Of a stretch of DNA of 64,000 nucleotides, positions 1 through 64,000 are shown one piece after another; position 1 is the first letter of the stretch, and each line of letters opens with the position of its first letter. Both the position numbers and the translations under genes were made by a program. The stretch is from Methylophilus sp. 14 (GTDB taxonomy: Bacteria; Pseudomonadota; Gammaproteobacteria; Burkholderiales; Methylophilaceae): assembly GCF_015354345.1 (NCBI RefSeq), contig NZ_JADKYS010000001.1, forward strand, positions 186,001-250,000, written 5' to 3'. A model generated the notes under the pieces. That model was given only the letters and a program-made list of their open reading frames with translations, was not told where the DNA came from and did not search any database.

Positions 1-103
1 TTTGCAAGTTAGGCAAGAAACGACGTCTTGTTTTGTTTTGTGCGTGAGAAACATTGTTGCCCACCATTGGTTTTTTACCGGTTACCTGACATACACGTGC
101 CAT
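1..103 (-). CDS. rpmB: 50S ribosomal protein L28, N-terminal part (cut by window edge)
   Basis: Reading leftwards from the ATG at 103-101 gives [17 protein letters not shown] followed by [12 protein letters not shown], the conserved N-terminus of ribosomal protein L28, a component of the large ribosomal subunit. Only about 34 codons lie in the window, so there is no stop codon. A GGAG ribosome binding site sits six bases before the start. A sigma-70 promoter lies just upstream, between this gene and dut. In related bacteria rpmB is usually followed by rpmG (L33); that region is outside the window. Confidence 0.93.
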
Positions 104-143
104 GGTTGTCTCCAAATACTTTTATCTTTTCAGAAAGAGCGAG

Positions 144-173
144 ATTATAGATTGAATCGTATACACAAATCAA
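144..173 (-). promoter_or_regulatory. Sigma-70 promoter of rpmB
   Basis: On the minus strand a TTGATT -35 box (173-168) and a perfect TATAAT -10 box (149-144) are separated by 18 bases. The start site would fall about 35 bases before the rpmB ribosome binding site. No other gene on this strand could use it. Confidence 0.7.
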
Positions 174-198
174 GCGATTATTGTCATTTTTCAAACAA

Positions 199-651
199 TT
201 AGTGCTTGCCTGTGCTGCCAAAGCCACCTTCACCACGTTCGCTGCTGGTAAATTCGTCCACAATATGAAAATCTGCCTGCACCACAGGCACAATCACCAT
301 CTGCGCCACACGCTCCATCGGGTTCAAAATAAATGGTTCTTTGCTGCGGTTCCAGCACGAGACCAATAACTGGCCTTGATAGTCAGAGTCGATCAGCCCC
401 ACCAGGTTGCCCAGCACAATGCCGTGCTTATGGCCCAGGCCTGAGCGCGGCAGAATCATGGCCGCATAATAAGTATTGTCGATGTGTATCGCCATGCCGG
501 TCGGAATCATAATAGTCTCGCCCGGCTGTATGGTTTGCGTGTGCTCAATACAGGCGCGTAAGTCAAGGCCAGCAGAACCTGGCGTGGCGTAGCTAGGCAT
601 CATGTGATGCAAACGGGGGTCAAGAATCTTGAGGTCTACGGTAATCGACAT
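199..651 (-). CDS. dut: dUTP diphosphatase (dUTPase)
   Basis: Hydrolyses dUTP to dUMP and pyrophosphate, keeping uracil out of DNA and supplying dUMP for thymidylate synthesis; the family forms cytoplasmic homotrimers. The 150-residue protein has the ordered family motifs: [10 protein letters not shown] (about 24-33), PRSGLG (68-73), GLIDSDYQG with the catalytic aspartate region (85-93) and the C-terminal glycine-rich arm [10 protein letters not shown] (139-148). I chose the ATG giving [10 protein letters not shown] because GGAG lies ten bases upstream; a longer frame from 708 adds 19 residues that do not belong to the family. In many proteobacteria dut directly follows coaBC; here a TonB receptor gene lies between them. 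Confidence 0.97.
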
Positions 652-732
652 GCTGCATGCTCCAGAAAAATATTGCGCTATTAAACACGAAATATGGCTG
701 AAAATCACTGATTACGATAATTAGTCAGCAAC

Positions 733-757
733 AAAAAAGCCAGCAGCTGCTGGCTTT
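733..757 (-). terminator. Rho-independent terminator of the TonB receptor gene
   Basis: A perfect 18-base dyad AGCCAGCAGCTGCTGGCT (738-755) is followed on the minus strand by a run of T (738-733). It lies 20 bases after the receptor stop codon and separates it from dut. Confidence 0.85.
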
Positions 758-774
758 GCAAATAAGGACAATAT

Positions 775-2871
775 TTAGAATTTATATTGCGCGCTTAAAC
801 CAAGTAGGTAGTTGCGGCCGGCGGCAGGTTCGAAGAAGCGTTGGTTGCCATCATTGATGCGGACAGAGCCAATGTATTCTTTATCAGAAAGGTTTTCGAT
901 ACGAACATATTCTTTGAAATACCAGTTTTTCAGTGTTTGCTCAAAACCAGCTCTAATATTGAATATGGTATATGACGAAGCTGCATCTGTATTTCTATCA
1001 TTGACGTAGACCTTGCTGTTGTAGCGAGTTTCAAACGCCGTATGAAATCCCAATGGCTCATATCTCCAGCGAACTTCACCGTAAGCTTGATTGCTATATG
1101 TCCCTGGAATGCGATTGCCAGATTCAATCAGGCCATTTGCACCTGTGAAGTCAGAGTCAAACTTTGCGTTTAATAATGTATACGCAAAGTAGGTGGAAAT
1201 ATTATTTTCAAAGGTTGAGTCGATAGATAGTTCTGCACCCTTTCTTACGGTTTTGTTGGCGTTACTAAAGATGCTTCTGTTGAAAGCATCTGTAAAACTT
1301 GCCACAATTTCATCATCTGTCTTGATGTAGTAAAGCGCTAAGTTTGCACGTGTGTTATCAGTGATATATGCTTTTGTGCCGATTTCAAAGTTTTCGCTAG
1401 TGCTCGGTTTTAAACTTAAATTGGGTGTTGCACCACTTGTGGTGGAATTATAAGCGGCCTCAACGAACGTTGGAGTTTCAAAACCCTTGCCGTAGTTCGC
1501 ATAAAAATTCAATTCAGGTTTGGCTTTCCAAATGATGCCAATGACCGGGTTGGTTTTGTTGTAAGACACGGAGCCGCTATTGTCACCAAACCCGCTGAAG
1601 TTATCCTTCACTTTAAGGTTAACTTTAGTTCTTCTTAAGCCGGCATGAATATCGATTGAGTCTGTCGCCGATAGGGTACCTTGCATGTAGCGGTCGTAAT
1701 TCGTTGAGATATTTTCTTCATCGCGATTCAGCGTGTTGTTGATGACGCCATTGGTTGTATTAATGTCCAATCGATCGTCACTGGACTTTCCATAGTTCGC
1801 GCCAATATGGAAGTTATATTTTTTTCCTAATATTTCACCATTGTTGTTCCAACGTAAATCAGTCCCCCAAAATTCACGTGAGATTTGACTGGCGCGACCA
1901 GCAGCAGTGGTTGCACTGGTCGATAAGTATTGCAGGTTTTCTCTTGTGCCCACGTAGTTTACAAGGTTGATAGAGTTGTTCTCGTTGAAGGCGTGCTCTA
2001 GGTTGAAGCCTACTTGTGTATGGCTACGACTAACGCGTGTGTTAGCCCGTAATGCACTATTTGGTACAGCTTTCGGGTTGCTAAAGGCTGATGGATCATT
2101 TGCCGTTGCATCACGACGCAAACCAAGCGGATCCTGAGCATCTTGTTCAAACCAGTTCACAAGTGTTGTCAGCTTGGTGTCTTCGCTAATGTTAAATTTA
2201 AACTTTGCCGTCGCCATTTTTTTGTCACTGATACTGTGATCACGGTAACCATTTGATTCAAAGTTTGAAACGTTGAGTAAGTATTCAACGCCCTCGGATT
2301 TGCCTGCAGCTTCCAACACATTGCGCTTGGTGTCATAACTCCCAAACATGGTCGTGGCGCCTACTGTAGGGGTAGCAGGCGCATCTTTAGTGAACATCTG
2401 AATCACACCGCCAGACGAGTTGCCGTACAGGGAAGAGAACGGGCCGCGCATCACTTCTATGCTTTTAATCGATGATAAATCGACAACGCCAGGTTGGCCT
2501 TGGCCATCGGGCATGGTGAGTGGAATGCCATCAACATACACGCGGATGCCGCGCACACCGAAGGATGAACGTGAGCCGAAGCCGCGGCTGGAAATTTGCG
2601 GGTCTTGTGCTTGTTGGGTCCGGTTTTGTGCCGTGAGGCCAGGCACGCGAATCAGGCTTTCAGACAGGTTCATTTGCAACTGGCCGTCTTTGATGTTTTT
2701 TTGTTCAACGACATCAATGGCGACTGGCAAATCAAAGCTATTTTGGGCCTGGCGGGTGGCAGTGACTACCACTGGCGACAGCGTGATTGTCGTCTCTTCA
2801 TCGGCAAATGCCGGAGTATTGAATGCCGTGGAGATGGCAATATAAATAGGTGCAAGGCGTAACGCGCGCAT
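775..2871 (-). CDS. TonB-dependent outer membrane receptor
   Basis: An outer-membrane beta-barrel that imports a scarce ligand using TonB/ExbBD energy. The 698 residues begin with a signal peptide (cleavage likely after NTPAFA, residue 23), then a TonB-box-like ITLSPVVV (about 29-36), a plug domain (about 45-165, with SSRGFG, VYVDGIPL and SIEVMRGPFSSLYGNSSGG), and a barrel ending in QYKF with the terminal phenylalanine typical of such porins. Substrate cannot be read from sequence; plug and barrel resemble the ferric-siderophore (FecA/PupB-like) group in general form. No FecR/FecI-type regulators adjoin it and no N-terminal signalling domain is present. It has its own terminator, and a 26-base palindrome lies upstream. 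Confidence 0.92.
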   Translation of the reverse strand: MRALRLAPIYIAISTAFNTPAFADEETTITLSPVVVTATRQAQNSFDLPVAIDVVEQKNIKDGQLQMNLSESLIRVPGLTAQNRTQQAQDPQISSRGFGSRSSFGVRGIRVYVDGIPLTMPDGQGQPGVVDLSSIKSIEVMRGPFSSLYGNSSGGVIQMFTKDAPATPTVGATTMFGSYDTKRNVLEAAGKSEGVEYLLNVSNFESNGYRDHSISDKKMATAKFKFNISEDTKLTTLVNWFEQDAQDPLGLRRDATANDPSAFSNPKAVPNSALRANTRVSRSHTQVGFNLEHAFNENNSINLVNYVGTRENLQYLSTSATTAAGRASQISREFWGTDLRWNNNGEILGKKYNFHIGANYGKSSDDRLDINTTNGVINNTLNRDEENISTNYDRYMQGTLSATDSIDIHAGLRRTKVNLKVKDNFSGFGDNSGSVSYNKTNPVIGIIWKAKPELNFYANYGKGFETPTFVEAAYNSTTSGATPNLSLKPSTSENFEIGTKAYITDNTRANLALYYIKTDDEIVASFTDAFNRSIFSNANKTVRKGAELSIDSTFENNISTYFAYTLLNAKFDSDFTGANGLIESGNRIPGTYSNQAYGEVRWRYEPLGFHTAFETRYNSKVYVNDRNTDAASSYTIFNIRAGFEQTLKNWYFKEYVRIENLSDKEYIGSVRINDGNQRFFEPAAGRNYLLGLSAQYKF

Positions 2872-2933
2872 GATGATTCTCTATACATTGAAATTTGACC
2901 GCGCGATTGTAAGCTGAGTGTAAGCTTGGGCCG

Positions 2934-2959
2934 CTCAGTATTTTCATGAAAATACTGAG
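2934..2959. promoter_or_regulatory. 26-bp perfect palindrome upstream of the TonB receptor
   Basis: The 26 bases are their own reverse complement (half-site CTCAGTATTTTCA). It sits 63 bases before the receptor start and 15 bases after the coaBC stop. It may be an operator for the receptor gene or, read as RNA, a hairpin ending the coaBC transcript. No T-run follows on the minus strand, which favours an operator. It does not match the Fur-box consensus. Confidence 0.5.
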
Positions 2960-2973
2960 AAATACCGATTTAA

Positions 2974-4170
2974 TTATTTTGGATCAAATTGGCTTTTAAG
3001 GTGGGTTAAGAGTTTGAACGCAATGTTAATTTTATCGTCTATGCCCAAGGCATATTCACCGTGTTCGTCGATGATGGTGACGGTGTTTTGATCGCTGCCC
3101 ATGGCGGTGTTAGCGTGGTTGGCCACAATCAGCGGGATACGTTTCGCCAGCCGTTTTTGTTTTGCATATTCTATAACCTGTTCGGTTTCTGCCGCAAACC
3201 CAACACAATAGGGCGGGTTGGGTAACGAGGCAACATCCGCCAGAATGTCTTTGTTTTTGACGAGTGTCACTGTGAGTGACTCCTCACTTTTTTTGATTTT
3301 CTGTGCAGAGGAAACATCTGGCCTGTAGTCGGCGACAGCCGCGACGCCTATGAAAATGTCCTGGCTGGCAATATGCTGCATTACGGTTTGGTACATGTCT
3401 TGCGCGCTGCTGGCAAAGTAGGCGTGGCTGGTTGCCGGGCGCGTGGCACTTGCGTGACCGTGCACTAATGTCACTTCTGCGCCCATGCGCATGGCGACCT
3501 GGGCCAGCGCATAGCCCATTTTTCCGCTACTCAGGTTGGTGATGCCGCGTACTGGGTCTATTTTTTCCAGCGTGGCGCCAGCGGTGATGAGTATCTTTTT
3601 GCCTGCCAGCAGCTTGGGCGTAAAAAAACTATTTAACGCTTCTAGTAAATCTGTGGGTTCCAACATTCGGCCTTGACCAACCTCACCGCAAGCCTGTTCT
3701 CCGCTATCGGGGCCTAATGTGCTGATGCCGTCCTGTTGCAATTGCACGATGTTACGTTGTGTCACCGGGTTCTCCCACATTTGCCGATTCATTGCTGGCG
3801 CAACCAGTAGTGGGCACTCACGTGCAAGGCATAATGTAGAGAGTAAGTCGTTGGCAAAGCCATGTGCCAGTTTGGCGATAAAGTCTGCACTGGCAGGTGC
3901 CACTAAAATGGCATCGGCTTTGCGGCTGAGTTCGATGTGTGGCATGCCGTTGGGGATACGTTGATCCCAGCTATCGACAAACACCGGATTGCCGGACAGC
4001 GCCTGTAACGTGGTGGGGGTGATGAAGTGGGTCGCTGCTTCTGTCATCACCACTTGTACGCTATGGCCTTGTTTGACCAGTAAGCGAACCAGTTCTGCCG
4101 TTTTATAGGCGGCAATGCCGCCAGTCACGCCGAGCAGTAGATGACGAGAATGTGAGTGCGTTGGAATCAT
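2974..4170 (-). CDS. coaBC: Bifunctional phosphopantothenoylcysteine decarboxylase / phosphopantothenate-cysteine ligase
   Basis: Carries out two consecutive steps of coenzyme A synthesis: ligation of cysteine to phosphopantothenate (C-terminal CoaB, CTP-dependent) and decarboxylation to phosphopantetheine (N-terminal CoaC, FMN flavoprotein). In the 398-residue protein the CoaC half has GVTGGIAAYK (14-23), the active-site His in MPHIELS (H78), the PAMNRQMW motif (125-132) and the lid cysteine in ACGEVGQGRM (C161). The CoaB half starts near residue 190 with ITAGATLEKIDPVRGITN, and the KNKDIL loop follows. Length and domain order are typical. Start is an ATG giving MIPTHSHSRHLLL. Confidence 0.96.
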   Translation of the reverse strand: MIPTHSHSRHLLLGVTGGIAAYKTAELVRLLVKQGHSVQVVMTEAATHFITPTTLQALSGNPVFVDSWDQRIPNGMPHIELSRKADAILVAPASADFIAKLAHGFANDLLSTLCLARECPLLVAPAMNRQMWENPVTQRNIVQLQQDGISTLGPDSGEQACGEVGQGRMLEPTDLLEALNSFFTPKLLAGKKILITAGATLEKIDPVRGITNLSSGKMGYALAQVAMRMGAEVTLVHGHASATRPATSHAYFASSAQDMYQTVMQHIASQDIFIGVAAVADYRPDVSSAQKIKKSEESLTVTLVKNKDILADVASLPNPPYCVGFAAETEQVIEYAKQKRLAKRIPLIVANHANTAMGSDQNTVTIIDEHGEYALGIDDKINIAFKLLTHLKSQFDPK

Positions 4171-4270
4171 GGCTGCATTTTAACTGTAAAGCGTCTGTAA
4201 TTGCCATTTCTCGGCTATGTGGCATTTTCTTTAAAAATGTTAACATTGAGTCATCAATGGGGTGGAGCGC

Positions 4271-5038
4271 ATGATAAAGTTAGTCAGGATTCTTTTCTGG
4301 GTGGTTGTAGTGCTGACTGCATTGATGCAGCTGTGGCAAGAGTATCAAACCCTGCAATGGCGCAAGCCTTTGAATGTCGCGGTGTACCCGATCAATGCCG
4401 ATGGTACGCCTGTGGTGGATGCCTATATTGCCAGTTTGCGTGCCCAGGACTTCGACATGATTGCGCAGTTTTTCTCGCGCGAAGCCTTGAAATACCAGTT
4501 GCCTTTGCGTCGCCCGGTGACGATTTACTTAGGCCCTGAAATTCACGATATCCCGCCCGCGCCGCCTGCGGTTAATGGCCAGTTACTGGATATCATCCTG
4601 TGGAGCCTCAAGTTCAGGTGGTTTAGCTGGGGCCATCAGCCTGAGGTCGGCGTGCCTATTGATATCAAGTTATATCTGTTGTACCACGACCCGTCCCAGC
4701 ACCGCCATTTATTACACTCCACCGCTTTGCACAAAGGCCGCATTGGCCGAGTGAATCTGTTCGCTGAAAAAAGCCAGCATGCGACCAATGCCATTATTAT
4801 CAGCCACGAGTTGCTGCATACCTTAAGTGCCTCTGATAAATATGACTTGAGCACAAGCCTGCCGGTGTTCCCGCAAGGATACGCCGAGCCTTATGCGCAA
4901 CCGCTCTACCCGCAGGCCATGGCTGAGGTGATGGCGGGTAAAGTGCCACAAACCGCACAAAAAGCGCGCATGGCCAAAGACCTAGACGCCGTGGTGATCG
5001 GTAGGCCAACCGCGCGTGAAATTGGTTGGTCAAAATAA
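4271..5038 (+). CDS. Membrane-anchored protein with HExxH zinc-metallopeptidase-like motif
   Basis: I do not recognise a named family. The 255-residue product starts with a single membrane anchor (about residues 5-22, hydrophobic FWVVVVLTALM), so the rest probably faces the periplasm. Near residue 179 it has HELLHTLSASDKYD: an HExxH zinc-binding motif followed by an acidic residue six positions later, suggesting a metallopeptidase fold. I prefer the ATG at 4271 because GGTGGAG lies just before it; a GTG nine bases earlier is possible. It ends 12 bases before radC and probably shares its transcript. Substrate and activity are unknown; it could also be an inactive homologue. Confidence 0.7.
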   Translation: MIKLVRILFWVVVVLTALMQLWQEYQTLQWRKPLNVAVYPINADGTPVVDAYIASLRAQDFDMIAQFFSREALKYQLPLRRPVTIYLGPEIHDIPPAPPAVNGQLLDIILWSLKFRWFSWGHQPEVGVPIDIKLYLLYHDPSQHRHLLHSTALHKGRIGRVNLFAEKSQHATNAIIISHELLHTLSASDKYDLSTSLPVFPQGYAEPYAQPLYPQAMAEVMAGKVPQTAQKARMAKDLDAVVIGRPTAREIGWSK

Positions 5039-5050
5039 ACGGGAGGCGTG

Positions 5051-5725
5051 ATGGCAATCACCGATTGGCCAGAACAGGAACGACCCCGCGAGAAGCTGAT
5101 GCGTGCTGGTGCCGCGGCGCTGTCGGATGCGGAGTTGCTAGCCATTTTTCTGCGTGTCGGCATGGCAGGCAAAACCGCGGTGGATCTGGCGCGCGACCTG
5201 TTACAGCATTTTCAAAGCTTGAATGGTGTTTTTTCGGCGGATGTGCAACAGATGACGGCAGTGCCAGGCATGGGGGAGAGTAAATACTGCCAGTTGCAGG
5301 CCGTGCTGGAGATGAGCAAGCGTGCGCTGGGTGAAACTCTGCAGCAAAAAGATAGTTTCCGTTCGCCTGCCCAGGTCAAAGACTATTTGCAATTGCAATT
5401 ATCGCACCTGCAACGTGAGGTGTTTGGCATCATGTTTCTGGATGCACAGAATCGCCTGATTGCCTATGAAACCTTATTTGAGGGCAGTTTGATGCAAACC
5501 AGTGTTTATCCGCGAGAGGTTGTAAAGCGCGCGCTGGCCTTAAATGCGGCGGCCCTGATCTTGAGTCATAACCATCCTGGCGGCACGGCGGTGCCCAGTC
5601 GTGCCGATGAGCAATTAACCATTAGCTTGAAAGACGCATTAAACCTGGTGGATATCAAGGTGCTGGATCACATTATCGTGGCCAGGCAGGAAACGTTTTC
5701 GTTTAGTGAGCGGGGATTAATTTGA
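5051..5725 (+). CDS. radC: RadC/JAB-domain DNA repair family protein
   Basis: A 224-residue protein of the RadC (DUF2466) family. An N-terminal helix-hairpin-helix region (about 10-80, [17 protein letters not shown] and [12 protein letters not shown]) is followed by a JAB1/MPN-like metal-dependent domain (about 100-224). The metal site reads SHNHPGG then SRAD (about 172-187), matching the HxH(x)10D pattern. The family was first linked to recombination repair, but its biochemical role remains unclear. ATG at 5051 is preceded by GGGAGG; a GTG one codon earlier is less well spaced. The gene is downstream of coaBC in the opposite direction, a neighbourhood common in proteobacteria. Confidence 0.95.
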
Positions 5726-5743
5726 GCGGTGCAGGCAGGGAGG

Positions 5744-5819
5744 TGGTGGGTGCTAACGGGGTCGAACCGCTGACATTCGCCTTGTAAGGGCGACGCTCTA
5801 CCAACTGAGCTAAGCACCC
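5744..5819 (-). tRNA. tRNA-Val (anticodon UAC)
   Basis: The 76-base minus-strand sequence folds as a complete cloverleaf: acceptor GGGTGCT pairs with AGCACCC, D-arm GCTC/GAGC, anticodon stem TCGCC/GGCGA with loop CTTACAA (anticodon TAC at 34-36), T-arm AGCGG/CCGTT with TTCGACC. The CCA end is encoded. Reads GUA/GUG valine codons. It is a lone tRNA convergent with radC and has its own promoter. Confidence 0.97.
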
Positions 5820-5840
5820 GTGCCTTGCAACGAAGGGCGC

Positions 5841-5868
5841 ATTATACCGAAACTCTTTTTTACTGCAA
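5841..5868 (-). promoter_or_regulatory. Promoter of tRNA-Val with GC-rich discriminator
   Basis: On the minus strand TTGCAG (5868-5863) and TATAAT (5846-5841) are 16 bases apart, followed by GCGCCC. A GC-rich discriminator is the usual mark of stable-RNA promoters under stringent (ppGpp/DksA) control. The start site would lie about 15 bases before the mature tRNA. Confidence 0.75.
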
Positions 5869-5913
5869 GAGCCCGTTGATAAATTGTTTGCGTAGCGGTG
5901 ATTGTCCTGGTTA

Positions 5914-5945
5914 AAACCGTCAATCGTTTAAACCGTCAATCGTTT
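5914..5945. repeat. 16-bp perfect tandem duplication across the stop codon of the ANTAR gene
   Basis: AAACCGTCAATCGTTT occurs twice head to tail with no gap. The ANTAR stop codon (5930-5928) lies at the junction, so one copy encodes the last residues and the other is untranslated. Confidence 0.9.
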
Positions 5946-6161
5946 GGTGATGTTGATTAATTGCAGTGAAATATCTGCCATGCCGGTTTTACGCTTGTCC
6001 GCCATTTCTGAGAGTAGAGAATACGCTTGCTCCTCACTCAGGTCGCGCTGATGCATCAAAATCTCTTTGGCAGAGTCGACCAGTTTCTGGTCTTCCGTGC
6101 TAAGGATGATGTGCGGTTTGGTGAAAGCTGAAGCTGACATGTTGGGGGCGGCGGGTCTCAT
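5928..6161 (-). CDS. Small stand-alone ANTAR-domain protein
   Basis: A 77-residue protein (70 if the second ATG at 6140 is used; neither start has a clear ribosome binding site). Most of it is an ANTAR-like helix bundle: AKEILMHQRDLSEEQAYSLL followed by SEMADKRKTGMADISLQLI matches the family pattern of AK-x-LM-x(5)-L-x-E-x-A-Y-x-L-L. ANTAR domains bind paired-hairpin RNA and antiterminate transcription, normally as the output domain of a two-component or sensory protein such as AmiR, NasR or EutV. Here no receiver, GAF or nitrate-sensing domain is attached, so its input is unknown. The short 3' end carries the tandem duplication. Confidence 0.65.
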   Translation of the reverse strand: MRPAAPNMSASAFTKPHIILSTEDQKLVDSAKEILMHQRDLSEEQAYSLLSEMADKRKTGMADISLQLINITKRLTV

Positions 6162-6297
6162 TACTTAATCATTGAAAAATTTGCTATTACAATTTAGCAA
6201 TCTGCATGCCAATTGGTGAGTTTTTGTTAATGTGATGATTTTAAACAATAATTCTTCTGATTCTTGCGATGGTGGGCTGCTGTGCGCCGGTGTTTCT

Positions 6298-6322
6298 GTG
6301 CACCACGGCAGTGCCGTTGCAC
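6298..6322. other. Strong hairpin in the cstA upstream region
   Basis: The arms ACGGCA/TGCCGT surround a single G (6305-6317) and are extended by GTGCA/TGCAC with two unpaired bases. It sits about 110 bases before the cstA start in the 271-base gap after the ANTAR gene. No T-run follows on the plus strand, so it is more likely a leader structure or operator than a terminator. The rest of the gap shows no convincing gene; the frame at 6241-6501 on the minus strand overlaps cstA and looks non-coding. Confidence 0.4.
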
Positions 6323-6432
6323 CACAGCAACGGATGTCGCTCACCTATGGCATTTTTGTGGTGTTTTTTGCGCATGGTGAGCCTTTTTGTTACAGTGCGA
6401 ATCATTAAAAAACAGGAAAGAATTTCATCATT

Positions 6433-8484
6433 ATGAAAGCTTTTGCGAGTCGTGCAGGCTGGGCCGCGTTGGCCTTGCTGGGGGCAGCTGCGTTGGCACA
6501 TGTCGCCATGGCGCGGGGGGAGACATTAAATGCACTGTGGCTGATTACGGCCGCGGTGTGTGTGTATTTGATTGCTTATCGCTTTTATGCGGCCTGGATT
6601 GCGGCCAATGTGCTGGCCATTGATGCCACGCGGGCGACGCCAGCGGAGCGCTTGAATAATGGGCGCGATTATGTGCCGACCAATCGCTGGGTGGTGTTTG
6701 GTCACCATTTTGCCGCGATTGCAGGGCCTGGGCCATTGGTCGGGCCGACCCTGGCGGCGCAATTTGGTTACCTGCCAGGCACCTTGTGGATATTGATTGG
6801 TGCGGTGCTGGGCGGCGCTGTGCAAGATATGGTCACGCTGTTTTTGTCTACGCGGCGCAATGGCCGCAGCCTGGGGCAAATGGCGCGTGACGAAATTGGC
6901 GCCATTGGCGGCACGGCAGCAATGATAGGGACTTTTCTCATCATGATCATTCTGATTGCCGTGCTGGGCCTGGTGGTGGTGAATGCGATGAAACACAGTC
7001 CGTGGGGCACCTCTACCGTGGCGGCTACCATCCCGATTGCCATGCTGGTGGGCGTGTATATGCGCTACTTGCGCCCTGGCCGCGTGCTCGAAGCCTCGCT
7101 GCTGGGAGTGGTTTTATTACTGGCATCGGTTGTATTTGGTGGCTGGGTAGATCACCACCCTGTGCTCGGTGCACTGTTTGACCATGAAGGTTTACCGCTG
7201 GCATTTGGCGTGATCGTCTATGGTTTTGCGGCGGCGGTGTTGCCGGTGTGGTTGTTGTTGGCGCCACGTGATTATTTGTCCACATTTATGAAACTGGGCA
7301 CGGTATTGATGCTGGCGATTGCGATTTTATGGTTGCGGCCGGAAATCCATATGCCTGCCATCACGCCTTTTATTGATGGCACTGGCCCGATTTTTGGCGG
7401 AAAACTTTTTCCGTTCGTGTTTATCACCATTGCCTGCGGTGCGATTTCTGGTTTTCATGCCTTGATCGCCAGCGGCACGACGCCAAAATTGATCACCAGT
7501 GAATGTGATATCCGCATGATCGGCTATGGCGCCATGTTGCTGGAAAGCTTTGTCGCGATTATGGCCATGATTGCCGCCACGGTGCTGGAGCCAGGCGTCT
7601 ATTTCGCCATCAACAGCCCGGCCGGTGTGGTGGGGAAAGAGGCACTGGATGCGGTGAATACCATCAGTAGCTGGGGTTATGAGGTGACCGTCGCACAAAT
7701 GCAGCATTTAGCCAGTGCCATGGGCGAAAACACCTTGTTTGCCCGCACGGGGGGCGCGCCTAGCCTGGCCGTAGGCATGGCCAGCATTCTGGGCACTGTC
7801 TTTGGTGAGCACTTACTCGCATTGTGGTATCACTTTGCGATTATGTTTGAAGCGATTTTTATCCTCACCACGCTGGACGCAGGCACTCGTGTCGGCCGCT
7901 TTATGCTGCAGGATATGCTAGGCAACCTGCATCCCAAGCTGGGTGAAACCTCTTATACGCCTTCTGTCATATTGACCAGTGCGCTGGTGGTGGCTGGCTG
8001 GGGCTACTTCCTTTATATCGGCGTGATTGACCCGAACGGTGGTGTCAATATCCTGTGGCCCTTGTTTGGCATTGCCAACCAGATGCTGGCCGCGATAGCC
8101 TTATCGGTTGCGACCGGTGTGCTGATTAAATCCAGCAAGTTGTCCAAAGCCTGGATGACAGGGATGCCATTGATGTGGTTGCTCACGATCACGACCACTG
8201 CCGCCTATGAAAAAATTTGTAGTGACGATGTGCGTGTCGGTTTTTTTGCGGCGGCGAATGATTTGTCATACAAGTTGTCTAGTGGTTTATTGCCGCCAGA
8301 AAAAGCGGCGGTGGCACCGCAGTTGATTTTTAATCAGCAACTGGATGCCTGGCTCACGCTGTTTTTTGTGCTCATGTTGTGGGTAGTGGTGCTGGATATG
8401 CTGCGAATGAGCTGGCGAACTCTCACCGGCCAGTCGGTGTTACCGAGCAGCGAGACGCCGTATGTTGTCAGCCGTTTAAACTAG
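6433..8484 (+). CDS. cstA: CstA/BtsT-family carbon starvation transporter
   Basis: A 683-residue inner-membrane protein with at least 15 hydrophobic segments. In enterobacteria CstA takes up peptides and pyruvate and the paralogue BtsT is a pyruvate/H+ symporter. Family marks include PTNRWVVFGHHFAAIAGPGPLVGPTLAAQ split over residues about 80-108, AVLGGAVQDMVTLF, and GFHALIASGTTPKLI. The length lies between CstA and BtsT. It is followed by a YbdD-type gene, the usual partner of CstA. For a methylotroph this suggests uptake of pyruvate or small peptides as an auxiliary carbon or nitrogen source, an inference only. The 271-base upstream gap leaves room for regulation. Confidence 0.94.
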   Translation: MKAFASRAGWAALALLGAAALAHVAMARGETLNALWLITAAVCVYLIAYRFYAAWIAANVLAIDATRATPAERLNNGRDYVPTNRWVVFGHHFAAIAGPGPLVGPTLAAQFGYLPGTLWILIGAVLGGAVQDMVTLFLSTRRNGRSLGQMARDEIGAIGGTAAMIGTFLIMIILIAVLGLVVVNAMKHSPWGTSTVAATIPIAMLVGVYMRYLRPGRVLEASLLGVVLLLASVVFGGWVDHHPVLGALFDHEGLPLAFGVIVYGFAAAVLPVWLLLAPRDYLSTFMKLGTVLMLAIAILWLRPEIHMPAITPFIDGTGPIFGGKLFPFVFITIACGAISGFHALIASGTTPKLITSECDIRMIGYGAMLLESFVAIMAMIAATVLEPGVYFAINSPAGVVGKEALDAVNTISSWGYEVTVAQMQHLASAMGENTLFARTGGAPSLAVGMASILGTVFGEHLLALWYHFAIMFEAIFILTTLDAGTRVGRFMLQDMLGNLHPKLGETSYTPSVILTSALVVAGWGYFLYIGVIDPNGGVNILWPLFGIANQMLAAIALSVATGVLIKSSKLSKAWMTGMPLMWLLTITTTAAYEKICSDDVRVGFFAAANDLSYKLSSGLLPPEKAAVAPQLIFNQQLDAWLTLFFVLMLWVVVLDMLRMSWRTLTGQSVLPSSETPYVVSRLN

Positions 8485-8497
8485 TCGAGGGGGACTC

Positions 8498-8686
8498 ATG
8501 ACGCGCCCGTTAACCCTTTTTTGGCAGAGAATCCGCCAATTGTCTGGTGATGATGCCTATGAGCGCTATCTGGCCCATTATGCTGAGCACCATGCTGACG
8601 CTGGTGCGCCGGCACCGCTGACGCGGGCGGCTTTTTTCAAACAGTGGCAGGATCAGAAATGGACAGGCATAAAACGTTGCTGTTGA
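8498..8686 (+). CDS. ybdD: YbdD/YjiX family small protein, CstA partner
   Basis: A 62-residue protein of the YbdD/YjiX (DUF466) family, nearly always encoded next to cstA or btsT. Family marks: a conserved YERYLAHYAEHH block, LTRAAFFKQWQDQKW, and the C-terminal IKRCC. Its role is not established; it is thought to assist the transporter. A strong GAGGGGG site precedes the ATG, 13 bases after the cstA stop, so both are co-transcribed. The next gene begins inside its last codons. Confidence 0.9.
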   Translation: MTRPLTLFWQRIRQLSGDDAYERYLAHYAEHHADAGAPAPLTRAAFFKQWQDQKWTGIKRCC

Positions 8687-8934
8687 GTGAGGGCGATATT
8701 TCACGCATCATCGAAATGGCGTGGGAGGATCGCACACCATTTGAGGCGATTGAGCATCAGTTTGGCCTTAGGCAGGCTGAGGTGATCGCGGTAATGCGTC
8801 AGCATTTGAAACGCGGGGCCTTTATCTCCTGGCGTACCCGTACGCGTGGTCAACAGACCAAACACAAGGCATTACGCCATCCTGACGTGAACCGTCACTG
8901 TTCATCATTTCAGCACAAGCAAGTGCGGCCTTAG
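8659..8934 (+). CDS. DUF2805 / TIGR03643 family protein
   Basis: The 91-residue frame starting MDRHKTLLLSEGDISRII matches the small TIGR03643/DUF2805 family of unknown function, recognisable by the helix IEMAWEDRTPFEAIE, GLRQAEVIAVMR and FISWRTRTRGQQTKH. The spacing suggests a helix-turn-helix-like fold, so a DNA or RNA contact is possible but unproven. It overlaps the end of ybdD by 28 bases in another frame, so translation is probably coupled. I chose the ATG at 8659, with GGA six bases upstream, over a GTG at 8644. Its presence behind cstA-ybdD suggests a link to that transporter. Confidence 0.75.
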   Translation: MDRHKTLLLSEGDISRIIEMAWEDRTPFEAIEHQFGLRQAEVIAVMRQHLKRGAFISWRTRTRGQQTKHKALRHPDVNRHCSSFQHKQVRP

Positions 8935-9037
8935 CATTTTTTATCGCCAGCGCCGAATGTAACAAACCTGTTTCAGGCGCGCATGCGGCTGCGGATTCAG
9001 TTAAAATAAGATTTTAACGACAATCCTAGTGTTTCTC

Positions 9038-10894
9038 ATGCCTAAATACCGTTCTCACACGACGACCCAAGGTCGTAACATGGCTGGTGCTCGCGCGTTA
9101 TGGCGTGCCACCGGTATGAAAGATGAAGACTTCTCCAAGCCGATTATTGCGGTGGCTAACTCGTTCACGCAGTTTGTGCCTGGCCATGTCCATTTGAAAG
9201 ATATGGGTCAACTTGTCGCCCGTGAGATTGAGAAGGCGGGCGGGGTTGCCAAAGAATTTAATACCATTGCCGTCGATGACGGTATTGCCATGGGCCATGG
9301 CGGTATGCTGTATAGCCTGCCAAGCCGTGACCTGATTGCGGACAGCGTGGAATATATGGTCAATGCCCACTGTGCCGATGCGCTGGTGTGTATCTCCAAC
9401 TGCGACAAAATCACCCCCGGCATGCTGATGGCCGCTTTGCGCCTCAACATCCCGGTGGTGTTTGTGTCTGGCGGCCCGATGGAAGCTGGTAAAGTGAACT
9501 GGCAAGGCAATGTACGCAAGCTGGACTTGGTTGATGCCATGGTGGAAGCGGCTGATAGCCATGTCAGCGATGCGGAAGTGGCTGAGATCGAACGTTCTGC
9601 TTGCCCAACCTGCGGCTCTTGTTCTGGCATGTTTACTGCCAACTCGATGAACTGCCTGACCGAGGCGCTGGGTTTAAGCTTGCCAGGGAATGGTTCGACG
9701 TTGGCGACGCATGCCGCGCGCAAACAGTTGTTCCTGCAAGCTGGTCGCCTGATTGTAGAGTTGGCCAAGCGTCATTACGAGCAAGACGATTACAGTGTAT
9801 TGCCGCGCAGCATTGCGACCATGCAGGCTTTTGAAAACGCTATGAGCCTGGATGTGGCCATGGGTGGTTCAACCAATACCGTGCTGCATTTGCTGGCAGC
9901 CGCGCATGAAGCCGGTGTGGATTTCACCATGAAAGATATAGACCGTATTTCACGCCAAGTGCCTTGTGTGTCTAAAGTGGCGCCTGCGACCAGCAAATAT
10001 CATATGGAAGATGTACACCGTGCCGGTGGGGTGATGGGCATTTTGGCGGAACTCAATCGCGCTGGTGTCATCCATACGGATGTGCCAACCGTTCATAGCC
10101 CTAGTATGGGCGATGCCTTGGCCAAGTGGGACATCGTCACCACGCAAGATGAAGAGGTGAAGAAGTTTTACCGTGCCGCGCCTGGTGGTGTTGCCACGAC
10201 CATTGCATTCAGTCAAAGCATGTTATGGCCAACCTTGGATGATGACCGTGAAAATGGCTGTATCCGTAACAAGGCACATGCTTATTCACAAGATGGTGGC
10301 TTGGCTGTGCTCTACGGCAATATTGCGCTGGATGGCTGTATTGTGAAAACGGCGGGTGTGGATGACAGTATCCTCAAATTTAACGGTCGTGCCCGCGTGT
10401 ATGAGAGCCAGGATGCGGCCGTTGAAAGTATTTTGAATGATGAAATTGTCGCTGGTGACGTGGTCGTGATTCGTTATGAAGGCCCACGCGGTGGCCCTGG
10501 CATGCAAGAAATGCTGTATCCCACCTCATACCTGAAGTCTAAAGGCTTGGGCAAAGCCTGTGCCTTGCTCACCGATGGCCGTTTTTCAGGCGGCACCTCT
10601 GGCTTGAGTATCGGCCATGCCTCACCAGAAGCGGCAGAAGGTGGCGCGATTGGCCTGGTGCAAGAAGGCGATACGATTGAGATTGATATCCCTAACCGTA
10701 CCATACACCTGGTGATTACTGACGAGGAAATGGCGCACCGCCGTGGCCAGATGGAAGCCAGAGGTAAAGATGCCTGGAAGCCATTGAGCCGTGAACGTGT
10801 GGTTTCGCCAGCCTTGCGTGCCTATGCTGCCATGAGTACCAGCGCTGCCAAAGGTGCGGTGCGTGATGTGGCACAGATTGAGAGAGGGAAATAA
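9038..10894 (+). CDS. ilvD: Dihydroxy-acid dehydratase
   Basis: Dehydrates 2,3-dihydroxy-isovalerate and 2,3-dihydroxy-3-methylvalerate to the 2-keto acids, the third common step of valine, leucine and isoleucine synthesis, using an Fe-S cluster and Mg2+. The 618-residue product begins [20 protein letters not shown], as in the E. coli enzyme (616 residues). Cluster cysteines are visible in NCDK (C122) and SACPTCGSC (C189, C192, C195). ATG at 9038 is preferred over a GTG three codons earlier because it matches the family start. The 103-base gap upstream has no recognised leader peptide. The next gene starts within the stop codon. Confidence 0.98.
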
Positions 10895-11829
10895 TGAGCG
10901 ACGAATGTAGTGTCCTGGCCAAGACGATGGAAATGACCAAGCGCATGACTTTGCATGCGCATGTCACCCAGTGGCAGGATGAAAATGGCTTGCAGTACCT
11001 GGAGATTGATAATCCGCTGGCCACAGGCAAAATTGCTCTGCAAGGCGCACATGTGATGCAGTGGCAACCTAAATTCCTGTCGAATCCGGTGCTATGGTTG
11101 TCCAGCAATGCACGCTATGTCAAAGGCCGCTCTATCCGTGGTGGCACGCCGATTTGCTGGCCATGGTTTGGCGCACACCCGACTGACAGCACCTTGTGTC
11201 CGCACGGCTTTGCGCGCGTGATCCCCTGGCGCGTGATGGATATTGATGCCACGCCGACTGGCGCGACGCGCATTATCCTTGAAATGCAGCAAACACCAGA
11301 AGCGCAACGCCAGTTGTCTTACCCGTATGAGCTGACCCTGACCATCACCATAGGCCGCCGCCTGCGTATTGACCTGGCCACGACCAACCTGGCTGAGCAC
11401 CCGTTTGTGATCAGTGAGGCGTTCCATACATACTTTAATGTCAGCGATTTATCGAACGTTAAAATCACCGGCATGCAAGACCTGGTCTACCTGGACAAAT
11501 TGCTCAAATACGAGCGCAATGTAGAACACAACGCGCTGACATTTGACGGCAAAGAGTATGACCGTGTCTATGTGCATCACAGCTCCGATTGTGCCATTCA
11601 CGACAGTGGCTTCAACCGCATTATTCATGTCTCCAAATCTGGCAGCGATACCACCGTGGTGTGGAATCCTGGCGCAGAAAAAGCCGGTGCGATGGGCGAT
11701 ATGGGCGTTGGCGAAGAGTGGCGTAAAACCATTTGCGTGGAAACCACCAACGCCATGGATAACATGGTGGTGATCAACCCGGGACGCAAGCATATCCTCA
11801 GTGCGGAATACTCGATCGAGACCTTGTAA
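10894..11829 (+). CDS. D-hexose-6-phosphate mutarotase-like (YeaD family)
   Basis: A 311-residue aldose-1-epimerase-superfamily protein of the glucose-6-phosphate 1-epimerase (YeaD) branch, which interconverts alpha and beta anomers of hexose 6-phosphates. Recognisable blocks: LQGAHVMQWQP, SIRGGTPICWPWFG, CPHGFARVIPW (candidate catalytic His), SEAFHTYFNVSDL, and WNPGAEKAGAMGDMG with a nearby candidate catalytic Glu. Its ATG overlaps the last base of the ilvD stop (TAATG), with GAGGG upstream, so translation is coupled to ilvD although the pathways differ. The 203-base gap after it carries a weak hairpin plus T-run and then the cytochrome promoter region. Confidence 0.88.
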   Translation: MSDECSVLAKTMEMTKRMTLHAHVTQWQDENGLQYLEIDNPLATGKIALQGAHVMQWQPKFLSNPVLWLSSNARYVKGRSIRGGTPICWPWFGAHPTDSTLCPHGFARVIPWRVMDIDATPTGATRIILEMQQTPEAQRQLSYPYELTLTITIGRRLRIDLATTNLAEHPFVISEAFHTYFNVSDLSNVKITGMQDLVYLDKLLKYERNVEHNALTFDGKEYDRVYVHHSSDCAIHDSGFNRIIHVSKSGSDTTVVWNPGAEKAGAMGDMGVGEEWRKTICVETTNAMDNMVVINPGRKHILSAEYSIETL

Positions 11830-11917
11830 CGTTATTGTGACGCCTGTCAACCGTAGCGTTGCACGTGCGTTTTTAGCTTGTTGGCAAAACGCTAAACCGG
11901 TTGAAATTATATAAATC

Positions 11918-11940
11918 ACCGTTGCTTTTCACGGTTTTTC
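11918..11940 (+). terminator. Possible weak terminator after the mutarotase gene
   Basis: A short ACCGT/ACGGT stem with an eight-base loop is followed by five T. The stem is short, so the call is tentative. Confidence 0.4.
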
Positions 11941-12033
11941 TATTGTAGATTTTGTCTGGTCAGGTAATATGCCACATGCATGAGAATTGCATTACGGGGT
12001 TCTATTTGTTTAGAGGATATTCAAGGAGATCGC

Positions 12034-12357
12034 ATGAAAGTTTTATTATCCGCAATCGCAGCAGCGACTTTGTTGATGGCTGGTTCAGCACAAGCTGCAG
12101 ACGCAGCAGCGGCTAAAGCATTGGCTCAAAAAAGTGGTTGTTTGGCATGTCACAGTGTTGATGCAAAAGTATTGGGCCCAGCATACAAAGATGTTGCTGC
12201 CAAATACAAAGGCGACAAAACTGCTGAAGCTAAATTGATTGAAAAAGTGAAAAAAGGTGGCGCTGGTGTTTGGGGTAATATCCCTATGCCTGCAAACAGC
12301 CCACAAGTGAAAGACGAAGACATCAAGACCATCGTTGAGTGGGTATTGTCTCTGTAA
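12034..12357 (+). CDS. Secreted class I cytochrome c (c551/c552 type)
   Basis: A 107-residue periplasmic electron carrier. A signal peptide ends at SAQA (residue 21). The single haem site is CLACH (C36, C39, H40) and the likely axial methionine is in NIPMPANSP (M85), giving a mature protein of about 86 residues, typical of c551-type cytochromes. I chose the ATG preceded by AAGGAG; a longer frame from 11980 lacks signal-peptide character. In methylotrophs such carriers pass electrons from methanol dehydrogenase cytochromes to the terminal oxidase; this role is inferred, not shown. It is a single-gene unit with a terminator 25 bases after the stop. Confidence 0.95.
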   Translation: MKVLLSAIAAATLLMAGSAQAADAAAAKALAQKSGCLACHSVDAKVLGPAYKDVAAKYKGDKTAEAKLIEKVKKGGAGVWGNIPMPANSPQVKDEDIKTIVEWVLSL

Positions 12358-12381
12358 TTTCAGCTTCGCTGTGATTCGAAA

Positions 12382-12408
12382 AAGCCGACTTGTTAGTCGG
12401 CTTTTTTA
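12382..12408. terminator. Bidirectional terminator between cytochrome c and the APC permease
   Basis: AAGCCGACT and AGTCGGCTT pair over a four-base loop, with a T-run on the plus side and an A-run on the other, so it can end both convergent transcripts. Confidence 0.9.
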
Positions 12409-12415
12409 TTGCTGC

Positions 12416-13813
12416 TTATGCGCGTAATTTGCTGTGTCGCAATGAGTAGGCAAAGTAAAAGATGACGCCTACGATTGCCCAGGTGATAAAGCGATGCCAG
12501 GTTTCTGCGGGCAAAAAGGAAATCAGTGCCGCGCATGAAATGATGCCACCAACCGGGATCAGAGGGTTAAACGGATTCTTGAATGGCCGCGCGAGTTCAG
12601 GGTGGGTTTTGCGTAAGCGCATCACGCCAAAGCACACCATGATAAAGCTGGCCAGGGTGCCAATATTGACGGTTTCTGCCAGCTCACCCAGGGGAATAAA
12701 GCCTGCTACGATAGACACGACGATGCCGCACATCAGGATAATTTTACTTGGGGTTTGGCGCTCAGGATTGACTGCTGAAAAAATGGGCGAAATCAAACCG
12801 TCGCGGCTCATGGCAAATAAAATACGCGTCAGGCCATAGAGTAGCACCAGTAACACCGTAATCAGTCCGGCCAATACGCCAGTCGCGACCAGTGTGGATG
12901 ACCAGGTGTAACCCAGCTTGGTCAGGGCATAAGCCACCGGGGACGATGTGTTGAGCTCTGTATAAGGAATCACGCCAGTCAGTGTGCCAGACACGATGAT
13001 ATAAATAATGGTGCAAAAGGTCAGCGATGCAATCAAGCCGATGGGCAGGTCGCGTTGCGGTTGCTGGCATTCCTCAGCCGCAGTAGAGACTGCATCAAAG
13101 CCAAAATAGGCGAAGAATACCAGTGAAGCACCTGCCAGTACGCCAATATTCTTACCATTATCCAGCGTTTCAAACCAGCCGAATGGCATGAATGGTTGCC
13201 AGTTGGCCGTGCTGATATGGCCGACAGACAAGGCCAGGAAGATGGCAATGGTGGAGAGTTTGATAATCACCATGATATTGTTGGCACGCGCACTTTCCTT
13301 GACGCCGACCATCAGTAGCAATGTCAGTATCCAGATAATGGCAAAGGCGGGCAGGTTGATGGTGCCGCCAAGCACTGGCGCCTTGGTCAGATGCTCGGGT
13401 AGATGCCAGCCAAGATTATGCAAGGTATTCACAAAGTAACCTGCCCAGCCATTGGCTACCGCAGCGGCGCCTACGCCGTATTCCAGTAATAGCATCCAGC
13501 CCATCATCCAGGCCGCAAACTCGCCAAACGCCACGTAGCTATAGCCGTAAGCGCTACCTGATCCGCCAATCGAAGACGAGAGCTCTGCATAAGACAGTGC
13601 GGCAAACCCCGCGGCGATGGCAGCAATAATGAATGAAAGTACGACGGCAGGGCCAGATTGCGTGGCGGCGGCGATGCCGGTGAGCACAAAGATGCCTGTG
13701 CCGATGGCGCCGCCTATGCCTAATAAGGCCAGGTCAAAGGCGGTTAAACATTTTTTGAGGCCGGTGTGCGCATGTGGTTGAATTGGTTTTTTGCGCAATA
13801 ATTGCTCTAACAT
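12416..13813 (-). CDS. APC-superfamily amino acid permease (CAT/YfnA type)
   Basis: A 465-residue inner-membrane transporter with about 12 hydrophobic segments. The first helix region, FDLALLGIGGAIGTGIFVLTG, carries the glycine-rich substrate and ion loop of the APC fold, followed by the conserved ALSYAELSSSIGGSGSAYGYSY region and the FFAYFGFDAVSTAAEE block typical of the cationic amino acid transporter group. Substrate is likely an amino acid but cannot be fixed. A GGGGAGAAT site precedes the ATG. Minus strand, separated from apeB by 69 bases. It shares a terminator with the cytochrome gene. Confidence 0.9.
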   Translation of the reverse strand: MLEQLLRKKPIQPHAHTGLKKCLTAFDLALLGIGGAIGTGIFVLTGIAAATQSGPAVVLSFIIAAIAAGFAALSYAELSSSIGGSGSAYGYSYVAFGEFAAWMMGWMLLLEYGVGAAAVANGWAGYFVNTLHNLGWHLPEHLTKAPVLGGTINLPAFAIIWILTLLLMVGVKESARANNIMVIIKLSTIAIFLALSVGHISTANWQPFMPFGWFETLDNGKNIGVLAGASLVFFAYFGFDAVSTAAEECQQPQRDLPIGLIASLTFCTIIYIIVSGTLTGVIPYTELNTSSPVAYALTKLGYTWSSTLVATGVLAGLITVLLVLLYGLTRILFAMSRDGLISPIFSAVNPERQTPSKIILMCGIVVSIVAGFIPLGELAETVNIGTLASFIMVCFGVMRLRKTHPELARPFKNPFNPLIPVGGIISCAALISFLPAETWHRFITWAIVGVIFYFAYSLRHSKLRA

Positions 13814-13882
13814 TGATTGATTCTCCCCTTGTTCGACAAGGGTAAAGCAATCGTTATACCAGCGTCAATGCTGACGCGGAAT

Positions 13883-15187
13883 TTAGCTGGCGTAATGTTG
13901 TGACAACGTTGCAATCATGTAGCTGTGGTCTAGCACGCCAGCGCTTTCGCGTATGCTGTGCATGGCCCACATCGGGTTGCCGACATCTACCGTGGCGATA
14001 CCTAGTTGCGCTGCCATGATGGGGCCTATGGTGCTGCCGCAACCCAGATCTGTGCGATGTGCATATTGCTGGTGCGGTACCTTGGCCTGTTCGCACAATT
14101 GGATAAAGCGCGCCGCAGTAACGGCATTGGTGCTGTAACGCTGGTTGGCGTTGGTTTTAATGACCGGCCCGTGATTGATTTGCACGTGGTGGCAGGGCTC
14201 ATAACTGCCCGCATGATTAGGATGAAAAGCATGCGCCATATCTGCGCTGATGAAAAAGCTGTTGGCAAAACTACGCAACTTGTCTTCTGGCGACACCCCG
14301 CTTGCGTGGCAAAGGCGCTCAATCACATCCAGCAAAAAGCTGCCGCCAGCGCCGGTGGCACTTTCAGAGCCGACTTCTTCGTGATCAAACAATGCACAAA
14401 TAGCGGTCGCCTGCGGTGTTTCGGTGCTTAATAAGGCCTCTAATGCCGCATGGCAAGAGGCCAGGTTGTCCAGTTGGCTATTGGCGATAAACTCCTGCTC
14501 TATGCCCCAGAAACTACCGGTTTGCGTATCATATAACGCCAGATCCCAACTGATAATGGCTTGGGCGGGCACGGCCAGTTTGCCAGCCAGGGTCTCTGTC
14601 AGTAATTGTCTGGCAGAATCCGTGTTCGCTGCGTGTCCAAAAATAAGTGGCAGTCCGGTTTGCTTGTTGAGTGCCAGCCCCTTTTCATTGACCTCACGGT
14701 TCATGTGGATGGCCAGGTTGGGCAGGCGTGCAACAGGCTGATCCAGCCTGACCAGTCGCGCTTCCATGCCTTGCGCGGTACGGATGATTACCCGTCCGGC
14801 CAGGCTTAAGTCGCGATCAGTAAAGGTGGCCAAAATCGGGCCGCCGTAGACCTCTACACCCAGTTGTGCCAGGCCTTCGGTGATGTAAGCCGCTTTGGGT
14901 TTGAGGCGTAAACCGGGAGAGTCAGTATGCGCACCGACGATGCGGAAACCGCTGTCTGCCATGGCTTGCTGGCCAGCGACAAAAGCAATGATGGAGCCGC
15001 CATCACGCACCACAAAATATTTGCCACCTGCGTTGAGTTGCCACGCTTCGTTTTCGTGCAGGTGTATAAAACCATGCGCTTTGAGTTGCGCGGCAACTGT
15101 TTCCACGGCATGCCAGGGGCTGGGGCTGCGATCAATAAATTCCAGCAGGGCTTGCGCTTGTTGTCTGGCTTCTATTGAAACTTGCAT
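13883..15187 (-). CDS. apeB: M18 family aminopeptidase (aspartyl aminopeptidase-like)
   Basis: A 434-residue cytosolic zinc aminopeptidase of family M18, which removes N-terminal acidic residues in characterised members. Metal and catalytic blocks are in order: GAHTDSPGLRLKP (about 85-97), SQLDNLASCHAAL, FDHEEVGSESATGAGGSFL (about 260-280) and the C-terminal MAHAFHPNHAGSYE with HVQINHGPVIK. Length is normal for the family. It starts two bases after the hemF stop, so it is the last gene of a purD-hemF-apeB transcript or is translationally coupled to it. Confidence 0.94.
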   Translation of the reverse strand: MQVSIEARQQAQALLEFIDRSPSPWHAVETVAAQLKAHGFIHLHENEAWQLNAGGKYFVVRDGGSIIAFVAGQQAMADSGFRIVGAHTDSPGLRLKPKAAYITEGLAQLGVEVYGGPILATFTDRDLSLAGRVIIRTAQGMEARLVRLDQPVARLPNLAIHMNREVNEKGLALNKQTGLPLIFGHAANTDSARQLLTETLAGKLAVPAQAIISWDLALYDTQTGSFWGIEQEFIANSQLDNLASCHAALEALLSTETPQATAICALFDHEEVGSESATGAGGSFLLDVIERLCHASGVSPEDKLRSFANSFFISADMAHAFHPNHAGSYEPCHHVQINHGPVIKTNANQRYSTNAVTAARFIQLCEQAKVPHQQYAHRTDLGCGSTIGPIMAAQLGIATVDVGNPMWAMHSIRESAGVLDHSYMIATLSQHYAS

Positions 15188-15189
15188 GT

Positions 15190-16107
15190 TTATACCCAGT
15201 CTTTCTCAATCAAAAAGTCACTATAAAGTTTGGCTTCTGCGCTATTGGTTTCCGGCTTCCAGTCGTAGCGCCATTTCACAATCGGCGGCATGGAGAGCAA
15301 TATAGATTCGGTACGGCCATTGGATTGCAGGCCAAAAATGGTGCCGCGGTCAAAAATCAGGTTGAATTCGACATAACGACCACGGCGGTAGGCCTGGAAG
15401 TCGCGCTCGCGTTCGCCGTAAGCGGTGTCTTTGCGACGCTGTACAATGGGCAGGTAGGCGTTGATAAAGGCATCGCCGACGGCACGTTGCAAGGCAAAGC
15501 TTTTCTCAAAGCCTAATTCGCTAAAGTCATCAAAAAACACGCCGCCAATGCCGCGTGGCTCTTTACGATGCTTGAGGAAAAAGTATTCGTCGCAGTGTTT
15601 TTTAAAGCTGCGGTAGTAGTCGGCGCCAAACGGTGCCAATGCTTCTTTGTTCACACGGTGAAAGTGGATGCAGTCATCCTCAAAGCCATAATAAGGTGTG
15701 AGGTCCATGCCGCCGCCAAACCACCAGATATCTTCCTCACCTGCGTGTTGGGCTTTGGCAACAAAGAAGCGTACATTCATATGCACCGTAGGCACGTAAG
15801 GGTTGTGCGGGTGAAACACCAGCGAGACCCCCATGGCTTCCCACGGTCTGCCAGCTGCTTCAGGGTGGGCGACACTGGCTGCCGGCGGCAATTTGTTGCC
15901 GAGTACGTGCGAAAAACCAACGCCAGCGCGCTCAAACACGTTGCCGCCTTCCAGCAAGCAAGAGTTGCCACCACCGCCTTCAGGCCGTTGCCAGCTGTCC
16001 TGCAAGAATGTTTTACCGTCGACCAGTTCTATGGCTTCGACGATGCGTGCTTGCAAGCCTTGCAGGTAATCGTAAACGGCAGCGGGCTGGATCTGGTCTG
16101 TCGTCAT
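15190..16107 (-). CDS. hemF: Oxygen-dependent coproporphyrinogen III oxidase
   Basis: Decarboxylates two propionate groups of coproporphyrinogen III to vinyls using O2, an aerobic step of haem synthesis. The 305-residue protein has the family blocks [48 protein letters not shown] and [20 protein letters not shown]. It lies three bases after purD and two before apeB, so the three form a tight unit. An aerobic haem route fits an aerobic methylotroph. Confidence 0.97.
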
Positions 16108-16110
16108 GAT

Positions 16111-17379
16111 TTAGTTCTTGATGGCGCGGTAGCCAATGTCTTTACGGTATTGTGCGCCGTCGAACTGGATTTGCTCCAGAATCTTATAAGCCTGTTGTTG
16201 CGCAAACTTCACGGTTTCACCTAAGGCAGTCACGCATAATACGCGGCCACCGCTGGTGACCACTTTGCCATCTTTGAGTGTGGTGCCTGCGTGAAACACA
16301 TGGCCGTCTTGTACGTCTTTTGGCAGCCCGGTAATTTCATCGCCCAGCTTAGGTGTTTCCGGATAATTGGCACTTGCCATGACGACGCCCAGCGCAAAGC
16401 GCCAGTCCCATTCGGCCTTGGCCTGGTCCAGTGTGCCATCCACGGCGTGCTCTGCCAGCTCAACCAGGTCTGATTTCAGGCGCATCATGATAGGCTGGGT
16501 TTCAGGGTCACCCATGCGACAGTTGAATTCCAGTGTTTTGACCTCGCCGCTGGGGCTGATCATCAAACCGGCATACAAAAAGCCGGTATAAGGAATGCCG
16601 TCTTTGGCCATGCCTTCAACGGTAGGCACAATGATTTCGCGCATGGCTTTGGCGTGGATGTCTGGAGTCACCACTGGCGCAGGTGAGTAAGCACCCATGC
16701 CGCCGGTGTTCGGGCCCTGGTCGGCATCCAGCAGGCGTTTATGGTCCTGACTGGTGGCCAGCGGCAAGATGTTTTTACCATCGACCATCACCATAAAGCT
16801 AGCTTCTTCGCCGGTTAAAAACTCTTCAATCACCACGCGCGCGCCTGCGTCGCCGAGCTTGTTGTCAGACAGCATGGCGTCGACGGCGGTATGGGCTTCT
16901 TCCAGCGTCATGGCGACGACTACGCCTTTGCCAGCAGCCAGGCCGTCGGCTTTGATCACAATCGGCGCGCCATTGGCGTCGATGTAAGCGTGGGCTTCTG
17001 CGGCATCGCTAAAGGTTTGGTATTTAGCCGTTGGGATGTTATGGCGCACCATAAACGCCTTGGCGAAGTCTTTGGAGCTTTCCAGCTGTGCCGCCGCCTT
17101 GGTCGGGCCAAAGATTTTTAAATCAGCCGCGCGGAAAGCATCGACCACGCCTTGTGACAGTGGTGCTTCCGGGCCAACGATGGTCAGTGCGATTTGCTCG
17201 TCTTCAGCAAATTTCACCAGTTCATCAATTTTGGTGATAGGCACGTTGACCATGTCCGGGTTAGTGGCAGTGCCTGCGTTACCTGGCGCGACATAGACGC
17301 GGCTCACCTCTTTGTTTTGTGCTACCTTCCATGCCAACGCGTGCTCGCGGCCGCCGCTACCAATCACTAAAATTTTCAT
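16111..17379 (-). CDS. purD: Phosphoribosylamine-glycine ligase (GAR synthetase)
   Basis: ATP-dependent joining of glycine to 5-phosphoribosylamine, the second step of purine synthesis. The 422-residue ATP-grasp enzyme starts MKILVIGSGGREHALAWKV, and shows VGPEAPLSQGVVDAF, the GLAAGKGV ATP loop, EEFLTGEEASF, the DQGPNTGGMGAYSPAP block and LEFNCRMGDPETQ. The ATG at 17379 is chosen; a GTG three codons upstream is less likely. It lies downstream of purH with a large inverted repeat between them. Length matches E. coli PurD (429). Confidence 0.97.
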   Translation of the reverse strand: MKILVIGSGGREHALAWKVAQNKEVSRVYVAPGNAGTATNPDMVNVPITKIDELVKFAEDEQIALTIVGPEAPLSQGVVDAFRAADLKIFGPTKAAAQLESSKDFAKAFMVRHNIPTAKYQTFSDAAEAHAYIDANGAPIVIKADGLAAGKGVVVAMTLEEAHTAVDAMLSDNKLGDAGARVVIEEFLTGEEASFMVMVDGKNILPLATSQDHKRLLDADQGPNTGGMGAYSPAPVVTPDIHAKAMREIIVPTVEGMAKDGIPYTGFLYAGLMISPSGEVKTLEFNCRMGDPETQPIMMRLKSDLVELAEHAVDGTLDQAKAEWDWRFALGVVMASANYPETPKLGDEITGLPKDVQDGHVFHAGTTLKDGKVVTSGGRVLCVTALGETVKFAQQQAYKILEQIQFDGAQYRKDIGYRAIKN

Positions 17380-17403
17380 ATTTATCACATGCCTAAAGTT
17401 ATA

Positions 17404-17496
17404 GCCACAGAGGGCACAGAGGGCACAGAGTGAATATACAGCCAGTGGTCTTTTTTGCTAGCTGCAGTTCTCTGTGTCCTCTGTGATCTCTGTGGC
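17404..17496. repeat. Large imperfect inverted repeat with 9-bp internal period between purH and purD
   Basis: Two 27-base arms (17404-17430 and 17470-17496) are inverted copies. In RNA form 24 positions pair normally, two are G-U and one is a G-A mismatch. Each arm is itself built from repeats of CACAGAGGG with a period of nine. The loop is 39 bases and has a short T-run. Similar CCACAGAG-type repeats occur between genes in many proteobacteria, from memory, so this is probably a dispersed element. It lies inside the purH-purD transcript and could fold to attenuate or stabilise it. Confidence 0.8.
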
Positions 17497-17507
17497 AATT
17501 AGAATTA

Positions 17508-19112
17508 TTAATGTCTAAAGTGACGAATGCCTGTCACCACCATGGCCAAACCACGTTCGTCAGCCGCGGCAATCACTTCTTCGTCGCGCATGCTGCCACC
17601 CGGATGGATAACGCAGCTGGCACCGGCGTCGGCCAATACATCTACGCCATCCCGGAACGGGAAGAAAGCGTCAGAGGCAACCACAGAACCTTGCAGGCTA
17701 AGGCCGGCATTTTGTGCCTTGATGGCAGCAATTTTGGTGCTGTCGACGCGACTCATCTGGCCTGCACCTACGCCCAGCGTCATGCCATTGCCACAGAAGA
17801 CGATGGCATTAGATTTCACGTATTTGGCGACGTTCCAGGCAAACAGCAGGTCCTGCATTTGTGCTGGTGTTGGTTGCAATTTTGTCACGACCTTGAGGTC
17901 GGCCAGTTGCATTTCATGGTTGTCGGCCGATTGCAGCAAAATGCCGGAACCCACGCGCTTGGAATCTACCGCGTTGCGGCCTTGCTCCCAAGCGGTGTTG
18001 CCGCCCTGTGGCAAGGCAATCTTCAATACGCGCACATTGGCTTTTGCTGTGAAAATGGCCAGCGCTTCTGGCGTAAAGTCAGGTGCAATCAATACTTCTA
18101 CAAACTGTTTGGAAACAGCTTCGGCCGCAGCGCCATCCAGGATGGTATTAAAAGCGATGATGCCGCCAAAGGCAGAAGTGGGGTCGGTTTTAAAGGCCTT
18201 GCTGTATGACTCAAGCGCATTGATGCCAACCGCCACGCCGCATGGGTTGGCGTGTTTGACGATCACACAAGCTGGGCCGGTGAACGATTTCACCGCTTCC
18301 CAAGCCGCATCGGCGTCAGCAATGTTGTTATAGCTGAGCTCTTTGCCTTGCAGTTGTTGTGCGGTGGCAAGGCTGCCGGGGGCAGGGTAGAGGTCGCGGT
18401 AAAACGCCGCTTGCTGATGGCTGTTTTCACCGTAGCGCAGGTCTTGCACTTTGACAAAGTTGCTGTTCATCTGTCCTGGGAACTGGCTCAGCACTGGCTT
18501 GCCAGCAGATTCAGTTTCGGCGAAATCAATCGCAGACAGGTAATTGCTGATCGCTGCATCATATTGTGCGATACGGTTAAACGCCGCCACTGACAGTTTG
18601 AAACGCGTCGCCTTGGATACGCTGCCGTTGTTGGCTTGCAGTTCACTCACCACGTCAGCGTACTGTGCTGCGTCGGTCAATACCGCGACGTCATTCCAGT
18701 TTTTGGCTGCAGAGCGCACCATGGCTGGGCCGCCAATGTCGATATTCTCAATCGCGTCTTCCAGTGTGCAGTTGGCTTTGGCAACAGTGGCTTCAAATGG
18801 ATATAAATTCACCGCCAGCAAGTCGATGTTCTCAATGCCATATTGCTGCATGGCAGCAACGTGCTCAGGCAAATCACGGCGGCCCAGTAGCCCGCCATGC
18901 ACTTTCGGGTGCAGGGTTTTGACGCGGCCGTCCAGCATTTCCGGGAAGCCGGTGAAATCACTGACTTCCTTGACTGGAATCTGGTTGTCGCGGAACAGTT
19001 TGGCGGTGCCGCCAGTAGAAAGGATTTCTACACCAAGCTGGTGCAGGGATTGTGCCAGTTCGAGCACACCGGTTTTATCGGAAACACTGATAAGCGCGCG
19101 TTTAATCGTCAT
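17508..19112 (-). CDS. purH: Bifunctional AICAR transformylase / IMP cyclohydrolase
   Basis: Catalyses the last two steps of IMP synthesis: 10-formyl-THF-dependent formylation of AICAR and cyclisation to IMP. The 534-residue protein opens with the IMP cyclohydrolase (MGS-like) domain, [29 protein letters not shown] and GGLLGRRD, then the transformylase domain with [33 protein letters not shown] and FFPFRDGVD. The C-terminus [11 protein letters not shown] is typical. It lies downstream of dusB-fis, an order common in betaproteobacteria, but a terminator-like hairpin separates it from fis. Confidence 0.98.
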
Positions 19113-19146
19113 AATGAATGTGAGTGGAGTTGCGTGATAAAGAAAA

Positions 19147-19179
19147 TGAAAAGGCCTGATGATGAAGTGCCATCAGGCC
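19147..19179 (-). terminator. Terminator-like hairpin after fis
   Basis: GGCCTGATG and CATCAGGCC form a nine-base stem over a nine-base loop; on the minus strand it is followed by TTTTCATTTTC. It lies ten bases after the fis stop and about 40 before the purH start, so it may end the dusB-fis transcript or attenuate read-through into purH. Confidence 0.7.
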
Positions 19180-19188
19180 CGGTGTAAT

Positions 19189-19425
19189 TTATTCCAGGCC
19201 GTAGGCGGCCATCTTTTTTCTCAGGGTATTGCGGTTAATGCCCATCATGTCTGCGGCTTTGCTTTGGTTGCCGCCAACTTTATTGAGGACGTATTCCAGC
19301 ATGGGCTTTTCGACACAGCTGAGTACCATATCGTAAATGGCATGGGGTGGTTGCCCGTCCAGGTGCGTGAAATAGTCGTCCAGTGACTCGCGCACGGCGA
19401 GGCTTAATTTACTATCGTTTTGCAT
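19189..19425 (-). CDS. fis: Fis family DNA-binding protein
   Basis: A 78-residue nucleoid-associated regulator. The C-terminal half is the Fis helix-turn-helix, GGNQSKAADMMGINRNTLRK, which bends DNA as a dimer in the family; the N-terminal half is shorter than in E. coli (98 residues) and lacks the clear beta-hairpin involved in Hin activation, as is usual for betaproteobacteria. Its ATG shares a base with the dusB stop (TAATG), matching the conserved dusB-fis operon. Confidence 0.93.
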   Translation of the reverse strand: MQNDSKLSLAVRESLDDYFTHLDGQPPHAIYDMVLSCVEKPMLEYVLNKVGGNQSKAADMMGINRNTLRKKMAAYGLE

Positions 19426-20468
19426 TACGCCGCCAACTCCTCGTTGCCATTGTTTTCGTTATCAGAGTCGTCGTTGTCGACATAAACCAGTCGGTCATTT
19501 TTTGCTTTGAGTTCGGCAAAAAAGTCATTAATGGCCTGCAACTGTAATTCTATGGTTTGCAAGGTGTTCATGTTGTGGCGGAAAGCCGCAGAACCTGACA
19601 AGCCTTTGGTGTACCAGGAAATATGTTTGCGGGCGACACGCATGCCAGTCAGGTCGCCGTAAAAGTCGTACAAGTCATGCAGATGCTCCAGCATCACCTG
19701 GTGAATTTCATCCACGGTGGGCGGCAGCATGTGTTCGCCTGTTTTGAGGAAGTGCTCGGTTTCACGGAAAATCCACGGGCGGCCTTGGGCGGCACGGCCT
19801 ATCATCGCGGCATCGGCCTTGGTGTAGTCGAGCACGAATTTGGCTTTTTCCGGCGTGGTAATGTCGCCGTTGGCAATCAATGGAATCTTGATCGCTTGTT
19901 TGACCGCGGCAATAGTGTCGTATTCTGCATCGCCGTGGTAGAGGTCGTTTCGTGTGCGGCCATGAATGGTCAATGCCTGCACGCCAATGTCTTCGGCCAT
20001 TTTGGCGATCTGGATGGCGTTTTTGTTTTGTCTGTCCCAGCCAGTGCGGATTTTGAGGGTCACTGGCACATCCACCGCGTTGACCACGGCCTTGAGGATT
20101 TGTGACACCAGTGGCTCATCGCGCAGCAATGCAGAGCCAGCCATCACGTTACAGATCTTTTTGGCCGGACAGCCCATGTTGATATCGATGATTTGTGCAC
20201 CGTTTTCCACGTTGTGTCTGGCGGCTTCGGCCATCATGGCGGGTTCGGCACCGGCAATTTGTACCGAGATCGGGCTCACTTCGCCTTCGTGGTTGGCGCG
20301 ACGCTTGGTTTTTTCACTGCCATATAACAAGGAGTTGGACGTGACCATCTCGGACACAGCCAGGCCAGCGCCCATTTTTTTGCAAAGCATGCGGAATGGA
20401 CGGTCTGTGACGCCTGCCATAGGCGCGACAACCAGGTTGTTCTTTAATTGATGTGGTCCGATTTGCAT
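19425..20468 (-). CDS. dusB: tRNA-dihydrouridine synthase B
   Basis: FMN-dependent reduction of specific uridines in the tRNA D-loop. The 347-residue protein has APMAGVTDRPFR (15-26), SVQIAG, INMGCPAKKICN with the catalytic cysteine, LKIRTGW, ALTIHGRTR, ANGDI and MIGRAAQGRPWIF. The C-terminal extension is acidic and asparagine-rich and is not part of the fold. It forms an overlapping operon with fis, as in E. coli. Confidence 0.96.
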   Translation of the reverse strand: MQIGPHQLKNNLVVAPMAGVTDRPFRMLCKKMGAGLAVSEMVTSNSLLYGSEKTKRRANHEGEVSPISVQIAGAEPAMMAEAARHNVENGAQIIDINMGCPAKKICNVMAGSALLRDEPLVSQILKAVVNAVDVPVTLKIRTGWDRQNKNAIQIAKMAEDIGVQALTIHGRTRNDLYHGDAEYDTIAAVKQAIKIPLIANGDITTPEKAKFVLDYTKADAAMIGRAAQGRPWIFRETEHFLKTGEHMLPPTVDEIHQVMLEHLHDLYDFYGDLTGMRVARKHISWYTKGLSGSAAFRHNMNTLQTIELQLQAINDFFAELKAKNDRLVYVDNDDSDNENNGNEELAA

Positions 20469-20547
20469 GCTTGGGTAAGTCAGTGAAAAGACTGACTATT
20501 TTAACTGCAAATCGCAGATCAGGGAATGCGTAAACAGGAATTTTTGC

Positions 20548-21174
20548 TTATTTTTTACGCAGATTGATATGTGTGTCTATCAGTTGCAAGGCGCGGTCAC
20601 GGAATAATGTGCCCTCGGTATCCTTGACCCACATGTGCAATAAGCCGGAAAAAAACAGGTGGGTATCCATGGCGAGTTCGGCGGCGGTGAGTTGGGTGCC
20701 TACCTGGCCAATTTCCTGGGCTTTGGCATAAGCCTGTTCCATTTTATGCACGAGTCCGCTACAGTTACTTAAAATTGATTTCAATACATCGGCAAACTCG
20801 TCGACATATTCGCACTTGGTCATCATGACTTCATAGGTGGCGCGTGTCGTCTGGTCATCGTCCAGGATTTGGATGGTACTTGCCAAGTGTTTGCGGATGC
20901 GGCCTAGCGGGTCGATATTGGACTCTTCGGCGTTGCCCAGCAGGGTATCATCCATACGGTCAATCAGGGGCAGGTAGACCTCTTCGCGCATGGCATGAAA
21001 CAGTTCCGCCTTGTTCTGAAAGTGCCAGTAGACGGCGCCACGTGTGACGCTGGCGTGTGTGGCAATTTGCTCAAGGCTGGTGCGGCTAACGCCTTTTAGC
21101 AGGAACATCTCCCGCGCAGCATCAATAATACGTTGACGGGTGATGGCGGCATCTTCTTTGGTTTTACGTACCAT
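20548..21174 (-). CDS. TetR family repressor of the adjacent RND efflux operon (AcrR/TtgR-like)
   Basis: A 208-residue TetR-family regulator. The N-terminal DNA-binding domain (about 12-58) reads TRQRIIDAAREMFLLKG, then TSLEQIATHASVTRGAVYWH, very close to AcrR and TtgR; the C-terminal helical domain would bind ligands such as drugs or dyes. It is divergent from the efflux operon, and the 201-base gap contains half-sites matching the AcrR operator core, so it most likely represses the pump genes and itself. The inducer is unknown. Confidence 0.92.
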   Translation of the reverse strand: MVRKTKEDAAITRQRIIDAAREMFLLKGVSRTSLEQIATHASVTRGAVYWHFQNKAELFHAMREEVYLPLIDRMDDTLLGNAEESNIDPLGRIRKHLASTIQILDDDQTTRATYEVMMTKCEYVDEFADVLKSILSNCSGLVHKMEQAYAKAQEIGQVGTQLTAAELAMDTHLFFSGLLHMWVKDTEGTLFRDRALQLIDTHINLRKK

Positions 21175-21292
21175 AAGTCTCTATCGCTCTTTCAGGGTTC
21201 ATTAAAGTTTGTTGCATTAAAAGTTTCATGTAAGTAGGGTATTTTACCAGTAGTCCTGGTGAGGCCATTTGGCAATTTTTTTGCAAAACCCA

Positions 21293-21342
21293 TTTACATA
21301 CATTCGTGTTTGTATATAATATACATCCAAGAATGTATGTAA
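21293..21342 (+). promoter_or_regulatory. Efflux operon promoter overlapped by AcrR-like operator
   Basis: On the plus strand TTTACA (21293-21298) and TATAAT (21315-21320), 16 bases apart, form a near-consensus sigma-70 promoter. The 12-base sequence TTACATACATTC (21294-21305) is repeated exactly as an inverted copy GAATGTATGTAA (21331-21342). The first block, 21295-21318, resembles the known 24-base AcrR operator (TACATACATT...), and a second degenerate block spans 21320-21341. Repressor binding here would cover both the -35 and -10 boxes. Confidence 0.8.
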
Positions 21343-21375
21343 TCAAGTCTATTTATAAAATTTTTTGAGGATAAC

Positions 21376-22557
21376 ATGTTGATTTCACAGACTATCCAAC
21401 CTCGTCGTACACTGGTTTTACTGGCTTTAGCCTCAGCATTGGCCGCTTGCGGCAAATCTCCTGAAGGGCAAAATCCTGCTGCGGGTGGCATGCCAGCCAT
21501 GCCGGTGACCGTGCAGGCAGTGTCAGCGGAGACGGTTCCAATTCAAACAGAAGTGGTTGCACAAACAGAAGGTGCCAAGCAGATTGAAGTCCGTCCACGT
21601 GTGGGCGGTATTGTGCTTAAGCGCCTGTATCAAGAAGGTGAAACGGTGAAAGCTGGTCAGGATATGTTCCTGATTGACCCGGTGCCTTTCCAGTTGCAAG
21701 TGGAGCAAGCTAGAGCACTGATTGCACAGCAAAAAGCCCGTATCGAACAAACCGCACGTGAAGCGCAACGCCTGAAAGGCTTGCTGGAGACTAAATCCAT
21801 CAGCCAGCGTGAATATGACAACGCCGCTTCTGATAACTCAGTCGCTGCCGCGACCTTGCTGCAATATCAGGCGCAGTTACGTGAAGCGGAGTTGAATTTG
21901 TCTTATACACACGTCAAGGCGCCTGAGGGTGGTATTGGCGGCCGTTTTGTCTTGTCTGAAGGCGCGCTGGCTACTGCCAATAGCACACTGTTAAGCACCA
22001 TTGTGCAAGTGTCGCCTATCTGGGTACGTTTCAGCTTGTCCGAGTCTGAGTTGCAGGCATTGGGCGGGCATTTACGTCCGGGCAAAGTGCAAGATGTACG
22101 TTTGGTGCTGGCCGATGGTAGTGAGTATCCACTGTCAGGCAAAATCAACTTCTCTGCCAGCCAGATCGACCCGGCATTGGGCACACAGCAGTTGCGTGCC
22201 GAGTTCCAGAACCCGGACAGCGCATTGTTGCCAGGCCAGTTTGTACGTGTACGCCTGACCACAGGCAAGCGTGACGGCGTGTTCCTGATTCCGCAAACGG
22301 CGGTATTAACCGGCCAGCAAGGCAAGTTTGTGTTTGTGGCAGACAAAGACAAAGAAGGCAAAACCGTGGCTGCCGTCAGACCGATCACCGTGGGTGGCTG
22401 GTTCGGTGAGCGCTGGAGCGTATTGGATGGTTTGAAAGCCGGTGACCAGGTGATTACCGATAACCTGATCAAAGTGCGTCCAGGTGCCCCTGTTGCACCA
22501 CATGCGCCCGATGCTGCTCCAGCAGGTGCGCCAGGCCAGGAAAAGCCTAAGTCTTAA
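21376..22557 (+). CDS. acrA: RND efflux periplasmic adaptor lipoprotein (AcrA/MexA type)
   Basis: A 393-residue membrane-fusion protein that links the inner-membrane pump to the outer-membrane channel. A lipoprotein signal peptide ends at LAAC (C25). Then come the lipoyl half-motifs (EVRPRVGGIVLKRL and YTHVKAPEGG), a long alpha-helical hairpin (about 100-170, rich in Q/A/R/E heptads), and the beta-barrel region with RVRLTTG and FLIPQTAVL. The C-terminal tail is proline- and alanine-rich. TTGAGGATA precedes the ATG. First gene of the pump operon under the divergent TetR regulator. Confidence 0.95.
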   Translation: MLISQTIQPRRTLVLLALASALAACGKSPEGQNPAAGGMPAMPVTVQAVSAETVPIQTEVVAQTEGAKQIEVRPRVGGIVLKRLYQEGETVKAGQDMFLIDPVPFQLQVEQARALIAQQKARIEQTAREAQRLKGLLETKSISQREYDNAASDNSVAAATLLQYQAQLREAELNLSYTHVKAPEGGIGGRFVLSEGALATANSTLLSTIVQVSPIWVRFSLSESELQALGGHLRPGKVQDVRLVLADGSEYPLSGKINFSASQIDPALGTQQLRAEFQNPDSALLPGQFVRVRLTTGKRDGVFLIPQTAVLTGQQGKFVFVADKDKEGKTVAAVRPITVGGWFGERWSVLDGLKAGDQVITDNLIKVRPGAPVAPHAPDAAPAGAPGQEKPKS

Positions 22558-22632
22558 GACGCAATCTCAGAAGTTTATATTATGTGATTCACGGCCTGAA
22601 CGTCGATTCAGGCCGATTTCAGGAAAAACGAT

Positions 22633-25600
22633 ATGACCCGATTTTTTATCACACGCCCGATTTTTGCCAGCGTGCTGTCTATCATCATCGTGTTGTCTGG
22701 TTTGGCAGCGGCATTCAAGCTGCCCATTGCGCAATATCCGCAAATTGCACCACCAACCGTGATCATCACTGCCAGCTATCCTGGCGCCAGTGCTGAAACA
22801 TTGTCCAAAACCGTGGCTGCCCCGATTGAGGAGCAGTTAAGCGGCGTGGAAAACCTGCTGTACTTTAACTCCAGCTCAGACAGTAGCGGTACTTTGACCA
22901 TTACGGCGACGTTTGATATTGGTACCAACGTTGACCAGGCTACTTTTAACGTCAGCAACCGCGTGAATATTGCCTTGCCACGTTTGCCGGAAGACGTACG
23001 CCGGACTGGTGTTGTGGTGCAAAAACGTTCCAACGACATCCTGCTGGTGGTGATGCTGATCTCCAGCAAAAAAGAGCATGACCGTCTGTTCCTGAGTAAC
23101 TACGCCACCTTGAATGTGCTGGATGAGTTCAAGCGTATTAAAGGCGTGGGTGATGTCACCATCTTTGGTGGTCAGGATTACTCCATGCGTATCTGGTTGC
23201 GTCCTGACCGTATGGCGCAACTGGGCGTGTCTACCAGCGATATTTCTGCGGCCATCAGTGCACAAAACGCGCAATACGCTGCAGGTAAGATTGGTGCAGA
23301 ACCCGCGCCAGCCAGCCAGCAACTGTCATTTACGGTGACCGCAAAAGGCCGCCTGATTGATCCGGAAGAGTTCGGTAACATTATTGTGCGTGCGCAAGGC
23401 CCTAACGGTGTGCTGCGCCTGAAAGATGTTGCGCGTATTGAGTTGGGCGCACAGAGCTACAACGTGGCGTCTGCGTTAAATGGACAACCAGGTGTAGCGC
23501 TGCCTATCTTCTTGCAGAGTGGCGCCAATGCGCTGGAAACTGCTGAAGCCATCAAGGCCAAAGTCAACGAGTTGAAACTCAAGTTCCCAGAGGGCATGGA
23601 CTACAACATCCCTTACGATACCAGTGACTTCGTGAAAGCGACCATCAAAGAAGTGTTCCATACCTTTGGTGAGGCGCTGGTGCTGGTGGTGCTGGTGGTG
23701 TTCCTGTTCCTGCAAAGCTGGCGCGCGACCCTGATCCCGATGATTGCGGTGCCAATTTCGATTATCGGTACCTTTGCCGGCTTGTATCTGTTCGGCTTCT
23801 CTATCAACCTGCTGACACTGTTTGCCATGATTCTGGCGATTGGTATCGTGGTGGATGATGCGATCGTGGTGCTCGAAAACACCGAGCGCCTGATGAAGGA
23901 GGAAAACCTCAATCCATTGCATGCGGCGATTAAGTCTATCGCCCAGGTGCAGGCGGCCGTGGTGGCGATTGTGCTGGTGCTGTGTGCGGTGTTCGTGCCC
24001 GTGGCGTTCCAGGGCGGTATTGCCGGTGAGTTGTATCGTCAGTTTGCGGTGACCGTGGCCATTTCAGTGGTGATTTCAGGCGTGGTGGCGTTGACCCTGA
24101 CCCCGGCCTTGTGCGCGATGATTTTGAAAAATGGCCATCATGAGAATGCGTTTTTCAGGAAATTTAACCAGGGCTTTGACCGTTTAACCAAGCTGTATAC
24201 CGGCACGGTCAACCTGACGTTGCATCATAAAATCATTGGTGCCGTGGTGTTTGGTGGCATGTTGATCGTGATGATCTTCCTGTTCCGTACCGTACCGGGT
24301 GGTTTTGTGCCGCCAGAAGACCAGGGCTATGTGATCAGTATCGTGGTGATGCCGGATGGCGCCACCTTGAAGCGTACTTCACAGACTACAGAAAACATCC
24401 GTGCAGCGATTGCCAAAGATCCGGCCACTGCGCATGAGTTTGCGGTGAACGGCTTTGAGTTGCTGACTGGCGCCAACAAAACCAATGCAGCGACCATGTT
24501 CGTGCGTATGAAAGACTGGGATGCACGGACCACCAATGCTGACCAGATGGTGGGTAAGTTGATTGGTATTGGTATGAGTCAGCCAGACGGTTTGAGCTTT
24601 GCCGTCAACCCGCCAGCGATTCGTGGCTTGGGTTCAGCCGGTGGTTTTGAGGTGTATGTACAAAGCCAAGGTGATACCGACCCGATCAAGTTGGCACAGG
24701 TGATGAACAACTTTATGGATGCGATGCGTGCTAACCCGCAGTTGACCGGTATCAACAGCTTCTTCCGCCCAACCGTGCCGCAATTGTTTATCGAGGTCGA
24801 TGAAGCCAAGGCGTTGTCACAGAATGTCAAAATTTCAGACATTTATGCCACGCTGCAAAGCACCATGGGCTCACTGTATGTGAATGACTTTAACCGTAGC
24901 GGCCGTACCTACCGCGTGCAGTTGCAGGCAGAGGCTGAGTACCGCATGAAGCCTGAAGACCTGGGCAAAGTGTATGTGCGCAGCCAGCCAACGGCCGACA
25001 GTCCGGATGGCAATATGATCCCGATGTCTGCATTGGCTAAAGTGAGCAATATTGTCGGTGCCGAGCAGTTGGAGCGTTACAACGGCCTGCTGTCTGCCAA
25101 GGTGTTTGGTAGTGGCGCGCCAGGCGTGAGCTCAGGCGATGCGATCAAGCTGGTGGAAAAAATTGCCAAGGAAAACATGCCCGATGGTTACCAGATTGCC
25201 TGGACCGGCCAGGCCTACCAGGAGAAGCGTACTGGTTCAGCGGCGCTGGTAGCGTTTGGTTTTGCGACCATCATGGTGTTCCTGATCCTGGCAGCGCAGT
25301 TTGAAACCTGGGCCTTGCCACTGGCAGTGATTATGGCGATTCCGTTTGCCATGACCGGTGCCTTGATTGCGGTGCTGACACGCGGCATGAACAATGACAT
25401 TTACTTCCAGATCGGCTTGATTACGCTGATCGGTCTGGCGGCGAAAAACGCGATTCTGATCGTGGAGTTTGCCTCACAGAAAATGGAAGAAGGCATGCCA
25501 TTGGCTGAAGCTGCACTGGAGGCTGCACGTCTGCGCTTCAGACCGATTGTGATGACGTCGATGGCGTTTGTGCTGGGGATTATTCCATTGGTATTCGCCA

Positions 25601-25767
25601 CCGGGGCCGGTGCGGCAGCGCGCCAGTCCATGGGTACCGGCGTGTTCGGCGGTATGTTGCTGGCGACTTTTATTGCCACCATCTTTATCCCGTTGTTCTT
25701 TACCTGGCTGACCAATGAGAAAAAAGTGCGTCACCATGGGCATATTGTAGAAGAGGAATCGGTATGA
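22633..25767 (+). CDS. acrB: RND multidrug efflux transporter, HAE1 family (AcrB/MexB type)
   Basis: A 1044-residue proton-driven inner-membrane pump. N-terminal MTRFFITRPIFASVLSIII and two large periplasmic loops frame 12 transmembrane helices. The proton-relay aspartates are in GIVVDDAIVVLEN (about residues 407-408), with the matching lysine region GLAAKNAILIVEFA later. Length and symmetry are those of the hydrophobe/amphiphile (HAE1) group, so substrates are probably dyes, detergents, bile salts, solvents or antibiotics. A 75-base gap follows acrA, with AGGAAAAAC before the ATG. Confidence 0.96.
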   Translation: MTRFFITRPIFASVLSIIIVLSGLAAAFKLPIAQYPQIAPPTVIITASYPGASAETLSKTVAAPIEEQLSGVENLLYFNSSSDSSGTLTITATFDIGTNVDQATFNVSNRVNIALPRLPEDVRRTGVVVQKRSNDILLVVMLISSKKEHDRLFLSNYATLNVLDEFKRIKGVGDVTIFGGQDYSMRIWLRPDRMAQLGVSTSDISAAISAQNAQYAAGKIGAEPAPASQQLSFTVTAKGRLIDPEEFGNIIVRAQGPNGVLRLKDVARIELGAQSYNVASALNGQPGVALPIFLQSGANALETAEAIKAKVNELKLKFPEGMDYNIPYDTSDFVKATIKEVFHTFGEALVLVVLVVFLFLQSWRATLIPMIAVPISIIGTFAGLYLFGFSINLLTLFAMILAIGIVVDDAIVVLENTERLMKEENLNPLHAAIKSIAQVQAAVVAIVLVLCAVFVPVAFQGGIAGELYRQFAVTVAISVVISGVVALTLTPALCAMILKNGHHENAFFRKFNQGFDRLTKLYTGTVNLTLHHKIIGAVVFGGMLIVMIFLFRTVPGGFVPPEDQGYVISIVVMPDGATLKRTSQTTENIRAAIAKDPATAHEFAVNGFELLTGANKTNAATMFVRMKDWDARTTNADQMVGKLIGIGMSQPDGLSFAVNPPAIRGLGSAGGFEVYVQSQGDTDPIKLAQVMNNFMDAMRANPQLTGINSFFRPTVPQLFIEVDEAKALSQNVKISDIYATLQSTMGSLYVNDFNRSGRTYRVQLQAEAEYRMKPEDLGKVYVRSQPTADSPDGNMIPMSALAKVSNIVGAEQLERYNGLLSAKVFGSGAPGVSSGDAIKLVEKIAKENMPDGYQIAWTGQAYQEKRTGSAALVAFGFATIMVFLILAAQFETWALPLAVIMAIPFAMTGALIAVLTRGMNNDIYFQIGLITLIGLAAKNAILIVEFASQKMEEGMPLAEAALEAARLRFRPIVMTSMAFVLGIIPLVFATGAGAAARQSMGTGVFGGMLLATFIATIFIPLFFTWLTNEKKVRHHGHIVEEESV

Positions 25768-27227
25768 AACCGACAATGAAGTTTGCATTAAAACCGTTAC
25801 AGCAGTCATTGCTGCTGGGCTTGCTGACCTTGTCCATGACAGGTTGCCAGATGCTAGGTGATTTGTATTCGCGTCCTGCACCACAGTTGCCTTCACAATA
25901 TGGCACCGCCGGTGCCAGCGAGCTCAGCGCCGAGCAGCAACTGGCCTTGCAGCAATGGTGGACATTATTTAATGACAGCCAGTTAAACCAGCTGGTAGAC
26001 ACTGCACTCACCAAAAACAATAACGTGCAACTGGCGGTGGCACGCATTGAAGAGGCTGATGCGCAAATGCGTGAAATTGGCGCCAACCTGTTGCCAACAG
26101 TGACCGCCACCGGTTCCGGTTTGCGTAATCGTGTCACCGAGTCTGGTGTGTTCCCGGTGTTTGGCAATAACCCGCGTAAAACCTACAAAGTTGGTTTGAA
26201 CGGTAGCTATGAGCTGGACTTGTGGGGCAAGCTACGCCGTGCCAATGAAGCCGCACGTGCGCAGTTATTGGCGACACGTTATGCCAAAGAGGCAGTGACT
26301 TGGTCATTGTCCAGCCTGGTGGCTAATCATTATCTGATGATACGCAGCCTGGATGCACAGTTGCTGGTCAACGCGCAAAACCTTAAAACGGCGCAAGACA
26401 GCCTGGACCTGGCCAAACGCCGGGTTGAAGGCGGCGTCTCTACCATTCTGGATGCACACCAGGCAGAGTTAGTGGTGACCACACTGCAAACGCAAACGCT
26501 GGAACTCAAGCGTCTGCGTGCCTTAAGTGAGCACCAGCTTGGCTTGCTGACCAATGACCTGGGTCTGAAAATTGCCGCAGGTGATCTCATGGCCATGCCA
26601 ACACCACCGGTTGCGCCAACCGGTTTGCCATCTGCGCTCATGGAAGCAAGACCAGATGTGCGCCAGGCAGAACAGGACATGGTGTCAGCCAATGCCAATA
26701 TTGCGGTGGCCCGCGCGGCGTTTTACCCAAGTATTTCGCTCTCTACCACTTACGGTGGCGAGAGTATCGCGCTGAATAACCTGCTGAAATCGCCAGCACG
26801 TGTCTGGTCACTGGGCCTGGATATCAGTCTGCCGATTTTCAACGGCGGCCGCTTGAACGCACGTTTAGATCAAGCCACTGCGCAGCAAAAACAAGTGCTG
26901 GCGACCTATCAAAACACCCTGCAAACGGCCTTTACCGAGGTCAGCGATGCACTGGTGAATGCACAGCAATACCGTGAGCAGGAAGCCTTGGCTGTGTCCA
27001 AGGAAAAAACCACGGGCGATATCCTGCGTGTGGCTAAAAATCGCTACGAAGCAGGCTATACCAGCTACCTAGAAGTGCTGGATGCACAGCGTAACCACAA
27101 TGAGGCGACACAGGCTGTGGTGCAGAGCCGCCAGAATACGTTGACCGCATCGGTAGACTTGTTCAAGGCACTGGGCGGTGGCTGGAAGCCGGAAAGTGTT
27201 GCGGCTGAAGCGCAAGCTAAAAAGTAA
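25764..27227 (+). CDS. oprM: Outer-membrane efflux channel lipoprotein (OprM/NodT type)
   Basis: A 487-residue TolC-superfamily channel that completes the tripartite pump. The signal peptide ends at the lipobox SMTGC (C28). Two related OEP repeats (about 70-260 and 280-470) carry the helical barrel, with ARPDVRQAEQDM and the RYEAGYTSYLEVLDAQR motif. Its ATG overlaps the acrB stop by four bases (ATGA), so translation is coupled. A strong terminator follows 26 bases after the stop. Confidence 0.95.
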   Translation: MKPTMKFALKPLQQSLLLGLLTLSMTGCQMLGDLYSRPAPQLPSQYGTAGASELSAEQQLALQQWWTLFNDSQLNQLVDTALTKNNNVQLAVARIEEADAQMREIGANLLPTVTATGSGLRNRVTESGVFPVFGNNPRKTYKVGLNGSYELDLWGKLRRANEAARAQLLATRYAKEAVTWSLSSLVANHYLMIRSLDAQLLVNAQNLKTAQDSLDLAKRRVEGGVSTILDAHQAELVVTTLQTQTLELKRLRALSEHQLGLLTNDLGLKIAAGDLMAMPTPPVAPTGLPSALMEARPDVRQAEQDMVSANANIAVARAAFYPSISLSTTYGGESIALNNLLKSPARVWSLGLDISLPIFNGGRLNARLDQATAQQKQVLATYQNTLQTAFTEVSDALVNAQQYREQEALAVSKEKTTGDILRVAKNRYEAGYTSYLEVLDAQRNHNEATQAVVQSRQNTLTASVDLFKALGGGWKPESVAAEAQAKK

Positions 27228-27253
27228 TTCTTTGCATGTGATGTGTGAGCTAG

Positions 27254-27289
27254 CCGGGGTGACGAGCAATCGTTACCCCGGTTTTTTTA
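27254..27289 (+). terminator. Rho-independent terminator of the efflux operon
   Basis: A 12-base stem beginning CCGGGGT and ending TACCCCGG (one wobble pair) with a short loop is followed by seven T. Confidence 0.93.
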
Positions 27290-27344
27290 TGGGCGCAGCA
27301 ACCTCAAGTGGCGTTGTTCATCGGTGTACATGTAAGATGCGGAC

Positions 27345-28610
27345 ATGACGACACCTTCATTAAAGCATATTGCCTTCGCCAGTTTTATCGGCACCGCCAT
27401 CGAGTTTTACGATTTTTATATTTATGCCATGGCGGCTGCGCTGGTGATCGGACAGGTATTCTTCCCGGCCAGTGATCCGGCCATCCAATCTTTAAACGCC
27501 TTGCTCACGTTTGGACTAGCCTTTATTGCGCGCCCAGTAGGCGCAGTGCTATTCGGCCACTTTGGTGACCGCATTGGCCGCAAATCGACGCTGGCGGCGT
27601 CATTGCTGGTAATGGGCGGCTCTACATTTCTGATTGGTTTGCTGCCAGGCTATGCCAGCTGGGGTGTTTGGGCGCCGGTGCTGTTGTGCCTGTTACGCTT
27701 TGGTCAGGGCATAGGCCTGGGTGGCGAATGGGCCGGGGCGGCCTTGCTGGCCACCGAGTATGCGCCAGCCAACAAACGTGGCTGGTATGGCATGTTTCCA
27801 CAGCTTGGGCCTTCCATTGGCTTTTTACTGGCGACCCTGACCTTTCTTGGATTAAGCCTGCTGTTAAATGAGTCACAATTTGCCCAGTGGGGCTGGCGGG
27901 TGCCGTTTATCATCAGTGCGGCCCTGGTCATCGTCGGCTTGTATGTGCGGTTTAAACTGGCCGAAACGCCAGTGTTTGCACAAGCGCAATCGGCACAGCA
28001 TTTACACCGCTGGCCGTTAAAAACGCTGTTGTGGCAGCATGGGCGGGCGATTGTATTGGGCGCACTGGCGATGGCGGTGTGTTATCACCTGTTTTATACC
28101 GCCACCGTGTTTTGCCTCAGTTATGGCACACAAACATTGCAGATTGCCCGGCCTGTATTTTTGGGCTGGCTGTGTGTGGCCATTCTGGGTATGGTCATTG
28201 CCACGCCGCTCGCAGCCTGGTCGGCTGATCGTGTTGGCAGGCGCCCCGTGCTGCTCTGTGGGCAAGTGCTGGCCGTGCTGCTGGGCTTTGCCTTGGCGCC
28301 TATGTTGGGCAGCGGCCACTGGTTATGGATCGTGTTGTTTTTGTTTGTTGCGCTGTTTTTGATGGGCGTGACCTTTGCCCCCATGGGCGCGTTTTTGCCC
28401 GAGCAGTTTCCGGTGGCGGTGCGCTATAGCGGTGCGGGATTAAGCTATCAGCTAGGCGGCATTCTGGGGGCTTCGTTTGCGCCTGCGATTGCCCAGGCGT
28501 TGGTACAGCAGGGCGGTCTGACCTGGGTGGGTTACTATATGTCGGTCGTGGCTGTCATCAGTGCAGTAGCAGTCTGGCAAATGCCATCGGCGCCAGTATT
28601 AGAGGACTGA
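27345..28610 (+). CDS. MFS transporter, metabolite:H+ symporter (MHS) family
   Basis: A 421-residue 12-helix permease. The opening FIGTAIEFYDFYIYAMAAAL and the loop GHFGDRIGRKSTL, then RFGQGIGLGGEWAGAAL, mark the MHS group (ProP, KgtP, ShiA and relatives), which import organic acids or osmolytes with protons. Substrate is not decidable from sequence. It follows the efflux operon terminator and precedes lgt by 50 bases; a shared function is not evident. Confidence 0.9.
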   Translation: MTTPSLKHIAFASFIGTAIEFYDFYIYAMAAALVIGQVFFPASDPAIQSLNALLTFGLAFIARPVGAVLFGHFGDRIGRKSTLAASLLVMGGSTFLIGLLPGYASWGVWAPVLLCLLRFGQGIGLGGEWAGAALLATEYAPANKRGWYGMFPQLGPSIGFLLATLTFLGLSLLLNESQFAQWGWRVPFIISAALVIVGLYVRFKLAETPVFAQAQSAQHLHRWPLKTLLWQHGRAIVLGALAMAVCYHLFYTATVFCLSYGTQTLQIARPVFLGWLCVAILGMVIATPLAAWSADRVGRRPVLLCGQVLAVLLGFALAPMLGSGHWLWIVLFLFVALFLMGVTFAPMGAFLPEQFPVAVRYSGAGLSYQLGGILGASFAPAIAQALVQQGGLTWVGYYMSVVAVISAVAVWQMPSAPVLED

Positions 28611-28660
28611 ACTTGCCGCTGCGAGCAGGTATAATGCAACTTTTTTCACGGTGACACGGT

Positions 28661-29452
28661 ATGTTTACCCATCCGGGATTTAACCCCATCGCATTACAAA
28701 TCGGCAGTTTTGGTATCCACTGGTATGGGCTGATGTACCTGGTCGGCTTTTTTGGCGGTTTGTGGCTGGGGCAATATCAGGTCAAGCGCCTGCGTAAGCT
28801 GGATCCAGCCTCTCCCTGGCAGGAGCGTGACCCGGACGATATGTTGTTTTACATCGCCTTGGGCGTGGTGCTGGGTGGGCGTTTGGGGTATGTGCTGTTT
28901 TACCAACCTGCTTACTTTTTTCAGCATCCGCTGGAGATTTTTGCGCTTTGGCAAGGCGGTATGTCGTTCCATGGTGGCTTTATTGGTGTCATGGTGGCCA
29001 TGGCCTTGTTTGCGCGCAAGCGTGGCGTCATTTGGCTGCAACTGATGGATTTTGTCGCGCCGCTGGTGCCAATCGGCCTGGGAGCAGGGCGATTGGGCAA
29101 TTTTATCAATGCCGAGTTGTGGGGCCGCCCGACCAATGCTGATTGGGGCATGGTGTTTCCTGCGGTCGACCACGTGGCGCGTCATCCATCGCAACTGTAT
29201 GAGTTTGCGCTGGAAGGCATTGTGCTGTTTTTGTTGTTATGGACCTTCGCCGGTAAAAAGCGCCCCATCGGTGCCGTCTCTGCATTGTTCCTGCTTGGTT
29301 ATGGCAGCTTCAGGTTTATTGTCGAATTTACGCGTGAACCGGACAGCTTTTTAGGCCTGTTGTCGCTGGGCTTGAGCATGGGGCAGTGGTTATGCGTGCC
29401 CATGATCCTGGTCGGGCTGGGCATGATGCGCTGGGCGTATCGCAAGCATTAA
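28661..29452 (+). CDS. lgt: Prolipoprotein diacylglyceryl transferase
   Basis: Transfers diacylglycerol from phosphatidylglycerol to the lipobox cysteine of prolipoproteins, the first step of lipoprotein maturation in the inner membrane. The 263-residue protein has about seven hydrophobic segments, the HWYG region near residue 20, [10 protein letters not shown] and the family signature [18 protein letters not shown] (about 141-158). It will act on lipoproteins such as the AcrA, OprM and MshL homologues in this window. A TATAAT-like box lies about 30 bases upstream. Its stop overlaps the stop of the convergent cysteine-cluster gene. Confidence 0.97.
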
Positions 29453-29727
29453 TGTTTTTTAAAAGCTGGCTGGGTCGCTAGTTCCAGTGCACTCAGCCAG
29501 CGTATGGCATATTCACGCGACTGTTGCGCATCGCCGCACATCTCCAGGCTGGGCTGCAAGCCGCCACAAAAATCCGGCCGTTCGGGTTTACCAAACAGTT
29601 TGCACTTGAATAACTCATCTAATTGAATACAGGCGACGCCAGCAGGCTTACCCTCAGGCATGCCTGGGATGGCGCTGGTAATCGACGGTGCAATACAACA
29701 GGCACCACACTGCGGACGGCAATCCAT
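29449..29727 (-). CDS. YkgJ/UPF0153-type cysteine-cluster protein
   Basis: A 92-residue protein starting [15 protein letters not shown], of the UPF0153 (CxxCxxCC) family, whose conserved cysteines ([18 protein letters not shown] later) suggest a zinc or iron-sulphur site. Its function is not established. The shorter start is chosen because the family begins at the cysteine motif; the frame extends seven codons upstream. It starts five bases after the CinA-like gene stop and is probably co-transcribed with it. Convergent with lgt with overlapping stops. Confidence 0.85.
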
Positions 29728-29732
29728 CGCGT

Positions 29733-30473
29733 TTATACATCGACCCAAGGGTAGCCCAGCGCTGACACCCCAGCTTTTAAATCCTGCATCGCCTGTTTGA
29801 CCAACGCACTTTCGCCTTTCATGCCAACTTCTGTGGTGCGGCGCTGATTAGTACGCGGCAAGCTGAACAGTTTCAGCGCCGGATACTGGCTAAGCATCTC
29901 GTTCATTAAATCAATCAGGTCACTCTCACCTGCCTCGGTGATGACGATCGCCTGTTCCAGGTAGTCTGCGGTATTAAATAGCTGGCTGTAGTAAGTTTCT
30001 AGCACCCATTCCACCATGGGATGGGCCATTTCAGGGAAGCCGGGCACAAAATAATGCTGATTGAGGCTAAATCCAGCAACGCGGTTTACCGGGTTAGGGA
30101 TCAGGTCGCAGCCTTGCGGAAAGTCGGCCATCAATACGCGCTTGGGATAAGCCGCCTCGCCATACTGGGCCTCAATATTGGCCACCGCCCCGGCATGGCG
30201 CTCAATCGGCACCCCGGCCGCGGCTGCTGCGCATTGGCGGGTATGGTCATCTGGCGTGGCCCCTATGCCGCCAAAGCTGAAAACGACATCGCCACGGGCC
30301 ATACTGGCTTTGAGGTGACGGGTGATCTGGTCGGGAATATCGCCAATAAAATGCGCCCAGCTCAGTTGTAAACCGCGTGCTGACAGCAGAGAAATGACCT
30401 TGCTCAGGTGTGCGTCCTGGCGTTTGCCAGACAGAATTTCATCGCCGATGATATAAATGCCAAATTGATGCAT
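29733..30473 (-). CDS. CinA-type MoaB/Mog domain protein (competence/damage-inducible protein A-like)
   Basis: A 246-residue protein made of the MoCF-biosynthesis (MoaB/Mog) fold that opens CinA. It has [15 protein letters not shown] and [16 protein letters not shown], the usual nucleotide/pterin-binding loops, and no C-terminal PncC (nicotinamide-nucleotide amidohydrolase) domain. Such stand-alone proteins are usually annotated as competence/damage-inducible protein A or molybdopterin-binding; the actual reaction here is unknown (ADP-ribose pyrophosphatase activity is known for full CinA). I use the ATG giving [10 protein letters not shown] rather than the frame start 16 codons upstream. Confidence 0.85.
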
Positions 30474-30594
30474 GGTTAATTTGCGTAAATGTGTTTTGAA
30501 AGTGTTTTTCAAGGTCATCATAATACCAGCACGCGCTTTTTAATATGAGCTTGCTGTGAGGGATACCCCACAAAACTTAATCTAGCGCCATCAT

Positions 30595-32334
30595 GTGAGC
30601 GTCAATGCAGTGACGCCACCCCTGACGAAGTCACTCTGTGTGATTGGATACAAGCAATTGACAAACTTTTTGTTTGATTTTGTGCGTCCGGCAGGTGCCA
30701 TCCTTCTCTCCCGTTATGAGGAGTGGATCGTCGTTTTGTCGTATATTATTGCCGCCGTCGCCTCTATTCTTGCCATGCATCTGGCCGACCAGGCCAAACA
30801 GTTCCAGTTAACAAAAGATCAAAAGTTTGCGCTGCTGAGTGGCGCGATTGCTTTAGGCGCCGCGGTCTGGAGCATGCACTTTTTAGGCATGCTGGCCTTC
30901 GAACTCTGCGTCACCGTCAAGTATGCGCCACTGCCCACCCTGTTATCGATTTTGCCTGCGTTTGTCGCTGCCTGGGCGGCGATGCGCTGGATCTCGCAAT
31001 CCGCCCGCGGCATGCGGCATTTATGGCTAGGAGGCATCATTATTGGCCTGGGTATTGGTGTGATGCATTACAGCGGCATGTTAGCCATGCGCACTGCCGC
31101 GGTGATGACGTTTAAACCATGGTGGGTTGCCATGTCTGTGGCGGTGGCGGTGCTGTTGGCCGTGCTCGCTTTATGGTTTCGCCAGCAATGTGAGGGGCTG
31201 CAGCGGCTGCGTGCGTGGCGTCACGTGGTGAGCGGTGCGGTGATGGGTGCTGCCATTACCATCATGCATTATGTGGGCATGGCTGCCGCCACGTTTGTCG
31301 GCTTGGCCGAATTTGCGCAGCCAGTGCCGACGGTGGACCGCTGGTATCTATCCACACTCGTCACCTTGGGCGCGATCACCTTGATTGGCGCTGTGATCGC
31401 ACAAAACATGATTGTCAGGCAACGCCAGCTTGCGCGTGATTTGCAGTTCAAGGAACACCAAATGCGCGTGATTTTTCAAAATGCGATTGATGCCATTGTC
31501 ATCACCGATGCCAAAGGCTTTATCCAGACAGTCAATCGCGCCTTTGAGGGCATGTTTGGCTATCAGGCGCAACGTATCACTGGTAAACATATTTCAAAAA
31601 TGATCCCAGACTGGAAGCAGTTAAATGCCTATGCCAAAAAACGCAGGCAACTGGATACGACTGAAAAAATGGTGGCCGAGCGTCAGGGATTCCATGCCGA
31701 TGGTCACGAAATTCCGCTCAGGATTGCACTGACCAGGGTGGTTGAAAACGAGTCAACCTTTTGCATTAGTTTTTTGATGGATATGACCGCATTTCACACC
31801 CAGCAAAACGCACTGGAAAAATTGCTGACCGAAGACCCGCTGACTGGGCTGTTTAACCGCCGCGGCTTAATGAGCCTGATGCGTGGCATTGCCAGCGGCG
31901 CGCAGGCGCACAACCTTAACCGAGGCATGATTTTATTGTTTCTGGATTTGGATGGTTTCAAGTCTGTGAACGACACACTGGGGCACGCCGCTGGCGACGA
32001 GGTGTTAATCACCTTGTCGCAACGTATTCCCGGTGTGTTGCGTGAAGAGGATATGGTGTGCCGGTTTGGCGGCGACGAGTTTGTGATTTTGCTAACGTTT
32101 ACTGAGCATCCGAGGCTGCTTGCCAGCAAAATCGCCGATAAACTGATCGAGCGTATTCAACAGCCTATCCGTTTACAATCCGGCCAAGAAATCACAGTGG
32201 GGTGCAGCATAGGCGTGGCCTTTGCCTGGCCCAAAAAGAAAGAAGAAATAGAAGCGTTGCTAGAGAAAGCCGATGCTGCCATGTATCTGGCTAAAAAAGG
32301 CAATGCTGGAAAAGTTGTGTTTTCCAGCATTTAA
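30595..32334 (+). CDS. MHYT-PAS-GGDEF membrane diguanylate cyclase
   Basis: A 579-residue signalling protein predicted to make cyclic di-GMP. The N-terminal half is an MHYT sensor of about seven helices with three MH(F/Y)xGM repeats (94-96, 157-159, 224-226), proposed to bind copper and sense O2, CO or NO. A PAS domain (about 295-410) and a GGDEF domain (about 415-579) follow. The active site is an intact FGGDEF, and REED five residues before it is a product-inhibition I-site. No EAL domain is present. The start at a GTG is uncertain since no better codon lies before the membrane region. The last codons form the terminator of the convergent gene. Confidence 0.9.
   Translation: MSVNAVTPPLTKSLCVIGYKQLTNFLFDFVRPAGAILLSRYEEWIVVLSYIIAAVASILAMHLADQAKQFQLTKDQKFALLSGAIALGAAVWSMHFLGMLAFELCVTVKYAPLPTLLSILPAFVAAWAAMRWISQSARGMRHLWLGGIIIGLGIGVMHYSGMLAMRTAAVMTFKPWWVAMSVAVAVLLAVLALWFRQQCEGLQRLRAWRHVVSGAVMGAAITIMHYVGMAAATFVGLAEFAQPVPTVDRWYLSTLVTLGAITLIGAVIAQNMIVRQRQLARDLQFKEHQMRVIFQNAIDAIVITDAKGFIQTVNRAFEGMFGYQAQRITGKHISKMIPDWKQLNAYAKKRRQLDTTEKMVAERQGFHADGHEIPLRIALTRVVENESTFCISFLMDMTAFHTQQNALEKLLTEDPLTGLFNRRGLMSLMRGIASGAQAHNLNRGMILLFLDLDGFKSVNDTLGHAAGDEVLITLSQRIPGVLREEDMVCRFGGDEFVILLTFTEHPRLLASKIADKLIERIQQPIRLQSGQEITVGCSIGVAFAWPKKKEEIEALLEKADAAMYLAKKGNAGKVVFSSI
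32293..32331 (-). terminator. Terminator of the GlsB-like gene, embedded in the cyclase coding end
   Basis: A perfect 12-base inverted repeat AATGCTGGAAAA/TTTTCCAGCATT with a six-base loop is followed, on the minus strand, by GCC and six T. It lies wholly within the last codons of the plus-strand cyclase gene, ending just before its stop. Confidence 0.75.
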
Positions 32335-32355
32335 TGTGTACACCTTGCGGTGTGA

Positions 32356-32595
32356 CTAGGCTTTTCTGAGCAGGCGCGAAATAAAAATCAGGAACACGGC
32401 ACCAATCGTGGCGACGATAATGCTGCCGACCACACCGCCACTGGCACTTAAGCCCAACAAGCCAAACAGCCAGCCGCCGACAACCGCCCCAGCAATGCCC
32501 AGAATCAAATCCCAGATCAGGCCAAAGCCATCACCTTTCATAATCAAACCAGCCAGCCAACCGGCGATAATACCCACGATAATTGTCCAAAGCAT
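32356..32595 (-). CDS. GlsB/YeaQ/YmgE family stress-response membrane protein
   Basis: A 79-residue protein with three hydrophobic segments, of the transglycosylase-associated (GlsB/YeaQ/YmgE) family: IVGIIAGWLAGLIMKGDGFG then LILGIAGAVVGGWLFGLLGL. Members are induced by general stress in other bacteria; no enzyme activity has been shown. A GGGAGATTC-type site precedes the ATG. The terminator downstream lies inside the convergent cyclase gene. Confidence 0.9.
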   Translation of the reverse strand: MLWTIIVGIIAGWLAGLIMKGDGFGLIWDLILGIAGAVVGGWLFGLLGLSASGGVVGSIIVATIGAVFLIFISRLLRKA

Positions 32596-32713
32596 GTGAA
32601 TCTCCCTTGTTGTTGTGATGAAACCGTATGCTAACCAGAACGGATGATGCGATCTGTCAGTGTGTGTAGGAAAAGCCTGTCAGAAATGACTGGCAAGACC
32701 AAACTGGTGGAGA

Positions 32714-32932
32714 CTATTTTTTCAGGCCGACCAATACCATGGCGACGCCAGCGACAAGCACGATAATACTCAAGGCTTGTGGCACCTCAACATCTTTGGT
32801 GATTTCTGCACTGGCTTCCAGCGAGCCGATTTTAGCCACGGTCTCTTTGCTCTCGTAACTAAAGCCTTTAAACACCAGCCCGGCGGTGCCGAGCGCAATC
32901 AGAATAATGCCTATCATGAGGGATGATTTCAT
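32714..32932 (-). CDS. Small two-helix membrane protein, unknown function
   Basis: A 72-residue protein with hydrophobic segments at about 5-22 and 52-69, separated by a charged, likely periplasmic stretch (KGFSYESKETVAKIG...). I recognise it only as a common small conserved inner-membrane protein type. A clear AGGAGAATT site precedes the ATG, supporting expression. It sits 118 bases upstream of the GlsB-like gene on the same strand, suggesting a shared envelope or stress role. Confidence 0.75.
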   Translation of the reverse strand: MKSSLMIGIILIALGTAGLVFKGFSYESKETVAKIGSLEASAEITKDVEVPQALSIIVLVAGVAMVLVGLKK

Positions 32933-33026
32933 TGTTAATTCTCCTGTGAGCTAAGTGGGCGATGTATTACCTTAACATAGCAAAGGGGTGATGCGTTATT
33001 CGCGAGAGCGTTATAGCCGCCCGAAA

Positions 33027-33302
33027 TCAATAGACCGCATCATAATCACCCACATTCACAGGAATGATTTCTGCATCCTGAATGATCAGTTCTAAGGTGA
33101 TACGGTAAGCCAGATTGATGGAGACTGAATGTAAGCCAGTTAATTTGCCACTGAGCGCATGTAACCTGAGTGAGGGATGATGTGGATTCGCCTCAAGTAG
33201 CTGTAATGTCTTTAGGTATTGTGAGCGTAGCTCGGGATGGCGTTTTAAAAAACGGGCTGCACGTTTGTTATATTGCTCGGTAAAAACTAAGTTGAACGTC
33301 AC
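33027..33302 (-). CDS. RelE/ParE-superfamily toxin
   Basis: A 91-residue protein with the RelE/StbE-type layout: an N-terminal FTEQYNKRAARFLKRHPEL helix pair, LRLHALSGKLTGLHSVSI and LAYRITLELI strands, and a C-terminal VNVGDYDAVY. In this superfamily the product cuts ribosome-bound mRNA (RelE, YafQ) or poisons gyrase (ParE); the L..H.L.G....S.S pattern favours the mRNA-interferase branch. It starts 12 bases after the antitoxin stop. Catalytic residues vary in this fold, so activity is inferred. Confidence 0.85.
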   Translation of the reverse strand: MTFNLVFTEQYNKRAARFLKRHPELRSQYLKTLQLLEANPHHPSLRLHALSGKLTGLHSVSINLAYRITLELIIQDAEIIPVNVGDYDAVY

Positions 33303-33314
33303 TTCAGTTCACCC

Positions 33315-33581
33315 TTATTCAGGCTGAATGAGTTTGTCCAAACGTGTCAAATGTGCCTCAGCCGACTCTTTGACAAACTTGCCCTCAGCCAAGTTAGCAC
33401 GGCTTTCAGCCAGCGCAGCCTCCAGTTCACACTCGCGCAAATAGTGGTAATGCGCCAAATCCATCACCACATATTTATCTTTGCCACGCACAGAAACAAC
33501 CACTTCTGTTTGTCCCTCCAAAGAAGCTTCAATCGCGGCAACGCCTTTGGTTTTTAAATCATTTGCTGTGAGATGTTGCAT
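33315..33581 (-). CDS. Phd/YefM-like antitoxin
   Basis: An 88-residue protein beginning MQHLTANDLKTKGVAAIE. The N-terminal half (about 1-55, EVVVSVRGKDKYVVMDLAHY) has the Phd/YefM DNA-binding fold pattern and the C-terminal half is a charged helix expected to wrap the toxin. I prefer this start, which has AAGAG upstream, over an ATG 11 codons earlier. It is the first gene of a two-gene operon with the toxin, and a perfect 18-base palindrome lies 51 bases before it. Confidence 0.85.
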   Translation of the reverse strand: MQHLTANDLKTKGVAAIEASLEGQTEVVVSVRGKDKYVVMDLAHYHYLRECELEAALAESRANLAEGKFVKESAEAHLTRLDKLIQPE

Positions 33582-33631
33582 GATTAATCTCTTTTTGAGT
33601 GTGACTAATAGCATTCTAAATGATGTTATTA

Positions 33632-33649
33632 AAAATACTATAGTATTTT
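33632..33649. promoter_or_regulatory. Perfect 18-bp palindrome, probable TA operator
   Basis: AAAATACTATAGTATTTT is its own reverse complement and lies just upstream of the antitoxin gene, where Phd/YefM-type antitoxins bind to autoregulate. From here to 33870 the sequence is AT-rich with no convincing gene; it holds a small CTCATC/GATGAG dyad near 33769-33781. Confidence 0.7.
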
Positions 33650-33870
33650 CTGACGTAAGATATGTCTCATCTGGTTGCGCATACTTCTCCTGCTTTTAGA
33701 CTTGATTTCCATCTGTCATAAACAGGTTTTTTAGCGCTAGTTATCAGTTTCTGAATTTACTGTATTAGCTCATCTGATGAGTCAGCTTTTATCAGTTCCC
33801 AAGTTTTGCGCATAAGCAATCGCATTTTGATTACAGTTGGAAAATATTAATTATTAATTGGGATGATTCT

Positions 33871-34578
33871 ATGGAGCATATAGTTCTTTCTGATAAAAGC
33901 GATCTGGATAATTTTGACCAAATCGACATTAGTCATGTATTTTCAGGTAAGAAAGTATATGAGCGTCATTTGATTGGGGTTTGGTTGAAGAGCGAGGCCT
34001 TATTGACTGGGAATGAGTTCCCTGTAGACCTCATACATGATGACAAACCTGATTTTTACTTTAAGTCTAAGGAAAGTAATCAGTGGGTTGGTGTGGAGGT
34101 CACTCGGGCCTGCAATATGGCGCAGAAGGAAGTTAAATATAGATTAGACAGCAGTGATCAGGCTTATTGCTATTCAGCTAATTCATTTACTCCGTTTATG
34201 ACCAAGAAAAAGGCTAAAGAGTTGGTGAATGCGATTTCGGCTGGTGATGAGGTTCAAGTCGGGCCGCTTATGGGGGATGAGCCGGAGCGCCGATGGGCGG
34301 CATATCTGCAGCAGACTATGTATAAAAAGAAAACTGATTTTAATAAAGCAAACTTTAAGAAATTTTCTAAAAACATATTATTAATCAATGTTGAGATTCC
34401 CGGCATGGTAGCTGTTAGAGATTTTGATGTTGCCTTAAGCTGTCTTAGCGCTGGTTTATTTGATTTTTGGCACGAGCAGCCCACATTCGACTCTGTTTTC
34501 ATACTTCATGATGATCTAGTCATTGAGATTGATGCAACATCTGTGGTTATTCATCAGACTCTACAAACCGTAAGTTAA
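33871..34578 (+). CDS. Uncharacterised protein with possible PD-(D/E)xK-like core
   Basis: A 235-residue soluble protein I cannot assign to a named family. It lacks signal and membrane segments. Residues 60-79 read PDFYFKSKESNQWVGVEVTR, in which PD, a spacer and E-V-T on a predicted strand resemble the PD-(D/E)xK nuclease core with Thr in the usual Lys place, a variant known in restriction-like proteins. The gene is visibly more AT-rich than its neighbours and lies beside a toxin-antitoxin pair, so acquisition by transfer is plausible. GGGAT precedes the ATG. Its stop overlaps the convergent polA stop (TTAA), so it was inserted or retained very tightly. Confidence 0.6.
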   Translation: MEHIVLSDKSDLDNFDQIDISHVFSGKKVYERHLIGVWLKSEALLTGNEFPVDLIHDDKPDFYFKSKESNQWVGVEVTRACNMAQKEVKYRLDSSDQAYCYSANSFTPFMTKKKAKELVNAISAGDEVQVGPLMGDEPERRWAAYLQQTMYKKKTDFNKANFKKFSKNILLINVEIPGMVAVRDFDVALSCLSAGLFDFWHEQPTFDSVFILHDDLVIEIDATSVVIHQTLQTVS

Positions 34579-37340
34579 TGCGCGCTTTCCCAGTTGCTGC
34601 CACTGCCCACTTCAGCCAACAACGGTACATCCAGCGTGGCAACACTTTGCATGAGTTTGGGCAGGTTTTTCTGAATCAGCGCCAGTTCTGCATCCGGCAC
34701 TTCCAGTACCAGTTCATCGTGTACCTGCATGATCAGTTTGGCTTGCAGTTTCTCGGCTGTCAGCCATTGGTCGACGGCAATCATGGCCAGTTTAATCAGG
34801 TCAGCGGCGGTGCCTTGCATAGGCGCGTTAATGGCGGCGCGTTCAGCGCCGTTGCGACGTTGCACATTGGCGCTGTTGATTTCTGGTACCCACAGGCGGC
34901 GGCCGAAAATGGTTTCCACATAGCCTTGTTGCTTGGCCAACTCACGCGTGTCGTTCATGTACTGGCGTACACCTGGGTAGCGGGCGAAGTAGCGTTCAAT
35001 GTAATTGGCGGCGGCGCTACGCTCGATATTGAGGTTTTGTGCCAGGCCAAAGGCACTCATGCCGTAAATCAGGCCAAAGTTAATCACCTTGGCATACCGG
35101 CGCTGTTCGCTGTCGACAGCGGCACGTTCCACGCCAAAAATTTCGGCGGCCGTGGCGCGGTGAATGTCCTCATTGTTGGCAAATGCGCTGAGCATGCCTG
35201 CATCTTGTGACAGGTGTGCCATGATACGTAATTCAATTTGCGAATAGTCAGCAGACACAATATGCGCACCTGGCGGCGCGATAAAGGCTTCGCGGATACG
35301 GCGGCCCTCGGCCGTGCGCACGGGAATATTCTGCAAGTTGGGGTCCGAGCTCGCCAGGCGGCCGGTGATGGCCACGGCCTGGTTGTAATTGGTATGTACA
35401 CGCCCAGTCTGCGCATTGATCATTTTGGGCAGTTTGTCAGTGTAGGTCGATTTCAGTTTGGCCAGGCTGCGGTGTTCCAGGATCACTTTAGGCAACGGGT
35501 AATCCAGCGCTAGCTCTTGCAATACGTCTTCGTCGGTTGAGGGCGCCCCGGAAGGCGTCTTTTTCAATGGCTTGATGCCCAGTTTGCCAAACAGAATCTC
35601 TTGCAGTTGCTTGGGGCTGCCGAGGTTAAATGGTTGCTCGGCCAGCTCGAATGCCTGTTTTTCAATCTCCATCAGGCGCAAGCCGATCTCATTGCTCTGA
35701 CGGTTAAGCATATGGCTGTCAATGAGTACTCCATTACGCTCCATGCTTTGCAGCACCAGCATGCTGGGTAATTCAATTTTTTCATAAATGAAATTGAGTT
35801 TGTCAGAGGCGGTGACTTGCGGATGAAGTGCTTGGTGTAATTGCAGTGTGATATCAGCATCCTCAGCGGCATATTCAGCCGCTTGTTCCACAGTCACCTG
35901 GCTAAACCCGACTTGCTTGGCGCCTTTGCCTGCCACCGTTTCGTAGCTGATGGGCGTGATGCCGAGGTGGCGCTCGCTGAGCTCATCCATGCCATGGCCT
36001 TTGTGGCTCTCGAACACGTAAGATTCGAGCAGGGTGTCGTGCGCCACGCCTTGCAAATGAATGCCATGATTGGCCAGCACATGCATGTCATATTTCAGGT
36101 TCTGGCCGACTTTTTTAATCGCAGGATTTTCCAGGATGGGCTGCAATTTGTTTAACGTGGCCTGCAAAGGAAGTTGCTCTGGCGCATCAAAGTAATCGTG
36201 GGTGAGCGGCACATAAGCGGCTTCGCCCGGCGTCACACTAAACGACACGCCGACAATTTTTGCCTGCATGGCATCCAGCGAAGTGGTTTCGGTGTCAAAA
36301 CAGATCAGCGCGGCTTGCTGTAATTGAGCAATCCAGATATCCAGGTCAGCGTTATTCAAAATGGTCTGGTACTGGCGGCGGGTATCTGGTGTGTAACTAG
36401 GCAGCGTTGGTTTATCGGCCTGGCTGGCCGCGGCAACTGTAGAGATGCTGGCAGAGCCTGCGGTCGATCCATCAGGCAGTTTGTCCAGTTCGCGTTTCCA
36501 GCTGCGGAATTCAAAGTGGTCAAACAAGGCCAGCAGTTTTTCTTTGTCTGGCGTTTGCGTCGTCAGTTGGTCAAAGCTTTCGCATAAGCCCACATCGCAG
36601 CGGATAGTAATCAGTTCTCGCGCTGTTGGTAGCCAGGGCAGGGCCTTGCGCAGGTTTTCACCCACCACGCCCTTGATATTGTCGGCATTGGCAATAATGT
36701 TATCCAGCGTGCCGTATTCGGTCAGCCATTTGACGGCAGTTTTCGGGCCCACTTTTTCCACGCCGGGGACGTTGTCTGCCGTGTCGCCGACCAGGATCAG
36801 GTAATCAATGATTTTGCTGGGCGGAATGCCAAACTTGTTTTCTACGCCAGCAATATCCAGCACGTCATCGGTTTTGCGGAAGGCATCGCGCATGGTATTT
36901 ACCACGGTGATATGCTCGTTCACCAACTGTGTGATGTCTTTGTCGCCGGTGGAGATAATGGTTTTGATGCCTGCTTTTTCGGCTTGCTTGGCCAGTGCGC
37001 CAATGACGTCGTCGGCTTCCACACCTTCTTCGATAATCAGTGGCCAGCCCATGGCGCGTATGGTTTCATACAGCGGCTCGATTTGCGCACGCAGGTCGTC
37101 CGGCATGCTGGCGCGGTTGGCCTTGTATTCAGGGTAGAGGTCGTCACGGAAGGTTTTGCCTTTGGCATCAAACACACAGGCGCTGTAATCGGACGGATAG
37201 TCTTTGTGCAGGCGGCGCAGCATGTTGAGCACGCCCTGAATCGCACCTACCGGCTCATTGGCCGAATTGCGCAAATCCGGCATGGCGTGAAAGGCGCGAT
37301 AAAGGTAACTGGAACCGTCTACCAGAAGCAAGGTTTTCAT
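34575..37340 (-). CDS. polA: DNA polymerase I
   Basis: A 921-residue repair and Okazaki-fragment polymerase with three domains. The 5' nuclease (about 1-290) starts LLLVDGSSYLYRAFHA and has the ACVFDAKGKTFR and EGVEADDVIGALA metal-site blocks. The 3'-5' proofreading exonuclease (about 330-510) is intact: CFDTETTSLD, VGQNLKYDM and AAEDADI. The polymerase (about 540-921) has ADYSQIELR, the O-helix region VINFGLIYGMSAFGLA and the palm MQVHDELVLEV. Length is normal. It is divergent from the LOG gene and convergent with the AT-rich gene. Confidence 0.98.
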   Translation of the reverse strand: MKTLLLVDGSSYLYRAFHAMPDLRNSANEPVGAIQGVLNMLRRLHKDYPSDYSACVFDAKGKTFRDDLYPEYKANRASMPDDLRAQIEPLYETIRAMGWPLIIEEGVEADDVIGALAKQAEKAGIKTIISTGDKDITQLVNEHITVVNTMRDAFRKTDDVLDIAGVENKFGIPPSKIIDYLILVGDTADNVPGVEKVGPKTAVKWLTEYGTLDNIIANADNIKGVVGENLRKALPWLPTARELITIRCDVGLCESFDQLTTQTPDKEKLLALFDHFEFRSWKRELDKLPDGSTAGSASISTVAAASQADKPTLPSYTPDTRRQYQTILNNADLDIWIAQLQQAALICFDTETTSLDAMQAKIVGVSFSVTPGEAAYVPLTHDYFDAPEQLPLQATLNKLQPILENPAIKKVGQNLKYDMHVLANHGIHLQGVAHDTLLESYVFESHKGHGMDELSERHLGITPISYETVAGKGAKQVGFSQVTVEQAAEYAAEDADITLQLHQALHPQVTASDKLNFIYEKIELPSMLVLQSMERNGVLIDSHMLNRQSNEIGLRLMEIEKQAFELAEQPFNLGSPKQLQEILFGKLGIKPLKKTPSGAPSTDEDVLQELALDYPLPKVILEHRSLAKLKSTYTDKLPKMINAQTGRVHTNYNQAVAITGRLASSDPNLQNIPVRTAEGRRIREAFIAPPGAHIVSADYSQIELRIMAHLSQDAGMLSAFANNEDIHRATAAEIFGVERAAVDSEQRRYAKVINFGLIYGMSAFGLAQNLNIERSAAANYIERYFARYPGVRQYMNDTRELAKQQGYVETIFGRRLWVPEINSANVQRRNGAERAAINAPMQGTAADLIKLAMIAVDQWLTAEKLQAKLIMQVHDELVLEVPDAELALIQKNLPKLMQSVATLDVPLLAEVGSGSNWESAH

Positions 37341-37435
37341 TGTGCGTTCTCGTGAATCAAATCAATGGCGTATTTTACGCATTTCAAAGCGACTTCATGT
37401 ACACTAATTTGCTGTGTCATTTGAAAGATCGATGT

Positions 37436-38161
37436 ATGAATAGCAGAAAGCTACCAAGCATGGTAGAGCCTGAATTGTTAGATGGCGATGATGTCACGCA
37501 TGAATCCTGGCGCGCATTTGAGATCATGGCCGAGTTTGTCGGCGCCACCGAAAACCTCAAAGCCATTATGCCGGCGGTGTCTATTTTTGGCAGTGCGCGG
37601 ACCAAGCCTGACCATCCTTATTACCTGCTCACCGAAGAAATTGCGCGCTTATTGTCTGATTCAGGCTTTAGCGTCATTTCTGGTGGTGGTCCCGGCATTA
37701 TGGAGGCTGCCAACAAAGGCGCGTTCCCCGGCCGTGGGGCTAGCGTCGGCCTCAATATCAAATTGCCATTCGAGCAACACGGTAATCCCTACCAGGATAT
37801 TGGCATCAGCTTTAAATACTTTTTTATGCGCAAGGTGATGTTTGTGAAGTATGCCAGCGCGTTTGTGGTGATGCCTGGCGGATTCGGTACGCTGGACGAA
37901 GTGATGGAAGCGATTACGCTGGTGCAGACTGGCAAGAGCCGCAAAATCCCGATTATCCTGGTTGGTAGCCAGTTTTGGGCCGGTTTGGTCGACTGGTTGC
38001 GCAATACGCTGGTGGCAGAAGGCATGGCCTCGCCTGAGGATATGGACCTGATCCAGATTATTGATGAGCCGCAGCAGATTGTGGATGCGATCTTCAAGCA
38101 TTATGAAACCACCGGCTTTGAGTTGACCCCGGCCGAGCGCAAGATGCAGCTGTATTTGTAA
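37436..38161 (+). CDS. LOG family protein (cytokinin riboside 5'-monophosphate phosphoribohydrolase type)
   Basis: A 241-residue Rossmann-fold protein. The LOG family cleaves ribose 5-phosphate from cytokinin nucleotides or AMP-like nucleotides; many bacterial members were once annotated as lysine decarboxylases. Both signature motifs are present: SGGGPGIMEAANKGA (substrate loop) and PGGFGTLDE (catalytic). I chose the ATG giving MNSRKLPSMVEPEL; the frame extends 32 codons upstream without family similarity. It is divergent from polA. In a plant-associated methylotroph it could contribute to cytokinin production, an inference only. Confidence 0.9.
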   Translation: MNSRKLPSMVEPELLDGDDVTHESWRAFEIMAEFVGATENLKAIMPAVSIFGSARTKPDHPYYLLTEEIARLLSDSGFSVISGGGPGIMEAANKGAFPGRGASVGLNIKLPFEQHGNPYQDIGISFKYFFMRKVMFVKYASAFVVMPGGFGTLDEVMEAITLVQTGKSRKIPIILVGSQFWAGLVDWLRNTLVAEGMASPEDMDLIQIIDEPQQIVDAIFKHYETTGFELTPAERKMQLYL

Positions 38162-38284
38162 TTGTGTGGTTTGGCGTGCCCGGCGCAGTGTGTCGGGCGC
38201 GATTTTAGAAGTTTATTATGTGTGCAGTGACCGCCAGCGCGTGGGTTTTTGCTAGAATAGTCGTTAATGACTAAGGAGTCTTCC

Positions 38285-38629
38285 ATGCGTGATTTTTCCC
38301 GTTTATTGCTGGCAGGTATCTGCATCGCTGCGATTGCGATGCCGGTGTGGGCTGCTGCCCCCAACAATGCTGAGTTGCTAGAAGAAGTACCATCGCCCCC
38401 CAAGGTGATTGAAGGGCAGCCGATTGACCAGCCCAGCGTGAATAAACGCAAAGATGGCGAAAATGACATCGAGGAATATAGCCTGAATGGTGAGGTCTAT
38501 ATGGTCAAGGTGACGCCACCGAGTGGCAAATCCTACTACCTGCATCGTGAAGACCGTAATGGTGACTGGGTGCATGATGGCCCGACCCGTCCACTGTCTG
38601 TTCCTAAATGGATCCTGTTCCGATTCTAA
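38285..38629 (+). CDS. DUF2782 family secreted protein
   Basis: A 114-residue exported protein with a signal peptide (MRDFSRLLLAGICIAA..., cleavage near PVWA/AA) and a single DUF2782 domain (VIEGQPIDQP..., EEYSLNGEVYMVKVTPP). Function unknown; it is regularly next to thrB and polA in betaproteobacteria. AAGGAG precedes the chosen ATG, six codons downstream of the frame start. A GC-rich hairpin with weak T-run (38178-38204) lies between it and the LOG gene. Confidence 0.88.
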   Translation: MRDFSRLLLAGICIAAIAMPVWAAAPNNAELLEEVPSPPKVIEGQPIDQPSVNKRKDGENDIEEYSLNGEVYMVKVTPPSGKSYYLHREDRNGDWVHDGPTRPLSVPKWILFRF

Positions 38630-38669
38630 TCCTGATCGCCTGTCTTGACTGGCAGGCTAGCCAATAATT

Positions 38670-39596
38670 ATGTCTGTTTTTACCACCCTGAGTTTGGATG
38701 AAGTGCGCCAGTGGCTGGCGCCTTTTAATGTTGGCGAGTTGCATACCCTGCGCGGCATTGCTGCCGGCATCACCAATACCAATTATTTCGTTGAAACCAG
38801 TCAGTCACGTTTTGTACTGACTGTGTTTGAAAAGAACGACTTTGATGAGTTGCCGTATTTCGTGCATTTGATGACGCATTTGTCACGGCACGACATTCCT
38901 TGTCCCAAGCCCGTCACGGACCAGAATAACATTGCCTTGCACCGCATTCATGGCAAGCCAGCCTTGATGGTGAGTTGCCTGAAAGGCAGCGATGTTAGCC
39001 AGCCCAATGTCAAACAGATTGAAGCCGTGGCCAGGACATTGGCGCGCATGCATGTGGCCGGGCTGGACTTTCATGAGCAGTCGCACAATCAACGTGGGCA
39101 AGGCTGGCGCGCGATGACCGCGCAGCAAGTCATGCCCAAGCTGGCACCGGTGCAGCAACATCTGCTGCAAGAAGAACTGGAGTTCCAGCATAGCCTGGAT
39201 TTGTCACGTTTGCCACATGGTGTCATTCATGGCGATCTGTTCCGTGACAATGTGTTGTTTGATGGCGACACTCTTGGTGGCTTTATTGATTTTTACTACG
39301 CCTGCCACGATGTGCTTGCCTACGATGTCGCGATTGCTGCCAATGAGTGGTGCGTAGATGCCGCTGGAAACTTTGTCGATGAGAAGCTGGCGGCGTTCAT
39401 GAATGCTTACCAGTCCGAGCGCCCGTTTACCGTGGCGGAGAAGACCCACTGGCCTGCCTTGCTGCGCCGTGCGGCCTTGCGTTTCTGGTTATCGCGCCTG
39501 TATGATTTTTATTATCCGGTGACCGGCGAACTGACGCATGCCAAAGATCCTGCGCATTTCGAGCGGGTATTGCTGAATCGTAAAGTGTTGACTTAA
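38670..39596 (+). CDS. thrB: Homoserine kinase, ThrB2 (APH-fold) type
   Basis: Phosphorylates L-homoserine for threonine synthesis. The 308-residue protein belongs to the aminoglycoside-phosphotransferase-like homoserine kinases, not the GHMP type: GIAAGITNTNYFVET near the start, the catalytic loop GVIHGDLFRDNVLFDG and the metal-site GFIDFYYACHD. Forty bases separate it from the DUF2782 gene, whose transcript it probably shares. Confidence 0.95.
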   Translation: MSVFTTLSLDEVRQWLAPFNVGELHTLRGIAAGITNTNYFVETSQSRFVLTVFEKNDFDELPYFVHLMTHLSRHDIPCPKPVTDQNNIALHRIHGKPALMVSCLKGSDVSQPNVKQIEAVARTLARMHVAGLDFHEQSHNQRGQGWRAMTAQQVMPKLAPVQQHLLQEELEFQHSLDLSRLPHGVIHGDLFRDNVLFDGDTLGGFIDFYYACHDVLAYDVAIAANEWCVDAAGNFVDEKLAAFMNAYQSERPFTVAEKTHWPALLRRAALRFWLSRLYDFYYPVTGELTHAKDPAHFERVLLNRKVLT

Positions 39597-39628
39597 ATAA
39601 GTAGTAGAAACATAAAAAAGGGATACTC

Positions 39629-40414
39629 ATGACAGAAACAGGGAGCCAGCGCGGTGTACGCTGGGTGAAAGAAAGTCTGGCCTTGTTCCGCACACAGCCG
39701 CATGTCTGGATGCTGTGCTCACTGGCCTATATCGTGATTTTCATGGTGCTGCCTTCATTGCCCATGCTCGGGTTCCTGGGCCTGGTGTCGGTGGTGATCT
39801 GGCCGGTGTGCATGGCTTTGATTGTGATGTTATATCGACAAGTGGATTTGCAGGGCAGCATGTCACCGCCAGCCGTCTGGCAGCAATTACAACAGAATTT
39901 CAAGCCCTTGGTGCTGCTGGGCGCAAGCTGCCTGGTCTATGCCGTGCTGGCGACCTATTTGCTCAGTAGCGAGTTGGCATCCCTGATTTCGCATGCGCCG
40001 ACCAAAGCGGGCATGACGGAGTCGCAAATGACACTGTTCCTGGAGAACACGCTGTCTTTTATCGTCAAGGTGTTGCTGCTGTTACTGCCATTGTTTATTG
40101 CGACCTGGTTTTCCCCCATGCTGATTGCCTTGAATGGCTATCCTTTGCTCAAGGCCATTAAATCCAGTATTGCCGGCATGCTGCAATATACGGTGCCCAT
40201 GAGCGTTTCCTGGCTGGTGATGACGGTGGGGATGCTGGTGGTAATGCTTGGCCTGGGGCTGGTCATCGGTATCCTGGGGGCGTTAATCCCTATGCTGGCA
40301 CAACTGCTGATGCCCTTATTGGTATTTGCCGCCTTGCTGGTGATTAATGCCCTGATGTTTGCGTTCCAATATATCAGCTACAAGGATGTATTCAGGGCTG
40401 CGCCACAAGTCTAA
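39629..40414 (+). CDS. BPSS1780-family membrane protein
   Basis: A 261-residue inner-membrane protein with about six hydrophobic segments, opening with the RGVRWVKESLALFRTQPHVW block of the BPSS1780 family. Function unknown. A conserved neighbour of thrB in betaproteobacteria; it starts 33 bases after thrB. Its stop codon lies in the first copy of a short tandem duplication. Confidence 0.85.
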   Translation: MTETGSQRGVRWVKESLALFRTQPHVWMLCSLAYIVIFMVLPSLPMLGFLGLVSVVIWPVCMALIVMLYRQVDLQGSMSPPAVWQQLQQNFKPLVLLGASCLVYAVLATYLLSSELASLISHAPTKAGMTESQMTLFLENTLSFIVKVLLLLLPLFIATWFSPMLIALNGYPLLKAIKSSIAGMLQYTVPMSVSWLVMTVGMLVVMLGLGLVIGILGALIPMLAQLLMPLLVFAALLVINALMFAFQYISYKDVFRAAPQV

Positions 40415-40430
40415 GTGCGCCACAAGTCTA
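40399..40430. repeat. 15-bp tandem duplication (17-bp period) across the BPSS1780-gene stop
   Basis: TGCGCCACAAGTCTA occurs at 40399-40413 and 40416-40430. The stop codon falls at the end of the first copy. Confidence 0.9.
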
Positions 40431-40446
40431 GGCCTGATTCAACACG

Positions 40447-42231
40447 TTAAGCGCTTGCCGATTGCTTGTTTCTACGCTCGGTAAACAGGCTGTTGCCTAT
40501 GGTCTTTTTGGCCTGTTTTTTAGCGTTGCTCATGGCGCCAGCCACTTCGTGATGGCTGGCAAAGCTGTCCGAGCAAGCCCGCACGGCGCCAATGGACAAA
40601 CTGCCAAACGGATAAAAATGCTCATTGCCCAGGCGGTCTTCGATGCGGATGCCGCCCAGCTGCACGTCTTTCAAGTCATAAAAATCTGGCATCACCTTGG
40701 CAATCGTCTCCAAGATGTCATGACAAATCACTTCCCAATCCTCGCTTTGAAAAATCAGCACAAAGTCATCGCCGCCAATATGGCCGACAAAATCATGTTC
40801 GTTATTGACCATACTGCTCAATAAGCGACCGACAAACTGAATGACTTCGTCACCACGGCGGTAGCCATAGGCATCGTTAAATGGTTTGAAGTGGTCCAAG
40901 TCACAATAGCACGCCACAAACGGGATGCGGCGCTCCAGCAGCTTATCAATATGGGCATTGATGGGCACATTGCCCGGCAGCAAAGTGAGCGGGTTGGCGT
41001 AGCGCGCGGCATGAATTTGCATATTGGTGACTTCGCGTAGCAAGGCATGCCCGCTGCCCATGCCGACATAGCGCTCACCATCCACAATCATAAAGCCGTT
41101 GAGCAGGTATTTGGGGTCTGCCGCCAAAATCAGCTCACTCAGCGCCAGAATCGTCATGTCTTTTTGCACCATCAGGCAGTGGGTATCCATAAAGGTGGTG
41201 CAAGATTTTTTGCCATGCAGCTCTTTTTGGTAACGGCGCGCAAACCGGTCTATGGTGTCGTAGCGGCTGATCAGCCCCAAGGGGATGCCTTGCTGATTGA
41301 TCACTGGAATCGAATTGAGCGTGGTGTCGCTGTTAAACCAGTTGTAGACCTCTTCATTGCTCATTTCCGGGAAGGCGGCCGGTTGGTAGCTGGTTAAACC
41401 AACCACCGTGGCCTGCTTGGACGCATGGCTTTGCTGGTCAGCAAACAGGCGGACGATGTTTTTATTCAGCAGGTTATGGACTTCTTCGGTGAGCGCGTAT
41501 TGAAACTTGGGGAACGGCCGTCCAAACAGATAGCCTTGGGCAAAGTCTATTTTCAAGTCTTTGATGACCGCCAGTTCTTCCTTGGTTTCAATACCTTCAG
41601 CAATGGTCAGCGTATTCGATTCAACCGCGATTTTCTGGATGCCGCGCACAAACTCCAGCTTCATGGGGTCGTTGTGGATATTGGCAATAAAATGCTTGTC
41701 TATTTTGACATATTCCGGCGACAGCTCAGACCACAACCGCAAGCTGGACGTCCCTTCACCCAGGTCATCCAGTGCGATTTTGAACCCCATTGCCTTAAAG
41801 CGCAGAATCGCATCGCGGAGTTCGGCATAATCGCGGATGGTCGAGCTCTCGGTGATTTCAATCACGATATCGCTGGCTCGCAGTCCGCATTTTTCCAGCT
41901 GCGTTAAGCCAAACGACAAGTGCCCCTCGTTTAATAGCAGGCAGTCCGGGCTGAAATTCACAAACAATGGGTGTGAACGGTCTGTGCGGCTATATTCGGT
42001 AAAAATCACTTCACGCGCCGCATATTCCATGTCTATATTCAGGCCACACAGGCTGGCGGCATTAAACAGCGCAATTGGCGAATGCAACCTGGATTCCACC
42101 GGGCCACGGATTAGCGCCTCATGCGAGAACACGCGCGCCTGTTTGAGATCGACGATAGGTTGAAACAGCGGCAGCAAATTGCGCTGCGCCAAAATGGCTT
42201 CAACCTCTAGCTGTGGCGGGGCATATATCAT
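40447..42231 (-). CDS. EAL-CBS-GGDEF cyclic-di-GMP turnover protein
   Basis: A 594-residue cytoplasmic protein with an N-terminal EAL domain (about 1-250), a CBS pair (about 255-400) and a C-terminal GGDEF-type domain (about 430-594). EAL residues look intact: HEALIRG, VNFSPDC, IEITES, ALDDLGEGTSSL, KIDKHF and IAEGIET, so phosphodiesterase activity is likely. The cyclase site is GGDDF, a variant often still active, and no RxxD I-site precedes it (NEHD instead). CBS modules bind adenine nucleotides, giving a possible energy input. Single gene; a 31-base dyad separates it from uvrD. Confidence 0.9.
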   Translation of the reverse strand: MIYAPPQLEVEAILAQRNLLPLFQPIVDLKQARVFSHEALIRGPVESRLHSPIALFNAASLCGLNIDMEYAAREVIFTEYSRTDRSHPLFVNFSPDCLLLNEGHLSFGLTQLEKCGLRASDIVIEITESSTIRDYAELRDAILRFKAMGFKIALDDLGEGTSSLRLWSELSPEYVKIDKHFIANIHNDPMKLEFVRGIQKIAVESNTLTIAEGIETKEELAVIKDLKIDFAQGYLFGRPFPKFQYALTEEVHNLLNKNIVRLFADQQSHASKQATVVGLTSYQPAAFPEMSNEEVYNWFNSDTTLNSIPVINQQGIPLGLISRYDTIDRFARRYQKELHGKKSCTTFMDTHCLMVQKDMTILALSELILAADPKYLLNGFMIVDGERYVGMGSGHALLREVTNMQIHAARYANPLTLLPGNVPINAHIDKLLERRIPFVACYCDLDHFKPFNDAYGYRRGDEVIQFVGRLLSSMVNNEHDFVGHIGGDDFVLIFQSEDWEVICHDILETIAKVMPDFYDLKDVQLGGIRIEDRLGNEHFYPFGSLSIGAVRACSDSFASHHEVAGAMSNAKKQAKKTIGNSLFTERRNKQSASA

Positions 42232-42302
42232 GCCAGCAGTATCGACTGTTTTAACTGCTTCTTGATTAAGTTGTGCAAATGGTGGATGAAATATTTATGA
42301 CA

Positions 42303-42332
42303 GTCCCCTGCCAATCATCGTTGGCATGGGAC
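42303..42332. other. Nested hairpin between uvrD and the EAL-CBS-GGDEF gene
   Basis: AGTCCC/GGGACT arms enclose GCCAA/TTGGC arms with a six-base loop. It lies about 20 bases after the uvrD stop but has no T-run, so it could stabilise or end the uvrD transcript, or act as an operator for the next gene. Confidence 0.45.
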
Positions 42333-42352
42333 TCAGAGGCTGACAGTATAGA

Positions 42353-44533
42353 TTAGAGTTTTTCCAGTTTGGCGTATTCCAGCATTAGCGTTTTCAGGCC
42401 AGCACTACCAAAATTTACTTTAATGGTCAGGTCGCTGTTGTTGCCTTCGTAGCTCACCACCACGCCCTCACCAAATTTGCCATGACGCACACTCTGGCCA
42501 ATCTTGAACGGGTAATTGGATTGTGCGCTGCTGGCTTGTGCCACTGGTGCGTGGTATTGACCACCTGCGGCATAAGGCTTGGCCACTGGTTTGCTGTTCA
42601 GGCGCTTGGTCAGCTCGGCCGGGATTTCATCAATAAAGCGCGAGGCAATGCCATAACGCACCTGCCCATGCAGCATACGGCTTTGCGCGTAAGTCAGGTA
42701 GAGGCGTTGGCGCGCGCGCGTGACGGCAACATACATCAAGCGGCGCTCTTCTTCCAGGCCGCCATTCTCGTAGGCGGCCTGCTCATGTGGGAACAAGCCT
42801 TCCTCTACACCGCCGATAAACACGCTATGAAACTCCAGGCCTTTGGCGGCGTGCACCGTCATCAGTTGCAAAGCCTCATGGCCAACATCTGCCTGGTGGT
42901 CGCCTGCTTCCAGGCTGGCGTGGTTTAAAAACTGTGTCAGCAGGTCGGCGTCTTCTTCCATATTATGGTGATTGCCCAGATCCCGGTTGCTAAACGCCAC
43001 CGCAGCCGTGACCAGTTCCTGCAAGTTCTCAATGCGGTCTTCACCCTCTTTGTCGTTCTGGTAGTGCGCCATCAGACCACTGAGGTTGATGACCATTTCT
43101 GCCATTTCACCCAAGGTGATACCGTAGCCCTGATCAACCATTTGGCGAATCAGCGCAACAAAACCATCCAACCCTTTGCTGCCGAGCTTGCCTTCGCCGA
43201 CTTTATTTGTCGCGGCTTGCCATAAGCTGCACTCGTTTTGGCGGGCGGCTTCTTGCAGTTGTTCCAGGCCTCGCGCACCGATGCCGCGTGGCGGAAAATT
43301 CACAATACGCAACAGCGCCGTGTCGTCGTTCGCATTCGCAATCAGGCGCAAATAAGCCAGTGCGTGCTTAATCTCGGCGCGCTCAAAAAAGCGCAGGCCG
43401 CCATAGACGCGGTAGGGGATGTTGGCCGAAAATAACGTGTGCTCAAGAATACGTGACTGCGCATTGCTGCGATAGAGTAGCGCCATGTCGCCCAGCGGCA
43501 CGCCTTCTTTTTGCAGCATGTTCACTTCGTCGACAATAAACTGCGCCTCGTCGGTATCGTTGTAGGCTTCATAAATACGAATCGGCTCGCCTTTGCCTGC
43601 CGAGGTCCACAGGTTCTTGCCCATGCGGTTACGGTTGTTGGTGATGATGGCGTTGGCCGCATCTAGAATATTGCTGTGCGAACGGTAGTTTTCTTCCAGC
43701 TTGACGATATTCTGCACATTAAAGTCGCGCTGAAAGTCGTTCATATTGCCGACGCGCGCGCCACGGAAAGCATAAATACTCTGGTCGTCGTCCCCCACCG
43801 CAAAAATGCTGTTATGCGCGCCACCCAGCAGCTTTAACCATAGATATTGCAGGCGGTTGGTATCCTGGAACTCATCCACCAAAATATATTGAAAGCGCTG
43901 CTGATAATGGGCACGGATATGCGGCTCGCGCTCCAAAAGCTCGTAGCAACGCAATAACAATTCAGCAAAATCGGCCACGCCTTCGCGGTTGCATTGCAGG
44001 TCATAAGCTGCATAAATCTCACGCAATTTCTGGCTGTGGCCGTCATACGCATCCACCGTCTCGGCGCGCAAACCTTCTTCTTTGCAGCTATTGATATAAC
44101 CCATCACCTGCTTGGGTGGATATTTCTCATCGTCGACGTTCATCGCCTTCATCACGCGCTTGATCGCAGACAACTGGTCTGAGGTATCCAGAATCTGAAA
44201 AGTACTTGGTAAACGTGCTTCGCGGTAATGCGCGCGCAACATACGGTTACACAAACCGTGAAATGTGCCCGCCCACATGCCGCGTGTATTAATCGGCAGC
44301 ATGCTGGTCAAACGCGTCAACATTTCCTTAGCCGCTTTGTTGGTAAAGGTCACCGCCATCAGCCCCATGGGTGAGGTTTGACCGGTTTGAATCAGCCAGG
44401 CGATACGGGTTGTCAGTACCCGGGTTTTGCCGCTGCCCGCGCCTGCCAGAATCAGTGCCGAGACATGCGGCAGGGTGACCGCTTGCAGTTGTTTATCGTT
44501 GAGACCCTGAAGGAGATTGGTTTCAGATTGCAT
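42353..44533 (-). CDS. uvrD: DNA helicase II
   Basis: A 726-residue superfamily 1A 3'-5' helicase for nucleotide-excision and mismatch repair. Motifs in order: Q-motif region LNDKQLQAV, Walker A AGAGSGKTRVL, AGTFHGLCNRML, Walker B ILVDEFQDTN, VGDDDQSIYAFRGA, EENYRSHSNIL, TVHAAKGLEFH and VAVTRARQRLYL, with the C-terminal Tudor-like segment. The true start is the ATG at 44533; a longer frame to 44692 runs into intergenic repeat sequence and adds 53 residues of low complexity. Ends just before the nested hairpin. Confidence 0.97.
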   Translation of the reverse strand: MQSETNLLQGLNDKQLQAVTLPHVSALILAGAGSGKTRVLTTRIAWLIQTGQTSPMGLMAVTFTNKAAKEMLTRLTSMLPINTRGMWAGTFHGLCNRMLRAHYREARLPSTFQILDTSDQLSAIKRVMKAMNVDDEKYPPKQVMGYINSCKEEGLRAETVDAYDGHSQKLREIYAAYDLQCNREGVADFAELLLRCYELLEREPHIRAHYQQRFQYILVDEFQDTNRLQYLWLKLLGGAHNSIFAVGDDDQSIYAFRGARVGNMNDFQRDFNVQNIVKLEENYRSHSNILDAANAIITNNRNRMGKNLWTSAGKGEPIRIYEAYNDTDEAQFIVDEVNMLQKEGVPLGDMALLYRSNAQSRILEHTLFSANIPYRVYGGLRFFERAEIKHALAYLRLIANANDDTALLRIVNFPPRGIGARGLEQLQEAARQNECSLWQAATNKVGEGKLGSKGLDGFVALIRQMVDQGYGITLGEMAEMVINLSGLMAHYQNDKEGEDRIENLQELVTAAVAFSNRDLGNHHNMEEDADLLTQFLNHASLEAGDHQADVGHEALQLMTVHAAKGLEFHSVFIGGVEEGLFPHEQAAYENGGLEEERRLMYVAVTRARQRLYLTYAQSRMLHGQVRYGIASRFIDEIPAELTKRLNSKPVAKPYAAGGQYHAPVAQASSAQSNYPFKIGQSVRHGKFGEGVVVSYEGNNSDLTIKVNFGSAGLKTLMLEYAKLEKL

Positions 44534-44681
44534 GCGGGTATTATCGCATGATGTGCAGGGTAATTTTACGGATGGGGTGCTTGTTTTGTGTGTTGCGGTG
44601 ACCTTCGTCATTCCGGCGTCGGCTGGAGTCGAGGCGTGGTGAGATTGCAATAAAAGATTGTTCTTTAGATTGGTTGTTGTA

Positions 44682-44700
44682 GGGGGGGGCATGAATGCCC
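44682..44700. repeat. G-run and small hairpin in the uvrD upstream region
   Basis: Eight G (44682-44689) run into GGGCAT-GA-ATGCCC. Together with the nearby CGTCATTCCGGCG-type sequence (44607-44622), which resembles a common dispersed intergenic repeat, this marks the 44534-45587 gap as repeat-rich. No gene is convincing in this gap. Confidence 0.5.
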
Positions 44701-44729
44701 ACGCGGTTGTGGGTGTTTGTGTGGTTGCC

Positions 44730-44947
44730 TTTCGCCTTTATGGCGAGTTACTTTTCTTTGCTTGCCCAAAGAATAAGTAACCAAAAGAAATGCACCCCAG
44801 CTTCCGCTTATTTCCTGCGTTGCTCGTCAAAATAAGCGCTCGCGAAACTCATCCTAGCGGCCTGCAAAAAACGCAGGCCACCGCGGGATTCGGACAGCCG
44901 CTCGCTTCATCTTATTTTGCCTGCGCTACTCGGCGCGGCAGATGGGG
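44730..44947 (+). repeat. Structured repeat element, copy A
   Basis: About 218 bases homologous to an inverted copy downstream (copy B). Shared blocks in order: TTTCGCCTT, GGCGAGT-ACTTT, AGTAACCAAA, TGCGTTGCTC, CGAAACTC, TCTTATTTTG and CGCTACTC. It starts with a 14-pair hairpin (GTTACTT..CTTTG / CAAAG..AAGTAAC) and holds a second seven-pair hairpin, GGCCTGC-AAAAAAC-GCAGGCC (44859-44879). Open frames across it do not look coding. From memory, similar sequences beginning GGCGAGTTACTTT lie between genes in many proteobacteria, but I cannot name the family. Confidence 0.75.
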
Positions 44948-45047
44948 ACCCCGAACACCATGCGACTGCAACCATCGATGGCTTTAATACAAGAATTACT
45001 TTTTTGAATCGTCCAAACTTCGGCGATGTGAGTTTGGCGAGAATAAT

Positions 45048-45306
45048 CCCATTCATCACGCTGAGTAGCGGAGACAAAATAAGAGTAGAGGGAGCGACTG
45101 TCTGAGCTCCGCAACAAGCCACGAAGTGTGTGGCTTGTCAGGGCGAGTTTCGTGACCGGCTTATGCCTAAGTCCAGCAAAGCATCGGACGAAAGTCCTAA
45201 GCTGAGCAACGCAAGGGAGCCTTTAGGCCGTGATGGCTGGGTGTCGTCCTCTTTGGTTACTTTCTGGGGGACAAGCACCAGAAAGTGACTCGCCAACAAG
45301 GCGAAA
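45048..45306 (-). repeat. Structured repeat element, copy B (inverted relative to copy A)
   Basis: Minus-strand homologue of copy A, about 259 bases, with an extra variable stretch in the middle. Its first hairpin keeps the copy A shape with different inner pairs (CTGG/CCAG instead of CTTTG/CAAAG), and the second is ACAAGCCAC with a seven-base loop and GTGGCTTGT (45114-45138). Five of the seven pairs shared with copy A have changed on both sides. The two copies lie head to head with 100 bases between them. Confidence 0.75.
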
Positions 45307-45473
45307 CGAAGCGCCAAAATAATCAGCAAATGCTGGAGTATCCGGATAAGACTCACCAAAGAATTACTTTGTCCTGCATTCGGAGTACGGTGGTCATGCA
45401 CCTCTGTGTCAAATTAAATTGACGCAAATAAATTATCGGAACTTTTCAAAAGACCTAATACTCATATCAGCAC

Positions 45474-45572
45474 GATGATGATGAATCATCTTTCCGCTTC
45501 TTTCCTCCCTGAGCGGAAGCCTTTACGATGAGGCCTGTTGCCCCGATTTACCCCTTAATCGGGGCTTTTTTT
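45474..45572 (+). ncRNA. Candidate small RNA with C-rich loop and terminator
   Basis: Consecutive hairpins: GATGAT/ATCATC (45474-45490); TTCCGCT/AGCGGAA (45492-45518) whose 13-base loop contains TTCCTCCCT, complementary to Shine-Dalgarno sequences; a small GCCT/AGGC stem (45519-45534); and a strong terminator CCCCGATT/AATCGGGG with seven T. No plus-strand gene ends upstream, so the terminator must serve another transcript. A weak promoter candidate (TTATCG 45433, TAATAC 45456, 17 apart) would start transcription near 45468. Not matched to any known family by eye. Confidence 0.5.
45541..45572 (+). terminator. Strong rho-independent terminator with no plus-strand gene upstream
   Basis: CCCCGATT and AATCGGGG pair over an eight-base loop and are followed by CTTTTTTT. 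It lies 16 bases before the end of the convergent trmL gene. Confidence 0.88.
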
Positions 45573-45587
45573 GCCTATCGTTTTTGA

Positions 45588-46052
45588 TTACACGCCGCCG
45601 GGGAACCCTGTTTGACGCCAGGCTTCATAGAGCAGAATGGCGGCGGAGTTGGATAAGTTGAGGCTGCGGCTGTGTGGCAGCATGGGTAGCCTGACGCGGT
45701 GTTCTGGCGCAAACTGGGCGCGGATGTCTTCTGGCAGGCCGCGGGATTCTGGGCCAAACACAAATACATCTTCATCTTGAAATTGTAAGTCGGTATGCCG
45801 CGTGCTGCCTTTGGTGGTGAGCGCAAACATGCGTTTGCCATGCAGTGCTTGCTGGCATTGGGCCCAATTTTCATAGACCTTTAGCTCGGCGTATTCGTGG
45901 TAGTCCAGCCCGGCGCGTTTGAGGTGTTTGTCTGATAGCTCGAAGCCTAAGGGTTTGACTAAATGCAGTTTTGCACCAGCGTTGGCGCATAAGCGTATGA
46001 TATTTCCCGTATTCGGCGGAATTTCTGGTTCGAAAAGCACGATATGAAACAT
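45588..46052 (-). CDS. trmL: tRNA (cytidine/uridine-2'-O-)-methyltransferase TrmL
   Basis: A 154-residue SPOUT-class methyltransferase that 2'-O-methylates the wobble base of certain leucine tRNAs, using SAM. Trefoil-knot motifs are present: LFEPEIPPNTGNIIRLCAN at the start, FVFGPESRGLP and the C-terminal RLPMLPHSRSLNLSNSAAILLYE. Length matches E. coli TrmL (157). It is divergent from the pilus operon with 88 bases between. Confidence 0.96.
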   Translation of the reverse strand: MFHIVLFEPEIPPNTGNIIRLCANAGAKLHLVKPLGFELSDKHLKRAGLDYHEYAELKVYENWAQCQQALHGKRMFALTTKGSTRHTDLQFQDEDVFVFGPESRGLPEDIRAQFAPEHRVRLPMLPHSRSLNLSNSAAILLYEAWRQTGFPGGV

Positions 46053-46140
46053 TTTTTGCGGCTTGTTTACAAACGTAAGGTTAGAATGTTGGTGATATGA
46101 TAGACGAGAAAAGTCTATATAGATAAATAATTACAACGCC

Positions 46141-47847
46141 ATGGCTCGTCCCGAGAAAATTAGATTAGGTGAAATTCTGGTCAGACAGAATTTCATGACC
46201 CAAGCTCAGCTTGATCAGGCGCTGGAAGAACAGCGCAAGACAGGTCGACGTCTGGGCCGCGTGATTGCTGAAAAAGGCTACGCCAATGAGCGGCAGATTG
46301 CCGAGGCGGTGGCTTCTCAGTTGAATATCCCATTTTTGGACCTGGGCCAGTATGAGCTGGACGTGAAGCAGGTTCAAAAACTCCCCGAAGTTCAATCGCG
46401 CCGTTTCCGCGCTATTTTGCTCGAAGAGCGTCCCAACAGTTTCCTCATCGCGATGGTGGATCCATCGGATGTATATGCGTATGACGAGTTGGTCAGGCTG
46501 CTTAAACGCGAGATTGATATTGTCGTCGTGCAGGAAAGTCTGCTCATGCAGACGATTGACCGCTCTTACCGTCAGACTGAGCAGATCTCATCATTAGCCC
46601 TAGAATTGCAAGAGGATCTGGCCGACAGCAATGCCGACCTTGCTAGCCTGATGGGCGTTGACTTGGGCATTGACGATGCGCCCGTGGTCAAGTTGCTGCA
46701 GACCATTTTTGAAGATGCGGTACAAGTGCGTGCCTCGGACGTACATATTGAACCACAAGACAATAAGCTGCTGATCCGATTCAGGATTGATGGTGTGATG
46801 CATTTTCAGACGCAGGCGGATATCAAGATTGCCACTGCGCTGGTGATGCGTCTCAAGATCATGGCGGGTCTGGATATTTCTGAAAAACGTCTGCCGCAGG
46901 ATGGTCGATTTGGCTTTACGGTCAAAGGCCGTGCGGTAGATATGCGTATCTCCACCATGCCAACACAGTATGGCGAAACGGTGGTGATGCGGTTGCTGAT
47001 CCAGAATACTGCACACTTCCAGCTAGACAATTTGGGCATGCCGCCAGACTTGCTGGCGCGTTTCCGCAAGATGATCGGCCGCCCAAGCGGCATGGTGCTG
47101 GTGACTGGTCCGACCGGTAGTGGTAAAACAACGACTTTGTATTCTGCCCTGAGTGAGTTGAATACGCCGGAAACCAAGGTGATTACCGTTGAGGATCCGG
47201 TGGAATATCGCTTGCCTGGCATTATTCAAACGCAAGTCAACGAAAAAATCGAGCTCGACTTCCCTAAACTGTTGCGTGCCATTTTGCGTCAGGATCCAGA
47301 CATTGTGCTGGTGGGCGAGATGCGTGACGAAGAAACCGCACAAACCGGCTTACGTGCTTCGATGACGGGCCACTTGGTGCTATCCACTTTGCACACCAAT
47401 GATGCCTCTACCGCGCCTGTGCGTTTAATTGACATGGGTGTGCCGCGGTTTATGGTGGCGATGTCTTTGCTGGGTGTGCTGGCACAACGGCTGGTGCGAC
47501 TCATTTGTCCGCATTGTGCCGTAGAACACACACCGACTGAATCTGAGTCAGTCTGGTTAAAACAGGTGATGCAGCAGCCCGATACCGTGACGCATTTTCG
47601 CCATGGCAAAGGCTGCCAGCATTGCAACCGCACCGGTTATTTAGGCCGTGTGGGCTTATACGAATTTTTAGAGATGACTGATGAACTGGCCATGGCAGCC
47701 AATATGCCCGATACCAATGTATTCATCAAAAAAGCGCGCGAGCGACTCAAGGGCAAAACCCTGCGCGACCAGTCATTGCAACTGGCCATAGACGGCAAGA
47801 CCACGCTGGACGAAATCATGCGCGTGGATAACCAGTTTGAAGAGTAA
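46141..47847 (+). CDS. mshE: MSHA-type pilus assembly ATPase with MshEN cyclic-di-GMP-binding domain
   Basis: A 568-residue GspE/PilB-family hexameric ATPase that powers pilus extension from the cytoplasm. The N-terminus has the two 24-residue MshEN motifs, residues 8-31 (RLGEIL...LDQALEEQ) and 37-60 (RLGRVI...IAEAVASQ), with the five-residue spacer typical of the high-affinity cyclic-di-GMP receptor. The ATPase core follows: Walker A GPTGSGKT (323-330), LRAILRQDPD, VGEMRDEETAQ and a four-cysteine zinc site (CPHC and CQHC). An ATAGAC/GTCTAT hairpin sits in the short leader and there is no clear Shine-Dalgarno. First gene of the first pilus block. Confidence 0.9.
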   Translation: MARPEKIRLGEILVRQNFMTQAQLDQALEEQRKTGRRLGRVIAEKGYANERQIAEAVASQLNIPFLDLGQYELDVKQVQKLPEVQSRRFRAILLEERPNSFLIAMVDPSDVYAYDELVRLLKREIDIVVVQESLLMQTIDRSYRQTEQISSLALELQEDLADSNADLASLMGVDLGIDDAPVVKLLQTIFEDAVQVRASDVHIEPQDNKLLIRFRIDGVMHFQTQADIKIATALVMRLKIMAGLDISEKRLPQDGRFGFTVKGRAVDMRISTMPTQYGETVVMRLLIQNTAHFQLDNLGMPPDLLARFRKMIGRPSGMVLVTGPTGSGKTTTLYSALSELNTPETKVITVEDPVEYRLPGIIQTQVNEKIELDFPKLLRAILRQDPDIVLVGEMRDEETAQTGLRASMTGHLVLSTLHTNDASTAPVRLIDMGVPRFMVAMSLLGVLAQRLVRLICPHCAVEHTPTESESVWLKQVMQQPDTVTHFRHGKGCQHCNRTGYLGRVGLYEFLEMTDELAMAANMPDTNVFIKKARERLKGKTLRDQSLQLAIDGKTTLDEIMRVDNQFEE

Positions 47848-47867
47848 CCCTTTAAAAAGTCACGCCT

Positions 47868-49082
47868 ATGCCAATGTTTGAATATAAAGGACGTACCGAC
47901 GATGGCATGATGGTCAGCGGTGTACAAGAAGCGGCTGATCTCGACGCATTGGGCGCTGCGCTCATCCTCTCCAAAATTACTCCGATTGAAATCAAGCAAA
48001 AAGCAGCGGGCGCTGTTGCTTTTAATTTGTTTGAAGAAAAAGTCACCAGTCTGGATGTGATGCTGTTTAGCAAGCAGATGTACACCTTGCTCAAGGCTGG
48101 TATCCCGATTATGCGCGCCTTGGCGGGCATACAAAGCTCGGTGGGGAATGCCACACTGGCGCAGGTCGTGGGTCAACTTCGCGTGAGCCTGGATTCAGGC
48201 CGTGAATTGTCAGTCGCCATGACTGAGCATCCTAACGTGTTCGATAGCTTTTATATCAGCATGATCCGTGTCGGTGAAGGTACGGGTAACCTCGACAATA
48301 TATTTTTACGCTTGTCCGAGCACATCGAGTTTGAGCGCTTTATGCGTGGCCAAATCAAGTCTGCTTTGCAATATCCAACGTTCGTATTGATTGCCATGGC
48401 GATTGCGATTGTTGTGATTAACGTCATGGTGATTCCGCAGTTTGAAAAAGTATTCGCTAGCATGCATGCTGATTTGCCACTGATCACCAAAATATTGATT
48501 GCGTTTTCCAGTTTTATGCGCAATTACTGGTTTGTGCTGATTGGCATGATTGTAGGCGTGGTCTGGATGTTCAAATCGTACACAAGAACAGATGCCGGGC
48601 GTGCTCAATGGGATCGTTACAAGATGCGTATCCCAATTGCAGGAAAAATTATTTTTAAAGGCACCATGGCCAGGTTCGCGCGCACCTTTGCATTGTCGAC
48701 TCGTAGTGGTTTACCGATTCTTTCGGCTTTACGCCTGGTTTCGCAGACGGTTGAGAATGATTACCTCGGAGCTAAGATTCTGAGTATGTCTGCCGGGATT
48801 GAGCGCGGTGAGACCATTTTAAGAACCGCCACGCAAACCGGCGTGTTTAATCCACTGGTGTTACAAATGATTGCTGTGGGTGAAGAGTCAGGCTCTTTGG
48901 ATGATTTGATGCAAGAAGTTGCTGATATGTATCAAGCTGACGTCGAATATGACGTTAAAACATTGGGTGCGCAAATCGAGCCTATTTTGATTATCTTTTT
49001 AGGTGCTTTGGTGCTTGTGTTGGCCTTGGGCGTATTTTTGCCTATTTGGGATATGAGTTCGGTGATGTTGAAAGGTAGTTAA
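47868..49082 (+). CDS. mshG: Inner-membrane pilus platform protein (GspF/MshG family)
   Basis: A 404-residue polytopic protein with two GspF domains (about 70-195 and 275-395) and three membrane segments, the platform on which the ATPase acts. Marks: LLKAGIPIMRALAGI, IRVGEGTGNLDNIF, then the second copy LSTRSGLPILSALRLV and IAVGEESGSLDDLM. Starts 20 bases after mshE. The order mshE-mshG is that of MSHA loci. Confidence 0.9.
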   Translation: MPMFEYKGRTDDGMMVSGVQEAADLDALGAALILSKITPIEIKQKAAGAVAFNLFEEKVTSLDVMLFSKQMYTLLKAGIPIMRALAGIQSSVGNATLAQVVGQLRVSLDSGRELSVAMTEHPNVFDSFYISMIRVGEGTGNLDNIFLRLSEHIEFERFMRGQIKSALQYPTFVLIAMAIAIVVINVMVIPQFEKVFASMHADLPLITKILIAFSSFMRNYWFVLIGMIVGVVWMFKSYTRTDAGRAQWDRYKMRIPIAGKIIFKGTMARFARTFALSTRSGLPILSALRLVSQTVENDYLGAKILSMSAGIERGETILRTATQTGVFNPLVLQMIAVGEESGSLDDLMQEVADMYQADVEYDVKTLGAQIEPILIIFLGALVLVLALGVFLPIWDMSSVMLKGS

Positions 49083-49140
49083 TCGTTTGTCGGGCACATG
49101 AGTGGTTTGCAACCCTTGATGGATATGGACCAAAATTGTC

Positions 49141-49156
49141 TGGCATAGTTTTTGCT
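49141..49156 (+). promoter_or_regulatory. Sigma-54 promoter candidate upstream of the major pilin
   Basis: TGGCATAGTTTTTGCT matches the -24/-12 consensus TGGCACGN4TTGCW with exact spacing between GG and GC. Transcription would start near 49167, leaving a leader of about 65 bases with a CCTGCC/GGCAGG hairpin (49181-49206) before the pilin ribosome binding site. It would let the abundant pilin be made at a different level from mshE-mshG. Confidence 0.6.
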
Positions 49157-49231
49157 GTTGAGTAATTAACGCAGTTATAACCTGCCGCTGTGATGATAAG
49201 GGCAGGGATTTTTTGATTAGGAGTCTGAGTA

Positions 49232-49681
49232 ATGAAAAAACAAGCTGGTTTTACATTGGTTGAATTGGTAGTGGTGATTGCAGTACTTGGTATTTTGGCA
49301 GCAACCGCATTGCCACGGTTTGTGAATGTGCAGGCTAATGCGCGAGCGGCAAGTGTCAATGGCTTGGCAGCATCAGTGCGATCTGCCGCGAATATGGCGC
49401 GCGCTGCTTGGATCGCAGGTGGTCAGCAAGGTGCGCAGGTGATGATGGACAATAACGCCGTGGCCGTGGGTGGTATGGGTTGGCCCACAGCGGCTGATGC
49501 CGGGATTGTGGCTGCTTTGCAAAACCTGGATGGCAACGCTTTTCAAGCGCAGCATAATAACGGAGTCACTACTTTCAGGGCTTTAGGATTCAATAACTGT
49601 TCTTTTACTTATACTCAGGCTGATGGTGTTGTGAATACTAACAACCTGGCTGCGGCGAATATCCAGCAGAATTGTAACTAA
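49232..49681 (+). CDS. mshA: Type IV major pilin, MshA-like
   Basis: A 149-residue prepilin. The leader MKKQAG ends at the G/F cleavage site, followed by FTLVELVVVIAVLGILAATA with Glu5, the classic type IVa N-terminus. The globular part has GMGWPTAADAGIV and two cysteines near residues 129 and 148 that can form the C-terminal disulphide loop of MSHA pilins. GGAG lies well spaced before the ATG. A sigma-54 promoter candidate precedes it. It is the only major pilin-like gene in the locus. Confidence 0.88.
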   Translation: MKKQAGFTLVELVVVIAVLGILAATALPRFVNVQANARAASVNGLAASVRSAANMARAAWIAGGQQGAQVMMDNNAVAVGGMGWPTAADAGIVAALQNLDGNAFQAQHNNGVTTFRALGFNNCSFTYTQADGVVNTNNLAAANIQQNCN

Positions 49682-49690
49682 ATAAGTTGT

Positions 49691-50161
49691 ATGAGAGCAT
49701 TGTCAGGATTCACGCTTGTTGAATTAGTAGTGGTGATCGCTCTGACTGGAATCATGGTAGCAGTCGCCGCCCCCAGATTTGCTAATGGCGACATCTTCGA
49801 AACCCGCGGTGACGCGGGTTTACTTTCTTCTACGCTGCGTTATGCGCAAAAAACGGCCATCGCGCAGCGCAAGAGTGTGTTTGTGATACACAACGATGCG
49901 GTCGAGCCTAATACGGTCAGTTTATGTTTTGACCCTAATTGTGGCGGAGCGCAGGTGGTAATCAACCCGGAAACTGCTGGGGCGTATGTGCTCACTTTTT
50001 CGCGCAGTGTTGTCGTTCAATCTTCTAATAAAGGGTTGGGGTTTGATGGCTTGGGCCGGGCGGTGCCCAATGAGCTGGCTACTTATACCGTGACTAATCG
50101 CAATAATGCCTTGCAATCTGTGGGCATTTCGGTAGAAAAAAATACGGGTTACGTACACTAA
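49691..50161 (+). CDS. mshC: Minor pseudopilin, MshC-like (GspH type)
   Basis: A 156-residue prepilin-like protein: leader MRALSG, then FTLVELVVVIALTGIMVAVA with Glu5, and a beta-rich C-terminal part with one CFDPNCGG cysteine pair. The layout fits the GspH/MshC group of minor pilins that help initiate the fibre. It starts nine bases after mshA. Confidence 0.82.
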   Translation: MRALSGFTLVELVVVIALTGIMVAVAAPRFANGDIFETRGDAGLLSSTLRYAQKTAIAQRKSVFVIHNDAVEPNTVSLCFDPNCGGAQVVINPETAGAYVLTFSRSVVVQSSNKGLGFDGLGRAVPNELATYTVTNRNNALQSVGISVEKNTGYVH

Positions 50162-50194
50162 ATAAACCACCTGGTGAGCAGCCAGGTGATGCAT

Positions 50195-50815
50195 ATGACT
50201 AAAACAGGTAAACACAAGAATAATAAACACGCGCCAACCAGCAAACGAAACCTTCGCGGTTTTTCGCTGGTTGAAATGGTCGTGTTTATTGTCATTGTGA
50301 CCACGGCGATTGCCGGGGTGATTGGTGCACTGGCATTTATGAGCGGGCGCTCTGCCGACCCGCTTGTGCGCAAGCAGGCGATTGCGATTGCTGAATCGCT
50401 GATGCAAGAAATCCAGCAGATGCCTTTTACATTTTGTGACCCGGATGACCCGAATGCATCTACGGCTAATGGCACGGCAGATTGCACCACGTCACAAGCC
50501 AACCTGGGTGGCCCTTCTCCGGCTGGAGAGAGTCGCTACGCTGCGACTAACCCCTTTGATAATGTGGCCGACTATAGCGGTTTTACCATGCCGGGTGGCG
50601 GTTGTGCGGGGATTTGCCGTATCGGGGATGCCACTGCACTGGCAGGTTTGGATGCCTATTCAGCCTCAGTTGCCATTGCTCAGGCTGGCGGTGCAGGTGC
50701 TTTTGCCGGGTTGCCCGGCGATGCCGTGTTGCAAATTGTGGTGACCGTGAACGGGCCAGCCAACACTGTGATTCGCCTGACTGGATTTAAGGTTCGCTAT
50801 GCGCCGAAAATTTAA
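50195..50815 (+). CDS. mshD: Minor pseudopilin, MshD-like
   Basis: A 206-residue prepilin with a long basic leader (MTKTGKHKNNK...NLRG) and the segment FSLVEMVVFIVIVTTAIAGV containing Glu5. Four cysteines lie in the mature part. I use the third ATG because AGGTGA is correctly spaced before it; GTG and ATG codons lie seven and two codons upstream. Its end overlaps the next gene by 17 bases. Confidence 0.82.
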   Translation: MTKTGKHKNNKHAPTSKRNLRGFSLVEMVVFIVIVTTAIAGVIGALAFMSGRSADPLVRKQAIAIAESLMQEIQQMPFTFCDPDDPNASTANGTADCTTSQANLGGPSPAGESRYAATNPFDNVADYSGFTMPGGGCAGICRIGDATALAGLDAYSASVAIAQAGGAGAFAGLPGDAVLQIVVTVNGPANTVIRLTGFKVRYAPKI

Positions 50816-51575
50816 GCAGTCTCGCTTGGCGATGTCTGGTTTCACCTTGGTGGAGCTGGTCATTGTCATTGTCGTCATGGCTATTTTGGGCGGTATCTCA
50901 GTCAGTTTTATTAAAAACTCTGTCCTGGCATATGTGAATTCTGAAGCTTATTACGAGCTGGCTGACCGTGCCGATATTTCCCTGCGCCGCATGTCGCGCG
51001 ATATTCGTAATGCATTACCTAACAGCGTGTGGGTGCCGGGTGGCTCCGGTAGTTATGTGCAGTTTGTGCCGATTAAAGCGGGTGGCCGTTATCGGCAAGA
51101 CGATTTCGATGCGGGTCGGCTCACATTAGATGTGTTAGGGCCGATGGTGAATGTGGATGTCGGTGACCAACTGGTGATTTATAACATGGGCATAGCGGGG
51201 GCTGATGTGTATGAGGGCAACAATATCCGGCCAGTCGTTGCTAATGCAAATACGGTCACATTTGCGGGCGCACTTTTTCCTTTTGCATCACCGGGTAGCC
51301 GTTTTTATGTGGTCAACGGCGCCGTGATTTATGCCTGCGATCTGCCTAATCGCCGCTTGCTCATGTATTCAAATATTGCGATCGCCGCCGGGCGTGTGGC
51401 TAACTTTAATGGCCTGGCGGCCAATGTTGTTGCCGAGGATGTGACCGAGTGTAGTTTTACCTATACGGAAGGCGTGATGCAGCATTCCAGCGTGGTCACT
51501 GCGCAACTCACGCTCGCCAAAAACGGCGGCGTGGCCAGGTTGGTTAACTTGATTAATGTGGTGAATTCGCCATGA
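50799..51575 (+). CDS. mshO: Minor pseudopilin, MshO-like (GspJ type)
   Basis: A 258-residue prepilin: basic leader MRRKFKQSRLAMSG, then FTLVELVIVIVVMAILGGI with Glu5. The mature part carries the ADISLRRMSRDIRNALPNSV block typical of MshO/GspJ-like minor pilins. It overlaps mshD at its start and mshP at its end (ATGA), so translation of the minor pilins is coupled. Confidence 0.85.
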   Translation: MRRKFKQSRLAMSGFTLVELVIVIVVMAILGGISVSFIKNSVLAYVNSEAYYELADRADISLRRMSRDIRNALPNSVWVPGGSGSYVQFVPIKAGGRYRQDDFDAGRLTLDVLGPMVNVDVGDQLVIYNMGIAGADVYEGNNIRPVVANANTVTFAGALFPFASPGSRFYVVNGAVIYACDLPNRRLLMYSNIAIAAGRVANFNGLAANVVAEDVTECSFTYTEGVMQHSSVVTAQLTLAKNGGVARLVNLINVVNSP

Positions 51576-52024
51576 AAAGTATTGCTTATCGCGCAAAGGG
51601 TTTTATGTTGCCTGTGGCAATATTTTTACTGGTGACTCTTGCAGCACTGGTGGGATATTCCATGCGCTTGTCGTTGCTGGCGCAAATGGGCACGATTCAG
51701 GACGTGCAAGGTGCCAATGCTTATTTGGCCGCCAGAGCAGGCGTAGAGTGGGCCGCTTTTCAGGTACTCTCACCCGGCTCAGTCGGGATGCAGGGGTGTG
51801 TCGCCTCACCAACGACACTCACCATTAATAACTTTACGGTATTGGTGACGTGTGATCAGACTGTGCTACAGGATAAAGGCGCTACACAGGATATTGGCAT
51901 TTACAGTATCACCTCAACCGCCTCGGTAGGGGCAATAGGTGCACAAGATCGTATAGAGCGACAAATTGCTGTCACACTTAGCCGGTGCTTGTATAGTGGC
52001 CCGCCAGTTGAGGAATGCAACTAA
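51572..52024 (+). CDS. mshP: Minor pilus protein, MshP-like (PilX/GspK type)
   Basis: A 150-residue protein with leader MKSIAYRAKG and FMLPVAIFLLVTLAALVGY, lacking the Glu at position five as usual for MshP/PilX-like proteins. Four cysteines in the mature part. Its start overlaps the mshO stop by four bases. It ends 13 bases before the large mshQ gene. Confidence 0.82.
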   Translation: MKSIAYRAKGFMLPVAIFLLVTLAALVGYSMRLSLLAQMGTIQDVQGANAYLAARAGVEWAAFQVLSPGSVGMQGCVASPTTLTINNFTVLVTCDQTVLQDKGATQDIGIYSITSTASVGAIGAQDRIERQIAVTLSRCLYSGPPVEECN

Positions 52025-52037
52025 CAAGGAACAGGTA

Positions 52038-55000
52038 GTGAGCGGATTCACTAAAAAAATATTTTTGTGCTGTGTGTGGTGGCTGTGTTGGGCTAACAGT
52101 CTGCACGCGGCCGTGGTGCAGCTCAATTCAACGGGTGGCTCAAATGCTACCAATGGTTTGCGCATCTATATTGATGAAACCACTGAAATGCAGGTGCGCC
52201 GCTTGAATAACTCCGGGCAGTTATATAGCCCTTCGGTGGTTCCAAGTAACAATAACCTCGATAACGGAATTTATTTACGGGCCAATAATACAATCTATGG
52301 CCCACGTCATTTTGCTTATACCGCTTCTACTGAGTATTCCAATACCAGCCTCAGTAATCCAAGCCCAACCACCGTCTCTCAGGGCGTAGTTCAAAGCACG
52401 ACGGCCCGTTTTGGCACACCACAATACAGTTTGCTGGTGCCTGGCCCCTCTGTGACCGTCAACTGGAAATACACTTATCCTCTGGATTACATCACCGCTG
52501 AAGTGACTCTGGTGGTGCCATTAGGCTATCCGGTCAGTAGTAGTAACCCTGTGCGCTACTATCATGCAATTGATACCTATCTGGGAGGCAGTGATAATGG
52601 TTGCGGTGTGCGTTATGTGGACACTAACGGCAAGCAAGTCGTAGGGACTTATCCTTTAACTTCCGGTAACTGTCCCTCTAGCAACTCGCTACCTGCTAAC
52701 CTCGACGTGGTGGAGTCGTTTCGTGAGCGCAACCGGAAATTTGACCATTATTGTGTCGGTTTCTGGAATACGTTTTGGAGTAACTCGAGTAGCAATGCCT
52801 GTGCAATTGGTAAGACAGGCAGTCTGAGTGACTCTGTTTCTACCACCTATCAGGATACCGGTGCGGCGATTGAATATGACTTTACTTCCGCTGGTATTTA
52901 CACCTTTAGTTACGACTTTGTGATTGGCTCCACGTTTGTGCCTAATTACGATCATCTGGAAATCCGCCACGCTGGCAGCGCCACCCTGTGTCCCGCTGAA
53001 GTGAAAGTATTGGCTTGCCTGTCATCTGCGGTACCGTGTCCAGACGACCAATTGGTGAGTACCGGCAGCCTGACCGGCAGCCTGACGTTTAGTCCAACTT
53101 CTCCGGTAGTCACCGAGAGTCCTGAAACGTTTGATATCGGCACCACTGGCCCAATCGGGACCGTCACCATTCAGGGCACCGCCGCTGGAACCTATGCCAT
53201 GGGTGCCACCGGGTTGAGTAAAGCGCCGCTGAGTGGCGTCAAGTGTTGGAACACTGCCACCAGTTCACAGAGTTGCAGTTTTACGTTTACCAACACGCCT
53301 TGCGTAAATACGTTTGAGTGTATGGAAAGTGGGCTGACCTATAATAATTTGTCAGCAGTGACCAACAAACGCAATCCCATTTATACCAAGCTGACTCGCA
53401 GGGCGTTCGATCTGGATGTGTACGCATTGCTGGCCAGCGGTGTTCAGGCGGCCGCCTATGTATCTGCTGCGAACGGGGTGACAGTTGAGCTAGTCAATGA
53501 CACTGGCAGTGGCTGCGGGACGACTGTGGTGGCTACTAAAAAGATTTCATTTTCCTCTTCTTTGACTAACCCTGGTAAGCAAACCGTGTCATTTAGTGAT
53601 ACCGATGTACTTAACTCCTACCCGAGTTTGAGGTGTCGGGTCACTGATACTAGTGTAGGTAAAGTAGGATGCTCTACAGATAATTTCTCGGTGCGCCCAC
53701 AGTCATTCACTGTGACCTCTTCAAACGCAACGCCTGCTTCTCCGGGGCCAACGGCTACGCCGGTTTTTGTCGCAGGTACTAGCACCTTTAATTTAAAGGC
53801 CGTGACTGGGGAAAGCAATTATACCGGCACTCCAAAAGCTGTGCCGGTTGCCCATTCTGGGGCACTTGCGGCCGGGGTGATCAGTTATACCGTTGGTGTA
53901 GGTGTGAATGCTCAAACGATAACAGGCACTTTACCCGCTGCCATTAGTGGTGTCAGCACAGCAGACAATTTTACGTATAGCGAAGTTGGTCTATTCCAGT
54001 TTCCGGCTGCGGCTACAGCCGGCGTTTACGATGATACGTTTACTGCAGTCGATAGAGTAAATGGGGATTGTGATACAGCAACAGTTGATAATGCTGGTGG
54101 TAGTGGAACTGTAAAATTTTATGGATGCACCATAGGTAGCACTAGTGGTTACTTCGGACGGTTTATTCCCCAACGGTTCGATATTACGACAGGTACCGTG
54201 ACAAAAGCCTGTGGAGCGTTTGCCTATTACGGGCAAGACACCACTAATCAAGCTGCCTTGGATACTCAGTTCACTATTACGGCTAAAAATGGGCTTGGAG
54301 CAACGACTCAAAACTATATAGGCAGCTATGCCAAATTTGACCCTTCAACCTGGAATAACTTTAACTTTACGACCAACCCTGCATTAACTACTGTTGCATT
54401 AACCCGCAGCACGGCAAATAACTCTCTGACGGGCAGTTGGGTAGCTGGCGTTGCCGCGATGACTGCCAAGTTTTATGTGCCTCGCGCAAATGCACCGATT
54501 AACGAACAAATAGTGACGGTGCGCACACAAATACAAGATTCAGATGGTGTTACGACCACGACGTCTCCATTTCCTATCGCTAGTACTGTACCGTTCCGTT
54601 ATGGGCGTCTTGCCATCACCCCGGTGCATGGGTCTGAGCTGCTGCCGCTCACAGTGCCGCTTGAAGCACAGTTCTGGGGCGGAAACGGCTACAGGCGCAG
54701 CACCGACGATAGTTGTACCACTTTTGATATCAAGACCATTGCGATGCGGAATTACAGGGGTAACTTAAATGCCTGTGAAACGGTGTTGAGTGGAAGCACT
54801 CCCATTTCCATTATTCAAGGAAAAGCGAGTTTGCGGCTAAGCGCCCCTGGCGTGTCGGGCAACACGCCTAACACGGGCAGTGTGGATCTGGGTATTAACT
54901 TTGATAGCATCACTGCTGGAGATCAAACCTGTGTTGGTCCAGGCACTACGCAATCAAATGCAATCGCTGGGACGGCAGGCATGCGCAACTGGTTTGGGGC

Positions 55001-55070
55001 AGACCCTGTGGGGCGTGCCACCTTCGGGGTCTACAAAGCCCCCATTATCTATATGCGAGAAAACTTCTAG
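52038..55070 (+). CDS. mshQ: Large secreted pilus-associated protein, MshQ-like (DUF6701)
   Basis: A 1010-residue exported protein with a signal peptide (MSGFTKKIFLCCVWWLCW..., cleavage near SLHA/AV). It is rich in Thr, Ser, Asn and Gly, with many cysteines and repeated beta-strand-like stretches. The position and size match MshQ, thought to be a tip or adhesin component. The C-terminal half (about 480-1010, with FGRFIPQRFDITTGT and RYGRLAITPVHGSELLPL) resembles the DUF6701 domain found in MshQ-type proteins. I chose a GTG start with AAGGA eight bases upstream; the frame opens earlier at a TTG inside mshP. A terminator follows five bases after the stop. Confidence 0.82.
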   Translation: MSGFTKKIFLCCVWWLCWANSLHAAVVQLNSTGGSNATNGLRIYIDETTEMQVRRLNNSGQLYSPSVVPSNNNLDNGIYLRANNTIYGPRHFAYTASTEYSNTSLSNPSPTTVSQGVVQSTTARFGTPQYSLLVPGPSVTVNWKYTYPLDYITAEVTLVVPLGYPVSSSNPVRYYHAIDTYLGGSDNGCGVRYVDTNGKQVVGTYPLTSGNCPSSNSLPANLDVVESFRERNRKFDHYCVGFWNTFWSNSSSNACAIGKTGSLSDSVSTTYQDTGAAIEYDFTSAGIYTFSYDFVIGSTFVPNYDHLEIRHAGSATLCPAEVKVLACLSSAVPCPDDQLVSTGSLTGSLTFSPTSPVVTESPETFDIGTTGPIGTVTIQGTAAGTYAMGATGLSKAPLSGVKCWNTATSSQSCSFTFTNTPCVNTFECMESGLTYNNLSAVTNKRNPIYTKLTRRAFDLDVYALLASGVQAAAYVSAANGVTVELVNDTGSGCGTTVVATKKISFSSSLTNPGKQTVSFSDTDVLNSYPSLRCRVTDTSVGKVGCSTDNFSVRPQSFTVTSSNATPASPGPTATPVFVAGTSTFNLKAVTGESNYTGTPKAVPVAHSGALAAGVISYTVGVGVNAQTITGTLPAAISGVSTADNFTYSEVGLFQFPAAATAGVYDDTFTAVDRVNGDCDTATVDNAGGSGTVKFYGCTIGSTSGYFGRFIPQRFDITTGTVTKACGAFAYYGQDTTNQAALDTQFTITAKNGLGATTQNYIGSYAKFDPSTWNNFNFTTNPALTTVALTRSTANNSLTGSWVAGVAAMTAKFYVPRANAPINEQIVTVRTQIQDSDGVTTTTSPFPIASTVPFRYGRLAITPVHGSELLPLTVPLEAQFWGGNGYRRSTDDSCTTFDIKTIAMRNYRGNLNACETVLSGSTPISIIQGKASLRLSAPGVSGNTPNTGSVDLGINFDSITAGDQTCVGPGTTQSNAIAGTAGMRNWFGADPVGRATFGVYKAPIIYMRENF

Positions 55071-55074
55071 CGAT

Positions 55075-55111
55075 AACAAAACCACCTAAATCAGGTGGTT
55101 TTGTTCTTTTT
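55075..55111 (+). terminator. Rho-independent terminator ending the mshE-mshQ block
   Basis: AACAAAACCACCT and AGGTGGTTTTGTT form a perfect 13-base stem with a five-base loop, followed by C and five T. Confidence 0.93.
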
Positions 55112-55196
55112 ATCCTCGCTTTAAACCAGCAAGGCAGGCACTAAAGTTGCTGGTAATAATATCGAAAATCTATCGTTCATACTGCGGGCTGCCAGC

Positions 55197-55236
55197 GCTT
55201 GATCAAGCATCAGTCATTGTGCGCACATCATGATGT
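55197..55236. promoter_or_regulatory. Cluster of perfect short palindromes upstream of mshI
   Basis: GCTTGATCAAGC (55197-55208) and ACATCATGATGT (55225-55236) are perfect 12-base palindromes with centres 28 bases apart. TGTGCGCACA (55218-55227) lies between and overlaps the second. The 235-base gap from the mshQ terminator to mshI holds no gene and has to carry the second-block promoter; a TATACT lies near 55297. Confidence 0.4.
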
Positions 55237-55334
55237 CTTGGATGGTTGGTTTTTTGTGTATACTAATTTATGATAAAGCTTGAAGTTGTCTTTGTTATAC
55301 TTTGATTTTAAATAAAAAAATTATTTAGAAAGAC

Positions 55335-55346
55335 AGATGCGCATCT
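55335..55346. promoter_or_regulatory. 12-bp palindrome abutting the mshI start codon
   Basis: AGATGCGCATCT is a perfect palindrome directly before the mshI ATG, in the place of a ribosome binding site, and no Shine-Dalgarno is visible. Confidence 0.4.
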
Positions 55347-56285
55347 ATGGAATGGTTTAAACGACAAAAGAACAAACAGCAAGTGGGTGTCAGTTACACT
55401 GATATGCATGTAAGTACTGTCGCCTTGATGCCACCATCCGAAGGCGCAAAGCCGGTCGTCTCATTGGCCGCAGTTGAGCAGGTGCCCTTACATGCAACGT
55501 CCATATTACGTCACTTTGTGACCAAAAATGACCTGAAGACCTCGCCCTGCAATCTGGTTTTAAATGTGGATCAATACAATATTGTACAAATTGACAAGCC
55601 CAACATGCCGGACGCAGAGATCAAACCTGCCTTGCGCTGGAAATTGAAAGGCCTGCTGGATTATTCGGTAGAACAAGCGGTGGTTGATGGTATCGATGTG
55701 CCGGTTGATCCGACCTATGCCAATCGCCAGCCATTAATGTTAGCCATCTGTGCCAAAAAAGCGGTGGTGTCTGCGGTCGGTAATCAATTATCCGAAGCCG
55801 GGTTTAACGTGAAGTCGGTCGATGTGCATGCGCTGGTGCAGCGCAATATTGCGCATTTGCTGGAGCATGAAGACCGTGCGCTGGTGATGCTGAGCATTTT
55901 GCCGCGGGGATGCTTGCTGACCTTCACTGCCAAAGGTGAGTTGTATCATGCGCGTCTGATCGAGCTGGACCGCGACTTTTTGAATGATCGCGGTGACTTG
56001 TTTAAAAGTAACTTTGACAAGCTGGTACTGGAGTTGCAACGCTCGTTGGATAGTTTCGACCGCCAGTTCCCGTATTTAAGTTTGAATCGCCTGGTGGTCG
56101 CGCCAGTGGCTAATCGCGATTACCTAGTCAGTGGGTTGAGCGCTAGCCTCTATGTGCCGGTGAATGTCTTTAATCTGGAAGACATTGTCGATTTGCCTGC
56201 CGATCAGGACTTCTCTAGCCTGGAAAAACAAGCCATGCTGTTGCCAGCCTTGGGTGCTGCGTTACGCCAGGAGATGGCCGCATGA
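55347..56285 (+). CDS. mshI: MshI-like pilus assembly protein (PilM-like actin fold)
   Basis: A 312-residue cytoplasmic protein at the head of the second pilus block. It has the layout of MshI/PilM: an actin-like ATPase fold with LVLNVDQYNIVQID, a KPALRWKLKGLLDY segment and RLIELDRDF. PilM-like proteins couple the cytoplasmic ATPase to the PilN/PilO inner-membrane complex. Its ATG is preceded by a perfect palindrome rather than a Shine-Dalgarno. It overlaps the next gene by four bases. Confidence 0.85.
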   Translation: MEWFKRQKNKQQVGVSYTDMHVSTVALMPPSEGAKPVVSLAAVEQVPLHATSILRHFVTKNDLKTSPCNLVLNVDQYNIVQIDKPNMPDAEIKPALRWKLKGLLDYSVEQAVVDGIDVPVDPTYANRQPLMLAICAKKAVVSAVGNQLSEAGFNVKSVDVHALVQRNIAHLLEHEDRALVMLSILPRGCLLTFTAKGELYHARLIELDRDFLNDRGDLFKSNFDKLVLELQRSLDSFDRQFPYLSLNRLVVAPVANRDYLVSGLSASLYVPVNVFNLEDIVDLPADQDFSSLEKQAMLLPALGAALRQEMAA

Positions 56286-57133
56286 GTCAGCAGATTAACC
56301 TGTTTGAAGGTGGGCTGGTTAAATCCAGGGACTGGTTTAGCCTGCCGATGGTGGCTGGCGTTTATGTGCTGGCGGCTGCCGTGATGTTTTACCTGTTTAC
56401 AGGCCTGCAGGCAGAAAACGCCCAGTTACAAGTGCAGCGTAACCAGGCGGTGGCCCAGTACGAAACCATGCAGAAAAAGGTCAATGAGTTTGCCCAGCGT
56501 GCGACGCCGATTGATAACAGTCAGTTGGAAAGTACGCTTAAAAACCTCCACGCCCGGTTTGAGATGCAGTCACAGATTCTGGCCATCTTCCAGCAGTCAC
56601 TGTCAGTGTCGGCTTATCACCTGATTGATTATATGCGTGCATTCACGGCACAACAGCAACCTGGGCTGTGGTTGACCGGTTTTAGAATCGAGCCGGGCTC
56701 GCAACACCTGTCACTGAGCGGGCAGGCATTGCGGTCAGAGGATATTCCGCTGTATCTGGATATGTTATCTGCCCAGCGCGTGTTTGAAGGCACGCAATTC
56801 TCCGGCATTCAGTTCAAACAAGTAGAGTTGCATCAAAACCAGGCCGCAGCAGCAGTGCCTGTGGCGCCTCCCGTGCCTGTGCCTGCCAGCGAGCCTGCAG
56901 TTTCTGGTAAAAGCGGTGCTGAGAACGGCTCCAGCCCGGCCCCCGCTGCGGTAGCCGCCGCTCCGGCAGCCAGTGTGCCAAGCACTGCCGCAGCCAGCCT
57001 GAAGGTGTATGCCTTTGAGGTTAAGGGGCAGGATGTACAGAATAAAGCCAAATTGCTGAACACGGTGAGTTGGGATGAGTTTGTGCGCCAAACCACGCAG
57101 TCATCGCCTTTAGGACAGCCTCGGAAAGAATAA
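56282..57133 (+). CDS. PilN-like inner-membrane pilus assembly protein
   Basis: A 283-residue bitopic protein starting MSQQINLFEGGL, the typical PilN/MshI2 N-terminus that binds the PilM groove. One transmembrane segment (about 20-42) is followed by a coiled-coil (about 43-100), a ferredoxin-like domain and a long Ala/Pro/Val linker (about 185-245). The linker is unusually long and low in complexity. Overlaps mshI by four bases (ATGA). In Shewanella-type loci a comparable gene sits after mshI. Confidence 0.82.
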   Translation: MSQQINLFEGGLVKSRDWFSLPMVAGVYVLAAAVMFYLFTGLQAENAQLQVQRNQAVAQYETMQKKVNEFAQRATPIDNSQLESTLKNLHARFEMQSQILAIFQQSLSVSAYHLIDYMRAFTAQQQPGLWLTGFRIEPGSQHLSLSGQALRSEDIPLYLDMLSAQRVFEGTQFSGIQFKQVELHQNQAAAAVPVAPPVPVPASEPAVSGKSGAENGSSPAPAAVAAAPAASVPSTAAASLKVYAFEVKGQDVQNKAKLLNTVSWDEFVRQTTQSSPLGQPRKE

Positions 57134-57135
57134 CC

Positions 57136-57852
57136 ATGCAATTTGAACAATTACAAACAATGGTGAATAAGTGGCAAGTGCTTTCCAAGCGCGAGCGCTG
57201 GATGATTTTTGGTGCCGGATTGTTTGCCGTAGTGGGATTACTAGATACTTTTTTGCTGGAACCGCAACGTGTGCAACTGGCTGCGACCCAGCAGGAGATT
57301 GTCAAAATCCAGAATGATACGACCAGCCTCACCGAGCAGATGACCACGATTGCTGCACAAGCGGCGCCGCAGCCTGCCAGCAATGCGTTTCAGCACGACA
57401 TCGACGAGACCAACCAGAAGATCAACAGCCAGTCCGCTGAACTGGTCACAGTGTCTTCTTATATGGTGCCACCGCAAGACATGGTGGCATTTTTAAAGAA
57501 ACTACTGCAACAGCATGCGGATGTGCAGGTGATTGAAATGCAATCGTTACCCGTGGTCGATTTTATCGACAAGCAAAGAAAACTGCTGCAATCGGCCACC
57601 AGTAGCGAAGCTGGCAGCACGCAAGCCAGTGCTGAAGAGGTGTGGAAGAATGTGCCGCATGTGTACCAGCATGCGGTCAAAGTGCGGCTCAAAGGCAAGT
57701 ATTTTGCATTGATGGCTTATGCACAATCATTAAAAGCCATTGGCCAGAAACTGGCCTGGGAAAATGCTGAATTGAAGGCCGACTATCCGGAAAGTGAATT
57801 GACCGTGCAGGTCTATACCTTGAGTGGTGAAAATGCATGGTTGGGGATTTAG
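57136..57852 (+). CDS. mshJ: MshJ-like (PilO-type) inner-membrane assembly protein
   Basis: A 238-residue bitopic protein: short basic N-terminus (NKWQVLSKRERWMIFG), one transmembrane segment (about 24-42), a coiled-coil rich in Q/T and a C-terminal globular part. It fits the MshJ/PilO role as partner of the PilN-like protein. Two bases separate it from the previous gene. Confidence 0.82.
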   Translation: MQFEQLQTMVNKWQVLSKRERWMIFGAGLFAVVGLLDTFLLEPQRVQLAATQQEIVKIQNDTTSLTEQMTTIAAQAAPQPASNAFQHDIDETNQKINSQSAELVTVSSYMVPPQDMVAFLKKLLQQHADVQVIEMQSLPVVDFIDKQRKLLQSATSSEAGSTQASAEEVWKNVPHVYQHAVKVRLKGKYFALMAYAQSLKAIGQKLAWENAELKADYPESELTVQVYTLSGENAWLGI

Positions 57853-57853
57853 C

Positions 57854-58264
57854 ATGCGTAGCTTAATGACAGCAATATTAGGGATCTGCCTGCTGCAAGT
57901 GGGTGCGGCAACTGCCGATGGCATGGTGGACCCAACCAAGCCACCAGCAGCGGTGATGGAATATTTACCACACGGTGAGGCACAACTGGAACGGCCCTGG
58001 GAGCTCAGCGCGATACAGGATAACGGTAAGAACGGTTTTGCGGTGGTGAACGGCCAAATGGTGGCTGTGGGCGGGTATTACGAGGACTTTAAATTGACCT
58101 CGGTGAAAAACCAGAAAGCCGTGTTTATCAGCAAGCTTGGCGAGAAGAAAGTGGTGGGCATGGGCTTGGCCAGCGTGATTGAGCCTGTAAAACCAGCGGC
58201 CAGTATTAAAAAGGCAGGCCAGCCAAAAAGATTAAAACATCAGCCTAAAAAGACTGAAAGATAA
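57854..58264 (+). CDS. mshK: MshK-like periplasmic pilus assembly protein
   Basis: A 136-residue exported protein: signal peptide ending near GAATA, then MVDPTKPPAAVMEYL and a small beta domain (WELSAIQDNGKNGFAVVNGQMVAVGG cut here in two parts by strands, then KVVGMGLA), ending in a very basic tail. This resembles MshK/PilP-type pilotin-like proteins bridging the inner complex and the secretin. I chose the ATG one base after the mshJ stop; the frame opens ten codons earlier inside mshJ. Confidence 0.8.
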   Translation: MRSLMTAILGICLLQVGAATADGMVDPTKPPAAVMEYLPHGEAQLERPWELSAIQDNGKNGFAVVNGQMVAVGGYYEDFKLTSVKNQKAVFISKLGEKKVVGMGLASVIEPVKPAASIKKAGQPKRLKHQPKKTER

Positions 58265-58342
58265 CGATTGAGAAATAAAGTGACAAACACTTGCCGACTT
58301 CACCTCGTGAGGCAGCAAGGGAAAATCAATAGAGAGACTGCT

Positions 58343-60112
58343 ATGAAAACTTTAGTGAATACCTTGGGGTTAATGATCATCGGTACCGGGTTGGTCGGTT
58401 GTACCAGCAACCCGTTTGCGCCAACCAATCCATCGATTAATCCTAAAATTCAGAACGAATTGGCGGCCTCTGCAGCCAAGGCGCAAGCGCAGGTATCGCC
58501 TCCACCCAAGGAAATCACTGATGAGTTGTTTGAGCCGCTCAAAATTGAGCCGCCCAAAGCACTGGCCAAACGGGTCGAACCCCGCTTTGACCTAGTGGTG
58601 AACAAGGCGCCAGCGGCGCAGGTGCTCATGGGTATTGTCTCCGGCAGCCCATATAGCATTGCCTTGAGCCCTGAGCTCAAAGGCGAGATCTCTATCAACC
58701 TGCGAGATGTCACCCTGTTTGAAGCGCTCAATGCCCTGCGCGATTTGTATGGCTATGAGTACAAAATGAATGGCAAGCAGATTTTTGTTGAACCGCAAAC
58801 GATTCAAACCCGCGTGTTTCAAGTCAACTATATCACCGGTGCACGTAAAGGCACCTCGGCGACCCGCGTGACCTCTGGCACCGCCAGTGGCTCAGGTGCT
58901 GGCGGCGCGGCGGGTGTAGCAGGGCAGGCAGCGGCCATGGGTGGGGCGACCGGCATAGGCACGGGTACTGGCACAGGTGCAGTGGGGGCGACGGGCGCTT
59001 CTAACCTGCAAGTGTATGCTTCGGATGTGAGCATGCGGACCAATAATGATTTCTGGGACGAAATCGCGGGCTCCCTGAGCAGCCTGATTGGCGAAGAAAA
59101 CGGCCGTAAAGTAGTGATTAACGCGCAATCTGGCCTGATCATGGTGAAGGCTATGCCGAAAGAAATCCGTCAGGTTGAGAAGTTTCTGAGTCTGATGCAG
59201 GTGACGGTAGACCGCCAGGTGATTCTGGAAGCAAAAATCATTAAAGTGCAGTTAAACCGCAACTCGCAACAAGGCATCAACTGGGCCGCTGCCAGACATA
59301 CCCGTGGCCGTGATGTGACTTTTGGTAACATCAATGGGAATGCGTCATTAAGTGAAACCGGTGACCTGACCAATGGGGTTGTCACCACGACAGAGCCAGG
59401 CGCATTAAGCAATAACGCTGTGACTTCGCTGGGTGGCTCAATGTTTGCGCTGGCCGTGCAGGGCAAAGGTTTTTCAGCGCTGCTGAACTTCCTGGAGACA
59501 CAAGGTAATGTAGAGGTGCTGTCCAGCCCGCGTATCGCTACGATTAACAACCAGAAAGCCGTGCTCAAAGTGGGTAACGATGCCTTCTACGTGACGAACG
59601 TGAAAACCAACGTGACCACCACTACTGGCGGTGCGATTGTGACGCCGGATATTCAACTGCAACCTTATTTCTCTGGTATTTCACTGGATGTGACACCGCA
59701 AATCGATAGGGATGACAATATTATCCTGCACGTGCATCCCTTTATCAGTGATGTGACGCAGGTGAACCGGACGGTGACCTTATCTAGTGCTAACGGTGGG
59801 ACCTATACAATCCCAACCGCATCCTCTAATATTAATGAGACCGACAGTATTGTGCGCACCAAAGATGGCAGCGTGATTGCCATTGGAGGCCTGATGTCGG
59901 AGACAGTCGACAATACACGTACCAAGGTACCTGGCCTGGGGGATGTGAAGTTCCTGGGTAACTTGTTCCGCCAGAAGGATCAAGCCAGCACCAAAACCGA
60001 ACTGGTGATTTTGTTGAAGTCTACCGTGGTACGCAGTGGTGAAAACTGGGCGCAAGATATGCTTGAAAGTCAGGACCGGGTTGAGAAGCTGAAGAGCGAT
60101 AGTAGTTTTTAG
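58343..60112 (+). CDS. mshL: MshL-type outer-membrane secretin lipoprotein
   Basis: A 589-residue secretin forming the outer-membrane pore for the pilus. A lipoprotein signal peptide ends at GLVGC (C20). Two N-terminal secretin/STN domains (about 90-170 and 240-315) are split by a Gly/Ala/Thr-rich linker of about 40 residues, unusual in being almost pure small residues. The secretin core has VEVLSSPRIATINNQKAVLK, LDVTPQID and the C-terminal VPGLGDVKFLGNLFRQK. I chose the ATG with AGAGAG before it; the frame opens 25 codons earlier. Confidence 0.92.
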   Translation: MKTLVNTLGLMIIGTGLVGCTSNPFAPTNPSINPKIQNELAASAAKAQAQVSPPPKEITDELFEPLKIEPPKALAKRVEPRFDLVVNKAPAAQVLMGIVSGSPYSIALSPELKGEISINLRDVTLFEALNALRDLYGYEYKMNGKQIFVEPQTIQTRVFQVNYITGARKGTSATRVTSGTASGSGAGGAAGVAGQAAAMGGATGIGTGTGTGAVGATGASNLQVYASDVSMRTNNDFWDEIAGSLSSLIGEENGRKVVINAQSGLIMVKAMPKEIRQVEKFLSLMQVTVDRQVILEAKIIKVQLNRNSQQGINWAAARHTRGRDVTFGNINGNASLSETGDLTNGVVTTTEPGALSNNAVTSLGGSMFALAVQGKGFSALLNFLETQGNVEVLSSPRIATINNQKAVLKVGNDAFYVTNVKTNVTTTTGGAIVTPDIQLQPYFSGISLDVTPQIDRDDNIILHVHPFISDVTQVNRTVTLSSANGGTYTIPTASSNINETDSIVRTKDGSVIAIGGLMSETVDNTRTKVPGLGDVKFLGNLFRQKDQASTKTELVILLKSTVVRSGENWAQDMLESQDRVEKLKSDSSF

Positions 60113-60120
60113 GAGCGGGT

Positions 60121-61011
60121 ATGTACCTGCAGCATTTTGGGTTGAAGGAATATCCGTTTACCATCACCCCGGATACCAGTTTTTACTACGCCACACGCAG
60201 CCTGCAAGAGGCGCTGAATACACTATTGATTGCGATTCAGTCTGGTGAAGGCTTCGTGAAAATTACCGGCGAGGTTGGCACCGGCAAAACCCTGCTGTGC
60301 AGGCGTCTGCTCAAGGCGCTGGAGTCCAGTTGCATGGTGGCTTTTATTCCCAACCCTTACCTGGATCCGCACGCTTTATTGATGACGCTGGCCAACGAGT
60401 TTGGTGTGGCGTTCAAGCCTGATTTTACCCACCACGATATGATAGATGCGCTGAACCGCAAATTACTCACTTTTGCGGACGAGGGGCGGCACGTGGTGGT
60501 GTGCCTGGATGAAGTGCAGGCTATGCCATTGGAAACACTGGAAGCCTTGCGCTTGTTGAGTAACCTCGAAACTGAAAAACGCAAGTTGATTCAGGTGGTG
60601 ATTTTTGGCCAGCCCGAACTCGAAGAACGTATCAATCATCCTTCTATCCGCCAGTTACGCCAGCGCATAGGCTTTGAATATCACCTTAAAGGTCTGCAAT
60701 GGTCCGAGTTGGGTTTTTACCTGAATCACCGCATGCATATTGCCGGTTATCAGGGCGGCATGATTTTTACGCCTGCCAGCATGCGTTTGCTCTACCGCTA
60801 TGCCAATGGCATACCACGCTTACTGAATATCCTGGCGCATAAGTCCTTGTTGTCAGCGTTTGGCCGCGGCCAGCAAGGCGTATCAGCCGAAGATGTGCGG
60901 GCGGCGATTATGGATACGCAAGCCAGTGTTAAGGCACAACACCGTTGGCTGGGGCATGGTTTTAAATGGTGGCTGACGCTGCATACAGCTCTGGCAGGTC
61001 TGGGCCGTTAG
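60121..61011 (+). CDS. mshM: MshM/ExeA-family ATPase
   Basis: A 296-residue AAA+ ATPase of the MshM/ExeA type, usually with a role in secretin assembly or peptidoglycan contact. It starts MYLQHFGLKEYPFTITPDT, the family signature, with Walker A GEVGTGKT (about 49-56), Walker B VVVCLDEVQ and sensor regions. No C-terminal peptidoglycan-binding domain is present, unlike ExeA. Eight bases separate it from mshL. Confidence 0.92.
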   Translation: MYLQHFGLKEYPFTITPDTSFYYATRSLQEALNTLLIAIQSGEGFVKITGEVGTGKTLLCRRLLKALESSCMVAFIPNPYLDPHALLMTLANEFGVAFKPDFTHHDMIDALNRKLLTFADEGRHVVVCLDEVQAMPLETLEALRLLSNLETEKRKLIQVVIFGQPELEERINHPSIRQLRQRIGFEYHLKGLQWSELGFYLNHRMHIAGYQGGMIFTPASMRLLYRYANGIPRLLNILAHKSLLSAFGRGQQGVSAEDVRAAIMDTQASVKAQHRWLGHGFKWWLTLHTALAGLGR

Positions 61012-61031
61012 TCTGAATATTGGGGAAGCTC

Positions 61032-62222
61032 TTGAGCTTAATTAATCAGGTATTACAAAACGTTGAGGCCCGTCAGGGCGGCGCAGCTACGGATGGTTGG
61101 GCCGGGCAGGTCAAGCCTGTGTTGTCGCATCAATCGACTTCTGGTGGCTGGGTGAAGCGCTTAGTGTGGGGCCTGGTATTGCTGGCGTTGGCTGGCTGGT
61201 TGTTGACAATCAATTGGCCTATGCTGGCCGCCCGACTTCATACTGGCCAACAGACAGTTTCGTCGCAGCAACCGACGGTTGTTGCCGCTTTAAAACCTGC
61301 GGAGCCTGTGCGGGATGCCGCTACGCCGGATGTGCATCCTGCCTGGACACCACCGCAACTCACCAAGTCATTATTTAGTGCATGGCAATCTGAAACTGCC
61401 AGCCCGGTGGCTACGCGTGCCAAGTCAGTCACGCCTGCCCCGCCAGTGCCTGCTAAAACCGGCGTCGCGCCGCAAATAGAAGGCGAGTTTACGATCAAGC
61501 CTGCCGCCCAGGCGGCTGGCAATCCTGTGGTGTCTGCCATTGAGCCACCTTTGGATGTGGCCAATGCGCTCAAGCCTGGTAGAACCGAGGACGAATCTGG
61601 CCCGAAAGGCATCGTTAACAAGCAGATACGCCCGGAACAGGAAGTGAATGTGCAGATTCAGCGCGCGGTAGACCAGGAGCAGAAAGGGCGCCTGAATGAG
61701 GCGCTGGGGATATTGCGTCAGGTGTTGAATACTTCGCCACAATCCGAGGATGCGCGGCAACTCTTGGCGGCCTATTTGTTCGAGTCTAAGCAAGAACAGG
61801 AAGCGGTCGCGGTCTTGCAAAGCGGGATTAAACAATTCCCCGGCCAAATCGGTTTGTCCAAGTCGCTGGCCAAGTGGCAGATGGCACGCGGTCAGTCAGA
61901 AGCGGTATTGCAAACACTGAAACCAGCCGCCAACCTGTTCATACAAGATGCCGAAGTGCAATGGATGCTGGCCATGGCCTATCAGCAAACTGGCCAGCAC
62001 GCGGCCGCCTTGCCTCACTTTGAGCGTGCGATCACGCTACGCCCTGGGCATGCACCGTGGATTGTGGCGTATGCTATTTCCCTGCAAGCGGCAGGCCAGC
62101 CTGCGCAAGCCTTACAACAACTGCAACAGGCGTATAACCTGCCTTTAAGCGACCGGCTGTCAGAGTTTGTCGGGCAACGTATCCGCCAACTGGGCGGCAC
62201 GGCCGTCGTACGTAGCGAATGA
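61032..62222 (+). CDS. mshN: MshN-like TPR protein
   Basis: A 396-residue bitopic protein: N-terminal SLINQVLQNVEARQG, the usual MshN opening, a transmembrane segment (about 48-66), a proline-rich periplasmic linker, and a C-terminal tetratricopeptide array (about 205-390, as in NEALGILRQVL and HAAALPHFERAI). The start is a TTG that gives MSLINQV, matching the family; a TTG four codons upstream also fits the frame. GGGGAAG precedes it. Last gene of the second pilus block, convergent with comF with 19 bases between the stops. Confidence 0.82.
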   Translation: MSLINQVLQNVEARQGGAATDGWAGQVKPVLSHQSTSGGWVKRLVWGLVLLALAGWLLTINWPMLAARLHTGQQTVSSQQPTVVAALKPAEPVRDAATPDVHPAWTPPQLTKSLFSAWQSETASPVATRAKSVTPAPPVPAKTGVAPQIEGEFTIKPAAQAAGNPVVSAIEPPLDVANALKPGRTEDESGPKGIVNKQIRPEQEVNVQIQRAVDQEQKGRLNEALGILRQVLNTSPQSEDARQLLAAYLFESKQEQEAVAVLQSGIKQFPGQIGLSKSLAKWQMARGQSEAVLQTLKPAANLFIQDAEVQWMLAMAYQQTGQHAAALPHFERAITLRPGHAPWIVAYAISLQAAGQPAQALQQLQQAYNLPLSDRLSEFVGQRIRQLGGTAVVRSE

Positions 62223-62241
62223 GGTCACGCAGCGAATAAGG

Positions 62242-62994
62242 TTATTCATGCTTCAGGGTGCGCGCCAGCACCACGGCGGTCACCCGCGTCGCCCCTGCCT
62301 GCTTTAATATCTTGGCCACCGCGTGCATGCTGGCGCCCGTCGTCATTACATCATCCACAATCACCACATGTTGACCTTGCCATGATTGCTGCGTGGCAAA
62401 TGCGCTACGCAGGCTGCGGGTTCTGGTTTTCATGTCCATGCCAGCCTGGGTCGGGGTATCAAGCACACGTATGCATCCTTCACTATCTAGTGGAATCCGC
62501 CATTGCTGTTGTAACTGTTTGGCTAGCTCCAGCGCATGATTAAACCCGCGTTCTTTGACGCGGTTGAGATGCATGGGCATAGCGATCACGACTTGTGGTG
62601 CTGGTATTGGCAAGCGCGGTAATTGCGCCAGCAAGGCATTAGCCAGCAAGTGTCCCAGGGAGAGTTGTTGATGGTATTTGAATTGATGTAATAGCCGGTC
62701 TAAGGGATACGCATAGCGGAACGGTGCGAAGGTATGGTCGAACGCGGGTGCATGTTGCAGGCACACACCGCACAATGCCCCCGATATATTAGGCAGTGCG
62801 CATTGCGGGCAGCGTGGCGACTGGTACCAGGGCAATAAATCAAAGCAATGACTGCAAAGCGGGAGAGAGGTGCGACTGTGTGCACTGGCTGGCGCATCAC
62901 ACAGCACACAGGGCAGGGTGGATCCTAGCCAGCGCTGACACTGGCGATAAAAACGAGTTTGATTAAATTTTAATCTATTGTAAAAATTTTTCAC
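62242..62994 (-). CDS. comF: ComF family phosphoribosyltransferase-like protein
   Basis: A 250-residue protein with an N-terminal zinc-finger-like region of paired cysteines (CVLC, CSHC, CPQC, CGVC, about 29-78) and a PRTase domain with the PRPP loop VVIVDDVMTTGAS (about 212-224). ComF/GntX proteins are needed for natural transformation or purine-related functions in other species. The start is a GTG; an ATG nearby is out of frame. Divergent from bioB with 63 bases between. Confidence 0.88.
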   Translation of the reverse strand: MKNFYNRLKFNQTRFYRQCQRWLGSTLPCVLCDAPASAHSRTSLPLCSHCFDLLPWYQSPRCPQCALPNISGALCGVCLQHAPAFDHTFAPFRYAYPLDRLLHQFKYHQQLSLGHLLANALLAQLPRLPIPAPQVVIAMPMHLNRVKERGFNHALELAKQLQQQWRIPLDSEGCIRVLDTPTQAGMDMKTRTRSLRSAFATQQSWQGQHVVIVDDVMTTGASMHAVAKILKQAGATRVTAVVLARTLKHE

Positions 62995-63057
62995 GTCATA
63001 TTTTAAACAACATATAATTCGCCCGGATTATTCATACAATTTTATTGCGTGGTATTT

Positions 63058-64000
63058 ATGGAACAACATACTTCTGCTGCCGGTTGTAGCAGCGAAATAC
63101 AAACCTCTGTTATTAACCTCGATGGCTTGAAACCGTCATCTGCCTGCCATCCTACGGTAGAGCGCTGGCAGGTAGCAGACATCATGGCACTGTTTGAGTT
63201 GCCATTCAATGACTTGCTAGATCGGGCACACACCGTGCACAGAGAACACTTCGACCCGAATGCGGTGCAAGTGAGTACCTTGCTGTCGATTAAAACCGGC
63301 GGCTGCTCTGAGGATTGTGGCTATTGCCCACAAGCTGCGCGCTATCACACCGAGGTGGAAAATGAGCCGTTGATGAAACTGGACGACGTGTTGGCGGCGG
63401 CCAAAGCGGCTAAAGACAGTGGCGCCAGCCGTTTCTGTATGGGCGCCGCCTGGCGTGGCCCTAAACAGCGTGATCTGGAACCTGTGCTGAAGATGATTTC
63501 TGAAGTGAAGGCGATGGGGCTGCAAACCTGTGCCACGCTGGGGATGCTCAAAGATGGCCAGGCTGAGCAATTGAAAGAGGCCGGGTTGGATTATTACAAC
63601 CATAACCTGGACACTGCACCAGAGTTTTACGGCGACGTGATTACCACCCGCACTTACCAGGACCGCCTGGATACCCTGGACCGTGTGCGCAGCATGAATA
63701 TCAATGTGTGTAGTGGCGGCATTATTGGTATGGGTGAAACCCGTGCCCAACGCGCAGGCCTGGTGGCGCAACTGGCGAATATGGAGCATCCGCCAGAGAG
63801 CGTACCGATTAACTTGCTGACCCAAGTGGAGGGCACGCCATTGCATGGTACGGATCCACTGGATCCGCTGGAGTTTGTGCGTACCATCGCGATTGCGCGT
63901 ATCACCATGCCAACCAGCTTTGTGCGCTTGTCCGCAGGCCGTCAGAGCATGGGCGAGGCCGTGCAGGCGCTATGCTTCCATGCCGGTGCCAACAGTATTT
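63058..64000 (+). CDS. bioB: Biotin synthase, N-terminal part (cut by window edge)
   Basis: Radical-SAM enzyme that inserts sulphur into dethiobiotin. About 314 codons are present and no stop lies in the window; usual length is about 345. The CxxxCxxC cluster is in [12 protein letters not shown], preceded by [13 protein letters not shown], followed by [26 protein letters not shown] and [11 protein letters not shown]. The N-terminus is about 30-35 residues longer than E. coli BioB before the [14 protein letters not shown] segment, and contains extra cysteines; no better start lies downstream. A TATAAT box (63013-63018) lies in the short gap from comF. Confidence 0.93.

Follow-up and report, generated by a model that had tools for sequence, protein, structure and literature searches.

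Several described systems share traits with the element reported here. Like it, the REP, BIME and REPIN sequences associated with RAYT are extragenic inverted palindromes that occur in many copies and often lie at gene ends; unlike them, its ends are multi-helix domains of about 230 bases with a predicted pseudoknot, no linkage to a RAYT was seen, and genes may lie within a unit. MITEs and other non-autonomous transposons likewise combine inverted ends with presence/absence variation and no enzyme of their own, and terminal inverted repeats are found in our element as well, but neither a target-site duplication nor a parent transposase was found for it, and its fold is apparently selected across the class. 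Neisserial NIME and Correia-type repeats are intergenic mosaic repeats, as is the element within one genome, whereas the element has a conserved fold and occurs across many genera. Integron cassettes are mobile single genes that recombine at attC sites, which fold from a single strand; folded sites and single genes are also combined here, yet each unit has two inverted ends. The OMEGA and HEARO RNAs of IS605-type elements are structured RNAs at the element end beside the flank, an arrangement that the element shares, but no TnpB hit was obtained in its own genome and it has no Rfam match. Finally, telomerase RNA, SAM-II, preQ1-II and ENE stability elements adopt triplex folds in which a U-rich linker sits in the major groove of a stem rich in A-U pairs. 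The element ends would likewise be H-type pseudoknots with a U-rich linker, differing in that they bound a bacterial repeat as a pair and are read from sequence alone; we know of no sequence relation between them and the known triplex pseudoknots. In the open-licence literature, at the level of titles and abstract openings, no description of the repeat was recognised. Because the element did not fall into any of the nearest families tested, we rate it as new, relative to a literature limited to open-licence papers.

The window, that is, the whole stretch of DNA analysed, comprises 64,000 nucleotides of Methylophilus sp. 14 (contig NZ_JADKYS010000001.1). The original prediction had described two head-to-head, diverged copies of a structured element in it, and both are present where it had placed them. 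We find that they are the homologous, inverted halves (A and B) of a single unit of 579 bases at window positions 44729-45307. New here are the recognition of the copies as halves of one recurring unit, the predicted pseudoknot of the ends, in which a third strand covaries, and the mosaic, variably present and sometimes gene-holding character of the unit. In our judgement there is an even chance that the element is an interspersed, non-autonomous, cassette-like mobile repeat whose folded ends are recognised by a putative trans-acting factor. Its features, in window coordinates, are the following:

44679-44706, plus strand: REP-like palindrome that abuts the A end, absent beside some copies
44729-45307, unstranded: whole element, 579 bases, with 27 two-half units in its own genome
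44729-44960 (inner limit approximate), minus strand: A half; the proposed folding strand is the outward-reading one, here minus
44732-44746, unstranded: terminal hairpin P1 of A, TCGCC/GGCGA
44747-44794, minus strand: A end, with stem 44747-44760/44767-44781 and one bulge
44783-44790, minus strand: predicted third-strand stretch of the A end, with a weak pseudoknot partner near 44791-44794
44828-44919, unstranded: A inner stem, CAAAATAAG at 44828-44836 with CTTATTTTG at 44911-44919, around the variable hairpin
44856-44882, unstranded: variable 27-base hairpin of A, the second hairpin of the original prediction
44961-45047, unstranded: centre between the halves, the site of genes in longer relatives
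45048-45307 (inner limit approximate), plus strand: B half; the outward-reading strand is plus
45113-45139, unstranded: variable 27-base hairpin of B
45165-45201 (limits approximate), unstranded: extra module in the window B copy, from the copy alignment
45242-45289, plus strand: predicted B end pseudoknot, TGTC at 45242-45245 with GACA at 45270-45273
45248-45255, plus strand: predicted third strand of the B end, with stem 45256-45267/45278-45289
45290-45304, unstranded: terminal hairpin P1 of B, TCGCC/GGCGA

The element is flanked by a uvrD-like helicase frame (42353-44692, minus strand) and a TrmL-like frame (45588-46052, minus strand), both names being putative and read from the translations. 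No coding signs were noticed in the frames inside the window copy. Across the window, only tRNA and anti-hemB reach the Rfam gathering cut-off, none of them on the element, and relaxing the E-value threshold to 5 adds nothing credible over it, the matches being weak and unrelated. The terminal hairpin P1 is Watson-Crick paired in 269/275 cells over 63 termini, the best pairing having been chosen by script. The inner stem is swapped as a block in other copies of the alignment, which have AAAGTGGG/CCCACTTT or CTTGCCGGGCG/CCCGCCAA types, and the extra module at 45165-45201 interrupts the 3' arm of the B inner stem, a minority of copies having such a module.

In the 3.0-Mb genome, blastn matches half A at 55 places and half B at 61, from which 27 units with both halves (526-629 bases) were assembled, plus fragments. 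The copy alignment holds 27 of 29 units, one having been left out as truncated by a contig end and one as lacking a B half; several contigs of this genome terminate within element copies. With a covariance model based on 63 termini and covering the 78-base end, the own genome yields 61 termini, and the range over 22 genus genomes, among them the own one, is 0-61, with 150 candidates scored per genome. The copies are strongly recombinant in appearance, with four gametes in 7703/10585 site pairs and an Rm of 43. At six loci (L033, L040, L041, L028, L103 and L078), short left-end fragments directly adjoin full copies, as if insertions had recurred at one point.

Presence of the element varies between congeners at the same position. 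The trmL-uvrD gap holds element halves in 6 of the 15 genomes with both anchors (Methylophilus sp. 14 and five others, one truncated) and is empty in the other 9, gap sizes being 77-270 bases; six further loci could not be anchored. Two further gaps are filled in some congeners and empty in others, one gap has the element in opposite orientation in two species (G015 and G016), and copies in the same gap of different genomes differ in their inner modules. The empty gaps are too diverged for alignment, so that exact insertion points are not readable from them. In two congeners (G004 and G006; loci L230 and L237), an ordinary terminator-like hairpin and a T run stand where other species carry the element. 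In two others (G002 and G003; L231 and L232), the unoccupied gap holds TTTGCCTACA(T/G)GCGAAAAG, which resembles the element's two outermost arms joined via a short loop and, going by this resemblance, is possibly a deletion footprint.

Five long units have both ends and a gene between the halves. The enclosed genes encode the Shedu protein SduA with a GIY-YIG protein, a DpnII/MboI-type nuclease, a methyltransferase, a DUF2059 protein and a 202-aa protein with no family match. The halves of these units align over most of 260 bases, with local scores of 53.5-136.5 obtained without a shuffled control, and because three of the five gene-holding regions were picked for their spacing, the frequency of such units is not inferable from them. 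A Pfam search of seven open reading frames from six distinct long units, two further frames of units having been left out, found no transposase, and no autonomous copy was seen. At another locus (L101, 4386-5778), rdgC lies between two facing termini, of which the left one is weak (E 0.012); for this reason RdgC is not taken as certain cargo.

The variable hairpin of each half (hairpin 2) exists in 59 distinct versions among Methylophilus-type loci, all of 27 bases, in most of which long arms enclose a loop of seven bases. Paired changes in this hairpin had been the core of the original prediction and are borne out in the window, where GGCCTGC/GCAGGCC in A (44856-44882) and AAGCCAC/GTGGCTT in B (45113-45139) differ in five of seven pairs, each time on both sides. 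Over the 59 distinct 27-mers, covariation is 0.642 compared to 0.347 in shuffles that ignore ancestry (0/500 as high; slid controls at most 0.246), and two-sided cells number 152 compared to 60.7 (0/500 as high); the covariation score, the two-sided cells and the cells paired lie above all 500 shuffles and every slid control. Two other measures, the number of pairs with two-sided changes (9/10, reached by 132/500 shuffles) and the number of pair types (reached by all 500), are uninformative because shuffles reach them. Hairpin 1, the end stem, is present in both window copies as had been claimed, with one C.A mismatch on the inward strand of B (GTCAC/GTAAC). In 63 sequences across taxa, 7/13 of its pairs show two-sided changes, a number reached in 0/500 shuffles that again ignore ancestry, and its pair types are reached by 90/500. 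The covariation of both hairpins supports the earlier claim that selection acts on structure rather than on protein.

Predicted pairing extends beyond the hairpins. The end hairpin has a loop that matches sequence further downstream, and the matched sets include TGTA/TACA, TGCC/GGCA, TCGC/GCGA and TGGC/GCCA, among others. Over 30 loop types, a loop matches its own partner at 4.27 bases and shuffled partners at 3.31 (0/2000), and in further termini the values are 4.30 and 3.07 (0/3000 shuffles), the shuffles in each case not being tree-aware; a match of three bases is missing in 5/64 termini. The linker between the stem and this partner repeats the purine strand of the stem in mirror order and tracks its changes, such that AAAGAAAA goes with AAAAGAAA and AAAAAGAA with AAGAAAAA, and in further termini AAGAGAAA with AAAGAGAA. 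The mirror, or third-strand, score is 5.27 compared to 3.39 in shuffles (0/5000), with 4.43 for the direct-repeat alternative, and in further termini, under a slightly laxer scoring rule, 5.70 compared to 4.25 (0/3000), these shuffles likewise taking no account of the tree. The 73 non-redundant termini were reduced by hand to 64 (nine were misparsed, truncated or duplicate) and to 63 by leaving out L041; the pseudoknot test covers 58 of the 63, five having been dropped for a stem score under 8, including the window A end. The further set consists of 53 distinct termini of 75 hits, outside the alignment and several from the same genomes, which were found with models containing the stem but neither the loop nor the linker pairing. 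The Methylophilus A type, which is the window's own and has a bulged stem, is weak, with 2/9 in the mirror test.

On the outward strand, the pyrimidine linker runs parallel to the purine strand of the stem, which is the rule for U.A-U and C+.G-C triples. Each end can probably form an H-type pseudoknot with a parallel third strand, as both hallmarks of an H-type triplex pseudoknot, a covarying loop pairing outside the hairpin and a third-strand match, are found at the level of sequence. At two loci of one genome (L190 and L213; G182), a T-A inversion in the stem (CAAATGAAAG) goes with a G in the linker (AAAGCAAA); the G.T-A triple is a known exception to the pyrimidine triple code.

Mispairs bear on the question of which strand folds. 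Read on the inward strand, A.C exceeds G.T in hairpin 2 by 28 to 1 in columns 2-10 (27 to 25 in column 1), the wobble cells sharing ancestry in that 23/28 lie in column 3 and many come from one haplotype. In the end stem the excess is 10 to 1 (6 to 2 in further termini), with 9/10 wobble cases at a single position, the loci concerned coming from six named groups as well as from the own genome. An excess of A.C on the inward strand amounts to G.U on the outward strand, and standard pairs fill 94.7% of hairpin 2 cells outward versus 89.8% inward. The folds of the window copy, with z-scores of -3.79 (A) and -2.70 (B) inward and -1.95 (A) and -2.89 (B) outward, give no support for the outward strand, as A stands out more inward and B is about equal. 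Outward folding energy was dropped as evidence: outward folds better than inward in 33/36 halves from other taxa and in 54/54 own halves, the latter without a control, but letter-shuffled versions of the 36 differ equally (-8.1 vs. -8.0 kcal/mol). We prefer the outward strand mainly because of the third-strand geometry, which fits RNA and single-stranded DNA alike; as DNA, each strand's own 3' end would carry the fold. Both DNA and RNA, as the original prediction had allowed, are compatible with the data.

The paired changes could also arise in functionless dispersed palindromes, in which template-switch repair would change both arms together and conversion would spread the variants. Mosaic copies with near-perfect arms fit such a process, yet repair of arms explains neither the loop match outside the hairpin, nor the mirror-order linker, nor the wobble bias, and we consider this explanation improbable.

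Related sequences in other proteobacteria, which the original prediction had mentioned, are indeed found. Scanning named genomes for an exact pattern yielded 75 stretches, in taxa that include Methylophilus, Lysobacter, Stenotrophobium, Pseudoxanthomonas, Xanthomonas, Variovorax, Thiobacillus and Psychromonas. The covariance-model search with copies counted per genome, which had been put forward as the way to check the prediction, detects the end at E 1e-4 in 94/370 genomes of the class (79/273 genera), the other 276/370 giving no match at that threshold with at most 12 candidates scored each, and in a phylum sample at E 1e-5 64/397 genomes match, 61 of these in the same class. The large genome searches scored 11-12 candidates per genome, so that copy numbers there are lower limits. 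The facing arrangement also recurs in other taxa, in 70/78 adjacent terminus pairs closer than 6 kb, with 62 under 720 bases, although some loci overlap (e.g., L185 and L210) and some pairs are thus counted twice. A Fusobacteriota megaplasmid (Ilyobacter) has 6-7 element places, and no facing partner lies within 3 kb of the one that was read. Among plasmid records, four match the window element and nine match the 66-base end, with one record common to both; the matches occur only in replicons of at least 260 kb, the smallest being three Pasteurella records of 260-325 kb and the remainder 0.67 Mb and larger, one of them of 4.9 Mb. There was no match to two blastn queries in 50,697 phage records, no stretch for two strict exact patterns in viral contigs, and no match to one 66-base query in E. 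coli records. A viral origin was set aside on the basis of the viral contigs and phage records, although divergent copies could escape such queries. In a large replicon of Pseudoalteromonas piscicida (L262), three end domains follow each other in the same direction about 750 bases apart, and the end model found no opposite end there.

The main rival to mobility is a use of the element by the host at 3' ends: convergent transcripts would end in the outward triplex pseudoknot or at weak terminators, blocking 3' exonucleases or antisense read-through, and copies would spread by ordinary recombination. Gene context, taken from long open frames (cut-offs of 90 and 100 aa) rather than annotation, places 17 of the 27 copies between convergent frames, 6 and 3 between co-directional frames and 1 between divergent frames, compared to 6 convergent pairs among the 48 adjacent frame pairs of the window. 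A terminator scan of 44500-45620 gave 5 sites versus 1.5 in shuffles, of which three, weak sites whose stems have 5-6 pairs, fall within the element. The ordinary terminator-like hairpins in two empty gaps, the absence of phage-record matches and the restriction of plasmid matches to large replicons are also consistent with host use. Both host use and a mobile cassette predict the convergent-gene bias, as selection against promoter damage gives it as well, while the range of 0-61 termini within the genus and the 276 class genomes without a match suggest that the element is dispensable, and some units enclose genes. The gene-holding units, together with the filled and empty gaps, lead us to favour mobility, and we regard a host role at 3' ends as unlikely, if still a serious contender.

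With respect to the means of movement, the element could be of the REP, BIME or REPIN type and moved by a RAYT (Y1 transposase), the GTAG-headed palindrome at the A end being the REP. Besides the inverted pairing and the extragenic position, this is suggested by the GTAGGGTGGGC..GCCCACGCG palindrome itself, of which 10/10 exact consensus matches in the own genome adjoin A ends, and which is close to the H. influenzae REP as given in PMC2817692; the window's variant at 44679-44706 falls outside the exact consensus pattern. The palindrome is missing beside some copies, and it merely abuts certain A ends, the element itself ending in TTTCGCC..GGCGAGTTAC and not in a REP head. Nor is a cognate RAYT apparent: the only Y1_Tnp match in the own genome is below the cut-off (20.9 vs. 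23 bits) and not beside the element, no element end occurs in the 21 Y1 loci fetched with about 1.5 kb on each side, and the element-rich congeners G008 and G016 (61 and 56 termini) have no Y1 match at E 1e-3. We accordingly give RAYT-driven movement little credence.

A transposon end that acts through a guide RNA, OMEGA/TnpB-like or bridge-RNA-like, in which the outward RNA would take its guide from the flank, is to our mind improbable. An outward structured RNA with a pseudoknot beside the flank does resemble such RNAs, but TnpB (Cas12f1-like_TNB, PF07282) matches in 1/22 genus genomes and the IS110 transposase (Transposase_20, PF02371) in 2/22, neither of them in the own genome. Reverse transcriptase (RVT_1, PF00078) likewise has no match in the own genome and matches in 6/22 genus genomes. 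As movers, RAYT, TnpB, IS110 and reverse transcriptase are thus unsupported in the own genome by family matches. No target-site duplication above shuffled pairing was found in 26 copies at fixed offsets (k 3, 4, 5, 6 and 8). That neither a mover among these families nor a duplication was found is the main weakness of the mobile reading. Also against it, 44500-45620 shows no promoter-like site, so that the outward transcripts are only proposed.

If the element is a mobile repeat, each end would fold, on the outward strand, into an H-type pseudoknot: the pyrimidine linker (UUUCUUU) would occupy the stem's major groove, where it would run parallel as a third strand held by U.A-U and C+.G-C triples, and the terminal hairpin P1 would come next. 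Whether it consists of RNA or of the 3' end of single-stranded DNA, this structure would be what an enzyme provided in trans recognises when it copies or moves the unit. Recombination between dispersed copies would swap whole stem modules and produce mosaics, and survival would be favoured in 3'-to-3' intergenic gaps, where insertion breaks nothing. More tentatively, and at somewhat less than even chance, we propose that the element represents a separate class of bacterial mobile elements, common in Gammaproteobacteria (in the GTDB sense), with inverted triplex-pseudoknot ends as RNA or single-stranded DNA signals, a putative enzyme of a new type, and single-gene cargo that includes phage-defence genes.

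Detected in a quarter of the sampled class genomes but matched by no Rfam family, such a fold would represent a structured element that is both widespread and undescribed. If its ends serve as mobility signals, they point to a new machinery of transfer with defence genes among its cargo; if they are instead the ends of RNAs, they would be a bacterial counterpart of the triplex stability elements. The code of pairs and triples makes both readings directly testable.

Beside the element, the Rfam family anti-hemB (RF02837), an sRNA that was first named in Burkholderia, matches the window at 45491-45572 with 52.9 bits, compared to a cut-off of 49.5, and the stretch around it (45460-45580) aligns in 15 genus genomes, the own genome included, with identities of 91-100%.
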